Below are positions 1 through 40,302 of a DNA stretch of 40,302 nt, piece by piece; within the stretch, counting starts at the first letter, position 1, and every line of letters starts with the position of its first letter. Both the position numbers and the translations under genes were made by a program. The stretch comes from a virus. The notes beneath the pieces were generated by a model, which saw only the letters and a program-made list of their open reading frames with translations, did not search any database and was not told the origin of the DNA. Where the stretch lies: IMG/VR virus record IMGVR_UViG_3300032311_000186, positions 1 to 40,302 of that record. One strand, written 5' to 3'.

Positions 1-491
1 AATGTTCCAGATGTAGGAGTTCCAAGAATAGGTGTTACTAAAGTTGGGCTAGTAGCAAATACTAAAGAGCCAGTTCCTGTTTCATCTGAAATAACTCCAC
101 GAAGTTCTGCAGATGTTGTTGCTGCGTGTTGAGCAAGGGTTCCATTAACGTGGTCATTAGCCTCTTGTAGGTCACGACCAATAACCATATGGCGAATTAC
201 TGCGCCGATGCTATGAAGAGAGCCAGTACCAGGAGTATCGCTATCTACACCTCTGGTAATAGTTATAGTAGAGCCAGATACCGGGTTACCGGCACTAGAT
301 ACAATATTTACAATTTCTTCAACAGCTGTATCCGGGTCAATGACTACTGTGTAAGTTTCATTAGCAGCTAATGTTTTTCCACCCATGAGTAATGTAGGAC
401 TGGCAACCGTCATAGTAGTTGCAGTCGTAGAAGTTATAGCAGCAGATAACGTGGTCTGTTGAGCACGGGATGAGTATTTTCTAGTTGTCAT
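1..491 (-). CDS. Tail fibre N-terminal part, cut by window start
   Basis: About 163 residues are readable from ATG at 491 before the window ends; no stop is reached. The start follows an AGGA six bases upstream, just after the stop of the adaptor gene. The chain is rich in Thr, Ser, Ala and Val, with a beta-type region (TYTVVIDPDTAVEEIVNIV, ITRGVDSDTPG) and then a phrase common in phage fibres, FATSPTLVTPILGTPTSGT. The position straight after the adaptor suggests the virion-proximal fibre end. The other edge of the window (39416-40302) carries a fibre C-terminus on the same strand, so the two pieces are probably one gene, although simple joining is one base out of frame. Confidence 0.75.
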   Translation of the reverse strand, partial: MTTRKYSSRAQQTTLSAAITSTTATTMTVASPTLLMGGKTLAANETYTVVIDPDTAVEEIVNIVSSAGNPVSGSTITITRGVDSDTPGTGSLHSIGAVIRHMVIGRDLQEANDHVNGTLAQHAATTSAELRGVISDETGTGSLVFATSPTLVTPILGTPTSGT

Positions 492-503
492 TTAGGTTCC
501 TAT

Positions 504-1469
504 TTAGAGGGAGTAGTGGACACGGATAGGATATTTGTTTTCTTGTTTCTTAATTTCTTCGGCTAGTCGTTGACTATACAAAGCGTAAATGTTTTTGGTA
601 ATAGTTTGAGCTGAACCATATGGACGTTTGCTATCTGTCTCATCAGCTTGTGGAGATACCATTGCAGCACGTGCTGGGTCTAGGTTAGTAAGCAAACGAT
701 AGGTAGCGCCTAGGATTGTTAGGTCTTTACAAGACTCAGGTAACCCAGTAATTGTTGCAAAATCTTGGTTGTTAATTGCTGTAAGAGTGGTATAAGTTGC
801 GTCAATGGTAGTTGTAAATACTGTTGGGTCTTTAGAATATACAATTTGAATAGTACGACCAGATGGAACACGGTCATAGATTGATATAGTTTGACCGCTA
901 GTAAAAGCAGTGCTATTAGCATTAGAATCAAATCGCCAAGAACGAATAGGAATCCATTCCTTGCTGGCACCAATTGATTGATAGGCAACAGATAAGATAT
1001 TACGAATGTTTAATGAGCTGCCAGTGGCAGGTAATCTAAAAGCTGCAACAGCAGCGTTAGAAGTAATAGTAGTTGTAGCAGCAGCAAAAATACTAGAACC
1101 TAGAGCATTGATAGTATCGTTGATTGCTCTCTTGATTGTAAATCTTGGAAAAGTAGGAGAAATAGTTACCTTGGTATCAGCAGTGTGTGTAGCAGCAGTA
1201 GTTCCTAAATAGCCTCTACCGTAAGGTGCAATAATAGCAGTGTTACCAACTCTGTCATATGTATCTACCCATAATAATTCTTCATCAATTTCAATAACAC
1301 CCATACCCACATTAGCTGTTGAGCCAAGGCTTACAGTTAGTGGAGAAGCGCTAGAAGATGTTGTTGTAGTGATTGCAGTCTTAAGATAAGTAGAGCGGTC
1401 TTGAGTTAACGTGTATCCAGCTAAGTTCATAGATACTTCATTAATCATATCTGATAATGTTGTCGTCAT
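504..1469 (-). CDS. Head-tail adaptor (gp11-like), putative
   Basis: A 321-aa protein, placed between the capsid-side genes and the tail fibre. The N-terminal helix (LSDMINEVSMNLAG) and the stretch FTIKRAINDTINALGSSIF look like the helical N-terminal part of podovirus tail-tube A/adaptor proteins. The middle is beta-rich and Thr/Ser-rich, and the C-terminal helix is charged (RLAEEIKKQENKYP). Such proteins form a ring between portal and tail nozzle. The assignment rests on size, position and overall pattern; no diagnostic motif is visible. Its start codon overlaps the stop of the 84-aa gene upstream, implying coupled translation. Confidence 0.5.
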   Translation of the reverse strand: MTTTLSDMINEVSMNLAGYTLTQDRSTYLKTAITTTTSSSASPLTVSLGSTANVGMGVIEIDEELLWVDTYDRVGNTAIIAPYGRGYLGTTAATHTADTKVTISPTFPRFTIKRAINDTINALGSSIFAAATTTITSNAAVAAFRLPATGSSLNIRNILSVAYQSIGASKEWIPIRSWRFDSNANSTAFTSGQTISIYDRVPSGRTIQIVYSKDPTVFTTTIDATYTTLTAINNQDFATITGLPESCKDLTILGATYRLLTNLDPARAAMVSPQADETDSKRPYGSAQTITKNIYALYSQRLAEEIKKQENKYPIRVHYSL

Positions 1470-1723
1470 TATACGTTTATGCTCCTTAATGCAACAACTG
1501 CTTCTTTATCAGTTGTACCTGCAATTTCATTACATACAGCATTAAGACCTTTAAAGTCATTAGGTTGACGGCTAGCACTGGCTTTTATATTAAGAGCACC
1601 AATAAGTCCTTTACCAGTTGTGCTGGCATATGCATTAGCCGCACCTTGGTTTGCCTTACCAGTTGTACCCGCAAGACGATTAAGTTCTGCGTTTAAACTG
1701 CTACCTTCTTTACCGAGTGCCAT
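1469..1723 (-). CDS. Small late protein, unknown
   Basis: An 84-aa protein (MALGKEGSSLNAELNRLAG...) rich in Ala, Gly and Asn, with no membrane segment. Two similar phrases, LNRLAGTTGK and CNEIAGTTDKEA, near the two ends suggest a weak internal duplication. It ends at the first base of the adaptor gene and follows the glycosyltransferase gene. Location in the late unit suggests a virion or morphogenesis role; I do not recognise the family. Confidence 0.6.
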   Translation of the reverse strand: MALGKEGSSLNAELNRLAGTTGKANQGAANAYASTTGKGLIGALNIKASASRQPNDFKGLNAVCNEIAGTTDKEAVVALRSINV

Positions 1724-1731
1724 TGTTTATC

Positions 1732-2487
1732 CTATCTAGGTGTAATGATTTTCTTATCAGGGGTAATAAGTTTTGATTTAGGTTCTTCTTTTTCAACACT
1801 GCCCATAAATGCTTTGTAATAATGTTCATCAAATGAAAAGCGTTTCATATGTGGAACTGTTGCTCCAGTATGGCAATACAGTGGAACCTCTGCTTTATCG
1901 CATAGCATAAAGAAGAATATATCTTCTCCTATAAACTTAGTCCCTCTGCCCATCTCCATAAACATCTGACCATCAGGTGCTATGGCTTTAACTTTCTTAA
2001 CTATGCTGCGGTGCATAAGGATAAATCCAAACCCTGCTGCATCAACCTTAATTAATTGGTTTTCTGGCAATGGATGTACTTTGGCTAAACCAAAAGTCCC
2101 ATCACCCTTATTAGTAAAATTAAATACAGTAGGCATTGGAATCATTAAAGGTTGCTCAGGTGTCTCTGTAGTAAAATATACTCCAGAAATTAATGGACGT
2201 TCTTTAGCATCCTTGTTGTCCCATAATAATCTAAATGTTTCTGGACTAATTACTACATCTGAGTCTACCCATAATAGCCAATCAGATTTAGATTTTTCAT
2301 ACCAATGGTCAATAACTACTTGTCTTTGTCTAGCTATTTGATTTCCGTGACTTCGTAAAGTAGAGTTAAAAGTTATACCAGATTTTAACATTACATCTGC
2401 TACGCCTTGCATAAACTTTCCATCTACCATGCCGCCATCGCACCAAGCAATTGATACTGTCTCCTGTTTCATTGTCCCCCCAGACAT
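1732..2487 (-). CDS. GT-A type glycosyltransferase-like protein
   Basis: A 251-aa protein with the hallmarks of a GT-A nucleotide-sugar transferase: residues 68-80 read SDWLLWVDSDVVI, a beta strand ending in DSD (75-77) that would bind the divalent metal and sugar nucleotide. An AGFGFILMHRSIV acceptor-side segment follows, then GEDIFFF and a late PHMKR histidine. No membrane segment is seen. It lies inside the structural operon, so it may modify a virion protein such as capsid or fibre, though modification of host envelope or DNA cannot be excluded. Two starts are possible: ATG 2487, with AAAGGAAAG upstream, or ATG 2472, directly after a GGGGGGACA run. The donor and acceptor are unknown. Confidence 0.72.
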   Translation of the reverse strand: MSGGTMKQETVSIAWCDGGMVDGKFMQGVADVMLKSGITFNSTLRSHGNQIARQRQVVIDHWYEKSKSDWLLWVDSDVVISPETFRLLWDNKDAKERPLISGVYFTTETPEQPLMIPMPTVFNFTNKGDGTFGLAKVHPLPENQLIKVDAAGFGFILMHRSIVKKVKAIAPDGQMFMEMGRGTKFIGEDIFFFMLCDKAEVPLYCHTGATVPHMKRFSFDEHYYKAFMGSVEKEEPKSKLITPDKKIITPR

Positions 2488-2777
2488 TACTTCTTTCCTT
2501 TGTTTCTTTTAGATATTGCTGCTGCTTTAGCTTTAGCATCAGCCTTTGAACTAGCACCCCAGGCTTGTAGGGATAAAAGTAATCTTGTTGGTGAACCATC
2601 AGGCTTACGTTCTGGCCCTGGCATACCGCCCATACGGGCCAAGAATGAGGCTCTACGGGGGTTATCACCGCTCTTCACAGGTGGCTTGAGGGTTCCACCC
2701 TTGTAGGATGCTCTACCCTTCGCATTCAGGCCACCCTTAGGGTTTTTGCCTTCTTTACGTGTCCACGCTGCGGTCAT
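2487..2777 (-). CDS. Conserved phage protein, DUF6321-like
   Basis: A 96-aa basic protein starting TAAWTRKEGKNPKGGLNAKG and continuing with ASYKGG and KSGDNPRRASFLARMGGMPGP. From memory this pattern matches the small phage family called DUF6321, usually found in structural regions. The C-terminus (SSKADAKAKAAAISKRNKGKK) is a Lys/Ala tail likely to bind nucleic acid. Its ATG overlaps the previous gene's stop (ATGA), and its own stop abuts the glycosyltransferase start. Function is unknown. Confidence 0.65.
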   Translation of the reverse strand: MTAAWTRKEGKNPKGGLNAKGRASYKGGTLKPPVKSGDNPRRASFLARMGGMPGPERKPDGSPTRLLLSLQAWGASSKADAKAKAAAISKRNKGKK

Positions 2778-2932
2778 TTCTTGCCCCTTGCAACCGCCGC
2801 ATTATCTACAAGATTTGGATAAGGTCTACCAGCCTTTTTAGCCCTAGCCTTAGCAGCAGATTTTTGCGATGAGGTTAATTTATTAGATGTTTTCTTAGGA
2901 TTCTTTTTATCCCAGAATGCTACTTTCTTCAT
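2774..2932 (-). CDS. Tiny Lys-rich protein (52 aa)
   Basis: The reading frame gives MKKVAFWDKKNPKKTSNKLT followed by SSQKSAAKARAKKAG and a RPYPNLVDNAAVARGKK tail. It is strongly basic with few acidic residues. It overlaps both neighbours by ATGA junctions (2929-2932 and 2774-2777), the main evidence that it is translated. A nucleic-acid-binding or packaged role is a guess from charge alone. Confidence 0.6.
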   Translation of the reverse strand: MKKVAFWDKKNPKKTSNKLTSSQKSAAKARAKKAGRPYPNLVDNAAVARGKK

Positions 2933-3072
2933 TTGTTCCCCTTAATTATATCCCCAGTCTTGGGGTCTCTTTGGACTTTGACAGTTCCATCCTTACGCAA
3001 GGTAAGGATGAGACCATCCCGCATGATAGTTTTATTAAAACCATCACTGCGTACAAATTGACCTGATGACAT
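2929..3072 (-). CDS. Tiny late protein (47 aa)
   Basis: Encodes MSSGQFVRSDGFNKTIMRDG, then a hairpin-like LILTLRKDGTVKVQRDPKTG and DIIKGNK. The alternating pattern suggests a small beta structure. Start and stop overlap the adjacent genes by ATGA-type junctions, consistent with a coupled late operon. No family recognised. Confidence 0.55.
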   Translation of the reverse strand: MSSGQFVRSDGFNKTIMRDGLILTLRKDGTVKVQRDPKTGDIIKGNK

Positions 3073-3359
3073 TATTTAACTTGTTTTCCTTTTGAGTCAT
3101 ATCTACGTCCCTGTAGAATTGCTCCAGCAAGTTGACCCATATCTTTGTCTTGCTTATTGCGAAGTTTAACTGCTGCCGTATCTGTTCCAGGCCCAGGTTC
3201 ATTCATCTTCTGATTTAAAGCGCCATATGTTCTTGCAAGGTCTCTAAACTCTTTGCCAACATTACCAAAATAAGTAGAAGTGTTAGAAACATTTTTATTA
3301 ACTTTGTTAACTGTTGCTTGATTTATACCAGGAGTAGTACGTGGTTTAGGAGTAGCCAT
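3072..3359 (-). CDS. Small basic late protein (95 aa)
   Basis: The frame stays open upstream to 3470, but the likely start is ATG 3359 (MATPKPRTTPGINQATVNKV), because the upstream extension overlaps another small gene and looks like frame noise. Low-complexity N-terminus, then a helical section (VGKEFRDLARTYGALNQKM) and a C-terminal helix containing KLRNKQDKDMGQLAGAILQG. Charge is net positive. It lies in the run of small basic genes downstream of the capsid gene. Function unknown. Confidence 0.55.
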   Translation of the reverse strand: MATPKPRTTPGINQATVNKVNKNVSNTSTYFGNVGKEFRDLARTYGALNQKMNEPGPGTDTAAVKLRNKQDKDMGQLAGAILQGRRYDSKGKQVK

Positions 3360-3360
3360 G

Positions 3361-3480
3361 TTATTTCTTCTTTCCCATTTTCTTAATAACCATTTTCTTA
3401 CCAGTCTTCTTGGCTTCCTTCTTGGCCATAGCCATGCCCTTTGGACCGTATGAGAATTCTTTCTTTCCAACCATTGGCAT
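3361..3480 (-). CDS. Tiny Lys-rich protein (39 aa)
   Basis: Encodes MPMVGKKEFSYGPKGMAMAK followed by KEAKKTGKKMVIKKMGKKK. About one residue in three is Lys. The ATG overlaps the stop of the gene before it (TAATG), and the stop lies two bases before the next ATG. The sequence resembles the Lys-rich tails of DNA-condensing peptides, but no family assignment is possible. Confidence 0.5.
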   Translation of the reverse strand: MPMVGKKEFSYGPKGMAMAKKEAKKTGKKMVIKKMGKKK

Positions 3481-3602
3481 TATTTTTTGCCCTTCTTCTT
3501 AAGCATTTTCATACCTGCTTTAAGCTCTTTAGCTTTTTCTTTTTTAGGCTCTGCCTTCTCGGCCATAGCATAAGCTTTCTTTTTCATTGCCATCTTTGCC
3601 AC
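3480..3602 (-). CDS. Tiny Lys-rich protein (40 aa)
   Basis: The chosen start is GTG 3602, which has AGGA nine bases upstream and overlaps the preceding stop (TAGTG); ATG 3593 is an alternative without a ribosome site. The product is MAKMAMKKKAYAMAEKAEPK then KEKAKELKAGMKMLKKKGKK, an amphipathic, Lys-rich helix. It resembles its neighbour at 3361-3480 in composition (KKMGKKK versus KKKGKK ends), so the two may be diverged duplicates. Confidence 0.5.
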   Translation of the reverse strand: MAKMAMKKKAYAMAEKAEPKKEKAKELKAGMKMLKKKGKK

Positions 3603-3910
3603 TATATTTGTCCTATCTCTTTGAGTACTTCTGCGGATTTTTTATTTATATCTTTTGCTTTAGGCATAGTCTCTGCATTGTAGGCTTTACCTAAAGTTTC
3701 TGATGCTTCGTGCGCTGAGATTATATCCTTCATTCTGGTACCAGCAGGTTGTATCCCCTGTGCCCTGGCGTCTCTATAAGCTTGCAACTCTGAGTTCCAT
3801 TTTTTGTCTGGTATATCCCGAGCTGCATCTCCAGAATTCATTTGAAGTCCTAAACCCTTGCATCCAAAGCAACCCTCAATTGGTTCAGGGTGATGCTCCC
3901 AATGTTTCAT
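3602..3910 (-). CDS. Conserved actinophage protein with CxxC
   Basis: A 102-aa protein starting MKHWEHHPEPIEGCFGCKG. The His cluster at residues 3-7 and C14-x2-C17 could form a metal site. The rest is helical and polar (YRDARAQGIQPAG, SAEVLKEIGQI). I recall similar short proteins near capsid genes of actinobacterial phages, but no function is known to me. It begins just after the 91-aa gene downstream of the capsid. Confidence 0.6.
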   Translation of the reverse strand: MKHWEHHPEPIEGCFGCKGLGLQMNSGDAARDIPDKKWNSELQAYRDARAQGIQPAGTRMKDIISAHEASETLGKAYNAETMPKAKDINKKSAEVLKEIGQI

Positions 3911-3916
3911 ACGTCC

Positions 3917-4192
3917 CTATTCTACTGTGAAGTTGTCCGCTGTTATTCCTATACCAGCCGCTATCATTGCCGTTCTGATAGCATCGGTAATTCCAGTGTG
4001 TATAAGACCACCCATGTAATAGGCAGTATAAGTTTCTAAATCATCTTGTGCCGGATACTGAGTCAATGAATAAACACCAGCATTATTAATAACTGTATAG
4101 CCCTTATCTCTTTGGGCAAAGAATTGGAACAGTCTATGGTTACCTATTAGTCCTTGTTGAAGGGTAGGGGTAAGGAATTTATATGTTGCCAT
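3917..4192 (-). CDS. Small head-region protein, unknown
   Basis: A 91-aa protein (MATYKFLTPTLQQGLIGNHR...) immediately downstream of the major capsid gene. It has an aromatic N-terminal half, a mixed alpha/beta look and a hydrophobic C-terminal helix (AIRTAMIAAGIGIT). Head decoration or head completion would fit the position, but nothing in the sequence proves it. Confidence 0.55.
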   Translation of the reverse strand: MATYKFLTPTLQQGLIGNHRLFQFFAQRDKGYTVINNAGVYSLTQYPAQDDLETYTAYYMGGLIHTGITDAIRTAMIAAGIGITADNFTVE

Positions 4193-4253
4193 TGTTCTCC
4201 TTTAATGAATTCACTGTAAGGCTAGAGTTTCCCCTAGCCCTACCGTCAATCAA

Positions 4254-5210
4254 TTAAGATGCGATTGATGAACCAGACTCAATGCGGTATAAAGCTGCTT
4301 CGCGGTAACGCTTGAAGCCTAATACGCCGTACCAGCCCATTGGGCGGAAACGCATAAGTTGGTCAATAACTGGACCGATAACTACATGTGGCTCTTCAGC
4401 AACGGCTTCTGCCATTGCTTGCTGACCAGCAATAATTGTACGGTAGTTACGTGCAGATGATGCTCCGTCTGTAGCATTGTACAAACGTGCAGACTCTACG
4501 TAATAAGCACCTTCATAGGTACCAATTTCTCCTGCCCAGATGCGGTCTTGTGCAGAACCGTATTGGTTAGGAAGTAGCCATCCTGCTGAACCAGTCTCAG
4601 CACGAAGGTCGTGTGAAACCTCTGGGTGAATTCCAGCCCAGTATAGTGAACCCTTACGGGCTACAGACTTACCAGCACGTAACTTAGCAACAGCCTTACG
4701 GATGTTTGCTGAAGAAATAGTTGCTGCTGCTGTGATAGTTGCAGTAGATGTTGCAGTTGCACCAGCGTAAATTACGTTGGTTCCTTGACGTAGCTCTGTC
4801 ATAGCGATAGAGTCGATGGAATCTGCAAGGTTGAATGCAATGATGTTAGCAATTGCTGGGTCTACATCAGCAAGGCTGAATAGCTCCAATGCACGTGTAA
4901 CAAGCACTGAGTTACCGTACTCTGCAAGAGTAATGGTAACTGATGTTGGGGTACCAAGTGCAACAGAGTCACGCTCTGTTGACTCAGTTAACGCAGTTGC
5001 CTGCGTTGCTAAATCTGCGTATAATTGTAGAACTACGGTTGAGCCAGGAATTGCCTGCTTTGCAGGACGCTTGTCAGCGACACTACGAATTAGGGGTTCT
5101 GAACGCAACGCGAATTCTAACAGTCGGTCATACGCTGTCTGTACTAGACCTGCGCCACCAGCGGTTCCGCCGAGGGTGCTTGAGCCTGTACTTGAATAGG
5201 CATTAGCCAT
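4254..5210 (-). CDS. Major capsid protein, N4-gp56-like HK97 fold
   Basis: A 318-aa protein with the strongest ribosome site seen in the late unit (GGAGGTGA before ATG 5210). The sequence runs through an N-terminal arm (LLEFALRSEPLIRSVADKRP), a beta-rich section (PTSVTITLAEYGNSVLVTR), ANIRKAVAKLRAGKS, and WAGIHPEVSHDLRAETG; the HPEV-x-DLR element is typical of capsid proteins annotated as the N4-gp56 family. The end has RPMGWYGVLGFKRYREAALY. It follows a scaffold-like gene, the usual order. Icosahedral shell assembly is inferred from family knowledge. Confidence 0.82.
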   Translation of the reverse strand: MANAYSSTGSSTLGGTAGGAGLVQTAYDRLLEFALRSEPLIRSVADKRPAKQAIPGSTVVLQLYADLATQATALTESTERDSVALGTPTSVTITLAEYGNSVLVTRALELFSLADVDPAIANIIAFNLADSIDSIAMTELRQGTNVIYAGATATSTATITAAATISSANIRKAVAKLRAGKSVARKGSLYWAGIHPEVSHDLRAETGSAGWLLPNQYGSAQDRIWAGEIGTYEGAYYVESARLYNATDGASSARNYRTIIAGQQAMAEAVAEEPHVVIGPVIDQLMRFRPMGWYGVLGFKRYREAALYRIESGSSIAS

Positions 5211-5248
5211 TGTTCACCTCCAAGGTGATTTAAGAATTACTATGGATA

Positions 5249-5725
5249 TTAATTGCCTTGAATTAGTTGAGTGAGTTCTTCTGCGTTAGCCGCATTCATA
5301 ACTCTGTTCAATAAGTCTTGGGCTTTGTCAGGGGTTGTACCTAACTGAGTAACTACATCTTGCTGCCGTAAAGCTGCTCGATTAAGTTCTTGTTCTTGGT
5401 TTACCTCAGGCTCCTTTGTTAATCCAAACAAGTCGCCGTTATCATCAAGCCAGTTATTAACTGACTCTTCGTTAACGTCTTCTAAGTCTTTAAGGATTAA
5501 ACGTTGTGCCTTTGGATTGACACCCTTTTTTTCTAGGACATCTTTGACTATACGCTCACGCTGCGACTTGGATAATCCCTCAAGCTGCTCAGTGAGTTCC
5601 TTAATACGCTTCTCATCATTACGCTTGGCTTTCCGTAACTTTTTAAGTAAGTCACTTCCATCCAACTGCGCTTCGTTGTCGGTATCTTGGTCGTCTTCGT
5701 CTTCATCCCAGTAGTTGTTGCTCAT
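5249..5725 (-). CDS. Scaffolding protein
   Basis: A 158-aa acidic, coiled-coil protein directly upstream of the capsid gene. The frame is open to 5758, but ATG 5725 (MSNNYWDEDEDDQDTDNEAQ) is preferred because AAGGGTGGG lies just upstream. A very acidic N-terminus is followed by a charged helix (LLKKLRKAKRNDEKRIKELT) and a C-terminal helical segment ending ELTQLIQGN. Composition, size and position match phage scaffolds that guide capsid assembly and leave the head. No protease motif is present. Confidence 0.72.
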   Translation of the reverse strand: MSNNYWDEDEDDQDTDNEAQLDGSDLLKKLRKAKRNDEKRIKELTEQLEGLSKSQRERIVKDVLEKKGVNPKAQRLILKDLEDVNEESVNNWLDDNGDLFGLTKEPEVNQEQELNRAALRQQDVVTQLGTTPDKAQDLLNRVMNAANAEELTQLIQGN

Positions 5726-5779
5726 AGCAACCCACCCTTCTATTCGTTGTAGTCGCAAGCCTCAGGTTCCAATCGGGGA

Positions 5780-5838
5780 ATCGGTCTGGCTCTTGCTATC
5801 GGTCTAATACGCTATGTGAGGCCGATGGATTCACATAG
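5780..5838. promoter_or_regulatory. Direct and inverted repeats before the scaffold/capsid genes
   Basis: The 121-base gap between the 474-aa gene and the scaffold contains ATCGGTCT twice (5780-5787 and 5798-5805, 18 bases apart) and a perfect inverted repeat CTATGTGA / TCACATAG (5812-5819 and 5831-5838, 11-base loop). No T-run follows on the minus strand, so this does not look like a simple terminator. It could be a promoter/operator or an mRNA processing hairpin that boosts capsid-gene expression. Confidence 0.4.
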
Positions 5839-5846
5839 GATTCTAT

Positions 5847-7271
5847 TTAGAACTGTCCGCCGCTAGATGACTTTCTTAAGTAAGTAGTACTTAGTCCGGC
5901 AGTACCAACTCCAGTTGACCCACTAAATTGGGCCGACTCAAGAGCGGCTAATTGCTTACGCTTACGCTCAGCAGATGCATTACCTTTAAAGACTTCTTCT
6001 TCAGCTGTAGCCTGTGTGTAATCAATCTTTGCTTCGCCATAAATATCACTTAACTTCTGAGCTCCAGGAAGTATTCCACCAATGGTTGAGTAACCCTTAA
6101 TTGCAGCAGCACGGTCAATACCGTATCTAGCTAAGTCACTAGCACTAGTCATATTGGTATTTAATCCTTGAGCAGTAGCAGCGGCACCAATCTCAGCAGA
6201 TGTTACCTTCTCTTGTAGTTGCGGTAATGTTTGTTTAGGGTCTAAGAAGTATTTAACTAAATCTGTTTCTGTAATCCCAGGATAAAATTCTTTAAGTTGC
6301 GCTTTAATAGCAGGGTCAGCATTGTTAACTCTGTCTACTACTGTAGATACTCTACTCTTTAATTCTAAAGGTGAAATATCTCCGCCAATTATTTCGGCTA
6401 GCTTAGGCTGACGTGCAGTACTAGTTTTTCCAAAGTAATCACCTAAGCCATACTGATTCATAACCTGACTATATGTATCTTCCATGTTTAAATACTCAGC
6501 TTCAGATAAAGCATTTAACCCTGAGGCTAAACGCAGTTCATTACCTTTAAATCTAGCTTTATATATTGGTTCCTGTTTAATCTGTAGTTTGGCTTGCTCA
6601 GCCCCAAGACCTGCAAGCATATAACCTTTGATAACAGAAGCAAGTTCACTTAAACCATAGGAGTTAAATGTATCTTCAATAAGAGCATAAGCATCTTTTG
6701 TAAGTTTATCTATGTTGCTACCTGGTAGGCCTGACCCGGAGGTTCCACCTCCTACGAATTTTCCCTGAGCGTCATACTGCCCACCCGTTACTGGTTTACC
6801 ACTAGCATCAAATCCGCCGACATTACTACCAGATGTTGCGCTATATAAATCGCCCCACTCTGAAGTTAATTTCTTTTCAATGTCTGCATCAGAAAGTCCT
6901 TGACCTTTTAATTCAACTCTTTTTTTATCTTGAAGAATTTTGGCCATTGCAATAGTGTCAGTATTTCCATTAGGGAGTCTTACTTGTTTTTGTTCTTCAG
7001 CACTTAATTGTCCTGATAATGGAGTATCATTAAAGTAACCTTGTGAATTTATGCCACCACGAGAAGTAATATAATCTTTGCTATACCCAAGGTCTAATGC
7101 TTCTTTTTCCTTAGAAATATTTCTTTCATTGCCAGTAACTGTTAATCCAGATACAGCAGATACACTTCCAATTGAGCCAACTACTTGAGCAGCAGGTGTT
7201 ACAACTGGTGCAGGTGTTGGTTTTGGAAGTTCATTAAATGCCCCGTAATCTTTAACTCTATCTGTTGCCAT
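5847..7271 (-). CDS. Putative internal virion protein (474 aa)
   Basis: A mostly helical, soluble 474-aa protein. Residues 1-60 are Pro/Val/Ser-rich; a Gly-rich linker lies near 150-190 (GGFDASGKPVTGGQYDAQG). The C-terminal half is helical and charged (AEEEVFKGNASAERKRKQLA). No catalytic motif is visible. It is the third of a chain of three large proteins between portal and scaffold, with coupled start/stop junctions. In podoviruses, large helical proteins encoded among the structural genes are often internal ejection proteins; that role is inferred here. Confidence 0.5.
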   Translation of the reverse strand: MATDRVKDYGAFNELPKPTPAPVVTPAAQVVGSIGSVSAVSGLTVTGNERNISKEKEALDLGYSKDYITSRGGINSQGYFNDTPLSGQLSAEEQKQVRLPNGNTDTIAMAKILQDKKRVELKGQGLSDADIEKKLTSEWGDLYSATSGSNVGGFDASGKPVTGGQYDAQGKFVGGGTSGSGLPGSNIDKLTKDAYALIEDTFNSYGLSELASVIKGYMLAGLGAEQAKLQIKQEPIYKARFKGNELRLASGLNALSEAEYLNMEDTYSQVMNQYGLGDYFGKTSTARQPKLAEIIGGDISPLELKSRVSTVVDRVNNADPAIKAQLKEFYPGITETDLVKYFLDPKQTLPQLQEKVTSAEIGAAATAQGLNTNMTSASDLARYGIDRAAAIKGYSTIGGILPGAQKLSDIYGEAKIDYTQATAEEEVFKGNASAERKRKQLAALESAQFSGSTGVGTAGLSTTYLRKSSSGGQF

Positions 7272-8467
7272 TATCGCACCAATCCAAATGAAGACAAGAT
7301 AGAGTTAACATAACCAGATGCTTCTTCTCTTGCATTCTTGGTTTTAGCCCAACGTGCATCTTTACGTAATGATAGTTGAAAATCATTTAGATTCATTGAA
7401 CCCTCTTGTCCGTTATTCTTAAGAGCATTCTGTATATAAGTATCTCTAGTAATATCAATAGAGTTATCTGGTAACTCAAGGGTTTGGCCCATGTAATATG
7501 CGTACTGGTCAGCAAGACTGCTTACCTTTACACCACTATCAATTAATTTACCTAAGTTAGGGTATATAGTCTTAGCCATAGTTTTAATACCTAATGCTTC
7601 TGCTTCAAGGTTACCACTTGTAAGGGTTCCACCTGATTGATAGTTACTTAATAAGTTCTTCTTAGCCATGTCAGGGCTATAAGCTAAGCCATAGTCTCTG
7701 GCTGTAGATTGTAGTTTAGATATGTATGTACCTAATAAGCCACCTGATTTAACAAGCTCATCACCGGTCATAAGCTCAGCAGCAGGGCGTAGAACATCAC
7801 CCATGATTCTCTGACGGTCTATTGGCCTTAAGCCACGACCTACTGAAGTACGAGTAGTTTCTCCGGTAGTAGTAGTAACTCCCGATATACTTTCTTCTTT
7901 TCTTAATCTATTATAAAAATCTTTTTTCTCTTCAAGAGTAGCTTTGCGACCCAATTGCTCAACAAAGAAATCATCCAACTCTTGTGATGCTTGAGCCTTT
8001 GTAGATAAAGCACGGTCTACTGTAGTAGTAGAACCCCCCGCTCCGCCTGCCCACTTGCTTAATGGAGTAAATGTAGAGAATGTAGGATTCTCTTTAATCT
8101 TAGTAGCAACGTCTACACCAAAGTCAACAATACGTTTATTAAGAGCATTACCTACCTCTGTTGGGTTAGCACCCTTTTTAATTTTTAGGTTCTTATATAC
8201 TGCATCTTTATATGTAGGGTCTTTTCTAAAGTCAGCATAATACAGATTTAGTATTTTATCTAAATCAGTATCTACATCAAACATTACTCCATCTGGAGAG
8301 ATATATACATAAGCTGGATTGAGAGAACCAAGCGGACCACGCTCTTTACCATCACCCTTAATAACTAATTCAGTTTTATTAGTAGAAGGATTAACGCTTA
8401 GAGTAGCGCCGGTTGCGGCAAACTCATCAGCTTGATTAAGTCGTCCTGTTTGATATTCAAATGCCAT
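7271..8467 (-). CDS. Putative internal virion protein (398 aa)
   Basis: A 398-aa protein, helical through most of its length, with a beta-like N-terminus (LVIKGDGKERGPL, AYVYISPDGVMFDVDTD). A Gly/Thr linker (GGAGGSTTTVDRALS) precedes long helices such as DDFFVEQLGRKATLEEKKDF. Its ATG overlaps the giant gene's stop and its stop overlaps the next ATG, so the three are likely made in fixed proportion. Function inferred from position only. Confidence 0.5.
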   Translation of the reverse strand: MAFEYQTGRLNQADEFAATGATLSVNPSTNKTELVIKGDGKERGPLGSLNPAYVYISPDGVMFDVDTDLDKILNLYYADFRKDPTYKDAVYKNLKIKKGANPTEVGNALNKRIVDFGVDVATKIKENPTFSTFTPLSKWAGGAGGSTTTVDRALSTKAQASQELDDFFVEQLGRKATLEEKKDFYNRLRKEESISGVTTTTGETTRTSVGRGLRPIDRQRIMGDVLRPAAELMTGDELVKSGGLLGTYISKLQSTARDYGLAYSPDMAKKNLLSNYQSGGTLTSGNLEAEALGIKTMAKTIYPNLGKLIDSGVKVSSLADQYAYYMGQTLELPDNSIDITRDTYIQNALKNNGQEGSMNLNDFQLSLRKDARWAKTKNAREEASGYVNSILSSFGLVR

Positions 8468-11400
8468 TAGTAGTTAGCCTTTCTGAATGCTACATATGTA
8501 TCCCGTGAATAGAAATCAAGTATTGGCTGTAATACAGCTCTGTACGCTTCAGTCATAACAAGGTCTCCAGTCCTTAAATCTTCAATAAGTTTTTCAATCT
8601 CAGCTTTTCTTATACGTTTAGAATCGACAAAGTAAGGTGATGATTTGTATTCTTGGTCAGTAGCAAGTGATATAAACCCTTGAACTGCATTAACTGCTGC
8701 TCTCATTTTAACCCTTGTAATATCCGGTATAGGTGCATTCTCATCGGATAGTAATGTTGATAGGTTATCTAGCATTATCTTCTCTGAAGGGAAGTTGTTC
8801 TTACTTTGTAAAGCCTCTAGTAAGTATGGGTTAGAGTTTAATAAAGTTTGACGGCTTACTGTTGCATTATTAATGATAGCTTTGCGTTCACTAATACTGG
8901 TAGTATTAGCTAAAGCTTCTTTTTCCTTATTAGCAATATTAAAGTAAGCAGCCTTATCTTCTGCTACTAGTACTCTTTCTAGGTATACCTCTAAGTCAGG
9001 CTGGCCCAGTAGGTCTTGTGATTCCAACCAGTTATATACTGCAGGGTTGAAGTCTCCTACCTTTGGTGCAAAGATATAAGCAGTCTCGCCATAAGTATCT
9101 ATAAAGTCTTTATTACTTAGAGCCCAGTTTTTAACTTCTTGAGTTTTGTTAATTAGAATACTTGTTTGCTTGTCATTTCGAGAAGCTAAGTAGATACTCT
9201 TCTTTGGGTTATTAGCCACAAAGATAGCAGTAGCAAGGGCATAAGCATCTTGAATATCGGTACCATATGTCTGCTTTATACCATCTAGGATGTCATAGAA
9301 TTCATTACGTAGACTAGTTATACCAATCTGCTTGTAATAATCTGGAACACCTTTGCTCTCCTGTAAAGATGCAGAGACAGGTGAGAACATGCCTAAAAAA
9401 CCACGCATAAATAGCAAGTTGCTTGATGATATACTTATTGCCTTCAAGTAATCATTACGCTCTTGAGGTGTAGGATTCTCTGGTAATGGTTGATTGCCAT
9501 ATGCCTGCATATAAGATATAGCCTGCATAGCAGCACTTTTTTCTTCACGAGTCTTGTGTTCTATATCAGTAATACCAAGAATCTCTTGTGCTGGCTTGCT
9601 TAGTCTAATAGCATTCTCTACATACATAGGAATAATAGCACTACGGAAACTCATGGTTTCACCAAAGCTACCTAGTGTGGCTTGCTTAAAACTTTCGCCT
9701 AAGTTAGACGTAAAAGCATTACCATACTTACCTAATAATCCATCTATTGCAAGTATAGTTACCGAAGCAGCAGGTGCAGAGAAGGTAGGTATACCAGCGT
9801 CAGGTGAGAAAGATGGGTTAAGCATCTGTAATTTCATTTTAAAGTTATCAAATTGAGGTACTTTAAATTGATTATCACCAGATAGTTTACGTACTACTGG
9901 CTCAATCGCACCATTGATAACAGTATCTGTTGGGAAGATAAAGTACTCGACACCGTCTTGGTCTCTATGTACACTGCCAGAAGACTGTAAACCTTGGTGT
10001 AGTAATCGCATACGGTACGCAGTTTGAACTGGCTTATCACGTAACATACGATAATAACGACGATAAAAGTCTTCAGTTGCACGATAGAATCTACCTACGT
10101 GTCTAATAGACATAGAGAAATTACTTCTAATAGCAGGGTTATCTATGTACTTTAATATTGTATATATAGCATCATTATGTGCTATTTCAGTGTATCTCTT
10201 GCGTGCTAAATCTTCGGCAATTTCTTTAGCTTTGCTATTAAATGGGTCTTGTTCTATAAGTCTAGCTTCTTGTTGTTTAGCAAATAGTCTTTCTTGGTTT
10301 CTATAAGATTGACGTAAAGTTTTATATGTATAAACTAAGGCTGGCTGACTAAATAAACCAGTTGTTTGACGGTCTGCTTGCTCATAAATAGCATTGCCAA
10401 ACTTTCTAAAGTTTCCTTCCATATCTTCATCAATGAAATTGATACGTGTATTAATCTCACCACTTGGGTGCATATTAACTGTAACTTTTTCAAAGTCAGA
10501 AAAATTAATACTAGATACAGCCTTCTCCCATGCATCAGATGGGATACGCTTAGAACGTCTAGCTGCTGCTTCTGTAATATCAAAGTGTTTCTCTTTAACA
10601 AGGTTCATTAACTCTTGATTAAAGGAGTTTGCACCACCATGGAAAGCAACTTGCATATCAGCTAACATGTTATCTATAAGGATAAGAGCTATCCGCTCCT
10701 CAGTTAGACCTCTCTCACGAAATGCGACTGTATCACCAAACTTAGTAATAAAACGTTTTAATAAATCCTCATCAAAAACTTTCAATGATATACCAGGCTT
10801 AATAAGAGCCATGTTGGTTAAGTATTCTTTAACTGCTCTTGCACCAGCTGGAGTTATATCTCTACTACCAATGCCGGCAAAGTCTTTATAAGCAGGAATC
10901 GTATCTGATTGTGACCAAGTACCATCTACCCATGTAAACCATTTATTAACATTCATGTCAAATACATGGACTGGCTTATTAAGCTCAATACCAGCATAAA
11001 CAGCCCAAGCTGTTCCACCTTGAACAACATTGTTATCAATACGACCTATAGCAACAACAGCCTCAGAGTCTTTTACTTGATAGTAATTTCTGCGCAATAA
11101 ATTAGCTACATATTTATTAGTTGGCGGGAAAACTCTCTTTAAATATTTTTCATTTACAGTCTTCATTAAGTCATCAGCAACTTCAAGCTCTTGCTGTGTA
11201 TGAATAACTGGGGTACCAGAACCAGATTGAATCTTATGGCCATCAAATGAATGAGCTTTAACATTCATTCCAAATACTGCACCTTCGCGACCGAATACGG
11301 TATCCGCGCCTGATGCTCCGCCAGAATTGATAGTCCTATTAGCTAATTGGATAGCCTGGTCTTCTTCTGAATAGTAATTAACACCAACTTGCTTAAGGAT

Positions 11401-14328
11401 AGAGCGTCTAGCTCTTTCAACATCCTTAGTATCTTTTAATCCATTGTGCATAAAGAATGCTGATACAGGACTAAAGTACTTATACTCGCCAAGTTTAATT
11501 GTATTAAATGCAAAGCGCAATGCCCAGTTATCATAGTGTGCTAACGCTGGGAACTTCTGATTTATTTGAGCAAGGGCTCTAGTAGAAATAGATTTCCATT
11601 TTCTACCTAATTTTAAACCAGCTTCTTCAACTGCTTGAGTTACGTTAGATTCAGGAAGAGTTAAGTTTCTAAATTCATCATCAAATCTACCGCTTAAGTT
11701 TGTTTTAGCACTAACGGCTCTTTGCATTGCATCAATAGTCTCTGGCTGATACACCAATAAATCCATAATATCTTGTTTAGCTTCATCGGTTTCGCCTTTA
11801 AATATAATATCAAAAGCACGCTTGCCAGTTTCTTGCCTAATCAAAATGTTGCTAACTTCTTGCATTGGTACATCGTAACCAAGTTCTTCAGACAACTGTT
11901 TTTGTAAATCTTTTATAATTTCTAATCGGTCGCCCTTGTTAATACGTTCCTCTAAGCCACCTTTAAGAAATAATTTATTGAATAAACGCTTATACGGGCC
12001 AACGGCTGCCTTAGAGCCAGTAGCAACAGTAAGAACTTTTCCTAATTTTCTTGATTCTCCCACTGCAAAATCTTTAATAGCATCGCCAGGAGCAGTAAAT
12101 GCATAAAATGTAAAATGGTCTATAGAAGTTCGTAAACCTTGGCGGATACCTAGCGTAAGAACAGCCCAAGTATCTGTGACTGCACGCATAAAATAGTTTC
12201 TGTGCATGCCATCAAACAAAGAAGGTATGCCATTCCTTAAAGTAAAGTGACCAGCCTGGTCTTTCATGCCAAGCATTGCCTTTGTAGCAGCAATTTCTTC
12301 AAAAGGTAATGGAGCAATCATTCCAGCTGCTTGGAATCCATGGGTGATACCACGGTTTCTTGAAAATGGGACACCATTCTCTACTTCAATAGCACTAGGG
12401 TCCATCATATCTGCTAAATCTCTGCGTATTTCTACTTTAGAAGTAATACCAAAGCCAGCATGATGATTAAATGTTTTATCTAATATTCTTTGTGTGTAAT
12501 TTCTACCACCGGGTAATCCTTCAAAGCCTTGTTTTTGAAAATATGCAGCATAAAGATTACGAACAGCCACTACTTGTTGAGCAGCATCTAAATCTAAATA
12601 GTTTAATGCCCATGCATCTGCAAAATCTCTATCTACTACTAATGCAGCCATGTTTCTAAACTCAGAAACAGTATCAATAGCGTCATCACCGTATTTAATA
12701 CCGCTACTAGTAGGACTTCTACCAGCTGCTCTGCCTATTCTAAATGCAAGTTTACGTGTTTTAGACATATCGCTTTCAATGTCTATCAGTTTTGTTATAT
12801 TTGGGTTAACTCCCAAATCAGCTTCTTCACCTAAACGTGTAAGGATTTCCCAACCACGCTCATGTTCGATACTGGCTTTTTCAATTGTATCTCTTGTAGC
12901 AATATTTCCTACAGTTGGATTAAATATTGCGTCTACCTTGCGAGCAATCCCTGATGTGAATTGACGAGACGCACGTGCAGTGGCTACACCATTGCGATAG
13001 AAAGTAGTACCGTCTAGTCTTCCACCGATTAAATATCTTGCATTATCCGCAGTAGTAAAAAACTTTTCAGCAGATGCTGCATCAATTATGTTATTTTTAG
13101 CATACAGTTTAAATACTGCAAGGTCATTAAATTCTGGATAAGCAAGTCTAAAATTTCTAAATATTACTGACTTAGCTGTATTACCTTCAGCCTCATTAAA
13201 TGCTTTAATTACTGGACCAACTTCATTTTGCCATAGGTTAAATACTTCTGGCCTTTGAAAAGTCTCACGCATAGTAAGGTTTAATTCTTCTTGAGATTTA
13301 GCTGCTAATATTTTATTAGCTAATACCTTGCCCTTATTGCCTTGTCCCGCAACAAGAAAACCAGCTTCATCTGCACCTCTTGCAACAGCAGCACCAGCTA
13401 ACCTAGGACCAAATATAGGTATCTTACTAAGACCCAATGATAGGTAAGTATCAGGAGAAATTATTACTTGATAAATAGCATCAATAACACCAGATTGTCT
13501 AGCCATTACTTTAGCTTTATAAGCTTCGTTTATAGCTTTAACTTCTGGCGATTGGCCAGGAACTTCCATTGGTTTGCCAAAAGCAGAAAACCATAATGTT
13601 GAAAGTACTGGATGTTGTTCATCATATGCCATACGCACAATTGAACGACCAGGAGAAAATCTTGCTAACTTTACTTCTTTAAGAATAGGTTCAAATTTAT
13701 CTGGGTCATCTAATGAATCAGCAAGTGCTTGAGTTATCTCTGCATCTACTCCACCCCAGTCTTTAATCATCTCACCTGGAGTTTTAGCAGCAGCAATACC
13801 CATTGCAACTGCAGCATTAGCTCTGCCATATTTTTCTTCAAGATTCTTAACATCATTTGGGTTATAGAAATCTTTACCCTTGTAAGCATCTGACCAAGTA
13901 TTTTGAGAAAACGCAGGTTTATCTAAAGTAGTAGTTTGAAATGCTACACGGGCTGGCGTGTTAAGTGTCTTACCGTATTTTTCTAAAGTTGAAAATGTAC
14001 CAAGAAAAGGAGAACCAAAAAACTTGTAAGGAACACTAACTACCTTACCTGCAATATCTAAAGCTTTGCCTGCTAGTCCTTGTTCAGACTTAGAGTATTC
14101 CTCATTTGGGAACAACACTCTAACGTCTCTTTTAGCATATTCATTTAAGTTATCAAAATCTGCTTTAGCTTTATCAGGAGATAATTTACTTAATCTTAAA
14201 CCTTCTTGATATGCAAAAGACATTTGCGTAACCATGTTGGTTTCTTCAGGCGAAGGATTAGCTGAGGCAACTGCGTTATATAAACCTTGAGATGTCTGAG
14301 CTACTACTGGATGCGGTAGTCTAGGCAT
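8467..14328 (-). CDS. Giant virion protein (1953 aa) with embedded SLOG domain
   Basis: This is the largest gene, about 15 percent of the window. The first 1000 residues are mainly helical with several hydrophobic stretches (for example FDGMHRNYFMRAVTDTWAVLT near 705-725). Residues about 998-1170 form a distinct alpha/beta domain with NSGGASGADT and GIGSRDITPAG, typical of nucleotide-binding SLOG (YspA/DprA-like) folds. After it come further helical regions to the C-terminus. No lytic transglycosylase or peptidase motif was recognised. The size, helical nature and place before the scaffold suggest an internal ejection protein comparable in role to T7 gp16; a polymerase or tape measure seems unlikely. 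The start (TAATG junction at 14328) is well supported. Confidence 0.65.
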   Translation of the reverse strand: MPRLPHPVVAQTSQGLYNAVASANPSPEETNMVTQMSFAYQEGLRLSKLSPDKAKADFDNLNEYAKRDVRVLFPNEEYSKSEQGLAGKALDIAGKVVSVPYKFFGSPFLGTFSTLEKYGKTLNTPARVAFQTTTLDKPAFSQNTWSDAYKGKDFYNPNDVKNLEEKYGRANAAVAMGIAAAKTPGEMIKDWGGVDAEITQALADSLDDPDKFEPILKEVKLARFSPGRSIVRMAYDEQHPVLSTLWFSAFGKPMEVPGQSPEVKAINEAYKAKVMARQSGVIDAIYQVIISPDTYLSLGLSKIPIFGPRLAGAAVARGADEAGFLVAGQGNKGKVLANKILAAKSQEELNLTMRETFQRPEVFNLWQNEVGPVIKAFNEAEGNTAKSVIFRNFRLAYPEFNDLAVFKLYAKNNIIDAASAEKFFTTADNARYLIGGRLDGTTFYRNGVATARASRQFTSGIARKVDAIFNPTVGNIATRDTIEKASIEHERGWEILTRLGEEADLGVNPNITKLIDIESDMSKTRKLAFRIGRAAGRSPTSSGIKYGDDAIDTVSEFRNMAALVVDRDFADAWALNYLDLDAAQQVVAVRNLYAAYFQKQGFEGLPGGRNYTQRILDKTFNHHAGFGITSKVEIRRDLADMMDPSAIEVENGVPFSRNRGITHGFQAAGMIAPLPFEEIAATKAMLGMKDQAGHFTLRNGIPSLFDGMHRNYFMRAVTDTWAVLTLGIRQGLRTSIDHFTFYAFTAPGDAIKDFAVGESRKLGKVLTVATGSKAAVGPYKRLFNKLFLKGGLEERINKGDRLEIIKDLQKQLSEELGYDVPMQEVSNILIRQETGKRAFDIIFKGETDEAKQDIMDLLVYQPETIDAMQRAVSAKTNLSGRFDDEFRNLTLPESNVTQAVEEAGLKLGRKWKSISTRALAQINQKFPALAHYDNWALRFAFNTIKLGEYKYFSPVSAFFMHNGLKDTKDVERARRSILKQVGVNYYSEEDQAIQLANRTINSGGASGADTVFGREGAVFGMNVKAHSFDGHKIQSGSGTPVIHTQQELEVADDLMKTVNEKYLKRVFPPTNKYVANLLRRNYYQVKDSEAVVAIGRIDNNVVQGGTAWAVYAGIELNKPVHVFDMNVNKWFTWVDGTWSQSDTIPAYKDFAGIGSRDITPAGARAVKEYLTNMALIKPGISLKVFDEDLLKRFITKFGDTVAFRERGLTEERIALILIDNMLADMQVAFHGGANSFNQELMNLVKEKHFDITEAAARRSKRIPSDAWEKAVSSINFSDFEKVTVNMHPSGEINTRINFIDEDMEGNFRKFGNAIYEQADRQTTGLFSQPALVYTYKTLRQSYRNQERLFAKQQEARLIEQDPFNSKAKEIAEDLARKRYTEIAHNDAIYTILKYIDNPAIRSNFSMSIRHVGRFYRATEDFYRRYYRMLRDKPVQTAYRMRLLHQGLQSSGSVHRDQDGVEYFIFPTDTVINGAIEPVVRKLSGDNQFKVPQFDNFKMKLQMLNPSFSPDAGIPTFSAPAASVTILAIDGLLGKYGNAFTSNLGESFKQATLGSFGETMSFRSAIIPMYVENAIRLSKPAQEILGITDIEHKTREEKSAAMQAISYMQAYGNQPLPENPTPQERNDYLKAISISSSNLLFMRGFLGMFSPVSASLQESKGVPDYYKQIGITSLRNEFYDILDGIKQTYGTDIQDAYALATAIFVANNPKKSIYLASRNDKQTSILINKTQEVKNWALSNKDFIDTYGETAYIFAPKVGDFNPAVYNWLESQDLLGQPDLEVYLERVLVAEDKAAYFNIANKEKEALANTTSISERKAIINNATVSRQTLLNSNPYLLEALQSKNNFPSEKIMLDNLSTLLSDENAPIPDITRVKMRAAVNAVQGFISLATDQEYKSSPYFVDSKRIRKAEIEKLIEDLRTGDLVMTEAYRAVLQPILDFYSRDTYVAFRKANY
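10815..11337 (-). other. SLOG-like nucleotide-binding domain within the giant protein
   Basis: Residues about 998-1172 of the 1953-aa protein. Key elements: TINSGGASGADTVFG (glycine-rich loop after the first strand), HSFDGHK, a helix containing NKYVANLLRRNYYQVKDSEA, strand VVAIGRI, GGTAWAVYAGIELNKPVHVFD, and a second GIGSRDITPAGARAVKEYL block. The order GGA-x-GADT, then GGTAW, then GIGSR is what I know from stand-alone phage proteins of the SLOG superfamily (nucleotide or NAD-derived ligand sensors). The flanking sequence is helical virion-like protein. Confidence 0.72.
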
Positions 14329-14750
14329 TAGTAACCGCTATCTAGTAACCTGCGATAGATAAGCTCTGTGTCTCCTGAGTCATCATACTGAGCAAGTCTG
14401 CTAAGGATGTTAGTAATATTAATTTGAGGAGATGGCATACCCATTAAAGCCTCTGAGCCAGGGCCTTCACCAAAGTCAACACCAGATGTAATAGGTTCTT
14501 CAGGACGGCTTGTAGGTGCAGTTAATGGAACTATAGGAGGTTGCATAGAAGGTATATTGCTACCTTGCATAGGAGCACCTGATTGTTGCTCCATATTTCC
14601 ACCCATGCCGTATCTCATTCCAGCCATGTACCTAGGAGCTTGAGTCATACCTTCAGTTGCACCACCATCAGTACGCTTTGACAAAGCGCCTGGACCTGAT
14701 ACAGGTGCTGGATTACTAGGTTGACGATATCCGCCACGTCCATTTGCCAT
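14328..14750 (-). CDS. Gly/Pro/Met-rich late protein (140 aa)
   Basis: Low-complexity N-terminal two thirds (GGYRQPSNPAPVSGPGALSK, MAGMRYGMGGNMEQQSGAPM) followed by a short helical C-terminus (ITNILSRLAQYDDSGDTELI). Largely disordered by eye. It sits between the proteasome-like gene and the giant gene, with TAATG coupling to the latter. A linker or minor head protein is possible; no family is assigned. Confidence 0.55.
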   Translation of the reverse strand: MANGRGGYRQPSNPAPVSGPGALSKRTDGGATEGMTQAPRYMAGMRYGMGGNMEQQSGAPMQGSNIPSMQPPIVPLTAPTSRPEEPITSGVDFGEGPGSEALMGMPSPQINITNILSRLAQYDDSGDTELIYRRLLDSGY

Positions 14751-14758
14751 TTATACTC

Positions 14759-15328
14759 CTACTTAGTAAATTGAGTTTTGATATTAACTGTTCCACCGCA
14801 CCAAATATTATATTGGATTGCTGCATTAACTGCTTTCTTTGCCGCACTTGTTGCTTTAGCATGTGTCTTAGTTTCAACTTCCATTGCGACTAATGCACCA
14901 AGAGCTAGTCCACCGCCTGAACCAATTCCGTAAAATCCTCTATCGTCTCGCATATATCCATAGTCATCACTAACTTGATATAACTTTCCATTAAAACAAA
15001 TTAACGCATCCCAGCCAGAATCATCATCGCCCTTGCCCTTAGGTGTTGGGTCATAGCCTGCTTCATTTAATGCTTGCCTGATAGATGGTAAAACTCTAAT
15101 CATCATAAATCTATCTGGGTCTTGCGTCTTAACTACTTTAGGTGGTTGCCATAAATTATTAAGGATATCTCCTGCTATAGCATCACCTGCTACTGCAATT
15201 AGATACTCACCAATTTTAACTATCTTGTCGCAACCTTTTGCTACATACGGTCTATCTGTATATGTAGTCATAGAATCTGCTGCTAGGACAGCCCAACCTT
15301 TGCCTTGAATTCCAACAATAGCCGTCAC
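14759..15328 (-). CDS. Proteasome/HslV-like Ntn-hydrolase
   Basis: A 189-aa protein with a GTG start and GGGGGAA just upstream. After Met removal the chain would begin TAIVGIQGKGWAVLAADSMT, matching the T-x-I-V-G/A...ADS pattern of proteasome beta and HslV subunits, with Thr2 as N-terminal nucleophile. Further family marks are GCDKIVKIGEYLIAVAGD (the Lys of the active site is probably in CDKIVKI), DALICFNGKLYQV, and FYGIGSGGGLALGALVAM, the conserved GSG loop. The length equals a single subunit. It lies just downstream of the portal, where many phages carry a head-maturation protease, so it may process scaffold or capsid. An assembled self-compartment acting on host proteins is the alternative. 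Confidence 0.8.
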   Translation of the reverse strand: MTAIVGIQGKGWAVLAADSMTTYTDRPYVAKGCDKIVKIGEYLIAVAGDAIAGDILNNLWQPPKVVKTQDPDRFMMIRVLPSIRQALNEAGYDPTPKGKGDDDSGWDALICFNGKLYQVSDDYGYMRDDRGFYGIGSGGGLALGALVAMEVETKTHAKATSAAKKAVNAAIQYNIWCGGTVNIKTQFTK

Positions 15329-15340
15329 TATTCCCCCAAG

Positions 15341-17116
15341 TTATCTTCTGTTTACTGTCCTTACACTTGCGTTAGTTCTTCCAGCCATATTTAAATTACT
15401 TAATAAACTTTGTAACTCTGGTCTTTGTTGTGCTTGAGCTTCTATTGGTTGTTCTGGTTGTGAGCCTCCAACTGGAGCGCCGGGAGCAGAGGGGACGGAC
15501 GGCTGCTCGACCGATGGTGCGCCACCAGCTGGAGGATTCTCGATTGCAAATACCTCACTGATGGCATCTTCAATTGCTATGCCTTTTTGACGTTGCCTAA
15601 TGACTTCAGCTATCTTGTTAACAATGTCGCTTGGGTCACCGCCCTGAGCAGCGATTTGAGGTATTGCTTGTGCATAAGCTTGCAGTGAACCAATCAATGC
15701 AGCCCGCATATCTTCTGTCTCAATGCGCTCTTGTTCTAAGGTGACGTTGACGTTAAATGGCAACTCACGCATAGCCATATCTTTAGAGATAAGCTTTCCG
15801 CCAAGAGCTTGAAGCATGAAGATAAGTCCTTGTGCTGGGTTCAAACCAGCTAACATTCCGTATCTTACATCGGCTGAGTAATCACCCTTGATATCTTTTG
15901 TAGGTGTATATGTAACCGCATAAGGCGCACCGGCATCGGTACCACGAATTGTTTTCTCTACGTTAAATAGTTTCTCATCTACTTCAAAGCAAAGAGAAAT
16001 AACATCACGTAATGCTGTAGTAAATATAGATTGTGCTGACTTAACCTGTGTATCAAATGCACCTAGTAGTGCTTGAACACCTTCGCCAGTAATGATTGAA
16101 GCTTTAACATTTCCAGTACGTGACTCAGGGTAACGAGCTCCTACACGTAGTTCCTCATTTAGAAGTTGTTGTTCTGTAAATGCTCCTTGTGGGAGATTAA
16201 GCTCAACACGTCTAACACCTGCTGGATTGTTTGTGCGAATTACAGCGTCTCCGCCTAATTGTAATTCCTGTACATCGCTTGGTAATACAATTGGTGCTTG
16301 AACAGATTTTTCTGCAGCCTCCATTGCAAGTAAAGCAAAACGATTGCGAAGTAACTGAATTCCTAATACATCATCAAACTGTCCACGAAGCTCACCATCA
16401 ACACTTGGGCGTCTAGCAACGATTACATTCATCTTACCTAGAGGATTACTTGCCTTTGATAGAACTAAATTTTTCTTTGCTGGTATATAAATAACTGATT
16501 GGTCTTTATCGTAATAACGAATCATCTCCATCTGATGATTAAGATTTTGGTTGTAACCCTCTGAGCCTAGGAGTTGGAATTCAAACTCAGGGAATTGGCT
16601 AACCAGCTCACCCAAGGTAAGGGTGTAACGTTTTACAAATGCTACACAACGACCATACCGGTCAAACTCTGGATAAGCTCCAATAGGATTTTCTAATCTA
16701 ATCCGTGGTAATCCTGCTTCTTCATCTAGTTCAACAATGAAAGGAAGGAAACCATATGTTATGTACATGTCCGCACCGTTGTACATATTTACTTGCAAAT
16801 CTGAATGGCGGAAATAGTTAGCAGCAATTCTTGTACGCTTGTCTGCAAACTGACGTGCTCTATCTGAAACCTGATTTACTGCTGAGCAGTTAACAGCAGG
16901 TAGTGGAGCCATAACTTCTGCAAGGTCTCTTGCAACAATATCAATAAAGTTAGCTACTACGTTCTGGTCTATACCAGCTGGAAAGAAGTTAGGATAAACT
17001 TGTGAGATTTTTCCTTGACGAACAGCAAGTACGTCTAGGTTGCGTGCATCTCTTTCTACAGAGCGATAACGCAAAGATTCAACTCTTGCAGTTATCTGTC
17101 TCATATCTAATGCCAT
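15341..17116 (-). CDS. Portal protein
   Basis: A 591-aa protein between the terminase cluster and the protease-like gene. It shows the mixed helix/strand pattern of portals: N-terminal region FIDIVARDLAEVMAPLPAVN, the middle YITYGFLPFIVELDEEAGLP and PIGAYPEFDRYGRCVAFVKR, then long helices in the second half (LRNRFALLAMEAAEKSVQAP) and a Pro/Gln-rich C-terminal tail. Twelve copies would form the DNA entry ring and bind terminase and adaptor. Identification is by length, order and pattern, not by a single motif. Confidence 0.75.
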   Translation of the reverse strand: MALDMRQITARVESLRYRSVERDARNLDVLAVRQGKISQVYPNFFPAGIDQNVVANFIDIVARDLAEVMAPLPAVNCSAVNQVSDRARQFADKRTRIAANYFRHSDLQVNMYNGADMYITYGFLPFIVELDEEAGLPRIRLENPIGAYPEFDRYGRCVAFVKRYTLTLGELVSQFPEFEFQLLGSEGYNQNLNHQMEMIRYYDKDQSVIYIPAKKNLVLSKASNPLGKMNVIVARRPSVDGELRGQFDDVLGIQLLRNRFALLAMEAAEKSVQAPIVLPSDVQELQLGGDAVIRTNNPAGVRRVELNLPQGAFTEQQLLNEELRVGARYPESRTGNVKASIITGEGVQALLGAFDTQVKSAQSIFTTALRDVISLCFEVDEKLFNVEKTIRGTDAGAPYAVTYTPTKDIKGDYSADVRYGMLAGLNPAQGLIFMLQALGGKLISKDMAMRELPFNVNVTLEQERIETEDMRAALIGSLQAYAQAIPQIAAQGGDPSDIVNKIAEVIRQRQKGIAIEDAISEVFAIENPPAGGAPSVEQPSVPSAPGAPVGGSQPEQPIEAQAQQRPELQSLLSNLNMAGRTNASVRTVNRR

Positions 17117-17119
17117 AAA

Positions 17120-17944
17120 TTAATCTCCTTGAGATTCACGTTTTGTGCGAGCAATAAATGCCTTAATAGCATCTTCTTCATTTTCATACCAATTGCGTTC
17201 TTTAAACACACCAGGTGTTCTTTCAACAGAAGTACCAGAGTTACGTACAGTACTATCTGAAAAATTCTTTAATCCTGCTTCTTCAGCTTCTTTTGCATTC
17301 TTAAGTTTCTCATTAATGTTTTGCATTTGTTCAGGTGTTCTTTTGAAAATTAATCTGCCAGCACTATCTCTAACTTCAGTATTCTTAGCACCAAGTGCTG
17401 GTGCCTTAGGTACTGGAGGTAATTCAACTTTTGGTCTTGGAATCTTTGGCGCTTCATCATATGATTTAATATCAAATATCTGTGGTTTTGGTAAAGCTGG
17501 CTTCATAGGCTCAGTAACTCTTTTAGTTTCTGGTGTCCACTTACGCATACCTGGAGCTAAAGGTGGACGAATATTTACTGCCTCTGGAGGAAGGGGATTA
17601 GTTCTCAAAGGAGGCATATCAGGGCGTAGCCCTCTGTTCATCTGAGCTTCAATAGCCGCTCTTTGTTCAGGTGATACTGAACCTAACCCAAATGCTTTAG
17701 CTTTTTCTTTAGCTAAATCTTTACCAGAAATTTCTTTAGGTTCTGGAACTGAACGGAATAATTTTTTTTCTTCTGGTTTAGCTACGACAGGCTTAACTGG
17801 AACTTTAACAATTTCATTTTCAGGATTGTAAAGAACTCTAGGTTTAGAAAACCCAGCTGCTTTTTCTGCAATCTCTTTAGCTTCCTTAGCAAGCTGTGCA
17901 GCTTTAGTAAGCCCTATAGATATACCTTTAATTGGGATTGCCAT
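17120..17944 (-). CDS. Pro/Lys-rich putative virion protein (274 aa)
   Basis: N-terminal amphipathic helix (MAIPIKGISIGLTKAAQLAK) followed by a long Pro/Lys-rich, probably disordered region (PVKPVVAKPEEKKL, KALPKPQIF-type phrases) and a helical C-terminus (NEEDAIKAFIARTKRES). The N-terminal PIK-x-I pattern is shared with the 99-aa gene upstream. It ends four bases before the portal start. No recognised family; a packaged protein or chaperone is possible. Confidence 0.5.
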   Translation of the reverse strand: MAIPIKGISIGLTKAAQLAKEAKEIAEKAAGFSKPRVLYNPENEIVKVPVKPVVAKPEEKKLFRSVPEPKEISGKDLAKEKAKAFGLGSVSPEQRAAIEAQMNRGLRPDMPPLRTNPLPPEAVNIRPPLAPGMRKWTPETKRVTEPMKPALPKPQIFDIKSYDEAPKIPRPKVELPPVPKAPALGAKNTEVRDSAGRLIFKRTPEQMQNINEKLKNAKEAEEAGLKNFSDSTVRNSGTSVERTPGVFKERNWYENEEDAIKAFIARTKRESQGD

Positions 17945-17950
17945 TGTTGC

Positions 17951-18121
17951 CTATCTATAAACTTTAGATACGTATTTAGCGCCTTCTTTAACAATACCAC
18001 CAACAGCACGAGAACCTATTTTAGCTACTTTAATAACTGGAATAAAACTTGAAGCAACGGTTTGAGTAAATGCTACATGGTCTTTTAAAGTTGGTAATGC
18101 CATTTTCTTAGAGCTATTCAT
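17951..18121 (-). CDS. Small amphipathic protein (56 aa)
   Basis: Encodes MNSSKKMALPTLKDHVAFTQ then TVASSFIPVIKVAKIGSRAV and GGIVKEGAKYVSKVYR. It begins at a TAATG overlap with the gene upstream; ATG 18103 (MALPTLKD) is a second possible start. The centre is moderately hydrophobic and positively flanked, as in membrane-active or ejection peptides. No family recognised. Confidence 0.5.
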   Translation of the reverse strand: MNSSKKMALPTLKDHVAFTQTVASSFIPVIKVAKIGSRAVGGIVKEGAKYVSKVYR

Positions 18122-18420
18122 TATCTACCACGTTTGTTGCTATTGATTTTAATAGTTTTACCAAAATTCTCACCAGAGCTCATGTTATACATCATTTCAT
18201 CCATTTGTTGCTTACTAGCGGAAGCCATGTCTTTATCATGTTCAGCCTGAAGAGCAGCATTTCTTTGTTTCTCTGATTGCACAACTTTTACATTACTGAT
18301 AGGTGGAGCGCCGCCATTCTTGTAAATTGGGTTGACAGTCTTACCACTGATACCTTTATCAACAGCACTACGTGTTGCCAGTTTTACGCCCAACTTTATA
18401 GCTTTAATTGGATTTACCAT
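18121..18420 (-). CDS. Small basic protein downstream of terminase (99 aa)
   Basis: The protein opens with an amphipathic basic helix (MVNPIKAIKLGVKLATRSAV) and ends in a basic tail (GKTIKINSNKRGR); between them is a polar helix (EKQRNAALQAEHDKDMASAS). It follows the terminase stop by eight bases. The N-terminus resembles that of the 274-aa protein, suggesting a shared targeting or membrane-interaction element. Function unknown. Confidence 0.5.
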   Translation of the reverse strand: MVNPIKAIKLGVKLATRSAVDKGISGKTVNPIYKNGGAPPISNVKVVQSEKQRNAALQAEHDKDMASASKQQMDEMMYNMSSGENFGKTIKINSNKRGR

Positions 18421-18428
18421 GTTAGTTC

Positions 18429-20315
18429 CTATCCGTAGACTTCAGACCATTGCTCACTAAAAGCATCGTCTAAGTTGATTGAGTTTCTTTTTTCCATCTG
18501 AGCTCTAGTGGCCCATCTGTTATCTAAATAAGGTGTTACCCTTGTTCCGCTTTGAATCAATTCTCTTGCTCTAATAATTGCAAACCATAAAGCCATAACA
18601 CAGTCAGTCTTACCCCTAGTGTCTGGCTTCCAAGTAATCAACTGCTGTACTAAAGCTTTGATTCCTTCTGAGCCATCACTAGATGGGAGTTCGAGGATGT
18701 TGTTGTTTTGAAACTTACCGTCTTGAGTAGTTCCAAATAAGCTTGACATGGAGGCAACTCCAAAGTTCGAGTCCCATTTATTTTTTCCTGTATGGTGAGA
18801 ATTAAGCCGTACGCCGTATCCAGCAAGCCATTGCCGTAAGCTGTCATCTAATTCAAATGCTTTCTGAAATGCGTTAATTTCAATTCGTATTTCTTGGGGT
18901 TTATATTTAATAGTCATAGCTTCTATAGCATCACGTATCTTCTGATAACTAGGCTCTGCCATGTTCATGCAATCTAGTACGTAGATACGACCATCAGCTC
19001 TATTAAAAGTTATTGCAACCAAAGCTGCATGTCCGGCAATAGCTGGGTCCATACCAATAATGGTGTAGCCCTCAACGTGCTTAGGATGACCTGATGCCCC
19101 TGGCTTTAAAGGTCCGACTCTTCTAGTCCCGAGTATGCTTCCCTGTACCAAAGCTGGCGGGAAGATAGAGTTTTCTTGTACGTCTTCTTGTTGATAGACA
19201 AGAGCCCACGTAGTAGGAGTAACCTCGGAACGACGTTTGAATAATGTTTGTCCATCCCACTTGGGATAGAAGCCGTTCTCTTGTGGTGTATCTGTATCGC
19301 CATCCCAGGGTACATCTGACTCTTTCCAAAGCGTAACCCAATTCTTTGGGTCAACGTCATACTCAAGTACAGCAGGCATACCCATATAAGTAAAGGGAGA
19401 CCTACCACCAGACCAATGCTCAGGACTACGAAGCTCCTTATATAAGTCACTTGGCGCAATTCTAGTCCCCACTATTAATAGCTTGCCGTTTTTGCCGAGA
19501 CGAGTGATAACTTCTTTTTGCAGCCAGTTAAGTTGTTTTTCCCATTCATGGGCGTTAGCTGTGGTTATCACGTCGTCAAGAATAATTAAATCTGCACGGG
19601 CTCCATAAATCTGCCCACCCATACCAAGAGCTTGAATGGTAGGGTCTTTCTCACTTGAGTTACGAGCATCGCTCCCGAGATACACTGTATCGGTTCGCCA
19701 AGTATCTGCGTCTTCTTTCCACCCACCTTGAGGACCAAATGCGTTTTGCATCTTAAGCCATCTTGGATGTGAGAGACGTTGCTTGATTGCGTACACGTAT
19801 TCTCGTGCCTTTATCAGTGTCTTAGAAACGACGATGATTCTAACATTAGGGTCGAGAGCGATACGGTATGTTGAGTAGTTCACGGTAATAACCGTGCTCT
19901 TAGCGTGCTCCGGTGGCACGTTAATAAGAATCCTAGACTTATCAGCCTTGTCATATATCATGCTAGGGTGAAGCCAGGAAGGTTCCCGTCCCTCTAACAG
20001 GTCGACCCAGTCTTGATGATGTGGGAAGACCGTCTGGTCTAAAAAATTTTTTGAAAATTCAGCAAAGGGTAAATCCTGTTTATCATAACCTAGGTTAGCT
20101 AGAGTAAGAGTCTCCCCTAGTTCCTTAGCCTTGGCTAACTCCTTTGCAAAGTTAGCATCCCTGACCATCCACTGCCGAATCGTATCTGGTTTCTTGCCAG
20201 CTAGATTCATAGCTTGGTGGGTAGTAGCTCCTTGGCTCACTAACTCTATAACCTTAGCTTTTGCCTCGGCTAGAGCCTTAACTTTAAAATGCTCTTCGCC
20301 CGCCTTGAATGTCAT
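18429..20315 (-). CDS. terL: Terminase large subunit with N-terminal HTH
   Basis: DNA-packaging motor of 628 aa. ATG 20315 is chosen because AAAGGA lies four bases upstream; the open frame to 20471 adds 52 residues with Cys and Leu-rich non-conserved text. Residues about 18-60 form a helix-turn-helix (VIELVSQGATTHQAMNLAG, KKPDTIRQWM), which may replace a small subunit, as no terS gene is seen. The ATPase follows: Walker A-like NVPPEHAKST (about 132-141), Walker B LIILDD (243-248), then the GTR motif in LLIVGTRIAPSDLY. The nuclease domain has TIIGMDPAIAGH (Asp about 423) and EIRIEINAFQKAFEL. It is the first gene of the late unit. Confidence 0.92.
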   Translation of the reverse strand: MTFKAGEEHFKVKALAEAKAKVIELVSQGATTHQAMNLAGKKPDTIRQWMVRDANFAKELAKAKELGETLTLANLGYDKQDLPFAEFSKNFLDQTVFPHHQDWVDLLEGREPSWLHPSMIYDKADKSRILINVPPEHAKSTVITVNYSTYRIALDPNVRIIVVSKTLIKAREYVYAIKQRLSHPRWLKMQNAFGPQGGWKEDADTWRTDTVYLGSDARNSSEKDPTIQALGMGGQIYGARADLIILDDVITTANAHEWEKQLNWLQKEVITRLGKNGKLLIVGTRIAPSDLYKELRSPEHWSGGRSPFTYMGMPAVLEYDVDPKNWVTLWKESDVPWDGDTDTPQENGFYPKWDGQTLFKRRSEVTPTTWALVYQQEDVQENSIFPPALVQGSILGTRRVGPLKPGASGHPKHVEGYTIIGMDPAIAGHAALVAITFNRADGRIYVLDCMNMAEPSYQKIRDAIEAMTIKYKPQEIRIEINAFQKAFELDDSLRQWLAGYGVRLNSHHTGKNKWDSNFGVASMSSLFGTTQDGKFQNNNILELPSSDGSEGIKALVQQLITWKPDTRGKTDCVMALWFAIIRARELIQSGTRVTPYLDNRWATRAQMEKRNSINLDDAFSEQWSEVYG

Positions 20316-20383
20316 GGTGTCCTTTAGATAGTCTTTTGCCGTCCTACACTGTCTGTCAGTCACCTGTACTGTAACTGTATGAG

Positions 20384-20404
20384 CCAGGCTATATAAAAGC
20401 CTGG
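20384..20404. promoter_or_regulatory. Hairpin in the terminase leader
   Basis: A six-base-pair perfect inverted repeat CCAGGC / GCCTGG encloses a nine-base A/T loop (tatataaaa), about 70 bases upstream of the terminase start. The loop reads TTTTATATA on the minus strand, which could double as a weak -10 element. Nearby lie ACAGTAC-type words (20366-20372 as GTACTGT, 20425-20431). Role uncertain. Confidence 0.3.
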
Positions 20405-20513
20405 CGAATAACTTACTGCTACATACAGTACTAATCCGTCCAAACAGGTAAAACGGACGTTTTATTCTCAACTATTTTTATCACCTATGCTAAGTAGGTC
20501 GTTATGTCCTATT

Positions 20514-20543
20514 TTGTACTGATTTAGCAAGGGTCACTATAAC
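20514..20543 (+). promoter_or_regulatory. Candidate early promoter
   Basis: TTGTAC (20514-20519) and TATAAC (20538-20543) are separated by 18 bases, a fair sigma-70-like pair facing the early genes. Transcription would begin near 20550 and give a leader of roughly 440 bases carrying all the hairpins that follow. A second -10-like TATACT occurs at 20586-20591. Both are pattern-only calls. Confidence 0.35.
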
Positions 20544-20591
20544 CACAAATAATTTTAGGGAGAGATACAGTACCTACTTACGGGGTATACT

Positions 20592-20686
20592 TAAAAGCCT
20601 CCGGGTCATACGACCCTCCAGCTTTTAGACTGCCGCTCTATACTGCTATACAGTCAGGCGTCTGCAGGACTGCTCACTCCACGCCT
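20592..20686 (+). ncRNA. Upstream structured leader segment
   Basis: Three stems can be drawn in a row. First, TAAAAGC (20592-20598) pairs with GCTTTTA (20621-20627) and encloses GGGTC-ATAC-GACCC (20603-20616). Second, GACTG (20628-20632) pairs with CAGTC (20651-20655). Third, AGGCGT (20656-20661) pairs with ACGCCT (20681-20686). No open reading frame with a ribosome site covers the segment. It may be an untranslated leader, a small RNA or a replication-origin structure; the strand is assumed. Confidence 0.4.
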
Positions 20687-20767
20687 TAACCAGGCGCTCC
20701 GTGTGCTTCAGGACTTAAACAAAAATCCCATGCTAACTGCACAAGATTTAAATACAAAGTACTAATG

Positions 20768-20785
20768 GAACGGCTAGCGCCGTTC
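20768..20785. other. Perfect short hairpin
   Basis: GAACGGC (20768-20774) pairs with GCCGTTC (20779-20785) around a four-base TAGC loop, seven pairs without mismatch. No T-run follows on either strand, so it is not an ordinary terminator. It separates the two structured segments of the early leader and could be a protein-binding site or mRNA structure. Confidence 0.4.
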
Positions 20786-20852
20786 AATGTTGTTAAAGAG
20801 TAACTGCCTTACTGCCTCCTGCTGGACACAGACAGAGTTCGCTGGTGTTCCC

Positions 20853-20949
20853 ATTGTACACCCGTCCGCAAGTCGCAAGGGCCTTCAGCCCTTAGAGCGC
20901 GACTCGGAGCCTGAGCTGAAATACGCTCAGGTGCGTTAGGGTGTCCAAT
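20853..20949 (+). ncRNA. Candidate three-way-junction RNA before the first early gene
   Basis: The outer stem pairs ATTG-T-ACACCC (20853-20863) with GGGTGT-C-CAAT (20939-20949): ten pairs with one mismatch. It continues through CGCA (20867-20870) / TGCG (20932-20935). Inside are two arms. Arm one pairs AGTCGC (20871-20876) with GCGACT (20899-20904), topped by AAGGGC-CTTCA-GCCCTT (20877-20893). Arm two is CCTGAGC (20910-20916) with GCTCAGG (20925-20931) and an eight-base loop. The structure ends 41 bases before ATG 20991. It could be a cis-acting leader, a stable small RNA or a DNA structure such as an origin. Not tRNA-like; no known class recognised. Confidence 0.55.
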
Positions 20950-20990
20950 TGTAGGTGACTTTCAAAGGTTGAGAGTCAGAAGGGTAAAAA

Positions 20991-21392
20991 ATGACAAGCC
21001 AAGGAATCAATATCACAAACCAGTGCTACGACTGCTTACAAATGGACGCATTGTGTGATAACTGCCAAGACCTTGCAGACGCTCGAGTGGCAGACCTAGC
21101 CCATGAACTTGTAGATGAAGGCAACCTTCAATACAAATACCAGTGGGTATATTCTACAAAGCAACCAAGTGGCCATGATTGGGTATCTGCAACCCAAATC
21201 GTGGGCAAAGATACAGACGGTTTCTTTATACTTCGTAAGGAATACTTCGAAGGCGAGATTCATGCACGCAGTGAATCTATATCCTTCGACGATGACACTG
21301 AAATTCCAAACAATCAAGTTGTTTGTAACTGGTGTCATCTAACAACACTCGCGCAAACCAAGTGTGTTAACTGCGATGAATATGTCTCATAA
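20991..21392 (+). CDS. Early zinc-binding protein (133 aa), unknown
   Basis: First gene of the early unit, with AGAAGGG six bases before the ATG. It has two Cys pairs near the N-terminus (CYDC and CDNC at about 13-27) and two near the C-terminus (CNWC and CVNC), enough for two zinc knuckles around a middle domain rich in aromatic and acidic residues. First-gene position suggests a host-takeover protein, but this is inference; no family recognised. Confidence 0.65.
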   Translation: MTSQGINITNQCYDCLQMDALCDNCQDLADARVADLAHELVDEGNLQYKYQWVYSTKQPSGHDWVSATQIVGKDTDGFFILRKEYFEGEIHARSESISFDDDTEIPNNQVVCNWCHLTTLAQTKCVNCDEYVS

Positions 21393-21522
21393 GTTAGAGA
21401 CAGGCAAATGCCCGTTTTGCCAAACAAGTTACGGGTTGATGTGGTGCACAACATGTGACCAAGCATGGTGTGAAGTATGTGGTTGGGGAGAACTAAGCAC
21501 ATACTGCTTTACCAAAGACTAA
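21376..21522 (+). CDS. Tiny zinc-ribbon protein (48 aa)
   Basis: Overlaps the end of the preceding gene. ATG 21376 or 21382 starts MNMSHKLETGKCPFCQTSYG, continuing LMWCTTCDQAWCEVCGWGEL. Three CxxC pairs (CPFC, CTTC, CEVC) in under 30 residues indicate a zinc ribbon or RING-like mini-fold. No clear Shine-Dalgarno sequence; translation is probably coupled to the upstream gene. Confidence 0.6.
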   Translation: MNMSHKLETGKCPFCQTSYGLMWCTTCDQAWCEVCGWGELSTYCFTKD

Positions 21523-21528
21523 CAGGCT

Positions 21529-21556
21529 GCCCCCCAGTAACAAGTGACAGGGGGGC
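21529..21556 (+). promoter_or_regulatory. GC-rich hairpin between early genes
   Basis: GCCCCCC (21529-21535) pairs with GGGGGGC (21550-21556), loop of 14 bases, in the 62-base gap after the tiny zinc-ribbon gene. There is no T-run downstream, so it more likely affects mRNA stability or processing upstream of the SSB-like gene than ends transcription. Confidence 0.45.
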
Positions 21557-21596
21557 AACCCCAGAAAATCCAACTAACTAAGAAATGGAGCACCAA

Positions 21597-21923
21597 ATGA
21601 ACACAGTAACACTGACAGGACAAATCAAGAATATCCAAACTAAAGAGAACGGAAACTGGAAAATCAAAACCGCTTCATTCTCTCAATACGCTATTCTTGA
21701 TAGCGGGAAAACTGGTTGTGTCTTTACTTTCCCAATCGTATTTACTCAGGCTCGTCTAGGTTTAGCAGACGGCTTAACTCCAAATGAAAACGGAGTTATA
21801 GAAAATGTAAAACTTACAGGCAGACTAGTAACTAACTTCGATAGACGGAAAGATGTAGAAAATAAAGACCGTCGCAAACCTTGGACTCAAATCGAAGTAC
21901 AAGAACTAGTACTAAGCAACTAA
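21597..21923 (+). CDS. SSB-like OB-fold protein, putative
   Basis: A 108-aa protein. ATG 21597 is preferred over 21585 because GGAG sits six bases ahead of it. The pattern MNTVTLTGQIKNIQTKENGN, then FTFPIVFTQARLG and NVKLTGRLVTNFDRR, with alternating hydrophobic strands, resembles an OB-fold single-strand DNA-binding protein. The acidic C-terminal tail typical of bacterial SSB is absent. It precedes a strong terminator, so it would be abundant in the first transcript. Function is inferred from fold pattern and position. Confidence 0.45.
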   Translation: MNTVTLTGQIKNIQTKENGNWKIKTASFSQYAILDSGKTGCVFTFPIVFTQARLGLADGLTPNENGVIENVKLTGRLVTNFDRRKDVENKDRRKPWTQIEVQELVLSN

Positions 21924-21932
21924 TAAATACTC

Positions 21933-21973
21933 AGGGATACCAGGCTTCGGCTTGGTATCCCTCTATTTTTTTT
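21933..21973 (+). terminator. Intrinsic terminator with UUCG tetraloop
   Basis: AGGGATACCAGGC (21933-21945), TTCG loop, then GCTTGGTATCCCT (21950-21962): thirteen pairs including one G-T, closed by C(UUCG)G and followed by CTA and eight T (21966-21973). This is a textbook rho-independent terminator ten bases after the SSB-like gene. A second hairpin, CCCGCC / GGCGGG (21980-21985 / 21993-21998), follows. Genes beyond need read-through or another promoter. Confidence 0.9.
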
Positions 21974-22032
21974 CTAAAGCCCGCCGTATTATGGCGGGAC
22001 ACAGGAAGTCCATCGTCTATGAAAGGAAACAT

Positions 22033-22167
22033 ATGGAAATCGCAGTCGGAATAGAATGGTTAGAACTATATGCAGATAGCATAGGTCTAGCCATACAGGT
22101 ACCAACCTGGCTGGCAGTAGGTGCAGTCGGACTAACTTATTCAATCAGAATCTTAAGGAGAGGGTAG
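22033..22167 (+). CDS. Small single-pass membrane protein (44 aa)
   Basis: ATG 22033 is chosen from the longer open frame (21952) because AAAGGA precedes it and the upstream part covers the terminator. The product MEIAVGIEWLELYADSIGLA continues with IQVPTWLAVGAVGLTYSIRI and ends LRRG: one hydrophobic segment with a positive C-terminal flank, expected to sit in the host membrane. Candidate roles such as superinfection exclusion are speculation. Confidence 0.6.
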   Translation: MEIAVGIEWLELYADSIGLAIQVPTWLAVGAVGLTYSIRILRRG

Positions 22168-22168
22168 T

Positions 22169-22477
22169 ATGGAAATCTATGTACCGGTGGTATTCAAAAC
22201 TAATATAGATGTAAGCGCAATGCCTGAGTTAAAAAGGTACGATGAGATACGTATGCAGTGGGCAGGCGAGCAGTCTCTCTATGAGATACTGGACTTTATG
22301 ATAGCAACAATGAACAACCACGCTACCTTTGCTACGCTTGAGTACATCAAGCCAGTAAATACAACAGATAATTCTGCCTCATTTGCAATAGAGAAAGAGG
22401 TAGATTGGGAGGACGAACTCAACCATCTAATCAAGCAACATCAAGAGGAGGAATCAAATGAGTCTGATGGGTTATAG
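22169..22477 (+). CDS. Early protein, unknown (102 aa)
   Basis: Starts one base after the previous stop, with AGGAGAGGG upstream, so coupling is likely. The chain opens with MEIYVPVVFKTNIDVSAMPE, has a helical middle (SLYEILDFMIATMNNHATFA) and ends in a very acidic tail (LIKQHQEEESNESDGL). Such acidic small proteins can act as host inhibitors, but nothing in the sequence assigns a target. Confidence 0.6.
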   Translation: MEIYVPVVFKTNIDVSAMPELKRYDEIRMQWAGEQSLYEILDFMIATMNNHATFATLEYIKPVNTTDNSASFAIEKEVDWEDELNHLIKQHQEEESNESDGL

Positions 22478-22613
22478 TGTAGAACAAATCAAAGGAGCAA
22501 TAGATGTCTGCTACAAAGTAGGCTCTAGTGGTTCTATTAATCAAGATGATATGTCAATTATCATAATGGTAGGCGACATACTTGATGGACTTGTCGAGGA
22601 AGGTAGAGTCTAA
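22458..22613 (+). CDS. Tiny early protein (51 aa)
   Basis: Strong ribosome site GAGGAGGAA before ATG 22458, which overlaps the previous gene by 20 bases. Encodes MSLMGYSVEQIKGAIDVCYK, VGSSGSINQDDMSIIIMVGD and ILDGLVEEGRV, a compact helical protein resembling a short winged-helix-like or adaptor domain. No confident family. Confidence 0.55.
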   Translation: MSLMGYSVEQIKGAIDVCYKVGSSGSINQDDMSIIIMVGDILDGLVEEGRV

Positions 22614-22786
22614 TGCCCAAGTATAAAGTCTGGAAAGTCACTACCTATGAACAAGAACAAGATGTAACTGCACTAAATGAAACAGACGCAATTGAACAAG
22701 CCAGACTACACAATGCTTGGCTTGCACCTATGGACCAAGAGGAAACCTATGAAGCTCAATGGATTGGGGACGAGTACTATGAATGA
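22613..22786 (+). CDS. Tiny early protein (57 aa)
   Basis: Starts at a TAATG overlap. The sequence MPKYKVWKVTTYEQEQDVTA then LNETDAIEQARLHNAWLAPM looks like a short beta-alpha unit: a strand, a helix with regularly spaced Ala, and an acidic aromatic end (WIGDEYYE). Comparable short early proteins exist in actinophages, but I know no function. Confidence 0.55.
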   Translation: MPKYKVWKVTTYEQEQDVTALNETDAIEQARLHNAWLAPMDQEETYEAQWIGDEYYE

Positions 22787-22928
22787 TGTAGTCACTGACA
22801 TAGCATGGCAAGTTACTATCCGTACTAATGATGTCATTGGTATGACTGATGAAGCAAAGACTAAGTTCATCAGTGACCTAAACAAAGCAATACAAACTAT
22901 CTGCTGGTCTTACGGGGTGCATAACTAA
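22779..22928 (+). CDS. Tiny early protein (49 aa)
   Basis: ATG 22779 (MNDVVTDIAWQVTIRTNDVI) overlaps the previous stop by eight bases; the frame is open further upstream but GGGGACGAG before this ATG favours it. A strand and one amphipathic helix (DEAKTKFISDLNKAIQTICW) can be seen. Function unknown. Confidence 0.5.
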   Translation: MNDVVTDIAWQVTIRTNDVIGMTDEAKTKFISDLNKAIQTICWSYGVHN

Positions 22929-23062
22929 TGAGTGAACCTATGTATCTGCAAGGTGATGACTTCGCATTGGATACTAAACCATGCGATGGTTGTGACCAAG
23001 AAGAATGCGTATGTGATGATGATGATTCCGGATTACCTGACCGTATGTGGGAGGATGAATGA
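22928..23062 (+). CDS. Tiny acidic Cys-rich protein (44 aa)
   Basis: TAATG start. Product MSEPMYLQGDDFALDTKPCD, GCDQEECVCDDDDSGLPDRM, WEDE: four Cys (CDGC, CVC) embedded in acidic residues, suggesting a metal-binding knuckle. Its stop overlaps the start of the secreted protein gene (ATGA). Confidence 0.5.
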   Translation: MSEPMYLQGDDFALDTKPCDGCDQEECVCDDDDSGLPDRMWEDE

Positions 23063-23505
23063 AACAATTACTTAAACGTAATGTGTCTATCGTCAGCTCA
23101 TTGTGGTTAATACTAAGTGGGTTGATTGGATATCCATCATCTGCTTATGCAATAGCAGTAGGTAGTAGACCGGAATGCAGAGAGGCACCTAATTCTTACT
23201 GGACACCACGTTTTGCTAAGACTTATGCCCGTGCGTACATGAACATAATGTACAACTGGAACTCCTCCGAGTTCATAGCTCTAAACAAATTGTGGACTGC
23301 TGAATCTAATTGGAGACACAACGCTTTCAATAAGAGTGCAGATAGAAACACAGGTAAACATGCGGGTGGTATACCACAGATACTAGGACTGGACCCTAAA
23401 GCGCCAGCCCCGCTGCAGATTGAGCGGGGACTGGCTTATATTGAACATAGATATAAGCGTCCGTCTATAGCTTGGGCACACCACCGTAAACACGGTTGGT
23501 ACTAA
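23059..23505 (+). CDS. Secreted lytic-transglycosylase-like protein
   Basis: A 148-aa protein with a clear signal peptide: a basic start (MKQLLKRNVS), a hydrophobic core to about residue 25 and an AYA cleavage site near residue 31. The mature part has LNKLWTAESNWRHNAFNKSA, with Glu82 in the A-E-S-x-W setting of lysozyme-like transglycosylases, then AGGIPQILGLDP (103-112) replacing the usual G-x-x-Q-x-x, and a final AWAHHRKHGWY. It resembles the actinobacterial Rpf/SLT-like cell-wall enzymes. It lies in the early unit, far from the lysis genes, just before the amidoligase, so a role in remodelling the wall during infection or in blocking superinfection is more likely than lysis. Confidence 0.72.
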   Translation: MKQLLKRNVSIVSSLWLILSGLIGYPSSAYAIAVGSRPECREAPNSYWTPRFAKTYARAYMNIMYNWNSSEFIALNKLWTAESNWRHNAFNKSADRNTGKHAGGIPQILGLDPKAPAPLQIERGLAYIEHRYKRPSIAWAHHRKHGWY

Positions 23506-23520
23506 CAGAAAGGGAACACA

Positions 23521-24840
23521 ATGCCTGATGTAGTAGAGACATCAAGTGATGTCGTTACAGATACAACGCATGGTTTATGTGGTGTATGTAATGACATATT
23601 TGTAGAGCCAGATGAGACATCACTAAGCACTGATGTCTGGAATTATAGATACTCAAAGGTAGAAATATCTGCAAGAATATCTCCTGACAATGACTGCCTT
23701 GAAATAATCTATGGTCATAAAAGATGTGGCCAACAATGCGATGAATGTAATCGCTATTTCTTAGGTAGTCGTTGGGGTGGTTGGGCTAGAAACAATCTAC
23801 CTAAAGTAAAGATGGAGTATATTCATGGCAGAATATATTGCCCTGGATGTACAGAACTATGGCAAGAAACAAATCCAGATTATGTATCATGTGATGAATG
23901 TAATCAAATGTTTGGTGACGCAGACGATTTATACTGGTCTGAGTTACATAATGATAGCAGGTGCCGTGATTGTTACAACAGTGAAATAGAGTGTGATGAT
24001 TGTGGTGATTGTTTTGGTGAAGAGGACGGTCATAGTTGTGATAGTCGCACTAGAAACTACAGCGAGTATGTGCATAGCTGGAGTTATAAACCTGACCCTA
24101 GATTTTGGGGTGAAGGCAAGTACTACCTTGGCTTTGAGTTAGAGGTAGAAGATACTAATGACAACTATGCAATAGGTGCTGAACTAGCACATAATACTCT
24201 GAATCCAGTGCGTAATCGCAAGTATCGTGGCTATCTTAAAGGTGATGGTTCATTAGCAAATGGCTTTGAGATTGTTACTCATCCACATACACTTGAAGAG
24301 TATCAAAAGAACTTCCCTTGGACTATTCTAACTGAACTTAAGAAGTTAAGATTCAGGTCTTGGAACACTAGTACTTGTGGATTGCACGTACATGTAAGTC
24401 GTACTGCATTCGATAACGATGACCATCAGATTAGATTCATCAAACTAATCTACGATAATGAACGCCAAGTACAAAGGATTGCTGGTCGTAGTTCTAACTA
24501 TGCTAGCTTCTCTGACGCAGGTAAGATTATTCCAAAGGTTAAATACAAGAACCAATCAAACGGTAGGTATGCTGCCGTTAATGTTGAACCAGATAATACA
24601 TTAGAAGTTCGTGTGTTTAAGGGTTCATTACATATACCTAGAATATTATCTGGCTTGGAGTTTGTTCAATCAGTAGTTGAATATACTCGTGAGCTTAAGA
24701 TAATCCCCAAAGATAAACCATTCTCTTGGGTAAAGTATGTAGGTTACATCGGTTCTAATACCGATAAGTATCCTAATTTGTTTGAGACAATCAATCGTTC
24801 ATTCAATAGCGATTCACACAATGAGAGTAGAGAGGACTAA
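23521..24840 (+). CDS. Zinc-ribbon/amidoligase fusion protein
   Basis: A 439-aa protein with two parts. Residues 18-175 hold a string of CxxC pairs (CGVC, CDEC, CPGC, CDEC, CRDC, CDDC), a zinc-ribbon array. Residues about 200-400 match the amidoligase (glutamine-synthetase-like COOH-NH2 ligase) pattern: YYLGFELEVEDT (202-213, metal-binding acidic residues), LKGDGSLANGFEIVTHPHT (239-257), and STCGLHVHVSRTAF (284-297, the paired His). Family enzymes form amide or peptide bonds using ATP. The next gene encodes a class II glutamine amidotransferase, which would supply ammonia; such pairs are known in bacterial and phage operons. Substrate unknown. AAAGGGA precedes the ATG. Confidence 0.8.
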   Translation: MPDVVETSSDVVTDTTHGLCGVCNDIFVEPDETSLSTDVWNYRYSKVEISARISPDNDCLEIIYGHKRCGQQCDECNRYFLGSRWGGWARNNLPKVKMEYIHGRIYCPGCTELWQETNPDYVSCDECNQMFGDADDLYWSELHNDSRCRDCYNSEIECDDCGDCFGEEDGHSCDSRTRNYSEYVHSWSYKPDPRFWGEGKYYLGFELEVEDTNDNYAIGAELAHNTLNPVRNRKYRGYLKGDGSLANGFEIVTHPHTLEEYQKNFPWTILTELKKLRFRSWNTSTCGLHVHVSRTAFDNDDHQIRFIKLIYDNERQVQRIAGRSSNYASFSDAGKIIPKVKYKNQSNGRYAAVNVEPDNTLEVRVFKGSLHIPRILSGLEFVQSVVEYTRELKIIPKDKPFSWVKYVGYIGSNTDKYPNLFETINRSFNSDSHNESRED

Positions 24841-24842
24841 TC

Positions 24843-25739
24843 ATGTGTATGTTATGCGTACTACCACCAGGAGTTACTCCATCAAGAGATAAGTTGGAAA
24901 ACTCTGCATTAAATAATCCACATGGCTTTGGCTTTGCCATTGCCGTACCTAGTGAGAACAGAATCATAGTAGAGAAAAGCATGGACGCAGATGAATCTAT
25001 CAATAGGTTCTTAGCACAGCGTGCTATCTATCAAGATGGCTATGCTATGTGGCATGCCCGGTTCGCTACCCATGGTTCTCGTACGCTAGAGAATTGCCAC
25101 CCATTTGCAGTAGGTCATGATGACCGTACCTATCTTGGACATAATGGTATCTTATCTATTGAGATACCAGATAAAGATGACCGCAGTGATACTAAAGTAT
25201 TTGCTGAGGAGTTATTGCCTAGACTAGGCGGAGTTACCGCACTAGATGATGACTACATCTGGAATATGCTACAAGATTATACATCTGGTTCAAAGGTATG
25301 TGTCATCACCGTTGACCCTGCTGCTAAGCACCCTATGTACTTACTTAATGCTGACTCAGGTAAAGAAGACGAGTCGGGTGTATGGTGGTCTAACGATACA
25401 TGTAACTTGGGTTACTCTAGCTATGCTGCATCAAATGTTACTAACCGGTACGCTGGTTGGTACAATGATTACGATGATGAGTATGCTTGGGCTGGATACA
25501 ATAAGTTAGCCAAAGACACAGTCAAGCAAGAGAAAGTACCTAATGATTTAGAAGTGCAACAATGTACTCACTGCAGTGAATGGGTATCAGAGTCTGACCT
25601 ATGGGAAAGTATGGGCACATGTGTTTGGTGTGGCTCCTGCTTTGATTGCGAGAACGTTGCTGAACTATGTCAGTGTGGGTACCCGAATGGGCGGGTAGGA
25701 CACACAAAGAAACTAGAACAGGACGCTATCCCGTTCTAG
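24843..25739 (+). CDS. Class II glutamine amidotransferase with C-terminal zinc ribbon
   Basis: A 298-aa protein whose Cys2 (MCMLCV) becomes the N-terminal nucleophile after Met removal, as in GATase class II (YafJ/GlxB-like). Supporting residues: NPHGFGFAIA (25-34), MWHARFATHGSRTLENCHPF (69-88), and YLGHNGIL (97-104), the substrate loop and Asn-Gly oxyanion region. The last 65 residues carry zinc-ribbon pairs (CTHC, CVWC, CFDC, CQCG) similar to the ribbons of the neighbouring amidoligase. It starts two bases after that gene ends. Expected reaction: glutamine hydrolysis delivering ammonia to the amidoligase. Confidence 0.85.
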   Translation: MCMLCVLPPGVTPSRDKLENSALNNPHGFGFAIAVPSENRIIVEKSMDADESINRFLAQRAIYQDGYAMWHARFATHGSRTLENCHPFAVGHDDRTYLGHNGILSIEIPDKDDRSDTKVFAEELLPRLGGVTALDDDYIWNMLQDYTSGSKVCVITVDPAAKHPMYLLNADSGKEDESGVWWSNDTCNLGYSSYAASNVTNRYAGWYNDYDDEYAWAGYNKLAKDTVKQEKVPNDLEVQQCTHCSEWVSESDLWESMGTCVWCGSCFDCENVAELCQCGYPNGRVGHTKKLEQDAIPF

Positions 25740-25794
25740 TGGTACACTAATAAGGCACTAGTTTAGTTCATTTTCTAGTGTCCTTTCCATGGTG

Positions 25795-25844
25795 TATAAT
25801 GTATAGGCTGGGCTAGGCTTTCTCTACTTTCTCCTAGTTCAGCC
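25795..25844 (+). promoter_or_regulatory. TATAAT promoter element and leader hairpin
   Basis: A perfect TATAAT (25795-25800) follows the amidotransferase gene; no good -35 is visible 17 bases upstream. A transcript starting near 25807 would begin with a hairpin: GGCTGGGCTAG (25806-25816) pairs with CTAGTTCAGCC (25834-25844), eleven pairs including two G-T, with a pyrimidine-rich loop. The ribosome site AAGGAG (25851-25856) follows. This probably starts the replication block. Confidence 0.5.
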
Positions 25845-25860
25845 CTTACTAAGGAGTCCA

Positions 25861-26049
25861 ATGATTAAGATTGATGACCACGATTTACCTATTCACGTTT
25901 CATACTCATCACTTACTGAGTGGTTGTCATGCGGATGGAAATATTATTTAAGCAGAGTGCAAAAAATTGCAGAGCTACCAGCATGGTGGTTCTATGGAGG
26001 TTCAGCCGTACACAAAGCGACTGAGGAATGGGATAGGTTAAACCCTTGA
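25861..26049 (+). CDS. N-terminal piece of a Cas4/RecB-like nuclease
   Basis: Only 62 aa: HVSYSSLTEWLSCGWKYYLS (12-31) and PAWWFYGGSAVHKATEEWDR (40-59), ending NP before a TGA. These are the opening elements of the Cas4/AddB-type PD-(D/E)XK family: the first iron-sulfur Cys (Cys24) and the G-x-x-x-H-x-x-x-E motif with His51. Everything else that the enzyme needs is in the gene at 26189-26818, separated by a 139-base insertion. AAGGAG lies four bases before the ATG. It is either half of a two-chain enzyme or a disrupted gene; the intact coupled junctions favour the first. Confidence 0.78.
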   Translation: MIKIDDHDLPIHVSYSSLTEWLSCGWKYYLSRVQKIAELPAWWFYGGSAVHKATEEWDRLNP

Positions 26050-26192
26050 GATTAAGGATTCGTAATCCATTTTATTTTGTAGAGAGAAACAAAGACAGTC
26101 TAGTGGAAGTTGTATGTTATAGATGTGGTTGCATATACCATGTTAGCTATGGAAACATAAGAGTAACTAACTATTGTACGGTATGTAAATGA
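26046..26192 (+). CDS. Zinc-ribbon mini-protein inserted in the nuclease gene
   Basis: The TTG start at 26046 overlaps the previous TGA (TTGA), and the TGA at 26190 overlaps the next ATG (ATGA). The 48-aa product reads LRLRIRNPFYFVERNKDSLV, EVVCYRCGCIYHVSYGNIRV, TNYCTVCK: CYRC and CTVC pairs of a zinc ribbon. The frame is closed and tightly fitted between both nuclease halves. It could be an acquired gene, or a domain that brings the two chains together. The TTG has no clear ribosome site, so coupled translation is assumed. Confidence 0.6.
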   Translation: MRLRIRNPFYFVERNKDSLVEVVCYRCGCIYHVSYGNIRVTNYCTVCK

Positions 26193-26818
26193 ATCTAATA
26201 GAGCATTGGAATACATGGTGGCAGGCTACTGCTAATGAAAGAGAAGAATATAATTTAAGCGACACATCCAATTGGCGCATGGCTGCAATGAAGTCACGCA
26301 ATCCAGAGGATGGAGATTGGTGGTATGCGAATGGATATAAATTCCTAGAGAACTGGGTTCAATGGCGTGAGGAAAATACCCACATGTCTATCGCTAAGCT
26401 GGACGACGGGACATTGGCAATCGAATTAGAAATGGCACCGGTCATTAATGGTGTGACGGTTAAAATGGCAATCGACCGTGTGTTCTATGATAGTTTCAAT
26501 AAAGAGTATGTAATTGTAGATTTAAAAACAGGTAAGACTACACCGCATAGTTCATTACAGTTAGCCTTTTATGCATATGGAATTCGTAAACAGTTTGGTT
26601 TAAACATAACCAAGGGTTACTACTGGATGGCACGTAAGGGAGAATTATCTCCACCGCACGACCTTGCTGGTCTGGATGACAGCAAGGTCGAGACGTTGGT
26701 AGATATGTTTGACAAGGCAAGGAAGTCTGGTATATTTTTACCTAACTTCGACCATTGCATAATGTGTGGATATACTGCACAATGTCAGTGGTATACACCA
26801 AAGGAGAAGCATGAGTAG
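26189..26818 (+). CDS. Catalytic piece of a Cas4/RecB-like nuclease
   Basis: A 209-aa protein with the nuclease core: MAIDRVFYDSFNKEYVIVDL (93-112) gives Asp96 and Asp111, and DLKTGK adds Lys113; SSLQLAFYAYGIRK (121-134) is the Q-x-x-x-Y motif. Three Cys at 190, 193 and 199 (CIMCGYTAQC) would complete a 4Fe-4S cluster with Cys24 of the upstream piece. It lacks the N-terminal His motif, so activity should need both chains. Likely role: end-processing in replication or recombination. It overlaps the next gene by eight bases. Confidence 0.82.
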   Translation: MNLIEHWNTWWQATANEREEYNLSDTSNWRMAAMKSRNPEDGDWWYANGYKFLENWVQWREENTHMSIAKLDDGTLAIELEMAPVINGVTVKMAIDRVFYDSFNKEYVIVDLKTGKTTPHSSLQLAFYAYGIRKQFGLNITKGYYWMARKGELSPPHDLAGLDDSKVETLVDMFDKARKSGIFLPNFDHCIMCGYTAQCQWYTPKEKHE

Positions 26819-27248
26819 TACGGAAGCACCAATCAGTATCAACATAAGAACTGCATCAGGTACGCAGTTAACAGTACGTGCTAACACAGGTGAGGAACTA
26901 GACCAATTAGTTGCTACATCATTAGCAAGTATTCAATCTGCTATAACAGAACTAGAAGTTATAGCTAAGCCATCTCAAGCTCCAGGTGCTATTGCATACG
27001 CTAAGCAAGCGTTCAATGCACAGGAGATACCGCCTTTTAACCAAGCCCCTCCAACGCAATCGTTAGGTGGGGGGCGCACATGTCCTCACGGTAAGATGAC
27101 TGCACTCCAAGGCCCAAGCAAGGATGGTGGTATCTATAAGGGATACTTCTGCCCATCTGCTAGAGGTGCACTAGACAAATGTAAGACTATCTATGTACTT
27201 AAACATGAGCCAGAATGGAATACATTCTTAGCCGATAAAATCAAATAA
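26811..27248 (+). CDS. Early protein with C-terminal zinc motif (145 aa)
   Basis: The start at ATG 26811 has AAGGAG upstream and overlaps the nuclease end. The N-terminal part (SISINIRTASGTQLTVRANT) is beta-like, followed by a helix (QLVATSLASIQSAITELEVI), a Pro/Gln linker and a C-terminal region RTCPHGKMTALQGPSKDGGI then GYFCPSARGALDKCKTIYV, whose spaced Cys/His suggest zinc binding. It may be a DNA-binding partner of the nuclease, judged from position only. Confidence 0.55.
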   Translation: MSSTEAPISINIRTASGTQLTVRANTGEELDQLVATSLASIQSAITELEVIAKPSQAPGAIAYAKQAFNAQEIPPFNQAPPTQSLGGGRTCPHGKMTALQGPSKDGGIYKGYFCPSARGALDKCKTIYVLKHEPEWNTFLADKIK

Positions 27249-27250
27249 CA

Positions 27251-27433
27251 ATGGGGGAAGTAATACCTTTTCCTGAGGCACCACAACTATCTGAATGTTG
27301 TAATGCTTCTATAATATGGGACGAATGTGATATACATTATGATACCGATATAGAATGTGAAGCAAGTACATGTGAAGAATGTGGCACACAACTAGAAACA
27401 GATTGTGGGATAAGTGAAGACACTACGACGTAG
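27251..27433 (+). CDS. Small acidic Cys-rich protein (60 aa)
   Basis: Begins two bases after the previous stop. MGEVIPFPEAPQLSECCNAS, IIWDECDIHYDTDIECEAST, CEECGTQLETDC: many Cys and acidic residues and a CEEC pair, zinc-ribbon-like. The last 20 bases overlap the ATPase start. Unknown function. Confidence 0.55.
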   Translation: MGEVIPFPEAPQLSECCNASIIWDECDIHYDTDIECEASTCEECGTQLETDCGISEDTTT

Positions 27434-28235
27434 CGTACGTAAATCAGAAGTAGGAGGGGAGCCTTTACCGGCTCCCTTTCAAGCCTTTGAACGTGCCGGT
27501 ATGATACTTAGACGTGCAGAGGTTACGGTAATTGCTGGCACTCCTGGTGCTGGTAAGAGTTCTATTGCATTACATATAGCTGCAAGATTAAAACAACCGA
27601 CATTATATTTTTCAGCTGATACTAATGCACATACCATGGCTATGCGATTGATTGCTATGTCAGGCAAGATGACTCAACAGCAAGCGGAGAATCTATTAAA
27701 ACATAATCCAGATACTGCTGAGTCTATCCTCGCTAACAACAATCATTTGTATTGGTCATTTGAACCTAGCCCTACACTTAAAGATTTAGATGAAGAGGTT
27801 GCTGCATTCGAGACTATGTGGGGTAGAAGTCCTACCCTTATAGTTGTTGATAACTTAATGGATATCTCTATGGATGGACATGAAGAGTTCTCTGGTATGC
27901 GAGCAGCAATGAAAGAACTTAAGTACTTAGCAAGGGATACCAATGCATGTGTGTTGGTACTGCACCATACTAAAGAAGGATACGAGGGTAGACCATGTCA
28001 ACCACGTTCATCTCTACAAGGTATGGTTAATCAAATACCTGCAATGGTATTAACAGTTGGTCAACAGCTAATGCATGAGGGTAAAGATACATACTTATGT
28101 GTAGCACCAGTAAAGAATCGTTATGGTAAAGCTGACCAAACTGGTAACACATACGTTACCTTGAGTTTTGAACCAGGCTCTATGTATTTAGAAGACACAT
28201 ATAAAGATTATCAACAAGTAGAAATGCCAGTATGA
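27414..28235 (+). CDS. RecA/DnaB-like replicative ATPase
   Basis: A 273-aa protein started by GTG 27414. Walker A is AGTPGAGKSS (41-50), and Walker B is TLIVVDNLMD (141-150). CVLVLHHTKEGYEG contains the His of DnaB/RecA-like sensors, followed by RSSLQGMVNQIP, probably the DNA-binding loop. It is shorter than full DnaB helicases and lacks the N-terminal domain, which matches the AAA_25/RepA-type family. Together with the primase genes downstream it probably forms the replication unwinding machinery. Coupled to the resolvase-like gene by ATGA. Confidence 0.85.
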   Translation: MKTLRRSVRKSEVGGEPLPAPFQAFERAGMILRRAEVTVIAGTPGAGKSSIALHIAARLKQPTLYFSADTNAHTMAMRLIAMSGKMTQQQAENLLKHNPDTAESILANNNHLYWSFEPSPTLKDLDEEVAAFETMWGRSPTLIVVDNLMDISMDGHEEFSGMRAAMKELKYLARDTNACVLVLHHTKEGYEGRPCQPRSSLQGMVNQIPAMVLTVGQQLMHEGKDTYLCVAPVKNRYGKADQTGNTYVTLSFEPGSMYLEDTYKDYQQVEMPV

Positions 28236-28588
28236 GTTCAGCCTCTAAGGCTAAAGGTAGCCAAGCAGAACGTGATGTAGTAAAGTATCTTAAAGAATGG
28301 TTCCCTTATGTAGACCGTCGCTTAGCTGGTGCAACACTAGATAAGGGCGATATATCTGGCATACCTGGAGTCACAATAGAGATTAAAAACCACGCCAAGA
28401 TGGACTTGGCGGGGTGGGTAGAAGAATTATTAGTCGAGATGGCTAATGATAAAGCTTGGACAGGTGTAGTGGTACACAAGCGGAAAGGCAAGGGGAATCC
28501 ATCCGATTGGTACGCCACTATGCCCGTTCAAGTATGGATAGATTTACTAAGGAAGGTTACTGATGGAAGAGAAACACAAGGTAAGTGA
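28232..28588 (+). CDS. Holliday-junction-resolvase-like nuclease
   Basis: A 118-aa protein with the Hjc-type PD-(D/E)XK pattern: KGSQAERDVVKYLKEWFP (8-25, first Glu13), KGDISGIPGVTIEIKNHAKM (38-57) with Asp40, Glu50 and Lys52. The size matches single-domain resolvases. Expected to cut branched DNA during replication or packaging. It overlaps the ATPase by ATGA and the primase by 26 bases. Confidence 0.8.
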   Translation: MSSASKAKGSQAERDVVKYLKEWFPYVDRRLAGATLDKGDISGIPGVTIEIKNHAKMDLAGWVEELLVEMANDKAWTGVVVHKRKGKGNPSDWYATMPVQVWIDLLRKVTDGRETQGK

Positions 28589-28925
28589 TTACTTAGCTTA
28601 TCTAGGCGCCAGCCTGCCGTCAGATGGGCATGGCTGGCGTAAGATGAGATGTCCTTTTCATGATGATAGGACTGCATCATCTGCAATTAACTTTGAACTT
28701 AACAAATTTAAATGTCATGGTTGCGGTGTTGCTGGAGACATATATGATTTAATAAAAGAAAAGAGAGGCGGTACATTAAGTGAGGCTATCGAATTCGCAC
28801 AGACAATTTCTACTTCGGGCAACCCAACAGTACGCTTCTCAAATAGAGGTAGCAAAAGACTATCTACTAACCCGACATCTCTCGGTAGAAGAGGCACAAA
28901 CATTTCATCTAGGGGTAGTAGTTGA
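28563..28925 (+). CDS. Primase zinc-binding domain
   Basis: A 120-aa protein whose first 80 residues match the DnaG zinc domain: VSDYLAYLGASLPSDGHGWR, then KMRCPFHDDRTASSAINFEL and NKFKCHGCGVAGDIYDLIKE, giving Cys30, His33, Cys51 and Cys54 (CHC2 type). It continues EAIEFAQTI and then becomes Ser/Arg-rich and unlike primase, while the primase pattern resumes in the +1 frame. A frameshift (programmed or error) would fuse it to the TOPRIM gene; as separate chains they would act in trans. Starts inside the resolvase gene. Confidence 0.82.
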   Translation: MEEKHKVSDYLAYLGASLPSDGHGWRKMRCPFHDDRTASSAINFELNKFKCHGCGVAGDIYDLIKEKRGGTLSEAIEFAQTISTSGNPTVRFSNRGSKRLSTNPTSLGRRGTNISSRGSS

Positions 28926-29409
28926 CCCTATGCCCGGGCATGAGGGCTTTAAGAATAGATTAGCTATACCTTACATAACACCTAGCGGTGTAGTTGACAT
29001 TCGTTTCCGTGCAATGGGAGATATAGACCCTAAGTACATGGGAATGGTAGGCGCAAAGACAACCATGTTTAATACACCAGCATGCTTTGTGCAATCTAAA
29101 TACATATGTGTAACCGAAGGAGAGTTTGACTGCATCATGATGTCAGTTAAAACTAATCACCCTACGGTAGGTATTCCAGGTGCTAACAACTGGAAGCCAC
29201 ACTACTCACGCATACTAGATGACTTCGATATGGTTATCATATTAACTGATGGAGATACAGCAGGTGCAGAGTTTGGCAAGAAGATAACAAGAGAGTTACC
29301 TAACGCAAATGTTATTGCAATGCCAGAAGGTGAAGACGTAAATAGCGTGTTCATTAAACTAGGAAAGGAATGGATAGATGAACGAGTCAGAAATTGTATT
29401 GCTTCTTGA
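28780..29409 (+). CDS. Primase TOPRIM catalytic domain
   Basis: A 209-aa product if started at GTG 28780, overlapping the zinc-domain frame by 146 bases in the +1 phase. Homology-like text starts around ASQIEVAKDYLLTRHLSVEE (19-38), then FKNRLAIPYITPSG and VDIRFRA, the RNA polymerase subdomain of primase. TOPRIM residues follow: ICVTEGEFDCIMM (109-121) with catalytic Glu113, and MVIILTDGDTAG (151-162) with the Asp pair. No helicase domain. GAGGCGG lies eight bases upstream of the GTG, so independent translation is possible. Confidence 0.82.
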   Translation: MRLSNSHRQFLLRATQQYASQIEVAKDYLLTRHLSVEEAQTFHLGVVVDPMPGHEGFKNRLAIPYITPSGVVDIRFRAMGDIDPKYMGMVGAKTTMFNTPACFVQSKYICVTEGEFDCIMMSVKTNHPTVGIPGANNWKPHYSRILDDFDMVIILTDGDTAGAEFGKKITRELPNANVIAMPEGEDVNSVFIKLGKEWIDERVRNCIAS

Positions 29410-29692
29410 TGAAAGTATATGGAGTCATGTTGAACATATGAACAAGTCGGTTGGCATACAGCTAACAGAGGATAAAGCTTTAGATATATTGGGTGCCTTG
29501 TACGATATCTACCATACTAACAAGGAAGATAAAGAACAAGCACAAGAATTGCTAATAGGTTTAGCAGCACTATTAGTAGCCGCTCCATTGGGTCAAGCCG
29601 ATAGAGTATGGGAAGAGCTAATGGTTCATGAGGGTATGAGAAACTTCGAGCTAAGTATGGAGGATTTACTTAATGGAAAACATGGAGCATAA
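29378..29692 (+). CDS. Early helical protein, unknown (104 aa)
   Basis: ATG 29378 overlaps the primase end. A soluble helical protein: MNESEIVLLLDESIWSHVEH, DKALDILGALYDIYHTNKED, then a hydrophobic helix IGLAALLVAAPLGQADRVW that might be amphipathic. Net acidic. No recognised motif; its position suggests a replication or nucleotide role. Confidence 0.55.
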   Translation: MNESEIVLLLDESIWSHVEHMNKSVGIQLTEDKALDILGALYDIYHTNKEDKEQAQELLIGLAALLVAAPLGQADRVWEELMVHEGMRNFELSMEDLLNGKHGA

Positions 29693-30089
29693 TATAGATG
29701 TCATCATCGCAGACCTCAAGAATTTACTACTTAAGAAGCAACACGATTACGGTCCGCTCAACATATCTAACGCACCCGGTGGTCCTATCAATGGACTACG
29801 AGTACGAATGTATGACAAACTCGCAAGGATTAACAACCTTTACGAGAAGGGTGGCGACACGCCGAACTACGAATCCATCGCTGATTCCTTCATGGACTTA
29901 GCAAACTATGCCATAATAGGACTATTAGTTCAAAACGGACAATGGGAAGGCTTGCCTAATGGCAACACATCAACGCCGAATAGTAGTATTGAGCGACCTG
30001 CAGATACCTTATCAAGACGACAAGAGTGTCAATGCAGTAATGAAGTTCATCAAATGGTACAAGCCCCACGAATTGTGGTGCGTGGGTGA
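29673..30089 (+). CDS. MazG/DUF1599-like nucleotide-metabolism protein
   Basis: A 138-aa protein with GGAGG upstream. The first 90 residues show a MazG-like all-alpha pattern: LLLKKQHDYGPLNIS (18-32), RVRMYDKLARINNLYEKGG, then IADSFMDLANYAIIGLL, the helices with metal-binding Asp/Glu that occur in phage NTP pyrophosphohydrolase-like proteins (DUF1599, cited from memory). The last 45 residues (TSTPNSSIERPADTLSRRQE) look non-globular and overlap the phosphoesterase gene by 131 bases, so this tail may be a read-through after loss of an earlier stop. Confidence 0.65.
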   Translation: MENMEHNIDVIIADLKNLLLKKQHDYGPLNISNAPGGPINGLRVRMYDKLARINNLYEKGGDTPNYESIADSFMDLANYAIIGLLVQNGQWEGLPNGNTSTPNSSIERPADTLSRRQECQCSNEVHQMVQAPRIVVRG

Positions 30090-30711
30090 TGAGCTAGACG
30101 CACCCGAACCTTCGCGTTGGAATAAGGGTATGGCTGGTGAGTACGCACCAACCTTACAAGATTCAATTGATTTAACGTACAACATAATGGCAGACTTTAG
30201 AGCAGCACTCGGTAGAAATAAACCGTTTGTTATTCAAAGGTCTAATCATACGGATAGAATACAGACTTACATTAGAAAATATGCCCCGGCATTCGGCTCT
30301 CTTGATACTCTCAAGATAGAAGAATTGCTGGGGTATCATTCTTTAAACATACAATACCTGCACAAATTTAAAGAACTTCTACCAGGCTGGGTAATGGCAC
30401 ACGGTGATGAAGGCAGGTCAATACAGACTCCTGGAAGTACAGCCATGTCATTAGCTAGCAAGCTAGGTAAAAGTGTCGTATGCGGGCACACGCACAAACT
30501 TGGACTACAACATCAGACTACTGGACTATACGGTAAAACCAAAACTATTTATGGTATGGAAGTCGGTCACCTTATGGATATGAATAAGGCAAGTTACTTA
30601 ACTTCTGGCGTAGCTAACTGGCAACAGGGCATAGGCATCCTAGTAGAAAAGAATCGTAAAGTAATTCCCTACACCGTACCTATTATCGATGGAGATATTA
30701 AGCTTCCGTGA
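29959..30711 (+). CDS. Metallophosphoesterase
   Basis: A 250-aa calcineurin-like phosphoesterase. Motifs in order: IVVLSDLQIPY (8-18, Asp13 with Gln15 where His is usual), WCVGDELDAP (40-49, G-D), QRSNHTDR (93-100, the N-H pair), MAHGDEG (146-152) and CGHTHK (175-180). GGGAAGG is eight bases before ATG 29959. Similar phage enzymes may act in nucleotide recycling or as 2',3'-phosphatases/nucleases; the substrate is unknown. It overlaps the MazG-like gene by 131 bases in another frame and the sigma-like gene by GTGA-type coupling. Confidence 0.85.
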   Translation: MATHQRRIVVLSDLQIPYQDDKSVNAVMKFIKWYKPHELWCVGDELDAPEPSRWNKGMAGEYAPTLQDSIDLTYNIMADFRAALGRNKPFVIQRSNHTDRIQTYIRKYAPAFGSLDTLKIEELLGYHSLNIQYLHKFKELLPGWVMAHGDEGRSIQTPGSTAMSLASKLGKSVVCGHTHKLGLQHQTTGLYGKTKTIYGMEVGHLMDMNKASYLTSGVANWQQGIGILVEKNRKVIPYTVPIIDGDIKLP

Positions 30712-31373
30712 AATACAACATTGATAAGTGGTTAGATTACAAAGACATGATGGTTCAGATAGCATCAGAGTACAAGAAAAAATATCCTATGGTTGAGGCT
30801 GATGACCTGCAACAAGAGATGTACCTTTGGTTTGTTACCCATCCTAATAAGTTTAAAGAGTGGGACGCTCTTGAAGAACGGGATAAGAATAAACTTATGG
30901 CTAAGTCACTACGTAATCAATGCCTTAAGTATTGTGAAAAAGAAAAAGCTAAGACTCAAGGCTATGACTTAACAGATTTATATTACTATGATGTGTCAGT
31001 CGTTGAAGCTTTCTTGCCCTCAATTATTGTAGAGAGTTATGAAATGCCTACTAAAATTAAAGATTTAAATCTTAAGTTCAACAACGGCCAGATAAATGAC
31101 GGCATGAACTGGCTTGCTTTACGTTCTGATATAGCTAAAGGTTATTACAGATTATCAGAAGCTAAGCAAAACATACTAAGACTTCGCTACATGAATGAAC
31201 AGACTGAATGGTCTGAGCTAGCAGAATATATGGGTACCAGCAGTGCAGATGGTGCACGTAAGAAAGTCGAGAGAGCCTTGGCTTCTATAGTACAAAACTT
31301 AGGCGGTTGGCGTGCCTACTTTGACCAGGATATACAAGATGAGAATCAAGAGACGAAGCAAGAAGAAGTATAA
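30708..31373 (+). CDS. Sigma-70-like transcription factor
   Basis: A 221-aa protein started by GTG. N-terminal YPMVEADDLQQEMYLWFVTH (26-45) resembles sigma region 2.1-2.2, followed by a helical region (KSLRNQCLKYCEKEKAKTQG). The C-terminal LSEAKQNILRLRYMNEQTEW (149-168) and SELAEYMGTSSADGARKKVE (169-188) form a region-4 HTH that would read the -35 box. Size matches ECF-type factors. It probably directs host RNA polymerase to phage promoters, perhaps the late one. The C-terminal tail is acidic. Confidence 0.72.
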   Translation: MKYNIDKWLDYKDMMVQIASEYKKKYPMVEADDLQQEMYLWFVTHPNKFKEWDALEERDKNKLMAKSLRNQCLKYCEKEKAKTQGYDLTDLYYYDVSVVEAFLPSIIVESYEMPTKIKDLNLKFNNGQINDGMNWLALRSDIAKGYYRLSEAKQNILRLRYMNEQTEWSELAEYMGTSSADGARKKVERALASIVQNLGGWRAYFDQDIQDENQETKQEEV

Positions 31374-31542
31374 CGCTGACTACAGAGGCATACCTACAGA
31401 GGTATGTCCTTGTGGCTCACAGTTATGGAATCTAAAAGTAATGTTTCAGGAACAAACTATATCTATGTACTTTCTGGATATGGAATGTGCCCTTTGTGGC
31501 AGCTTAGCCACTGCTCCTACTGAAATAGACGGATGTGATTAA
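31339..31542 (+). CDS. Small zinc-ribbon protein (67 aa)
   Basis: ATG 31339 is chosen (MRIKRRSKKKYNADYRGIPT) inside a longer frame, with AGGA eight bases upstream, and it overlaps the sigma-like gene. A basic N-terminus is followed by CPCG and CALC pairs around a beta section (LKVMFQEQTISMYFLDMECA), a classic four-Cys ribbon. It may bind nucleic acid or RNA polymerase; position beside sigma, FmdB-type and WhiB genes suggests regulation. Confidence 0.58.
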   Translation: MRIKRRSKKKYNADYRGIPTEVCPCGSQLWNLKVMFQEQTISMYFLDMECALCGSLATAPTEIDGCD

Positions 31543-31709
31543 TGCCTACCTATGATTATAAGTGTGATGTATGTTCAAGTCAACAGGAAGTATCAAAAGA
31601 AATAGGTGATGAGTCTGTACCTACATGTTGCCAAACCAGTATGACAAGGGTATGGTCTGCCATACCAGCCATCTTTAAGACAGGTGGCTTCTACAAGACA
31701 GGCGGATAA
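31542..31709 (+). CDS. FmdB-type zinc-ribbon protein
   Basis: A 55-aa protein with TAATG overlap at both ends. MPTYDYKCDVCSSQQEVSKE, then PTCCQTSMTRVWSAIPAIFK and TGGFYKTGG match the FmdB regulatory family: MPTYxYxCxxC start, a second Cys pair, and an FKxGGFYxT ending. Four cysteines would hold one zinc. Family members are putative regulators found beside chaperone or stress genes; here it directly precedes whiB. Confidence 0.78.
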   Translation: MPTYDYKCDVCSSQQEVSKEIGDESVPTCCQTSMTRVWSAIPAIFKTGGFYKTGG

Positions 31710-31972
31710 TGGGGCACTTTCATATAGAAGAATACAATAATTATATAGACCCTGCAGAAGAACAATGGAAGTTAGAAGCTAGATGTACTGATACGGATAC
31801 TGAATCCTGGTTTGTAGAAAAAGGCGAAGACTATAACGTTGAGATATTAAATAAGATTTGTGGTGCATGCCCTGTTAAGCTTCCTTGTTTAGAGTATGCT
31901 ACTAAATACAAGATGTCAGGTTACTGGGCTGGTACTACTGGAGATGATAGGAAGAAGTTAAGGTCAGTATAA
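31709..31972 (+). CDS. whiB: WhiB-family transcription factor
   Basis: An 87-aa protein with the WhiB signature: EARCTDTDTESWF (23-35, Cys26), KICGACPVKLPCLEYA (49-64, Cys51, Cys54 and Cys60), and GYWAGTTGDDRKKLR (71-85), the turn and basic helix that touch DNA next to the sigma factor. The four Cys should bind a 4Fe-4S cluster. WhiB proteins bind the principal sigma factor and exist only in actinobacteria and their phages. It may redirect or silence host promoters together with the sigma-like protein at 30708. Confidence 0.92.
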   Translation: MGHFHIEEYNNYIDPAEEQWKLEARCTDTDTESWFVEKGEDYNVEILNKICGACPVKLPCLEYATKYKMSGYWAGTTGDDRKKLRSV

Positions 31973-31993
31973 TCCCCTACTAACATAGGGTAT

Positions 31994-32015
31994 TATACTG
32001 TACAGTGCAGTACAG
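31994..32015 (+). promoter_or_regulatory. TATACT element with CTGTACAG palindromes
   Basis: TATACT (31994-31999) overlaps ACTGTACAGT (31997-32006, perfect palindrome), followed by GCAGTACAG (32007-32015). No -35 consensus is seen. It lies in the 32-base gap before the last early gene and may be a promoter controlled by a factor binding the palindrome. If used, the transcript would be almost leaderless. Confidence 0.35.
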
Positions 32016-32415
32016 AACAGGGAGACACGCAATTAAAAATTCAGATTTTGATTTAGACTATCGCAATGGTGTGCAAGGTGAGAACCTTGTTAACACCCTG
32101 CTTACTGGTGGTAAGACAGTAGAAGTTAAGACAGATTTTAAATGGATAAACACTGGCAACCTGTACATAGAAACAGAATGCTGGTACGTATCTGCTAATA
32201 GCTGGCAACCATCAGGTCTGTCAGTAACTAAAGCTGAGTACTGGGCATTTGTATTAGCTGAGTCTGTTCTTATTGTGCCTACCAAGTTACTGCGCCTAGC
32301 CGTTGAGATAGAGGGACACCCAATTAGCTGTCAGATACCACCCAACCAGAGCCGTGGCTACCTAATTAAGCCTGAGTTGTTACTCCAGACAAACAGAAAA
32401 AACCCCCAGTCCTAG
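32005..32415 (+). CDS. PD-(D/E)XK nuclease-like protein
   Basis: Up to 136 aa from GTG 32005; an ATT at 32032 with AGGGAG seven bases upstream is an in-frame alternative start, as the protein pattern begins near SDFDLDYRNGVQGENLVNTL. Then TGGKTVEVKTDFKWINTGNL gives an E-x-K core (VEVK), followed by YIETECWYVS and LSVTKAEYWAFVL. This matches small phage nuclease-like proteins known to me from actinophages, usually annotated hypothetical. The stop codon lies inside the late terminator loop. Confidence 0.65.
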   Translation: MQYRTGRHAIKNSDFDLDYRNGVQGENLVNTLLTGGKTVEVKTDFKWINTGNLYIETECWYVSANSWQPSGLSVTKAEYWAFVLAESVLIVPTKLLRLAVEIEGHPISCQIPPNQSRGYLIKPELLLQTNRKNPQS

Positions 32416-32438
32416 GGGTAAGCCTAAGTCCGGGGGTT
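32401..32438 (-). terminator. Intrinsic terminator of the late unit
   Basis: On the minus strand the hairpin reads AACCCCC, GGA, CTTAGG, loop CTTACC, CCTAGG, ACT, GGGGGTT and runs into more T (TTTTTT in total at 32402-32397). Stem of seven plus six pairs (one G-T) with a symmetric three-base internal loop. It lies 46 bases past the holin stop and ends late transcription. In the plus direction the stem exists but the T-run is poor, so early transcripts may only partly stop. Confidence 0.78.
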
Positions 32439-32483
32439 ATCTCGTCTCTGAAGGGCCTTTAAAGCCCGATTAGAGGTATGTAA

Positions 32484-32675
32484 TTACTTACTATTGACGC
32501 CAAATTCTGTTGCTGATGGGTCCAATGCTTTTAGGACTGGTCCTGCTACAGCAGCGACACCTGCTAATGCTAGTGTCTTTAGGTCAGTTGTACCAGCAAG
32601 GTACAGGGCAAGCACGGATGCTATTGCTGCACGGATGTAGGTAGTTACGATTGCTTTTAGTTTTTCTGTATTCAT
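32484..32675 (-). CDS. Holin
   Basis: A 63-aa protein: a charged N-terminus (MNTEKLKAIVTTYIRAAIAS) leads into hydrophobic stretches VLALYLAG and LALAGVAAVAGPVLKAL, then a short polar tail (DPSATEFGVNSK). It lies directly after the endolysin gene and has the size and shape of small phage holins, which perforate the membrane to release the endolysin. It is the last gene of the late unit. Confidence 0.72.
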   Translation of the reverse strand: MNTEKLKAIVTTYIRAAIASVLALYLAGTTDLKTLALAGVAAVAGPVLKALDPSATEFGVNSK

Positions 32676-32684
32676 TGTTGTCCT

Positions 32685-33143
32685 TTAAGGGCGAGCAACG
32701 CCCATTACTAGGGAGTAGGCACGTTTCTTTAGATACACACCATCTCCGTTTGATTGACTGCCCTTATTATCCCCTGAGGTATTACCCTCATAGACCGTAA
32801 GGTATTTCTTTCCATCGTTACTAGCACAGATGCCGACATGGTCAGCTTGTGCATCGTCATCGAACTGAAAGAAAACTATATCTCCAGCTTGGGCTTTGCC
32901 GACTGGAACTATCTTTCCTTTTTTAGCAAACCATTTTAATCCTGCATCACAAGAAGCAAATCCCTTTTTAGTTTGGGCTGCTATTGTGGTTACTAATCCT
33001 GCTTGGTCGAAACACCAAGATACAAACATTGCACACCAAGGGTTATTGTTTAATCCATACCACTTGCCATACATACTGTCATTGTTTTTACCTACTTCTT
33101 GATATCCAAGTTGAGACTTGGCTATATCTACTACATTACTCAT
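32685..33143 (-). CDS. CHAP-domain endolysin
   Basis: A 152-aa single-domain enzyme with the CHAP (NlpC/P60-like) pattern: DIAKSQLGYQEVG (6-18), NPWCAMFVSWCFDQAG (34-49, nucleophile Cys37), AGDIVFF (86-92), ADHVGIC (100-106, His102) and VYEGNTS (117-123, Glu119 and Asn121). It cuts peptide bonds of the cell wall. No cell-wall-binding domain or signal peptide is present, consistent with holin-dependent release. Its ATG overlaps the end of the 51-aa membrane protein gene. Confidence 0.9.
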   Translation of the reverse strand: MSNVVDIAKSQLGYQEVGKNNDSMYGKWYGLNNNPWCAMFVSWCFDQAGLVTTIAAQTKKGFASCDAGLKWFAKKGKIVPVGKAQAGDIVFFQFDDDAQADHVGICASNDGKKYLTVYEGNTSGDNKGSQSNGDGVYLKKRAYSLVMGVARP

Positions 33144-33291
33144 TGTCGTCCTTTGGGTTTCTTAGTCGGTAAGTAACTGCCCATGCAATCAAGGTTGCAA
33201 TAATTGCATAGCCAACTACTGTCTTTGCTGAACCATCAAGTACAACCCAAGCAATAAACATGCCTAGTACTGTCCATAATTGTTCAATCAT
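33136..33291 (-). CDS. Small two-pass membrane protein, holin-like
   Basis: A 51-aa protein read as MIEQLWTVLGMFIAWVVLDG, SAKTVVGYAIIATLIAWAVT, YRLRNPKDDNE. Two hydrophobic segments with a short turn and a charged C-terminus fit a class II holin or antiholin. It overlaps the endolysin start by eight bases. Together with the 63-aa gene downstream it gives two holin candidates. Confidence 0.62.
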   Translation of the reverse strand: MIEQLWTVLGMFIAWVVLDGSAKTVVGYAIIATLIAWAVTYRLRNPKDDNE

Positions 33292-33305
33292 GTCTCTTAA
33301 TATTT

Positions 33306-34550
33306 TCAAGGCTTTCTCCTTCTTGCTGACTTGGGCTTATCATTACCAGCCATAGGCCCACCAGCAGGGGAACTTGGCGTTGGAGTTCTAGTTGCTGTAC
33401 CTGCTGCCATACCTGCTGCATTAATAGCAGCCTGACCAGCAATAACAGATGCAACAATAATTTCTTCTGACTCTTCTCGTTCTTCATCGGACATATCAGC
33501 ACCTATATTTGCTACGGCTGTTAATACTTGTCCTGGATTATCAAAGATTGCACTTACTAATTCAATAGGTGAATCAAATACTTGTAATGCAATAGCAACT
33601 TCTGCAGTAATTACAACTGCATTACCATTGTTATCAGTGCGAATTTCTACTGGAGTATCAGATGGTAAGTCTTCAAGAGTAAGTCCTGCTTCTTGTATAG
33701 CCTCAGCAGTAATGGCTTCGCCATCTGCTGCTTCAATAATTGCTTCTACTGCTGCCTCTACTTCTTCAGGTGTAGAGTCCTCAGTAACTACAGGAGGTGG
33801 TTCTTCAGCCTCAATAGGAGGCTCCTCTGCTTCAGCAGGAGGGGCTTCTTCCTCTGCAGGTGGTGTATCTACCTCAACAGGTGGTAGTTCTTCCTCTACA
33901 GGGGCAATCTCAGGCTCAGTAGGGGGTTCCTCAGCAGGTGCTGGGGGTTCTTCTATTAGTACTGGTGGTTCCTCAACTGGTGTAGGAGGTTCTGGTGCTA
34001 CTATATCTATAACAACAGGAGGTTCAAATGGAATTATGGGCGGCGATACTGGCTCTGGTGGCAATGGTTCAACAACAGGTGGCACTACTACTGGCACTAC
34101 TGGCACGATAGGTGCAATAGGTTGAATTAAATTACTACTCAAAGTATAAGTTCCAGTTGGATTACCATAACCAATAGCATTTAAATATGAAGTAGCACGA
34201 ATTGTATATGTACCAGTGTCAACAGTTCCTGTTATCTTAGATGCGTATTCATTAACACCATTAACATGGTTGCTATCATCATCTGCTCTAAGAACTGTAT
34301 CGCCTTGGCGTAATTGAATCCAAGAATCTATCCAGCCAGCACGCTGCGTTACCGCTCCGTTGGCTGCTTGTTCAAGTCTTACACCAGTAAAAGTTTCAAT
34401 AAAATATTCAGTAGGTCCATTGACCTCTACTACTGTATCTACAAAAGTAATGTCTGGGGTTAACTCAACAAGTATTTCATCAGCATAAGCAAACTGCGGT
34501 ACTAAAAGTAAACTAATCCCTATTAAAAAGGAGTATATAAATTTGGTCAA
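33306..34550 (-). CDS. Secreted Pro/Glu-rich protein in lysis cassette
   Basis: A 414-aa protein with a TTG start (GGAAG six bases upstream) and a signal peptide (TKFIYSFLIGISLLLVPQF, cleavage after AYA at 23). Residues 24-140 form a beta domain resembling bacterial pre-peptidase C-terminal modules (WIQLRQGDTVLRADDDSN, GTYTIRATSY). Residues about 145-250 are a long Pro/Glu/Val repeat (EEPPVLIEEPPAPAEEPPTE), likely an extended stalk. The rest is helical with an acidic part, a hydrophobic stretch (IIVASVIAGQAAINAAGMAAG) and a basic end (KSARRRKP). Position within the lysis genes hints at crossing or disrupting the wall; the role is unproven. Confidence 0.65.
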   Translation of the reverse strand: MTKFIYSFLIGISLLLVPQFAYADEILVELTPDITFVDTVVEVNGPTEYFIETFTGVRLEQAANGAVTQRAGWIDSWIQLRQGDTVLRADDDSNHVNGVNEYASKITGTVDTGTYTIRATSYLNAIGYGNPTGTYTLSSNLIQPIAPIVPVVPVVVPPVVEPLPPEPVSPPIIPFEPPVVIDIVAPEPPTPVEEPPVLIEEPPAPAEEPPTEPEIAPVEEELPPVEVDTPPAEEEAPPAEAEEPPIEAEEPPPVVTEDSTPEEVEAAVEAIIEAADGEAITAEAIQEAGLTLEDLPSDTPVEIRTDNNGNAVVITAEVAIALQVFDSPIELVSAIFDNPGQVLTAVANIGADMSDEEREESEEIIVASVIAGQAAINAAGMAAGTATRTPTPSSPAGGPMAGNDKPKSARRRKP

Positions 34551-34710
34551 CGCGGGCTTCCAATCTATTGACTTGGTCTTTTACCGAATTGCCCCCGTTT
34601 GGTTTTAATTCATCTAGATAATGCTTGACTAACCATCTCACCATAAAAGCAAATGAACCAATCAAAGTGCTTATGGCTACTGCTAATGCAGCCCAATCTT
34701 GCGCTGTCAT
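34513..34710 (-). CDS. Small membrane-anchored coiled-coil protein (65 aa)
   Basis: One membrane segment (ALAVAISTLIGSFAFMVRWL, residues 7-26) is followed by a polar linker with KPNGGNSV and a coiled-coil C-terminus (VKDQVNRLEARVDQIYILLF). Start at an ATGA overlap with the tail gene. The layout is common for small phage lysis-region proteins and may regulate holin timing. No firm family. Confidence 0.55.
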   Translation of the reverse strand: MTAQDWAALAVAISTLIGSFAFMVRWLVKHYLDELKPNGGNSVKDQVNRLEARVDQIYILLFNRD

Positions 34711-36644
34711 GATACCGTCCTAATCACAATTTCTATGATTCCTCCAAAGCCATCAAACGTTCTATCAGGTGGTGTCATACGAGTAAATGAAATCTGTTCT
34801 ATCACTGCTTGCTGCAACTCACCAGTGGTTAGGTCTTGCCAGCTAAGTACATCTCCAGATTTTTCTAATGCTTCTAGCGTAGCGATACGTTCGGATGCTC
34901 TACCTGAGTAGCCTGTAACCGTGTTGTATCTATCTGTTTCTATATCAAAGCAATAAACAGGAAACTTAATTAACCTTACACGGGGTGTAGCAATGGTTGC
35001 CTTAACTTGGTAACCTTTAAAGGTAGGACCAGTTGAGGTATCTGTAGTATCACGAGTCAATGTAAATTTATATGCTAAAAATTCTTGAGCAGTTTCAGGT
35101 TGCAGGGTAGTTATCTCTACTGGGTTAACACCGGTATCGTATACAACATGGTCGTACTCAACATCTACTCCTAGTGTATTAGTAGCTACACTTGATAGGG
35201 TCATAGACCCAGTCTTAAATATGCCACGTCCTATTAATCGTTTAAAATTCTTAGGCTCTAATGTTCCGTAACGGATTTTACCGGTCTTAACATAGCCACT
35301 TGATATCAGTGTAGACGCAGACTGGATAGCAATACCATTGCTACCTGATGTAGTAAATGCTAATTGATTTGAGTTGCCGATAAAGTCCACGCTAGTAGCA
35401 TGACCAGTTACTCCATCAAGATATGTATCAGGAGCATAAGCGAAACGTAATGTCTCAAGCTCATTACCTAAATCAATTCTATATAATCCAGGGTAACCAC
35501 TAATAGAACCAGTTGCATAAACAAATCTATCTCTAAATGCAAAGTCTAACCCTGTGTTTTCTGCTTCAATAATTAACGGACCATAGCTTAGGTCTCCACT
35601 AGTATCTGATATAGATGCCACACGCACACCCTTATTAGTGCCAATTACTAGATAGCCTAGGTATGATTCAATCTTGCGTGGATACTCACCGCTAGGTAGT
35701 TGTGCTGCAATGATACCTGAGGTAAGAGTTGGCATAACACCAGCAGTATTTAAAGTAAACTTATAGATAGCACCATTAGTACCAGCATAACCAGCAGCAT
35801 AGATGGCAGAGCCACCTTCTGATATAGATGTCCATTCCCAACCAGTATTAGGGTGTGTATATATAGCAGTAGGTAGAGTAGCAGTAGGTAGAGCACCAGT
35901 TAATTCATATATAGATGTACCTATACCAGCAACAAGACGTTGTTTAACCCAAGCCATCTTTACTGCAGCAGTACCAGTACTATAATGATTATTTAAAGCA
36001 CCAGTATTACCAATTGTTTGATAAAAAATACGAGTAGCATTGGCAATAAATAATGTAGTTCCATTACTAACTACATCTACTATTGCAGATGCAGTAGTTG
36101 CATATGTACTATTAGTTGAACCAGTAGTTGTAATGTCTTTAATTGTAGTAGAGCCAGGAATAAAAGCAGTAACTACATTTGTATTGGTAGATACATTTGA
36201 TATAAGTTTATATATACCGCTAGAAGTACTAGTGTTAGTACTCTCTTTAAGTAAAGTTACCTCACCCTTAGTCCACACATCTACACCTAAAGAGTCGGCA
36301 AACCTATGCGCTGTTGTCTCACCAGCAGATGGGTCATAGAACTTAATGCCTGTGCCATTATGGAAAGATGATTGACTTCTAATCCACCAACCGGTAAGTG
36401 ATTGCTCACCTGGCTCATTGTTATTATCAAACTGTTCTTTTCTAAATGGAGCTGTCTGTCTAGTGTATGGTCGTTCATCCGAAAGAGCGTAGATAAATGG
36501 CATGCCACCTACAGCTACATCATAAGCTATATCTGTATTTGTCCAGACGGAGTTATTAGATGTAATACCAATATCAACGGCAATGGCACGACCAATGTTG
36601 GCAGTTGCCGAACCTCGGCCTTCGGTTATATCACGACTGACCAC
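34707..36644 (-). CDS. Tail nozzle or tail-tip protein, putative (645 aa)
   Basis: GTG start with AAAGGAG five bases upstream. The protein is almost wholly beta: repeated strands such as LFIANATRIFYQTIGNTGAL, RLVAGIGTSIYELTGAL and SAIYAAGYAGTNGAIYKFTL, spaced like blades of a beta-propeller, with a C-terminal half containing GRGIFKTGSMTLSSVATNTL and PDRTFDGFGGIIEIVIRTVS. T7-type nozzles contain a propeller, so a tail nozzle fits; a tail-tip or adhesin protein is the alternative. It is not followed by a tape measure gene. Confidence 0.5.
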   Translation of the reverse strand: MVSRDITEGRGSATANIGRAIAVDIGITSNNSVWTNTDIAYDVAVGGMPFIYALSDERPYTRQTAPFRKEQFDNNNEPGEQSLTGWWIRSQSSFHNGTGIKFYDPSAGETTAHRFADSLGVDVWTKGEVTLLKESTNTSTSSGIYKLISNVSTNTNVVTAFIPGSTTIKDITTTGSTNSTYATTASAIVDVVSNGTTLFIANATRIFYQTIGNTGALNNHYSTGTAAVKMAWVKQRLVAGIGTSIYELTGALPTATLPTAIYTHPNTGWEWTSISEGGSAIYAAGYAGTNGAIYKFTLNTAGVMPTLTSGIIAAQLPSGEYPRKIESYLGYLVIGTNKGVRVASISDTSGDLSYGPLIIEAENTGLDFAFRDRFVYATGSISGYPGLYRIDLGNELETLRFAYAPDTYLDGVTGHATSVDFIGNSNQLAFTTSGSNGIAIQSASTLISSGYVKTGKIRYGTLEPKNFKRLIGRGIFKTGSMTLSSVATNTLGVDVEYDHVVYDTGVNPVEITTLQPETAQEFLAYKFTLTRDTTDTSTGPTFKGYQVKATIATPRVRLIKFPVYCFDIETDRYNTVTGYSGRASERIATLEALEKSGDVLSWQDLTTGELQQAVIEQISFTRMTPPDRTFDGFGGIIEIVIRTVS

Positions 36645-36664
36645 AGTGCTCCTTTAAATAGTTG

Positions 36665-36784
36665 TTAAATATCTTTCCAATTACAAGTAAGACAGGCGGT
36701 ACCATTAGGTATCCCATAATAAATATGTTTGCCTCTACGGCAATTAAAGTATTTTTGTTTGTATGTTCTAAAGTATTTAATCAT
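36665..36784 (-). CDS. Tiny Cys-containing protein (39 aa)
   Basis: Encodes MIKYFRTYKQKYFNCRRGKH, IYYGIPNGTACLTCNWKDI. Three Cys and one His could form a small zinc site. It fills the gap between two tail genes, but no ribosome site precedes the ATG (the upstream text is A/T-rich), so its translation is uncertain. Confidence 0.4.
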   Translation of the reverse strand: MIKYFRTYKQKYFNCRRGKHIYYGIPNGTACLTCNWKDI

Positions 36785-36789
36785 ATTAA

Positions 36790-36999
36790 TTAAGAAAGTA
36801 AAAGTTTTGCTTGCTCTGCTGTAATGCCCAACTGTGTTAGGAGTGCTGCTTTAGCAGTTGCCTTTGCTTCGGCTTCGGCTTCGGCAGTTGCCTGTGCTGC
36901 CTGGTCTGCTTGATATTGAGCAAACTCAGCATCATTCATTTCTCTATCAATAACCTCGTTTGTTGCTAGGTCGTGGATTCTTATTGTTGGTCTGCTCAT
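36790..36999 (-). CDS. Small fibre-associated protein (69 aa)
   Basis: MSRPTIRIHDLATNEVIDRE then MNDAEFAQYQADQAAQATAE, an Ala/Glu coiled region and a hydrophobic end (AEQAKLLLS). The IRIHDLATNEVIDREMND opening resembles small phage tail-fibre assembly or chaperone-like proteins placed after fibre genes. A three-fold gcttcg repeat in the DNA encodes the Ala-Glu run. It starts where the preceding fibre gene stops. Confidence 0.58.
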   Translation of the reverse strand: MSRPTIRIHDLATNEVIDREMNDAEFAQYQADQAAQATAEAEAEAKATAKAALLTQLGITAEQAKLLLS

Positions 37000-37763
37000 T
37001 ATTTCACTCCGTATAATATGTAGGAACCGCCTGAAACGCTTACTCCGTTTTCATTAGTTATGGTTATGCTGCTAATTGCGCTGGTGTTGATAAATGTTCC
37101 AGCACCTGTTCTATTTCCACCATTTGTTGTGCCTGTCCTTGAAGAACCAAATTCAAAATACTTATTCATAGCATTTGTATAATCAATTAGATTTAAATGA
37201 GCATAAGTATTTATATCACTTGTTGCCTCTAAATAAGTTGCAATAAAAGTTCGGCTAGTAGTAGCAGTTTGAACAGAAGAAGATTCAGCAGTAATACTAT
37301 ATTGTGTATAACTGCCAGACGTTGAGTTTCCATTTAATCTAAAAATTAATTGAGTAGCACTATCTAAAGTAAAAAAATCTCTTACAATTAATTGTAAATT
37401 ATTATAGGTTGCAGGAATTGATGATATTGTTGTGCTTGACCCAGACAAATTACCTGATGCAATTACAGTCATACCACCCGCAGCAGGTGTTGCCCACTTG
37501 AGTCCAGTAGCAGTAGAACTATCAGCAGTAAGAACAGTGTCGTTAGCACCTACAGCAAGACGAGCAACTGTATCTGCTGCAGTAGCAGCAATGATGTCAC
37601 CTTTAGCATCTACTATAGTAGGGTTAATAGCAGAGGCAGAGCCTATCTTGCTATCAATCTGTGTTTGGATAGCAGAGGTAACACCATCTACATATCCTAG
37701 TTCGGTTGCAGTTACAGCACCTAGTGCGGTACTTGCATTTGCTAGGTCTCTTGCTTTACTCAT
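36999..37763 (-). CDS. Tail fibre or adhesin protein (254 aa)
   Basis: The N-terminus LANASTALGAVTATELGYVD, then GVTSAIQTQIDSKI, is a common fibre-shaft motif, followed by DAKGDIIAATAADTVARLAV and a beta-rich C-terminal domain (RDFFTLDSATQLIFRLNGN, ISSITITNENGVSVSGG) that could bind the host. The DAKGD section is repeated in the fibre gene at 39416. A receptor-contact role is inferred. Confidence 0.7.
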   Translation of the reverse strand: MSKARDLANASTALGAVTATELGYVDGVTSAIQTQIDSKIGSASAINPTIVDAKGDIIAATAADTVARLAVGANDTVLTADSSTATGLKWATPAAGGMTVIASGNLSGSSTTISSIPATYNNLQLIVRDFFTLDSATQLIFRLNGNSTSGSYTQYSITAESSSVQTATTSRTFIATYLEATSDINTYAHLNLIDYTNAMNKYFEFGSSRTGTTNGGNRTGAGTFINTSAISSITITNENGVSVSGGSYILYGVK

Positions 37764-37945
37764 TCTGTTTCCTCCACTACTGGAGCAGTGAATTCTGCAC
37801 CATCATAAGTCCAACCAATACCAGCAGGGTTTTCATCTGTATATTCAATACAAGTTAAACCTGTAACTGTCTCGGCAATTTCTTTTGTATCTGCAAGAAT
37901 AACATTAGTCACAATGCCATCTTTGATAACTGCATAATTAGCCAT
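37760..37945 (-). CDS. Small fibre-associated protein (61 aa)
   Basis: MANYAVIKDGIVTNVILADT, then KEIAETVTGLTCIEYTDENP and IGWTYDGAEFTAP: a beta-alpha-beta pattern often seen in short proteins beside fibre genes (YAVI-x-DG-x-VxNVI). Its stop overlaps the next ATG. Probably a fibre assembly or cap protein; low evidence for details. Confidence 0.58.
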   Translation of the reverse strand: MANYAVIKDGIVTNVILADTKEIAETVTGLTCIEYTDENPAGIGWTYDGAEFTAPVVEETE

Positions 37946-38138
37946 TTATTAACTCCTTTGGAAGGTGAAATTTTCCATCAATATATTTGCCTCTTAAATG
38001 GGCTGGACTATTTTCAAGATTTAGTTTAATGAGTATTCTTCCATTAATTTCCTCTTGTATTTCTTTTTGCATTATGTCCACATCAGGTGGAACACAAGCA
38101 ATTACAGTTTCATTGTCATAATCTAACATAGCCCACAT
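37938..38138 (-). CDS. Small fibre-region protein (66 aa)
   Basis: MWAMLDYDNETVIACVPPDV then DIMQKEIQEEINGRILIKLN; a mixed strand/helix protein of unknown family, overlapping its neighbour by eight bases. Position among fibre genes suggests a tail role. Confidence 0.52.
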   Translation of the reverse strand: MWAMLDYDNETVIACVPPDVDIMQKEIQEEINGRILIKLNLENSPAHLRGKYIDGKFHLPKELING

Positions 38139-38149
38139 TGTTTATCTCC

Positions 38150-39094
38150 TTAGTAATACAGCAATACAAAACCTGGCGCACCAGCGCCACCTAAACCACC
38201 AGCAACAGTTGCAGTTGCGTTATTTCCGTTTCCAGAACCACCACCGCCACCACCACCTGCACCATAACCAGTTCCCCCGCTTCCAGCAGTACCTGTTCCA
38301 GTCGCTGAACCAACACCAACTGCACCAGCACCACCAGCACCACCAGTACCCGTATAAGTGCTGTATCCGCTTTCCGCACCACCAGCGCCGCCTGCTTTAG
38401 CAGAACCTGTCATTCCAGAGCCGCCACCACCTCCGCCGCCTGGGAAACCATATTGCAAAAATGTAGAGTAAGTTTGTACTCCACCAATTCCGTTTGCGCC
38501 TGAAGTTCCGCCAGCCCACCCAGCACCACCAGCGCCGCCTGTTGAACCAGAAGAACCACCAGTTCCACCAGCGCCGCCTACGCCTCCTGTGCCTGTAGAA
38601 GAACCACCAGTTGCGTTGTTGTAGCCTGAACTTCCACCACCACCTCCGCCGCCAGAACCAATTCCGCCATCGCCACCATAAGCATTTCCGCTGGTGGTGC
38701 CTTCGCCACCTTCGCCACCGCCACCACCAGTAACGCTGATAGTTCCACAAATACTTGTTCCACCTGTACCGCCGTTACCAGCAGGTGAGGCGGTACCAGT
38801 GCTACCACCAGCACCACCAGCGCCGATTGTATAAGTAACTGTACCTAAAAATCCTAGTGAGCCAAAAGAAACGTAACCGCCACCGCCACCGCCTCCGCCT
38901 CCAGCGCCATTAGGTCTACCTTGAGCAGGACCACCTTGTCCGCCTCCGCCACCACCACTACAAACTACAGCATACCCAAAAACAGGGGTTGCAGGAGTTG
39001 CACCAGGAATTGATGTGCTACCAGAAGATGTGGCAATAACTTTAATTGTAGGATTACTCATATAACTTGCTGCAGGTATTTGTTGTAATGCCAT
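38150..39094 (-). CDS. Glycine-rich tail adhesin (314 aa)
   Basis: After a short N-terminal domain (SNPTIKVIATSSGSTSIPGA, FGYAVVCSG) about 220 residues are mostly Gly with Ser, Thr, Ala and Asn (for example GGGGGGGYVSFGSLGFLGTV and repeated GGAGG-x-GGSSG blocks), ending GAPGFVLLYY. The pattern fits polyglycine-II sandwich adhesins at fibre tips, which contact the host. The DNA is correspondingly repetitive, and codon reading in other frames gives false open frames. Confidence 0.68.
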   Translation of the reverse strand: MALQQIPAASYMSNPTIKVIATSSGSTSIPGATPATPVFGYAVVCSGGGGGGQGGPAQGRPNGAGGGGGGGGGYVSFGSLGFLGTVTYTIGAGGAGGSTGTASPAGNGGTGGTSICGTISVTGGGGGEGGEGTTSGNAYGGDGGIGSGGGGGGGSSGYNNATGGSSTGTGGVGGAGGTGGSSGSTGGAGGAGWAGGTSGANGIGGVQTYSTFLQYGFPGGGGGGGSGMTGSAKAGGAGGAESGYSTYTGTGGAGGAGAVGVGSATGTGTAGSGGTGYGAGGGGGGGSGNGNNATATVAGGLGGAGAPGFVLLYY

Positions 39095-39396
39095 TAGGAA
39101 ATCTCCACTCCTGAGATATGAAATTTAACTGTAACTGCTGATGCAAAACCAGCAATAGTTTGAGTTGTTGCAAGCACTTGCTTAAGGTCAATTGTTATTG
39201 TTGAGTTAGCAGCAATTGCTGTTGTAGTAAATATATCAACGCTGTTAAGCGTAAGAGTAAACGTAGCAGCAGATGCTGCGGAGTTGGTTACTACGATATT
39301 ACTTATTACTGTAGTTGTAGAGGCTGGCACTGTATACAGTGTTGCCGTTGATGTTCCTGCGGCTGCTCTTACGAGAGCCTTAGTTGTTGTAGCCAT
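39094..39396 (-). CDS. Small beta-sandwich tail protein (100 aa)
   Basis: A 100-aa protein of alternating Thr, Val, Ala and Ser: ATLYTVPASTTTVISNIVV, SAATFTLTLNSVDIFTTTAI, NSTITIDLKQVLATTQTIA. This is the pattern of an all-beta sandwich, as in fibre or baseplate accessory proteins. It lies between the large fibre gene and the glycine-rich protein, with overlapping junctions. No family recognised. Confidence 0.6.
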   Translation of the reverse strand: MATTTKALVRAAAGTSTATLYTVPASTTTVISNIVVTNSAASAATFTLTLNSVDIFTTTAIAANSTITIDLKQVLATTQTIAGFASAVTVKFHISGVEIS

Positions 39397-39415
39397 TAGT
39401 TACTACCTTTCGTTG

Positions 39416-40302
39416 TTAGAGGGCACCCATAAGAATGAGTGTTAGTTCGTCTACTATACTTCCTGGACCATTTGTTGCAGATAGGTTAATATCTCCTGAG
39501 GCAGTTACTGTTCCAGTTAATGTTGGTGCTGTTAGGGTTAATCCAGCAATTGTTGTTACTGTTGCACCTGATGCTATTGATGTTGAACCTAATGTTGGCG
39601 CTGAGTAACCAGATACTGTTGACCAGGTTAAACCAGTAGCAGTAGATGAATCAGCCTGTAGATATTGCCCATTAGTTCCAACAGTTAATTTGCCAGGGGT
39701 ATCAGCAGCAGTTGCTACTAAGATATCTCCCTTAGCATCAAAGAGTGCCTTGTCAATTGCAGTTGCTAAGTCGAAGGCTGTGAAGGTAATAATCTCTACA
39801 ACGTCATTAACTGCAAGAGCAGCAAGAGAAGTAAGGCTTGTACCATTAGATGCTGTGTAGTCTGTATCACGAACAAGAAGTACACCGTTTAGATATACCT
39901 GCTCTTTGCCAGCAATATAGGAAAGTGTTAAGCCGTTAGCATCTGTGCCAGATACTGTTGTCTGACCAGCAGTTGCTACATAGCGATAGCGATATATTGC
40001 TGCAGTTGAGGAAATTGAACCCCAAGCAGAACCTGTCCAAGCAAACATAGTTGCAGATACTGAGTTCCAGTATAGAGCACCAGTGATAAGTGCATTGCCA
40101 TCATTATCTACAGATGGAGCAGTTGATTTAGCACCTAAGTATCTATCATCAAAGTTGTCATAGGTTGTAGCAGCGGCAGCGGCAGAGGCTGCAGCAGCAG
40201 TAGCAGAACCAGCCACATCATCTACATACAACTTAGTAGCAGCGTGTAGATTCTGAGTTGGAGCACCAGCAAGGGTTAAGTTGCCAGTCATTGTGCTTCC
40301 TG
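39416..40302 (-). CDS. Tail fibre C-terminal part, cut by window end
   Basis: The frame is open to the window edge; GST-MTGNLTLAGAPTQNLHA indicates that the methionine at 40291 is internal. Text includes LHAATKLYVDDVAGSA and an Ala coiled region, GALYWNSVSATMFAWTGSAW, RYRYVATAGQTTVSG, VYLNGVLLVRDTDYTA and DAKGDILVATAADTPGKLTV, all typical of phage tail fibres. It probably continues the gene that enters at base 1, on the same strand, but the two ends join one base out of frame. Confidence 0.78.
   Translation of the reverse strand, partial: GSTMTGNLTLAGAPTQNLHAATKLYVDDVAGSATAAAASAAAAATTYDNFDDRYLGAKSTAPSVDNDGNALITGALYWNSVSATMFAWTGSAWGSISSTAAIYRYRYVATAGQTTVSGTDANGLTLSYIAGKEQVYLNGVLLVRDTDYTASNGTSLTSLAALAVNDVVEIITFTAFDLATAIDKALFDAKGDILVATAADTPGKLTVGTNGQYLQADSSTATGLTWSTVSGYSAPTLGSTSIASGATVTTIAGLTLTAPTLTGTVTASGDINLSATNGPGSIVDELTLILMGAL

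Follow-up and report, generated by a model that had tools for sequence, protein, structure and literature searches.

Structured RNAs that are borne by phages and have no known function are a kind already described, in the GOLLD and ROOL families (PMC12286853), which are large and ornate, occur in phages and prophages, and combine conserved with variable parts. In phage HK022 the early transcript carries putRNA, about 70 nt in length, which forms two stem-loops with no closing helix and binds the beta' zinc-binding domain to suppress termination (PMC9378689), and the boxB hairpins of phages lambda and P22 present a GNRNA-type pentaloop on stable stems. The element described here, a three-way junction in an IMG/VR virus record, resembles GOLLD and ROOL, together with its relatives, in being phage-encoded and highly structured, with conserved and variable parts and without a known function. 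Relatives of the junction reach several hundred nt, as do those RNAs, whereas the form in the window (the whole stretch of DNA that was analysed, 40,302 nt) measures only about 100-250 nt. It differs from both families in giving no Rfam match to either, in not lying beside tRNA genes, of which the window holds none, and in its site where early and late genes diverge. Resemblance to putRNA, as a structured RNA at the start of the early transcript with a terminator downstream, presupposes that the RNA is the plus strand, to which the strand evidence is opposed; the shape also differs, the junction measuring 87 nt and having both an internal loop and a closing helix (P1). Pentaloops like those of boxB occur on the minus strand in about ten relatives of the junction, but no boxA or N-like protein was identified, and the arm in the window is without such a pentaloop.

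Covariance models of 4227 Rfam families, including GOLLD, ROOL, riboswitches and ribozymes, were compared with the window and 27 related loci, both at the gathering threshold and in E-value mode. No credible match was obtained, and a known RNA class was rejected on this ground, in agreement with the preliminary description of this DNA, which had recognised none. Our search of the literature on phage noncoding RNA likewise returned nothing of this kind, and none from 'Ca. Nanopelagicales' phages. As far as these comparisons reach, the junction represents an undescribed phage RNA family.

The portal protein encoded in the window shares 75-76% identity with its counterparts in two GenBank phage records, the Planktophila phages LanE43AprE7 and AprF5, which were the first phages to be isolated that infect the freshwater actinobacterial order 'Ca. 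Nanopelagicales' (PMC10202952). Portal and terminase place the window phage in the same group as these isolates, which also have a long noncoding region upstream of the terminase; they differ from the window in that the junction core was found in neither. GenBank phage records held no relative of the junction region at the nucleotide level, and a search of a genome collection for prophage hosts, using the terminase, found nothing. The junction sits between the terminase and structural genes, which run leftward from 20471, and the early genes (exonuclease, DnaB-like helicase, WhiB), which run rightward from 20991. Upstream of the terminase, at 20380-20470, a motif TTAATCCGTTCAAACAGGTAAAACGAAC (in the window ACTAATCCGTCCAAACAGGTAAAACGGAC) is strongly conserved in most relatives and is accompanied by an inverted repeat; this is probably a promoter/operator region. 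Elsewhere in the window, two adjoining genes at 23521-25739 on the plus strand are similar to the amidoligase and glutamine-fructose-6-phosphate aminotransferase families. The features of the junction and its surroundings are these:

20853-20949, strand unassigned: full element of the preliminary description, including the outermost 4 pairs
20858-20944, most likely minus strand: core junction RNA, recognised by its fold, z-score, relatives and covariation over 14 pairs
20858-20863 with 20939-20944, most likely minus strand: helix P1a
20864-20866 with 20936-20938: 3x3 loop, GUC/UUA on the plus strand and UAA/GAC on the minus strand
20867-20869 with 20933-20935, most likely minus strand: helix P1b
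20871-20904, most likely minus strand: arm P2, 6+6 pairs with a one-sided 5-nt bulge at 20894-20898
20909-20932, most likely minus strand: arm P3
20768-20785, strand unassigned: hairpin GAACGGCTAGCGCCGTTC, between the junction and the minus-strand terminator-like hairpin
20723-20749, minus strand: terminator-like hairpin of 11 pairs (three G.U) followed by UUGUUU, about 100 nt beyond the junction
20956-20978, plus strand: separate hairpin or palindrome GTGACTTTCAAAGGTTGAGAGTCA, directly before the early RBS, its place conserved
21933-21973, plus strand: intrinsic terminator of 13 pairs with a UUCG loop and a U-tract, inside the early operon about 1 kb downstream of the junction

The three-way junction that had been reported at 20853-20949 was present at that position, with a minimum free energy of -45.5 kcal/mol, and the argument that so many stems are unlikely by chance was borne out by a z-score of -4.9, with none of 200 shuffles folding as well. 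The segment 20851-20950 had the lowest raw energy of all 1610 segments of 100 nt scanned on both strands across the 40 kb (-48.4 on the minus strand, -46.1 on the plus strand), and ranked first and third for energy below dinucleotide shuffles. Its outer helix, given as ten pairs with one mismatch, consists of ATTG.ACACCC and GGGTGT.CAAT, forming 4+6 pairs around one U.C mismatch, and the first arm has the six plus six pairs reported for it (AGUCGC and AAGGGC). Two helices require correction, the inner one (CGC/GCG) having three pairs in place of four, and the second arm (GCCUGAGC/GCUCAGGU) having eight, including a terminal G.U, in place of seven. The 3x3 internal loop separates the outer helix from the inner one, and the distance of 41 nt from the end of the element to the first early gene, with its ATG at 20991, was as described. 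A 50-aa plus-strand ORF at 20787-20939 was rejected as coding because the length of the element differs by 25 nt among close relatives.

Examination of related viral contigs revealed the element at the same site in several of them, with L003, L087/L002, L001 and L163 sharing the arms of the window. In L090 and L092, the outer helix (ACACCC/GGGTGT) and the loop (GTC/TTA) are identical to those of the window, the inner helix is GTC/GAC in place of CGC/GCG, and the two arms, though unrelated in sequence to those of the window, are once more perfect hairpins, AGCCTGCAAGCAGGCT replacing arm P2 and GTTCGAGCAAGCTCGAAT arm P3. Arms and inner helix have been replaced with their pairing intact, and therefore it is the shape, not the sequence, that is kept. 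The outermost four pairs (ATTG/CAAT) are not kept in L087, L001 and L090, and the hairpin at 20768-20785 is missing from the same three contigs, which have other sequence there. Stem bases varying without compensation, which the preliminary description had named as grounds against the structure, were looked for in the relatives; the structure withstood this comparison, and covariation was present. The three-way junction is a real, conserved structured element.

The gene that follows the element varies, the 133-aa early protein coming directly after it in the window and in L090, and other small ORFs coming first in L003, L001, L092 and L087. Because the following ORF changes while the element stays, the element is not tied to one gene; a gene-specific riboswitch or autoregulation was rejected for this reason, and the earlier suggestion of a cis regulator of the first early gene finds no support. 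For the decoy RNA and the replication origin suggested alongside it, the analysis turned up nothing either in favour or against. In the leader of L087, past the junction, small ORFs are inserted ahead of the gene that is usually the first early one; they differ among very close relatives, which is gene exchange at that site.

Terminase searches yielded hundreds of relatives, and the analysis covered 82 distinct leaders among them. Several distant relatives carry, immediately ahead of the first early gene, the same core (P1a, the conserved 3x3 loop, P1b and P2) with up to five arms. This distant core reads TACTCC GTC GTCAAATC...GATT.CTC...TGAC TTA GGAGTA in L071, L081, L141 and L157, and L104 has the same core but a different P2 base. 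The strings CCGTCGTCAA and TGACTTAGG on either side match exactly between L090 and the distant relatives, and P1a differs between them in sequence with pairing retained. When the core was aligned by blocks (P1a, loop, P1b, A, P2 base), giving 14 pairs in seven distinct sequences, 96.9% of cells were paired, where shuffles gave 73% and slid partners 40% at most, ten of the 14 pairs had changed on both sides, and the covariation score was 0.667 against 0.241 for shuffles, a comparison that is not a probability because no more than three or four lineages stand behind the seven sequences. The distant group by itself was 98% paired, and four pairs had changed on both sides. The core itself served as the search pattern for part of the distant set (L256 and later); L071, L104 and L157, which are in the counted alignment, were found by terminase homology. 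Looser versions of the core were seen in L103, L147, L095, L156 and L133, which are possible members.

A covariance model (R1) built from eight distant members had 19 significant hits when applied to 584 kb, these lying in the loci of the phage group, and no match in the cultured relatives E7 and F5. Its match to the window element was not significant (4.1 bits, E 0.09 in 801 nt), falling on the right strand and coordinates and third among the weak matches. Because R1 misses significance on the window, the link between the window and the distant relatives rests on the aligned core, the flanking strings and the position; the window has P1a, the GUC/UUA loop, P1b, the A and a P2 starting with A-U, all upstream of the first early gene. 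A loose descriptor (GTCAA...CTC...GAC) applied to all loci gave more matches in the reversed control than in real sequence, and relaxed DNA patterns in viral contigs gave many chance matches, with true returns restricted to members already known. At the level of sequence comparison, then, the structure is conserved, with a constant core, modular arms and a fixed position. Another strong three-way junction (AAGGACAAGCAGC...GTCCTT), lacking the core, lies right before the first early ORF in the leaders of L089, L097 and L100, and is possibly a divergent or unrelated version.

The preliminary description took the folded RNA to be a plus-strand leader of the early unit, which is probably wrong, since the distribution of G.U pairs indicates the minus strand, as do the UAA/GAN loop and the pentaloops. 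Standard pairs make up 100% of arm P2 in the distant group when it is read on the minus strand and 92.5% on the plus strand, and every plus-strand deviation is a C.A or A.C that becomes G.U on the minus strand. Among pairs common to the folds of both strands across whole leaders, G.U occurs at 6 positions on the minus strand versus 2 on the plus strand. Pentaloops of the GNRNA type (GAAUA, GAAAA) on at least 7 closing pairs were found on the minus strand only, in ten relatives. Unpaired bases of natural structured RNAs are rich in A and poor in C, and in the predicted folds A makes up 38% of the unpaired bases on the minus strand and 27% on the plus strand, C making up 16% and 31%, respectively. 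Folding energies are also lower on the minus strand, and a choice of strand from energy alone was dropped because this advantage comes partly from composition. Read on the minus strand, the 3x3 loop is 5'-UAA/5'-GAC in all aligned core members, which agrees with the UAA/GAN internal-loop motif of Lee, Gutell and Russell (2006) as described in PMC12550061, in which UAA faces GAN between two helices; in the distant members L360 and L361 it reads UAA/AAC. This motif forms a GNRA-like cross-strand stack of A residues that is known to dock in tertiary contacts, of the A-minor type; the motif is a module, not a family, and the likeness to the junction RNA lies in this loop. Two G.U pairs favour the plus strand, at the closing pair of arm P3 and at the end of P1 in L104, and the window group by itself gives little strand information. 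A leftward promoter was not recognised to the right of the element, and the alignment for a minus-strand promoter gave no consensus. From the pairing and loop evidence we infer that the junction RNA is most likely transcribed leftward.

Judging from its terminator-like form on the minus strand, the hairpin at 20749-20723 is a possible 3' end of this leftward RNA, whose length would then be about 250 nt. It is 97% paired in six relatives, with G.U on the minus strand, and its changes are one-sided, with no covariation; it was not seen in most distant relatives. Under relaxed criteria, the leader regions of the 82 relatives contained 28 terminator-like sites on the minus strand and 7 on the plus strand, these being consensus matches that lie partly in coding sequence. 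Very large minus-strand folds are predicted for this region in distant relatives (L156 reaching -343 kcal/mol over 796 nt), and relatives' minus strands of 376-786 nt fold well below shuffles. The predicted junction RNA is most likely compact in the window (about 100-250 nt) and part of a structured region of 0.4-0.8 kb in relatives. Beyond the junction, the minus-strand leaders of L081, L142, L124, L071 and L133 have recurrent hairpins with GGCUUUAGAC-like tips, and a purine-rich segment GGCGAGAGAUG is common to their larger structured region. On the other side, the hairpin at 20956-20978 shows symmetric changes, including a C-G to A-U exchange among close relatives, and has U.G pairs on the plus strand in both groups; therefore the early mRNA probably also crosses it, and the hairpin is probably part of that mRNA. 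Its role could be that of an mRNA hairpin or of a DNA operator. Between early genes, at 21524-21558 on the plus strand, there is a hairpin GGCTGCCCCCCAGTAACAAGTGACAGGGGGGCAACC, and similar ones with GTGACAGGGGCAACC occur in relatives such as L116.

The main rival to a leftward RNA is a plus-strand early leader acting as a put/EAR-like antiterminator, in which the nascent RNA would fold behind RNA polymerase and allow readthrough of a terminator, so that the replication genes are transcribed. The terminator at 21933-21973 is the only strong one on the plus strand in 40 kb, and a terminator of this type lies in the early operon on the sense strand in 28 of the 57 relatives with enough sequence (antisense in 2); among close relatives it is kept although its stem sequence is replaced. 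From the stem to the start of the next gene the distance is usually 56-82 nt, rising to 100 nt or more in a few cases, and in the window no sigma70-like promoter was found in this interval. A terminator so placed needs either a special promoter behind it or regulation of readthrough, on whichever strand the junction RNA lies, and antitermination is also consistent with the early-leader position, as for put in HK022 (PMC9378689), and with the plus-strand U.G pairs of the hairpin before the RBS. However, the G.U/A.C bias speaks for the minus strand, as do the UAA/GAN loop and the pentaloops, the shape is not that of putRNA, and a small conserved motif that follows the terminator (GTAAYC...CGGAC...AAGTCC) could be a promoter of another type. 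On balance we regard antitermination by the junction as rather unlikely. A plus-strand 5'UTR structure with no role other than stabilising the early mRNA or adjusting its translation would fit the 41 nt before the ATG and the second conserved hairpin directly before the RBS, but such a role has no need of conserved unpaired core nucleotides or a strand bias, and we consider it very improbable.

Any minus-strand transcript here would be perfectly complementary to the early leader, and it is conceivable that a leftward RNA shuts off early expression at the onset of leftward (late) transcription, its fold serving the speed and the stability of pairing. Arms do exchange between close relatives as specificity elements would, but a constant core with a tertiary-type loop and the long ornate versions exceed what antisense control needs, and the leftward promoter that it calls for was not found; this explanation is improbable, less so than the one just given. 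The strand bias would equally fit a DNA-level element, in which single-stranded DNA of the minus strand takes up the fold at a primosome site or an origin of replication, and the switch of transcription direction at this site and the DnaB-like helicase encoded in the early operon agree with such a function. G.U wobbles, UAA/GAN and GNRNA loops are chiefly RNA motifs, however, and no iterons or origin hallmarks were noticed on unsystematic inspection, so that we hold a DNA element to be the least probable of these alternatives.

The explanation that we propose, with about an even prospect of being correct, is that the window carries the compact form of an undescribed family of leftward phage noncoding RNAs, with a partner of its own, rather than a switch for the adjacent gene. 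The RNA would be made during infection, from the early-gene side towards the terminase, and in the window would probably end at the hairpin at 20749-20723. P1, with the UAA/GAN loop in it, would be the closing helix of a multi-way junction built around a constant core of P1b, one unpaired base and P2, with the remaining arms exchangeable. The UAA/GAN loop may dock in tertiary contacts, and the putative action would be that of a tertiary-folded RNA engaging its own partner. We can further postulate, at slightly less than even likelihood, a new class of ornate phage RNA that is leftward and tertiary-folded, of about 0.1-0.8 kb, in which a small core (P1 with UAA/GAN, P1b, P2) stays constant and the arms are swapped freely. 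RNAs of this class would lie at the early/late switch in many relatives of phages of abundant freshwater actinobacteria, and would act during infection in their own right, as a scaffold, decoy or multimer.

'Ca. Nanopelagicales' are among the most abundant lake bacteria. Should the RNA be the plus strand, the junction would instead become a candidate case of RNA-only antitermination distinct from the known put and EAR systems. A constant core with exchangeable arms, readable from sequence in many metagenomic phages, offers a test case for the origin and role of large ornate phage RNAs.
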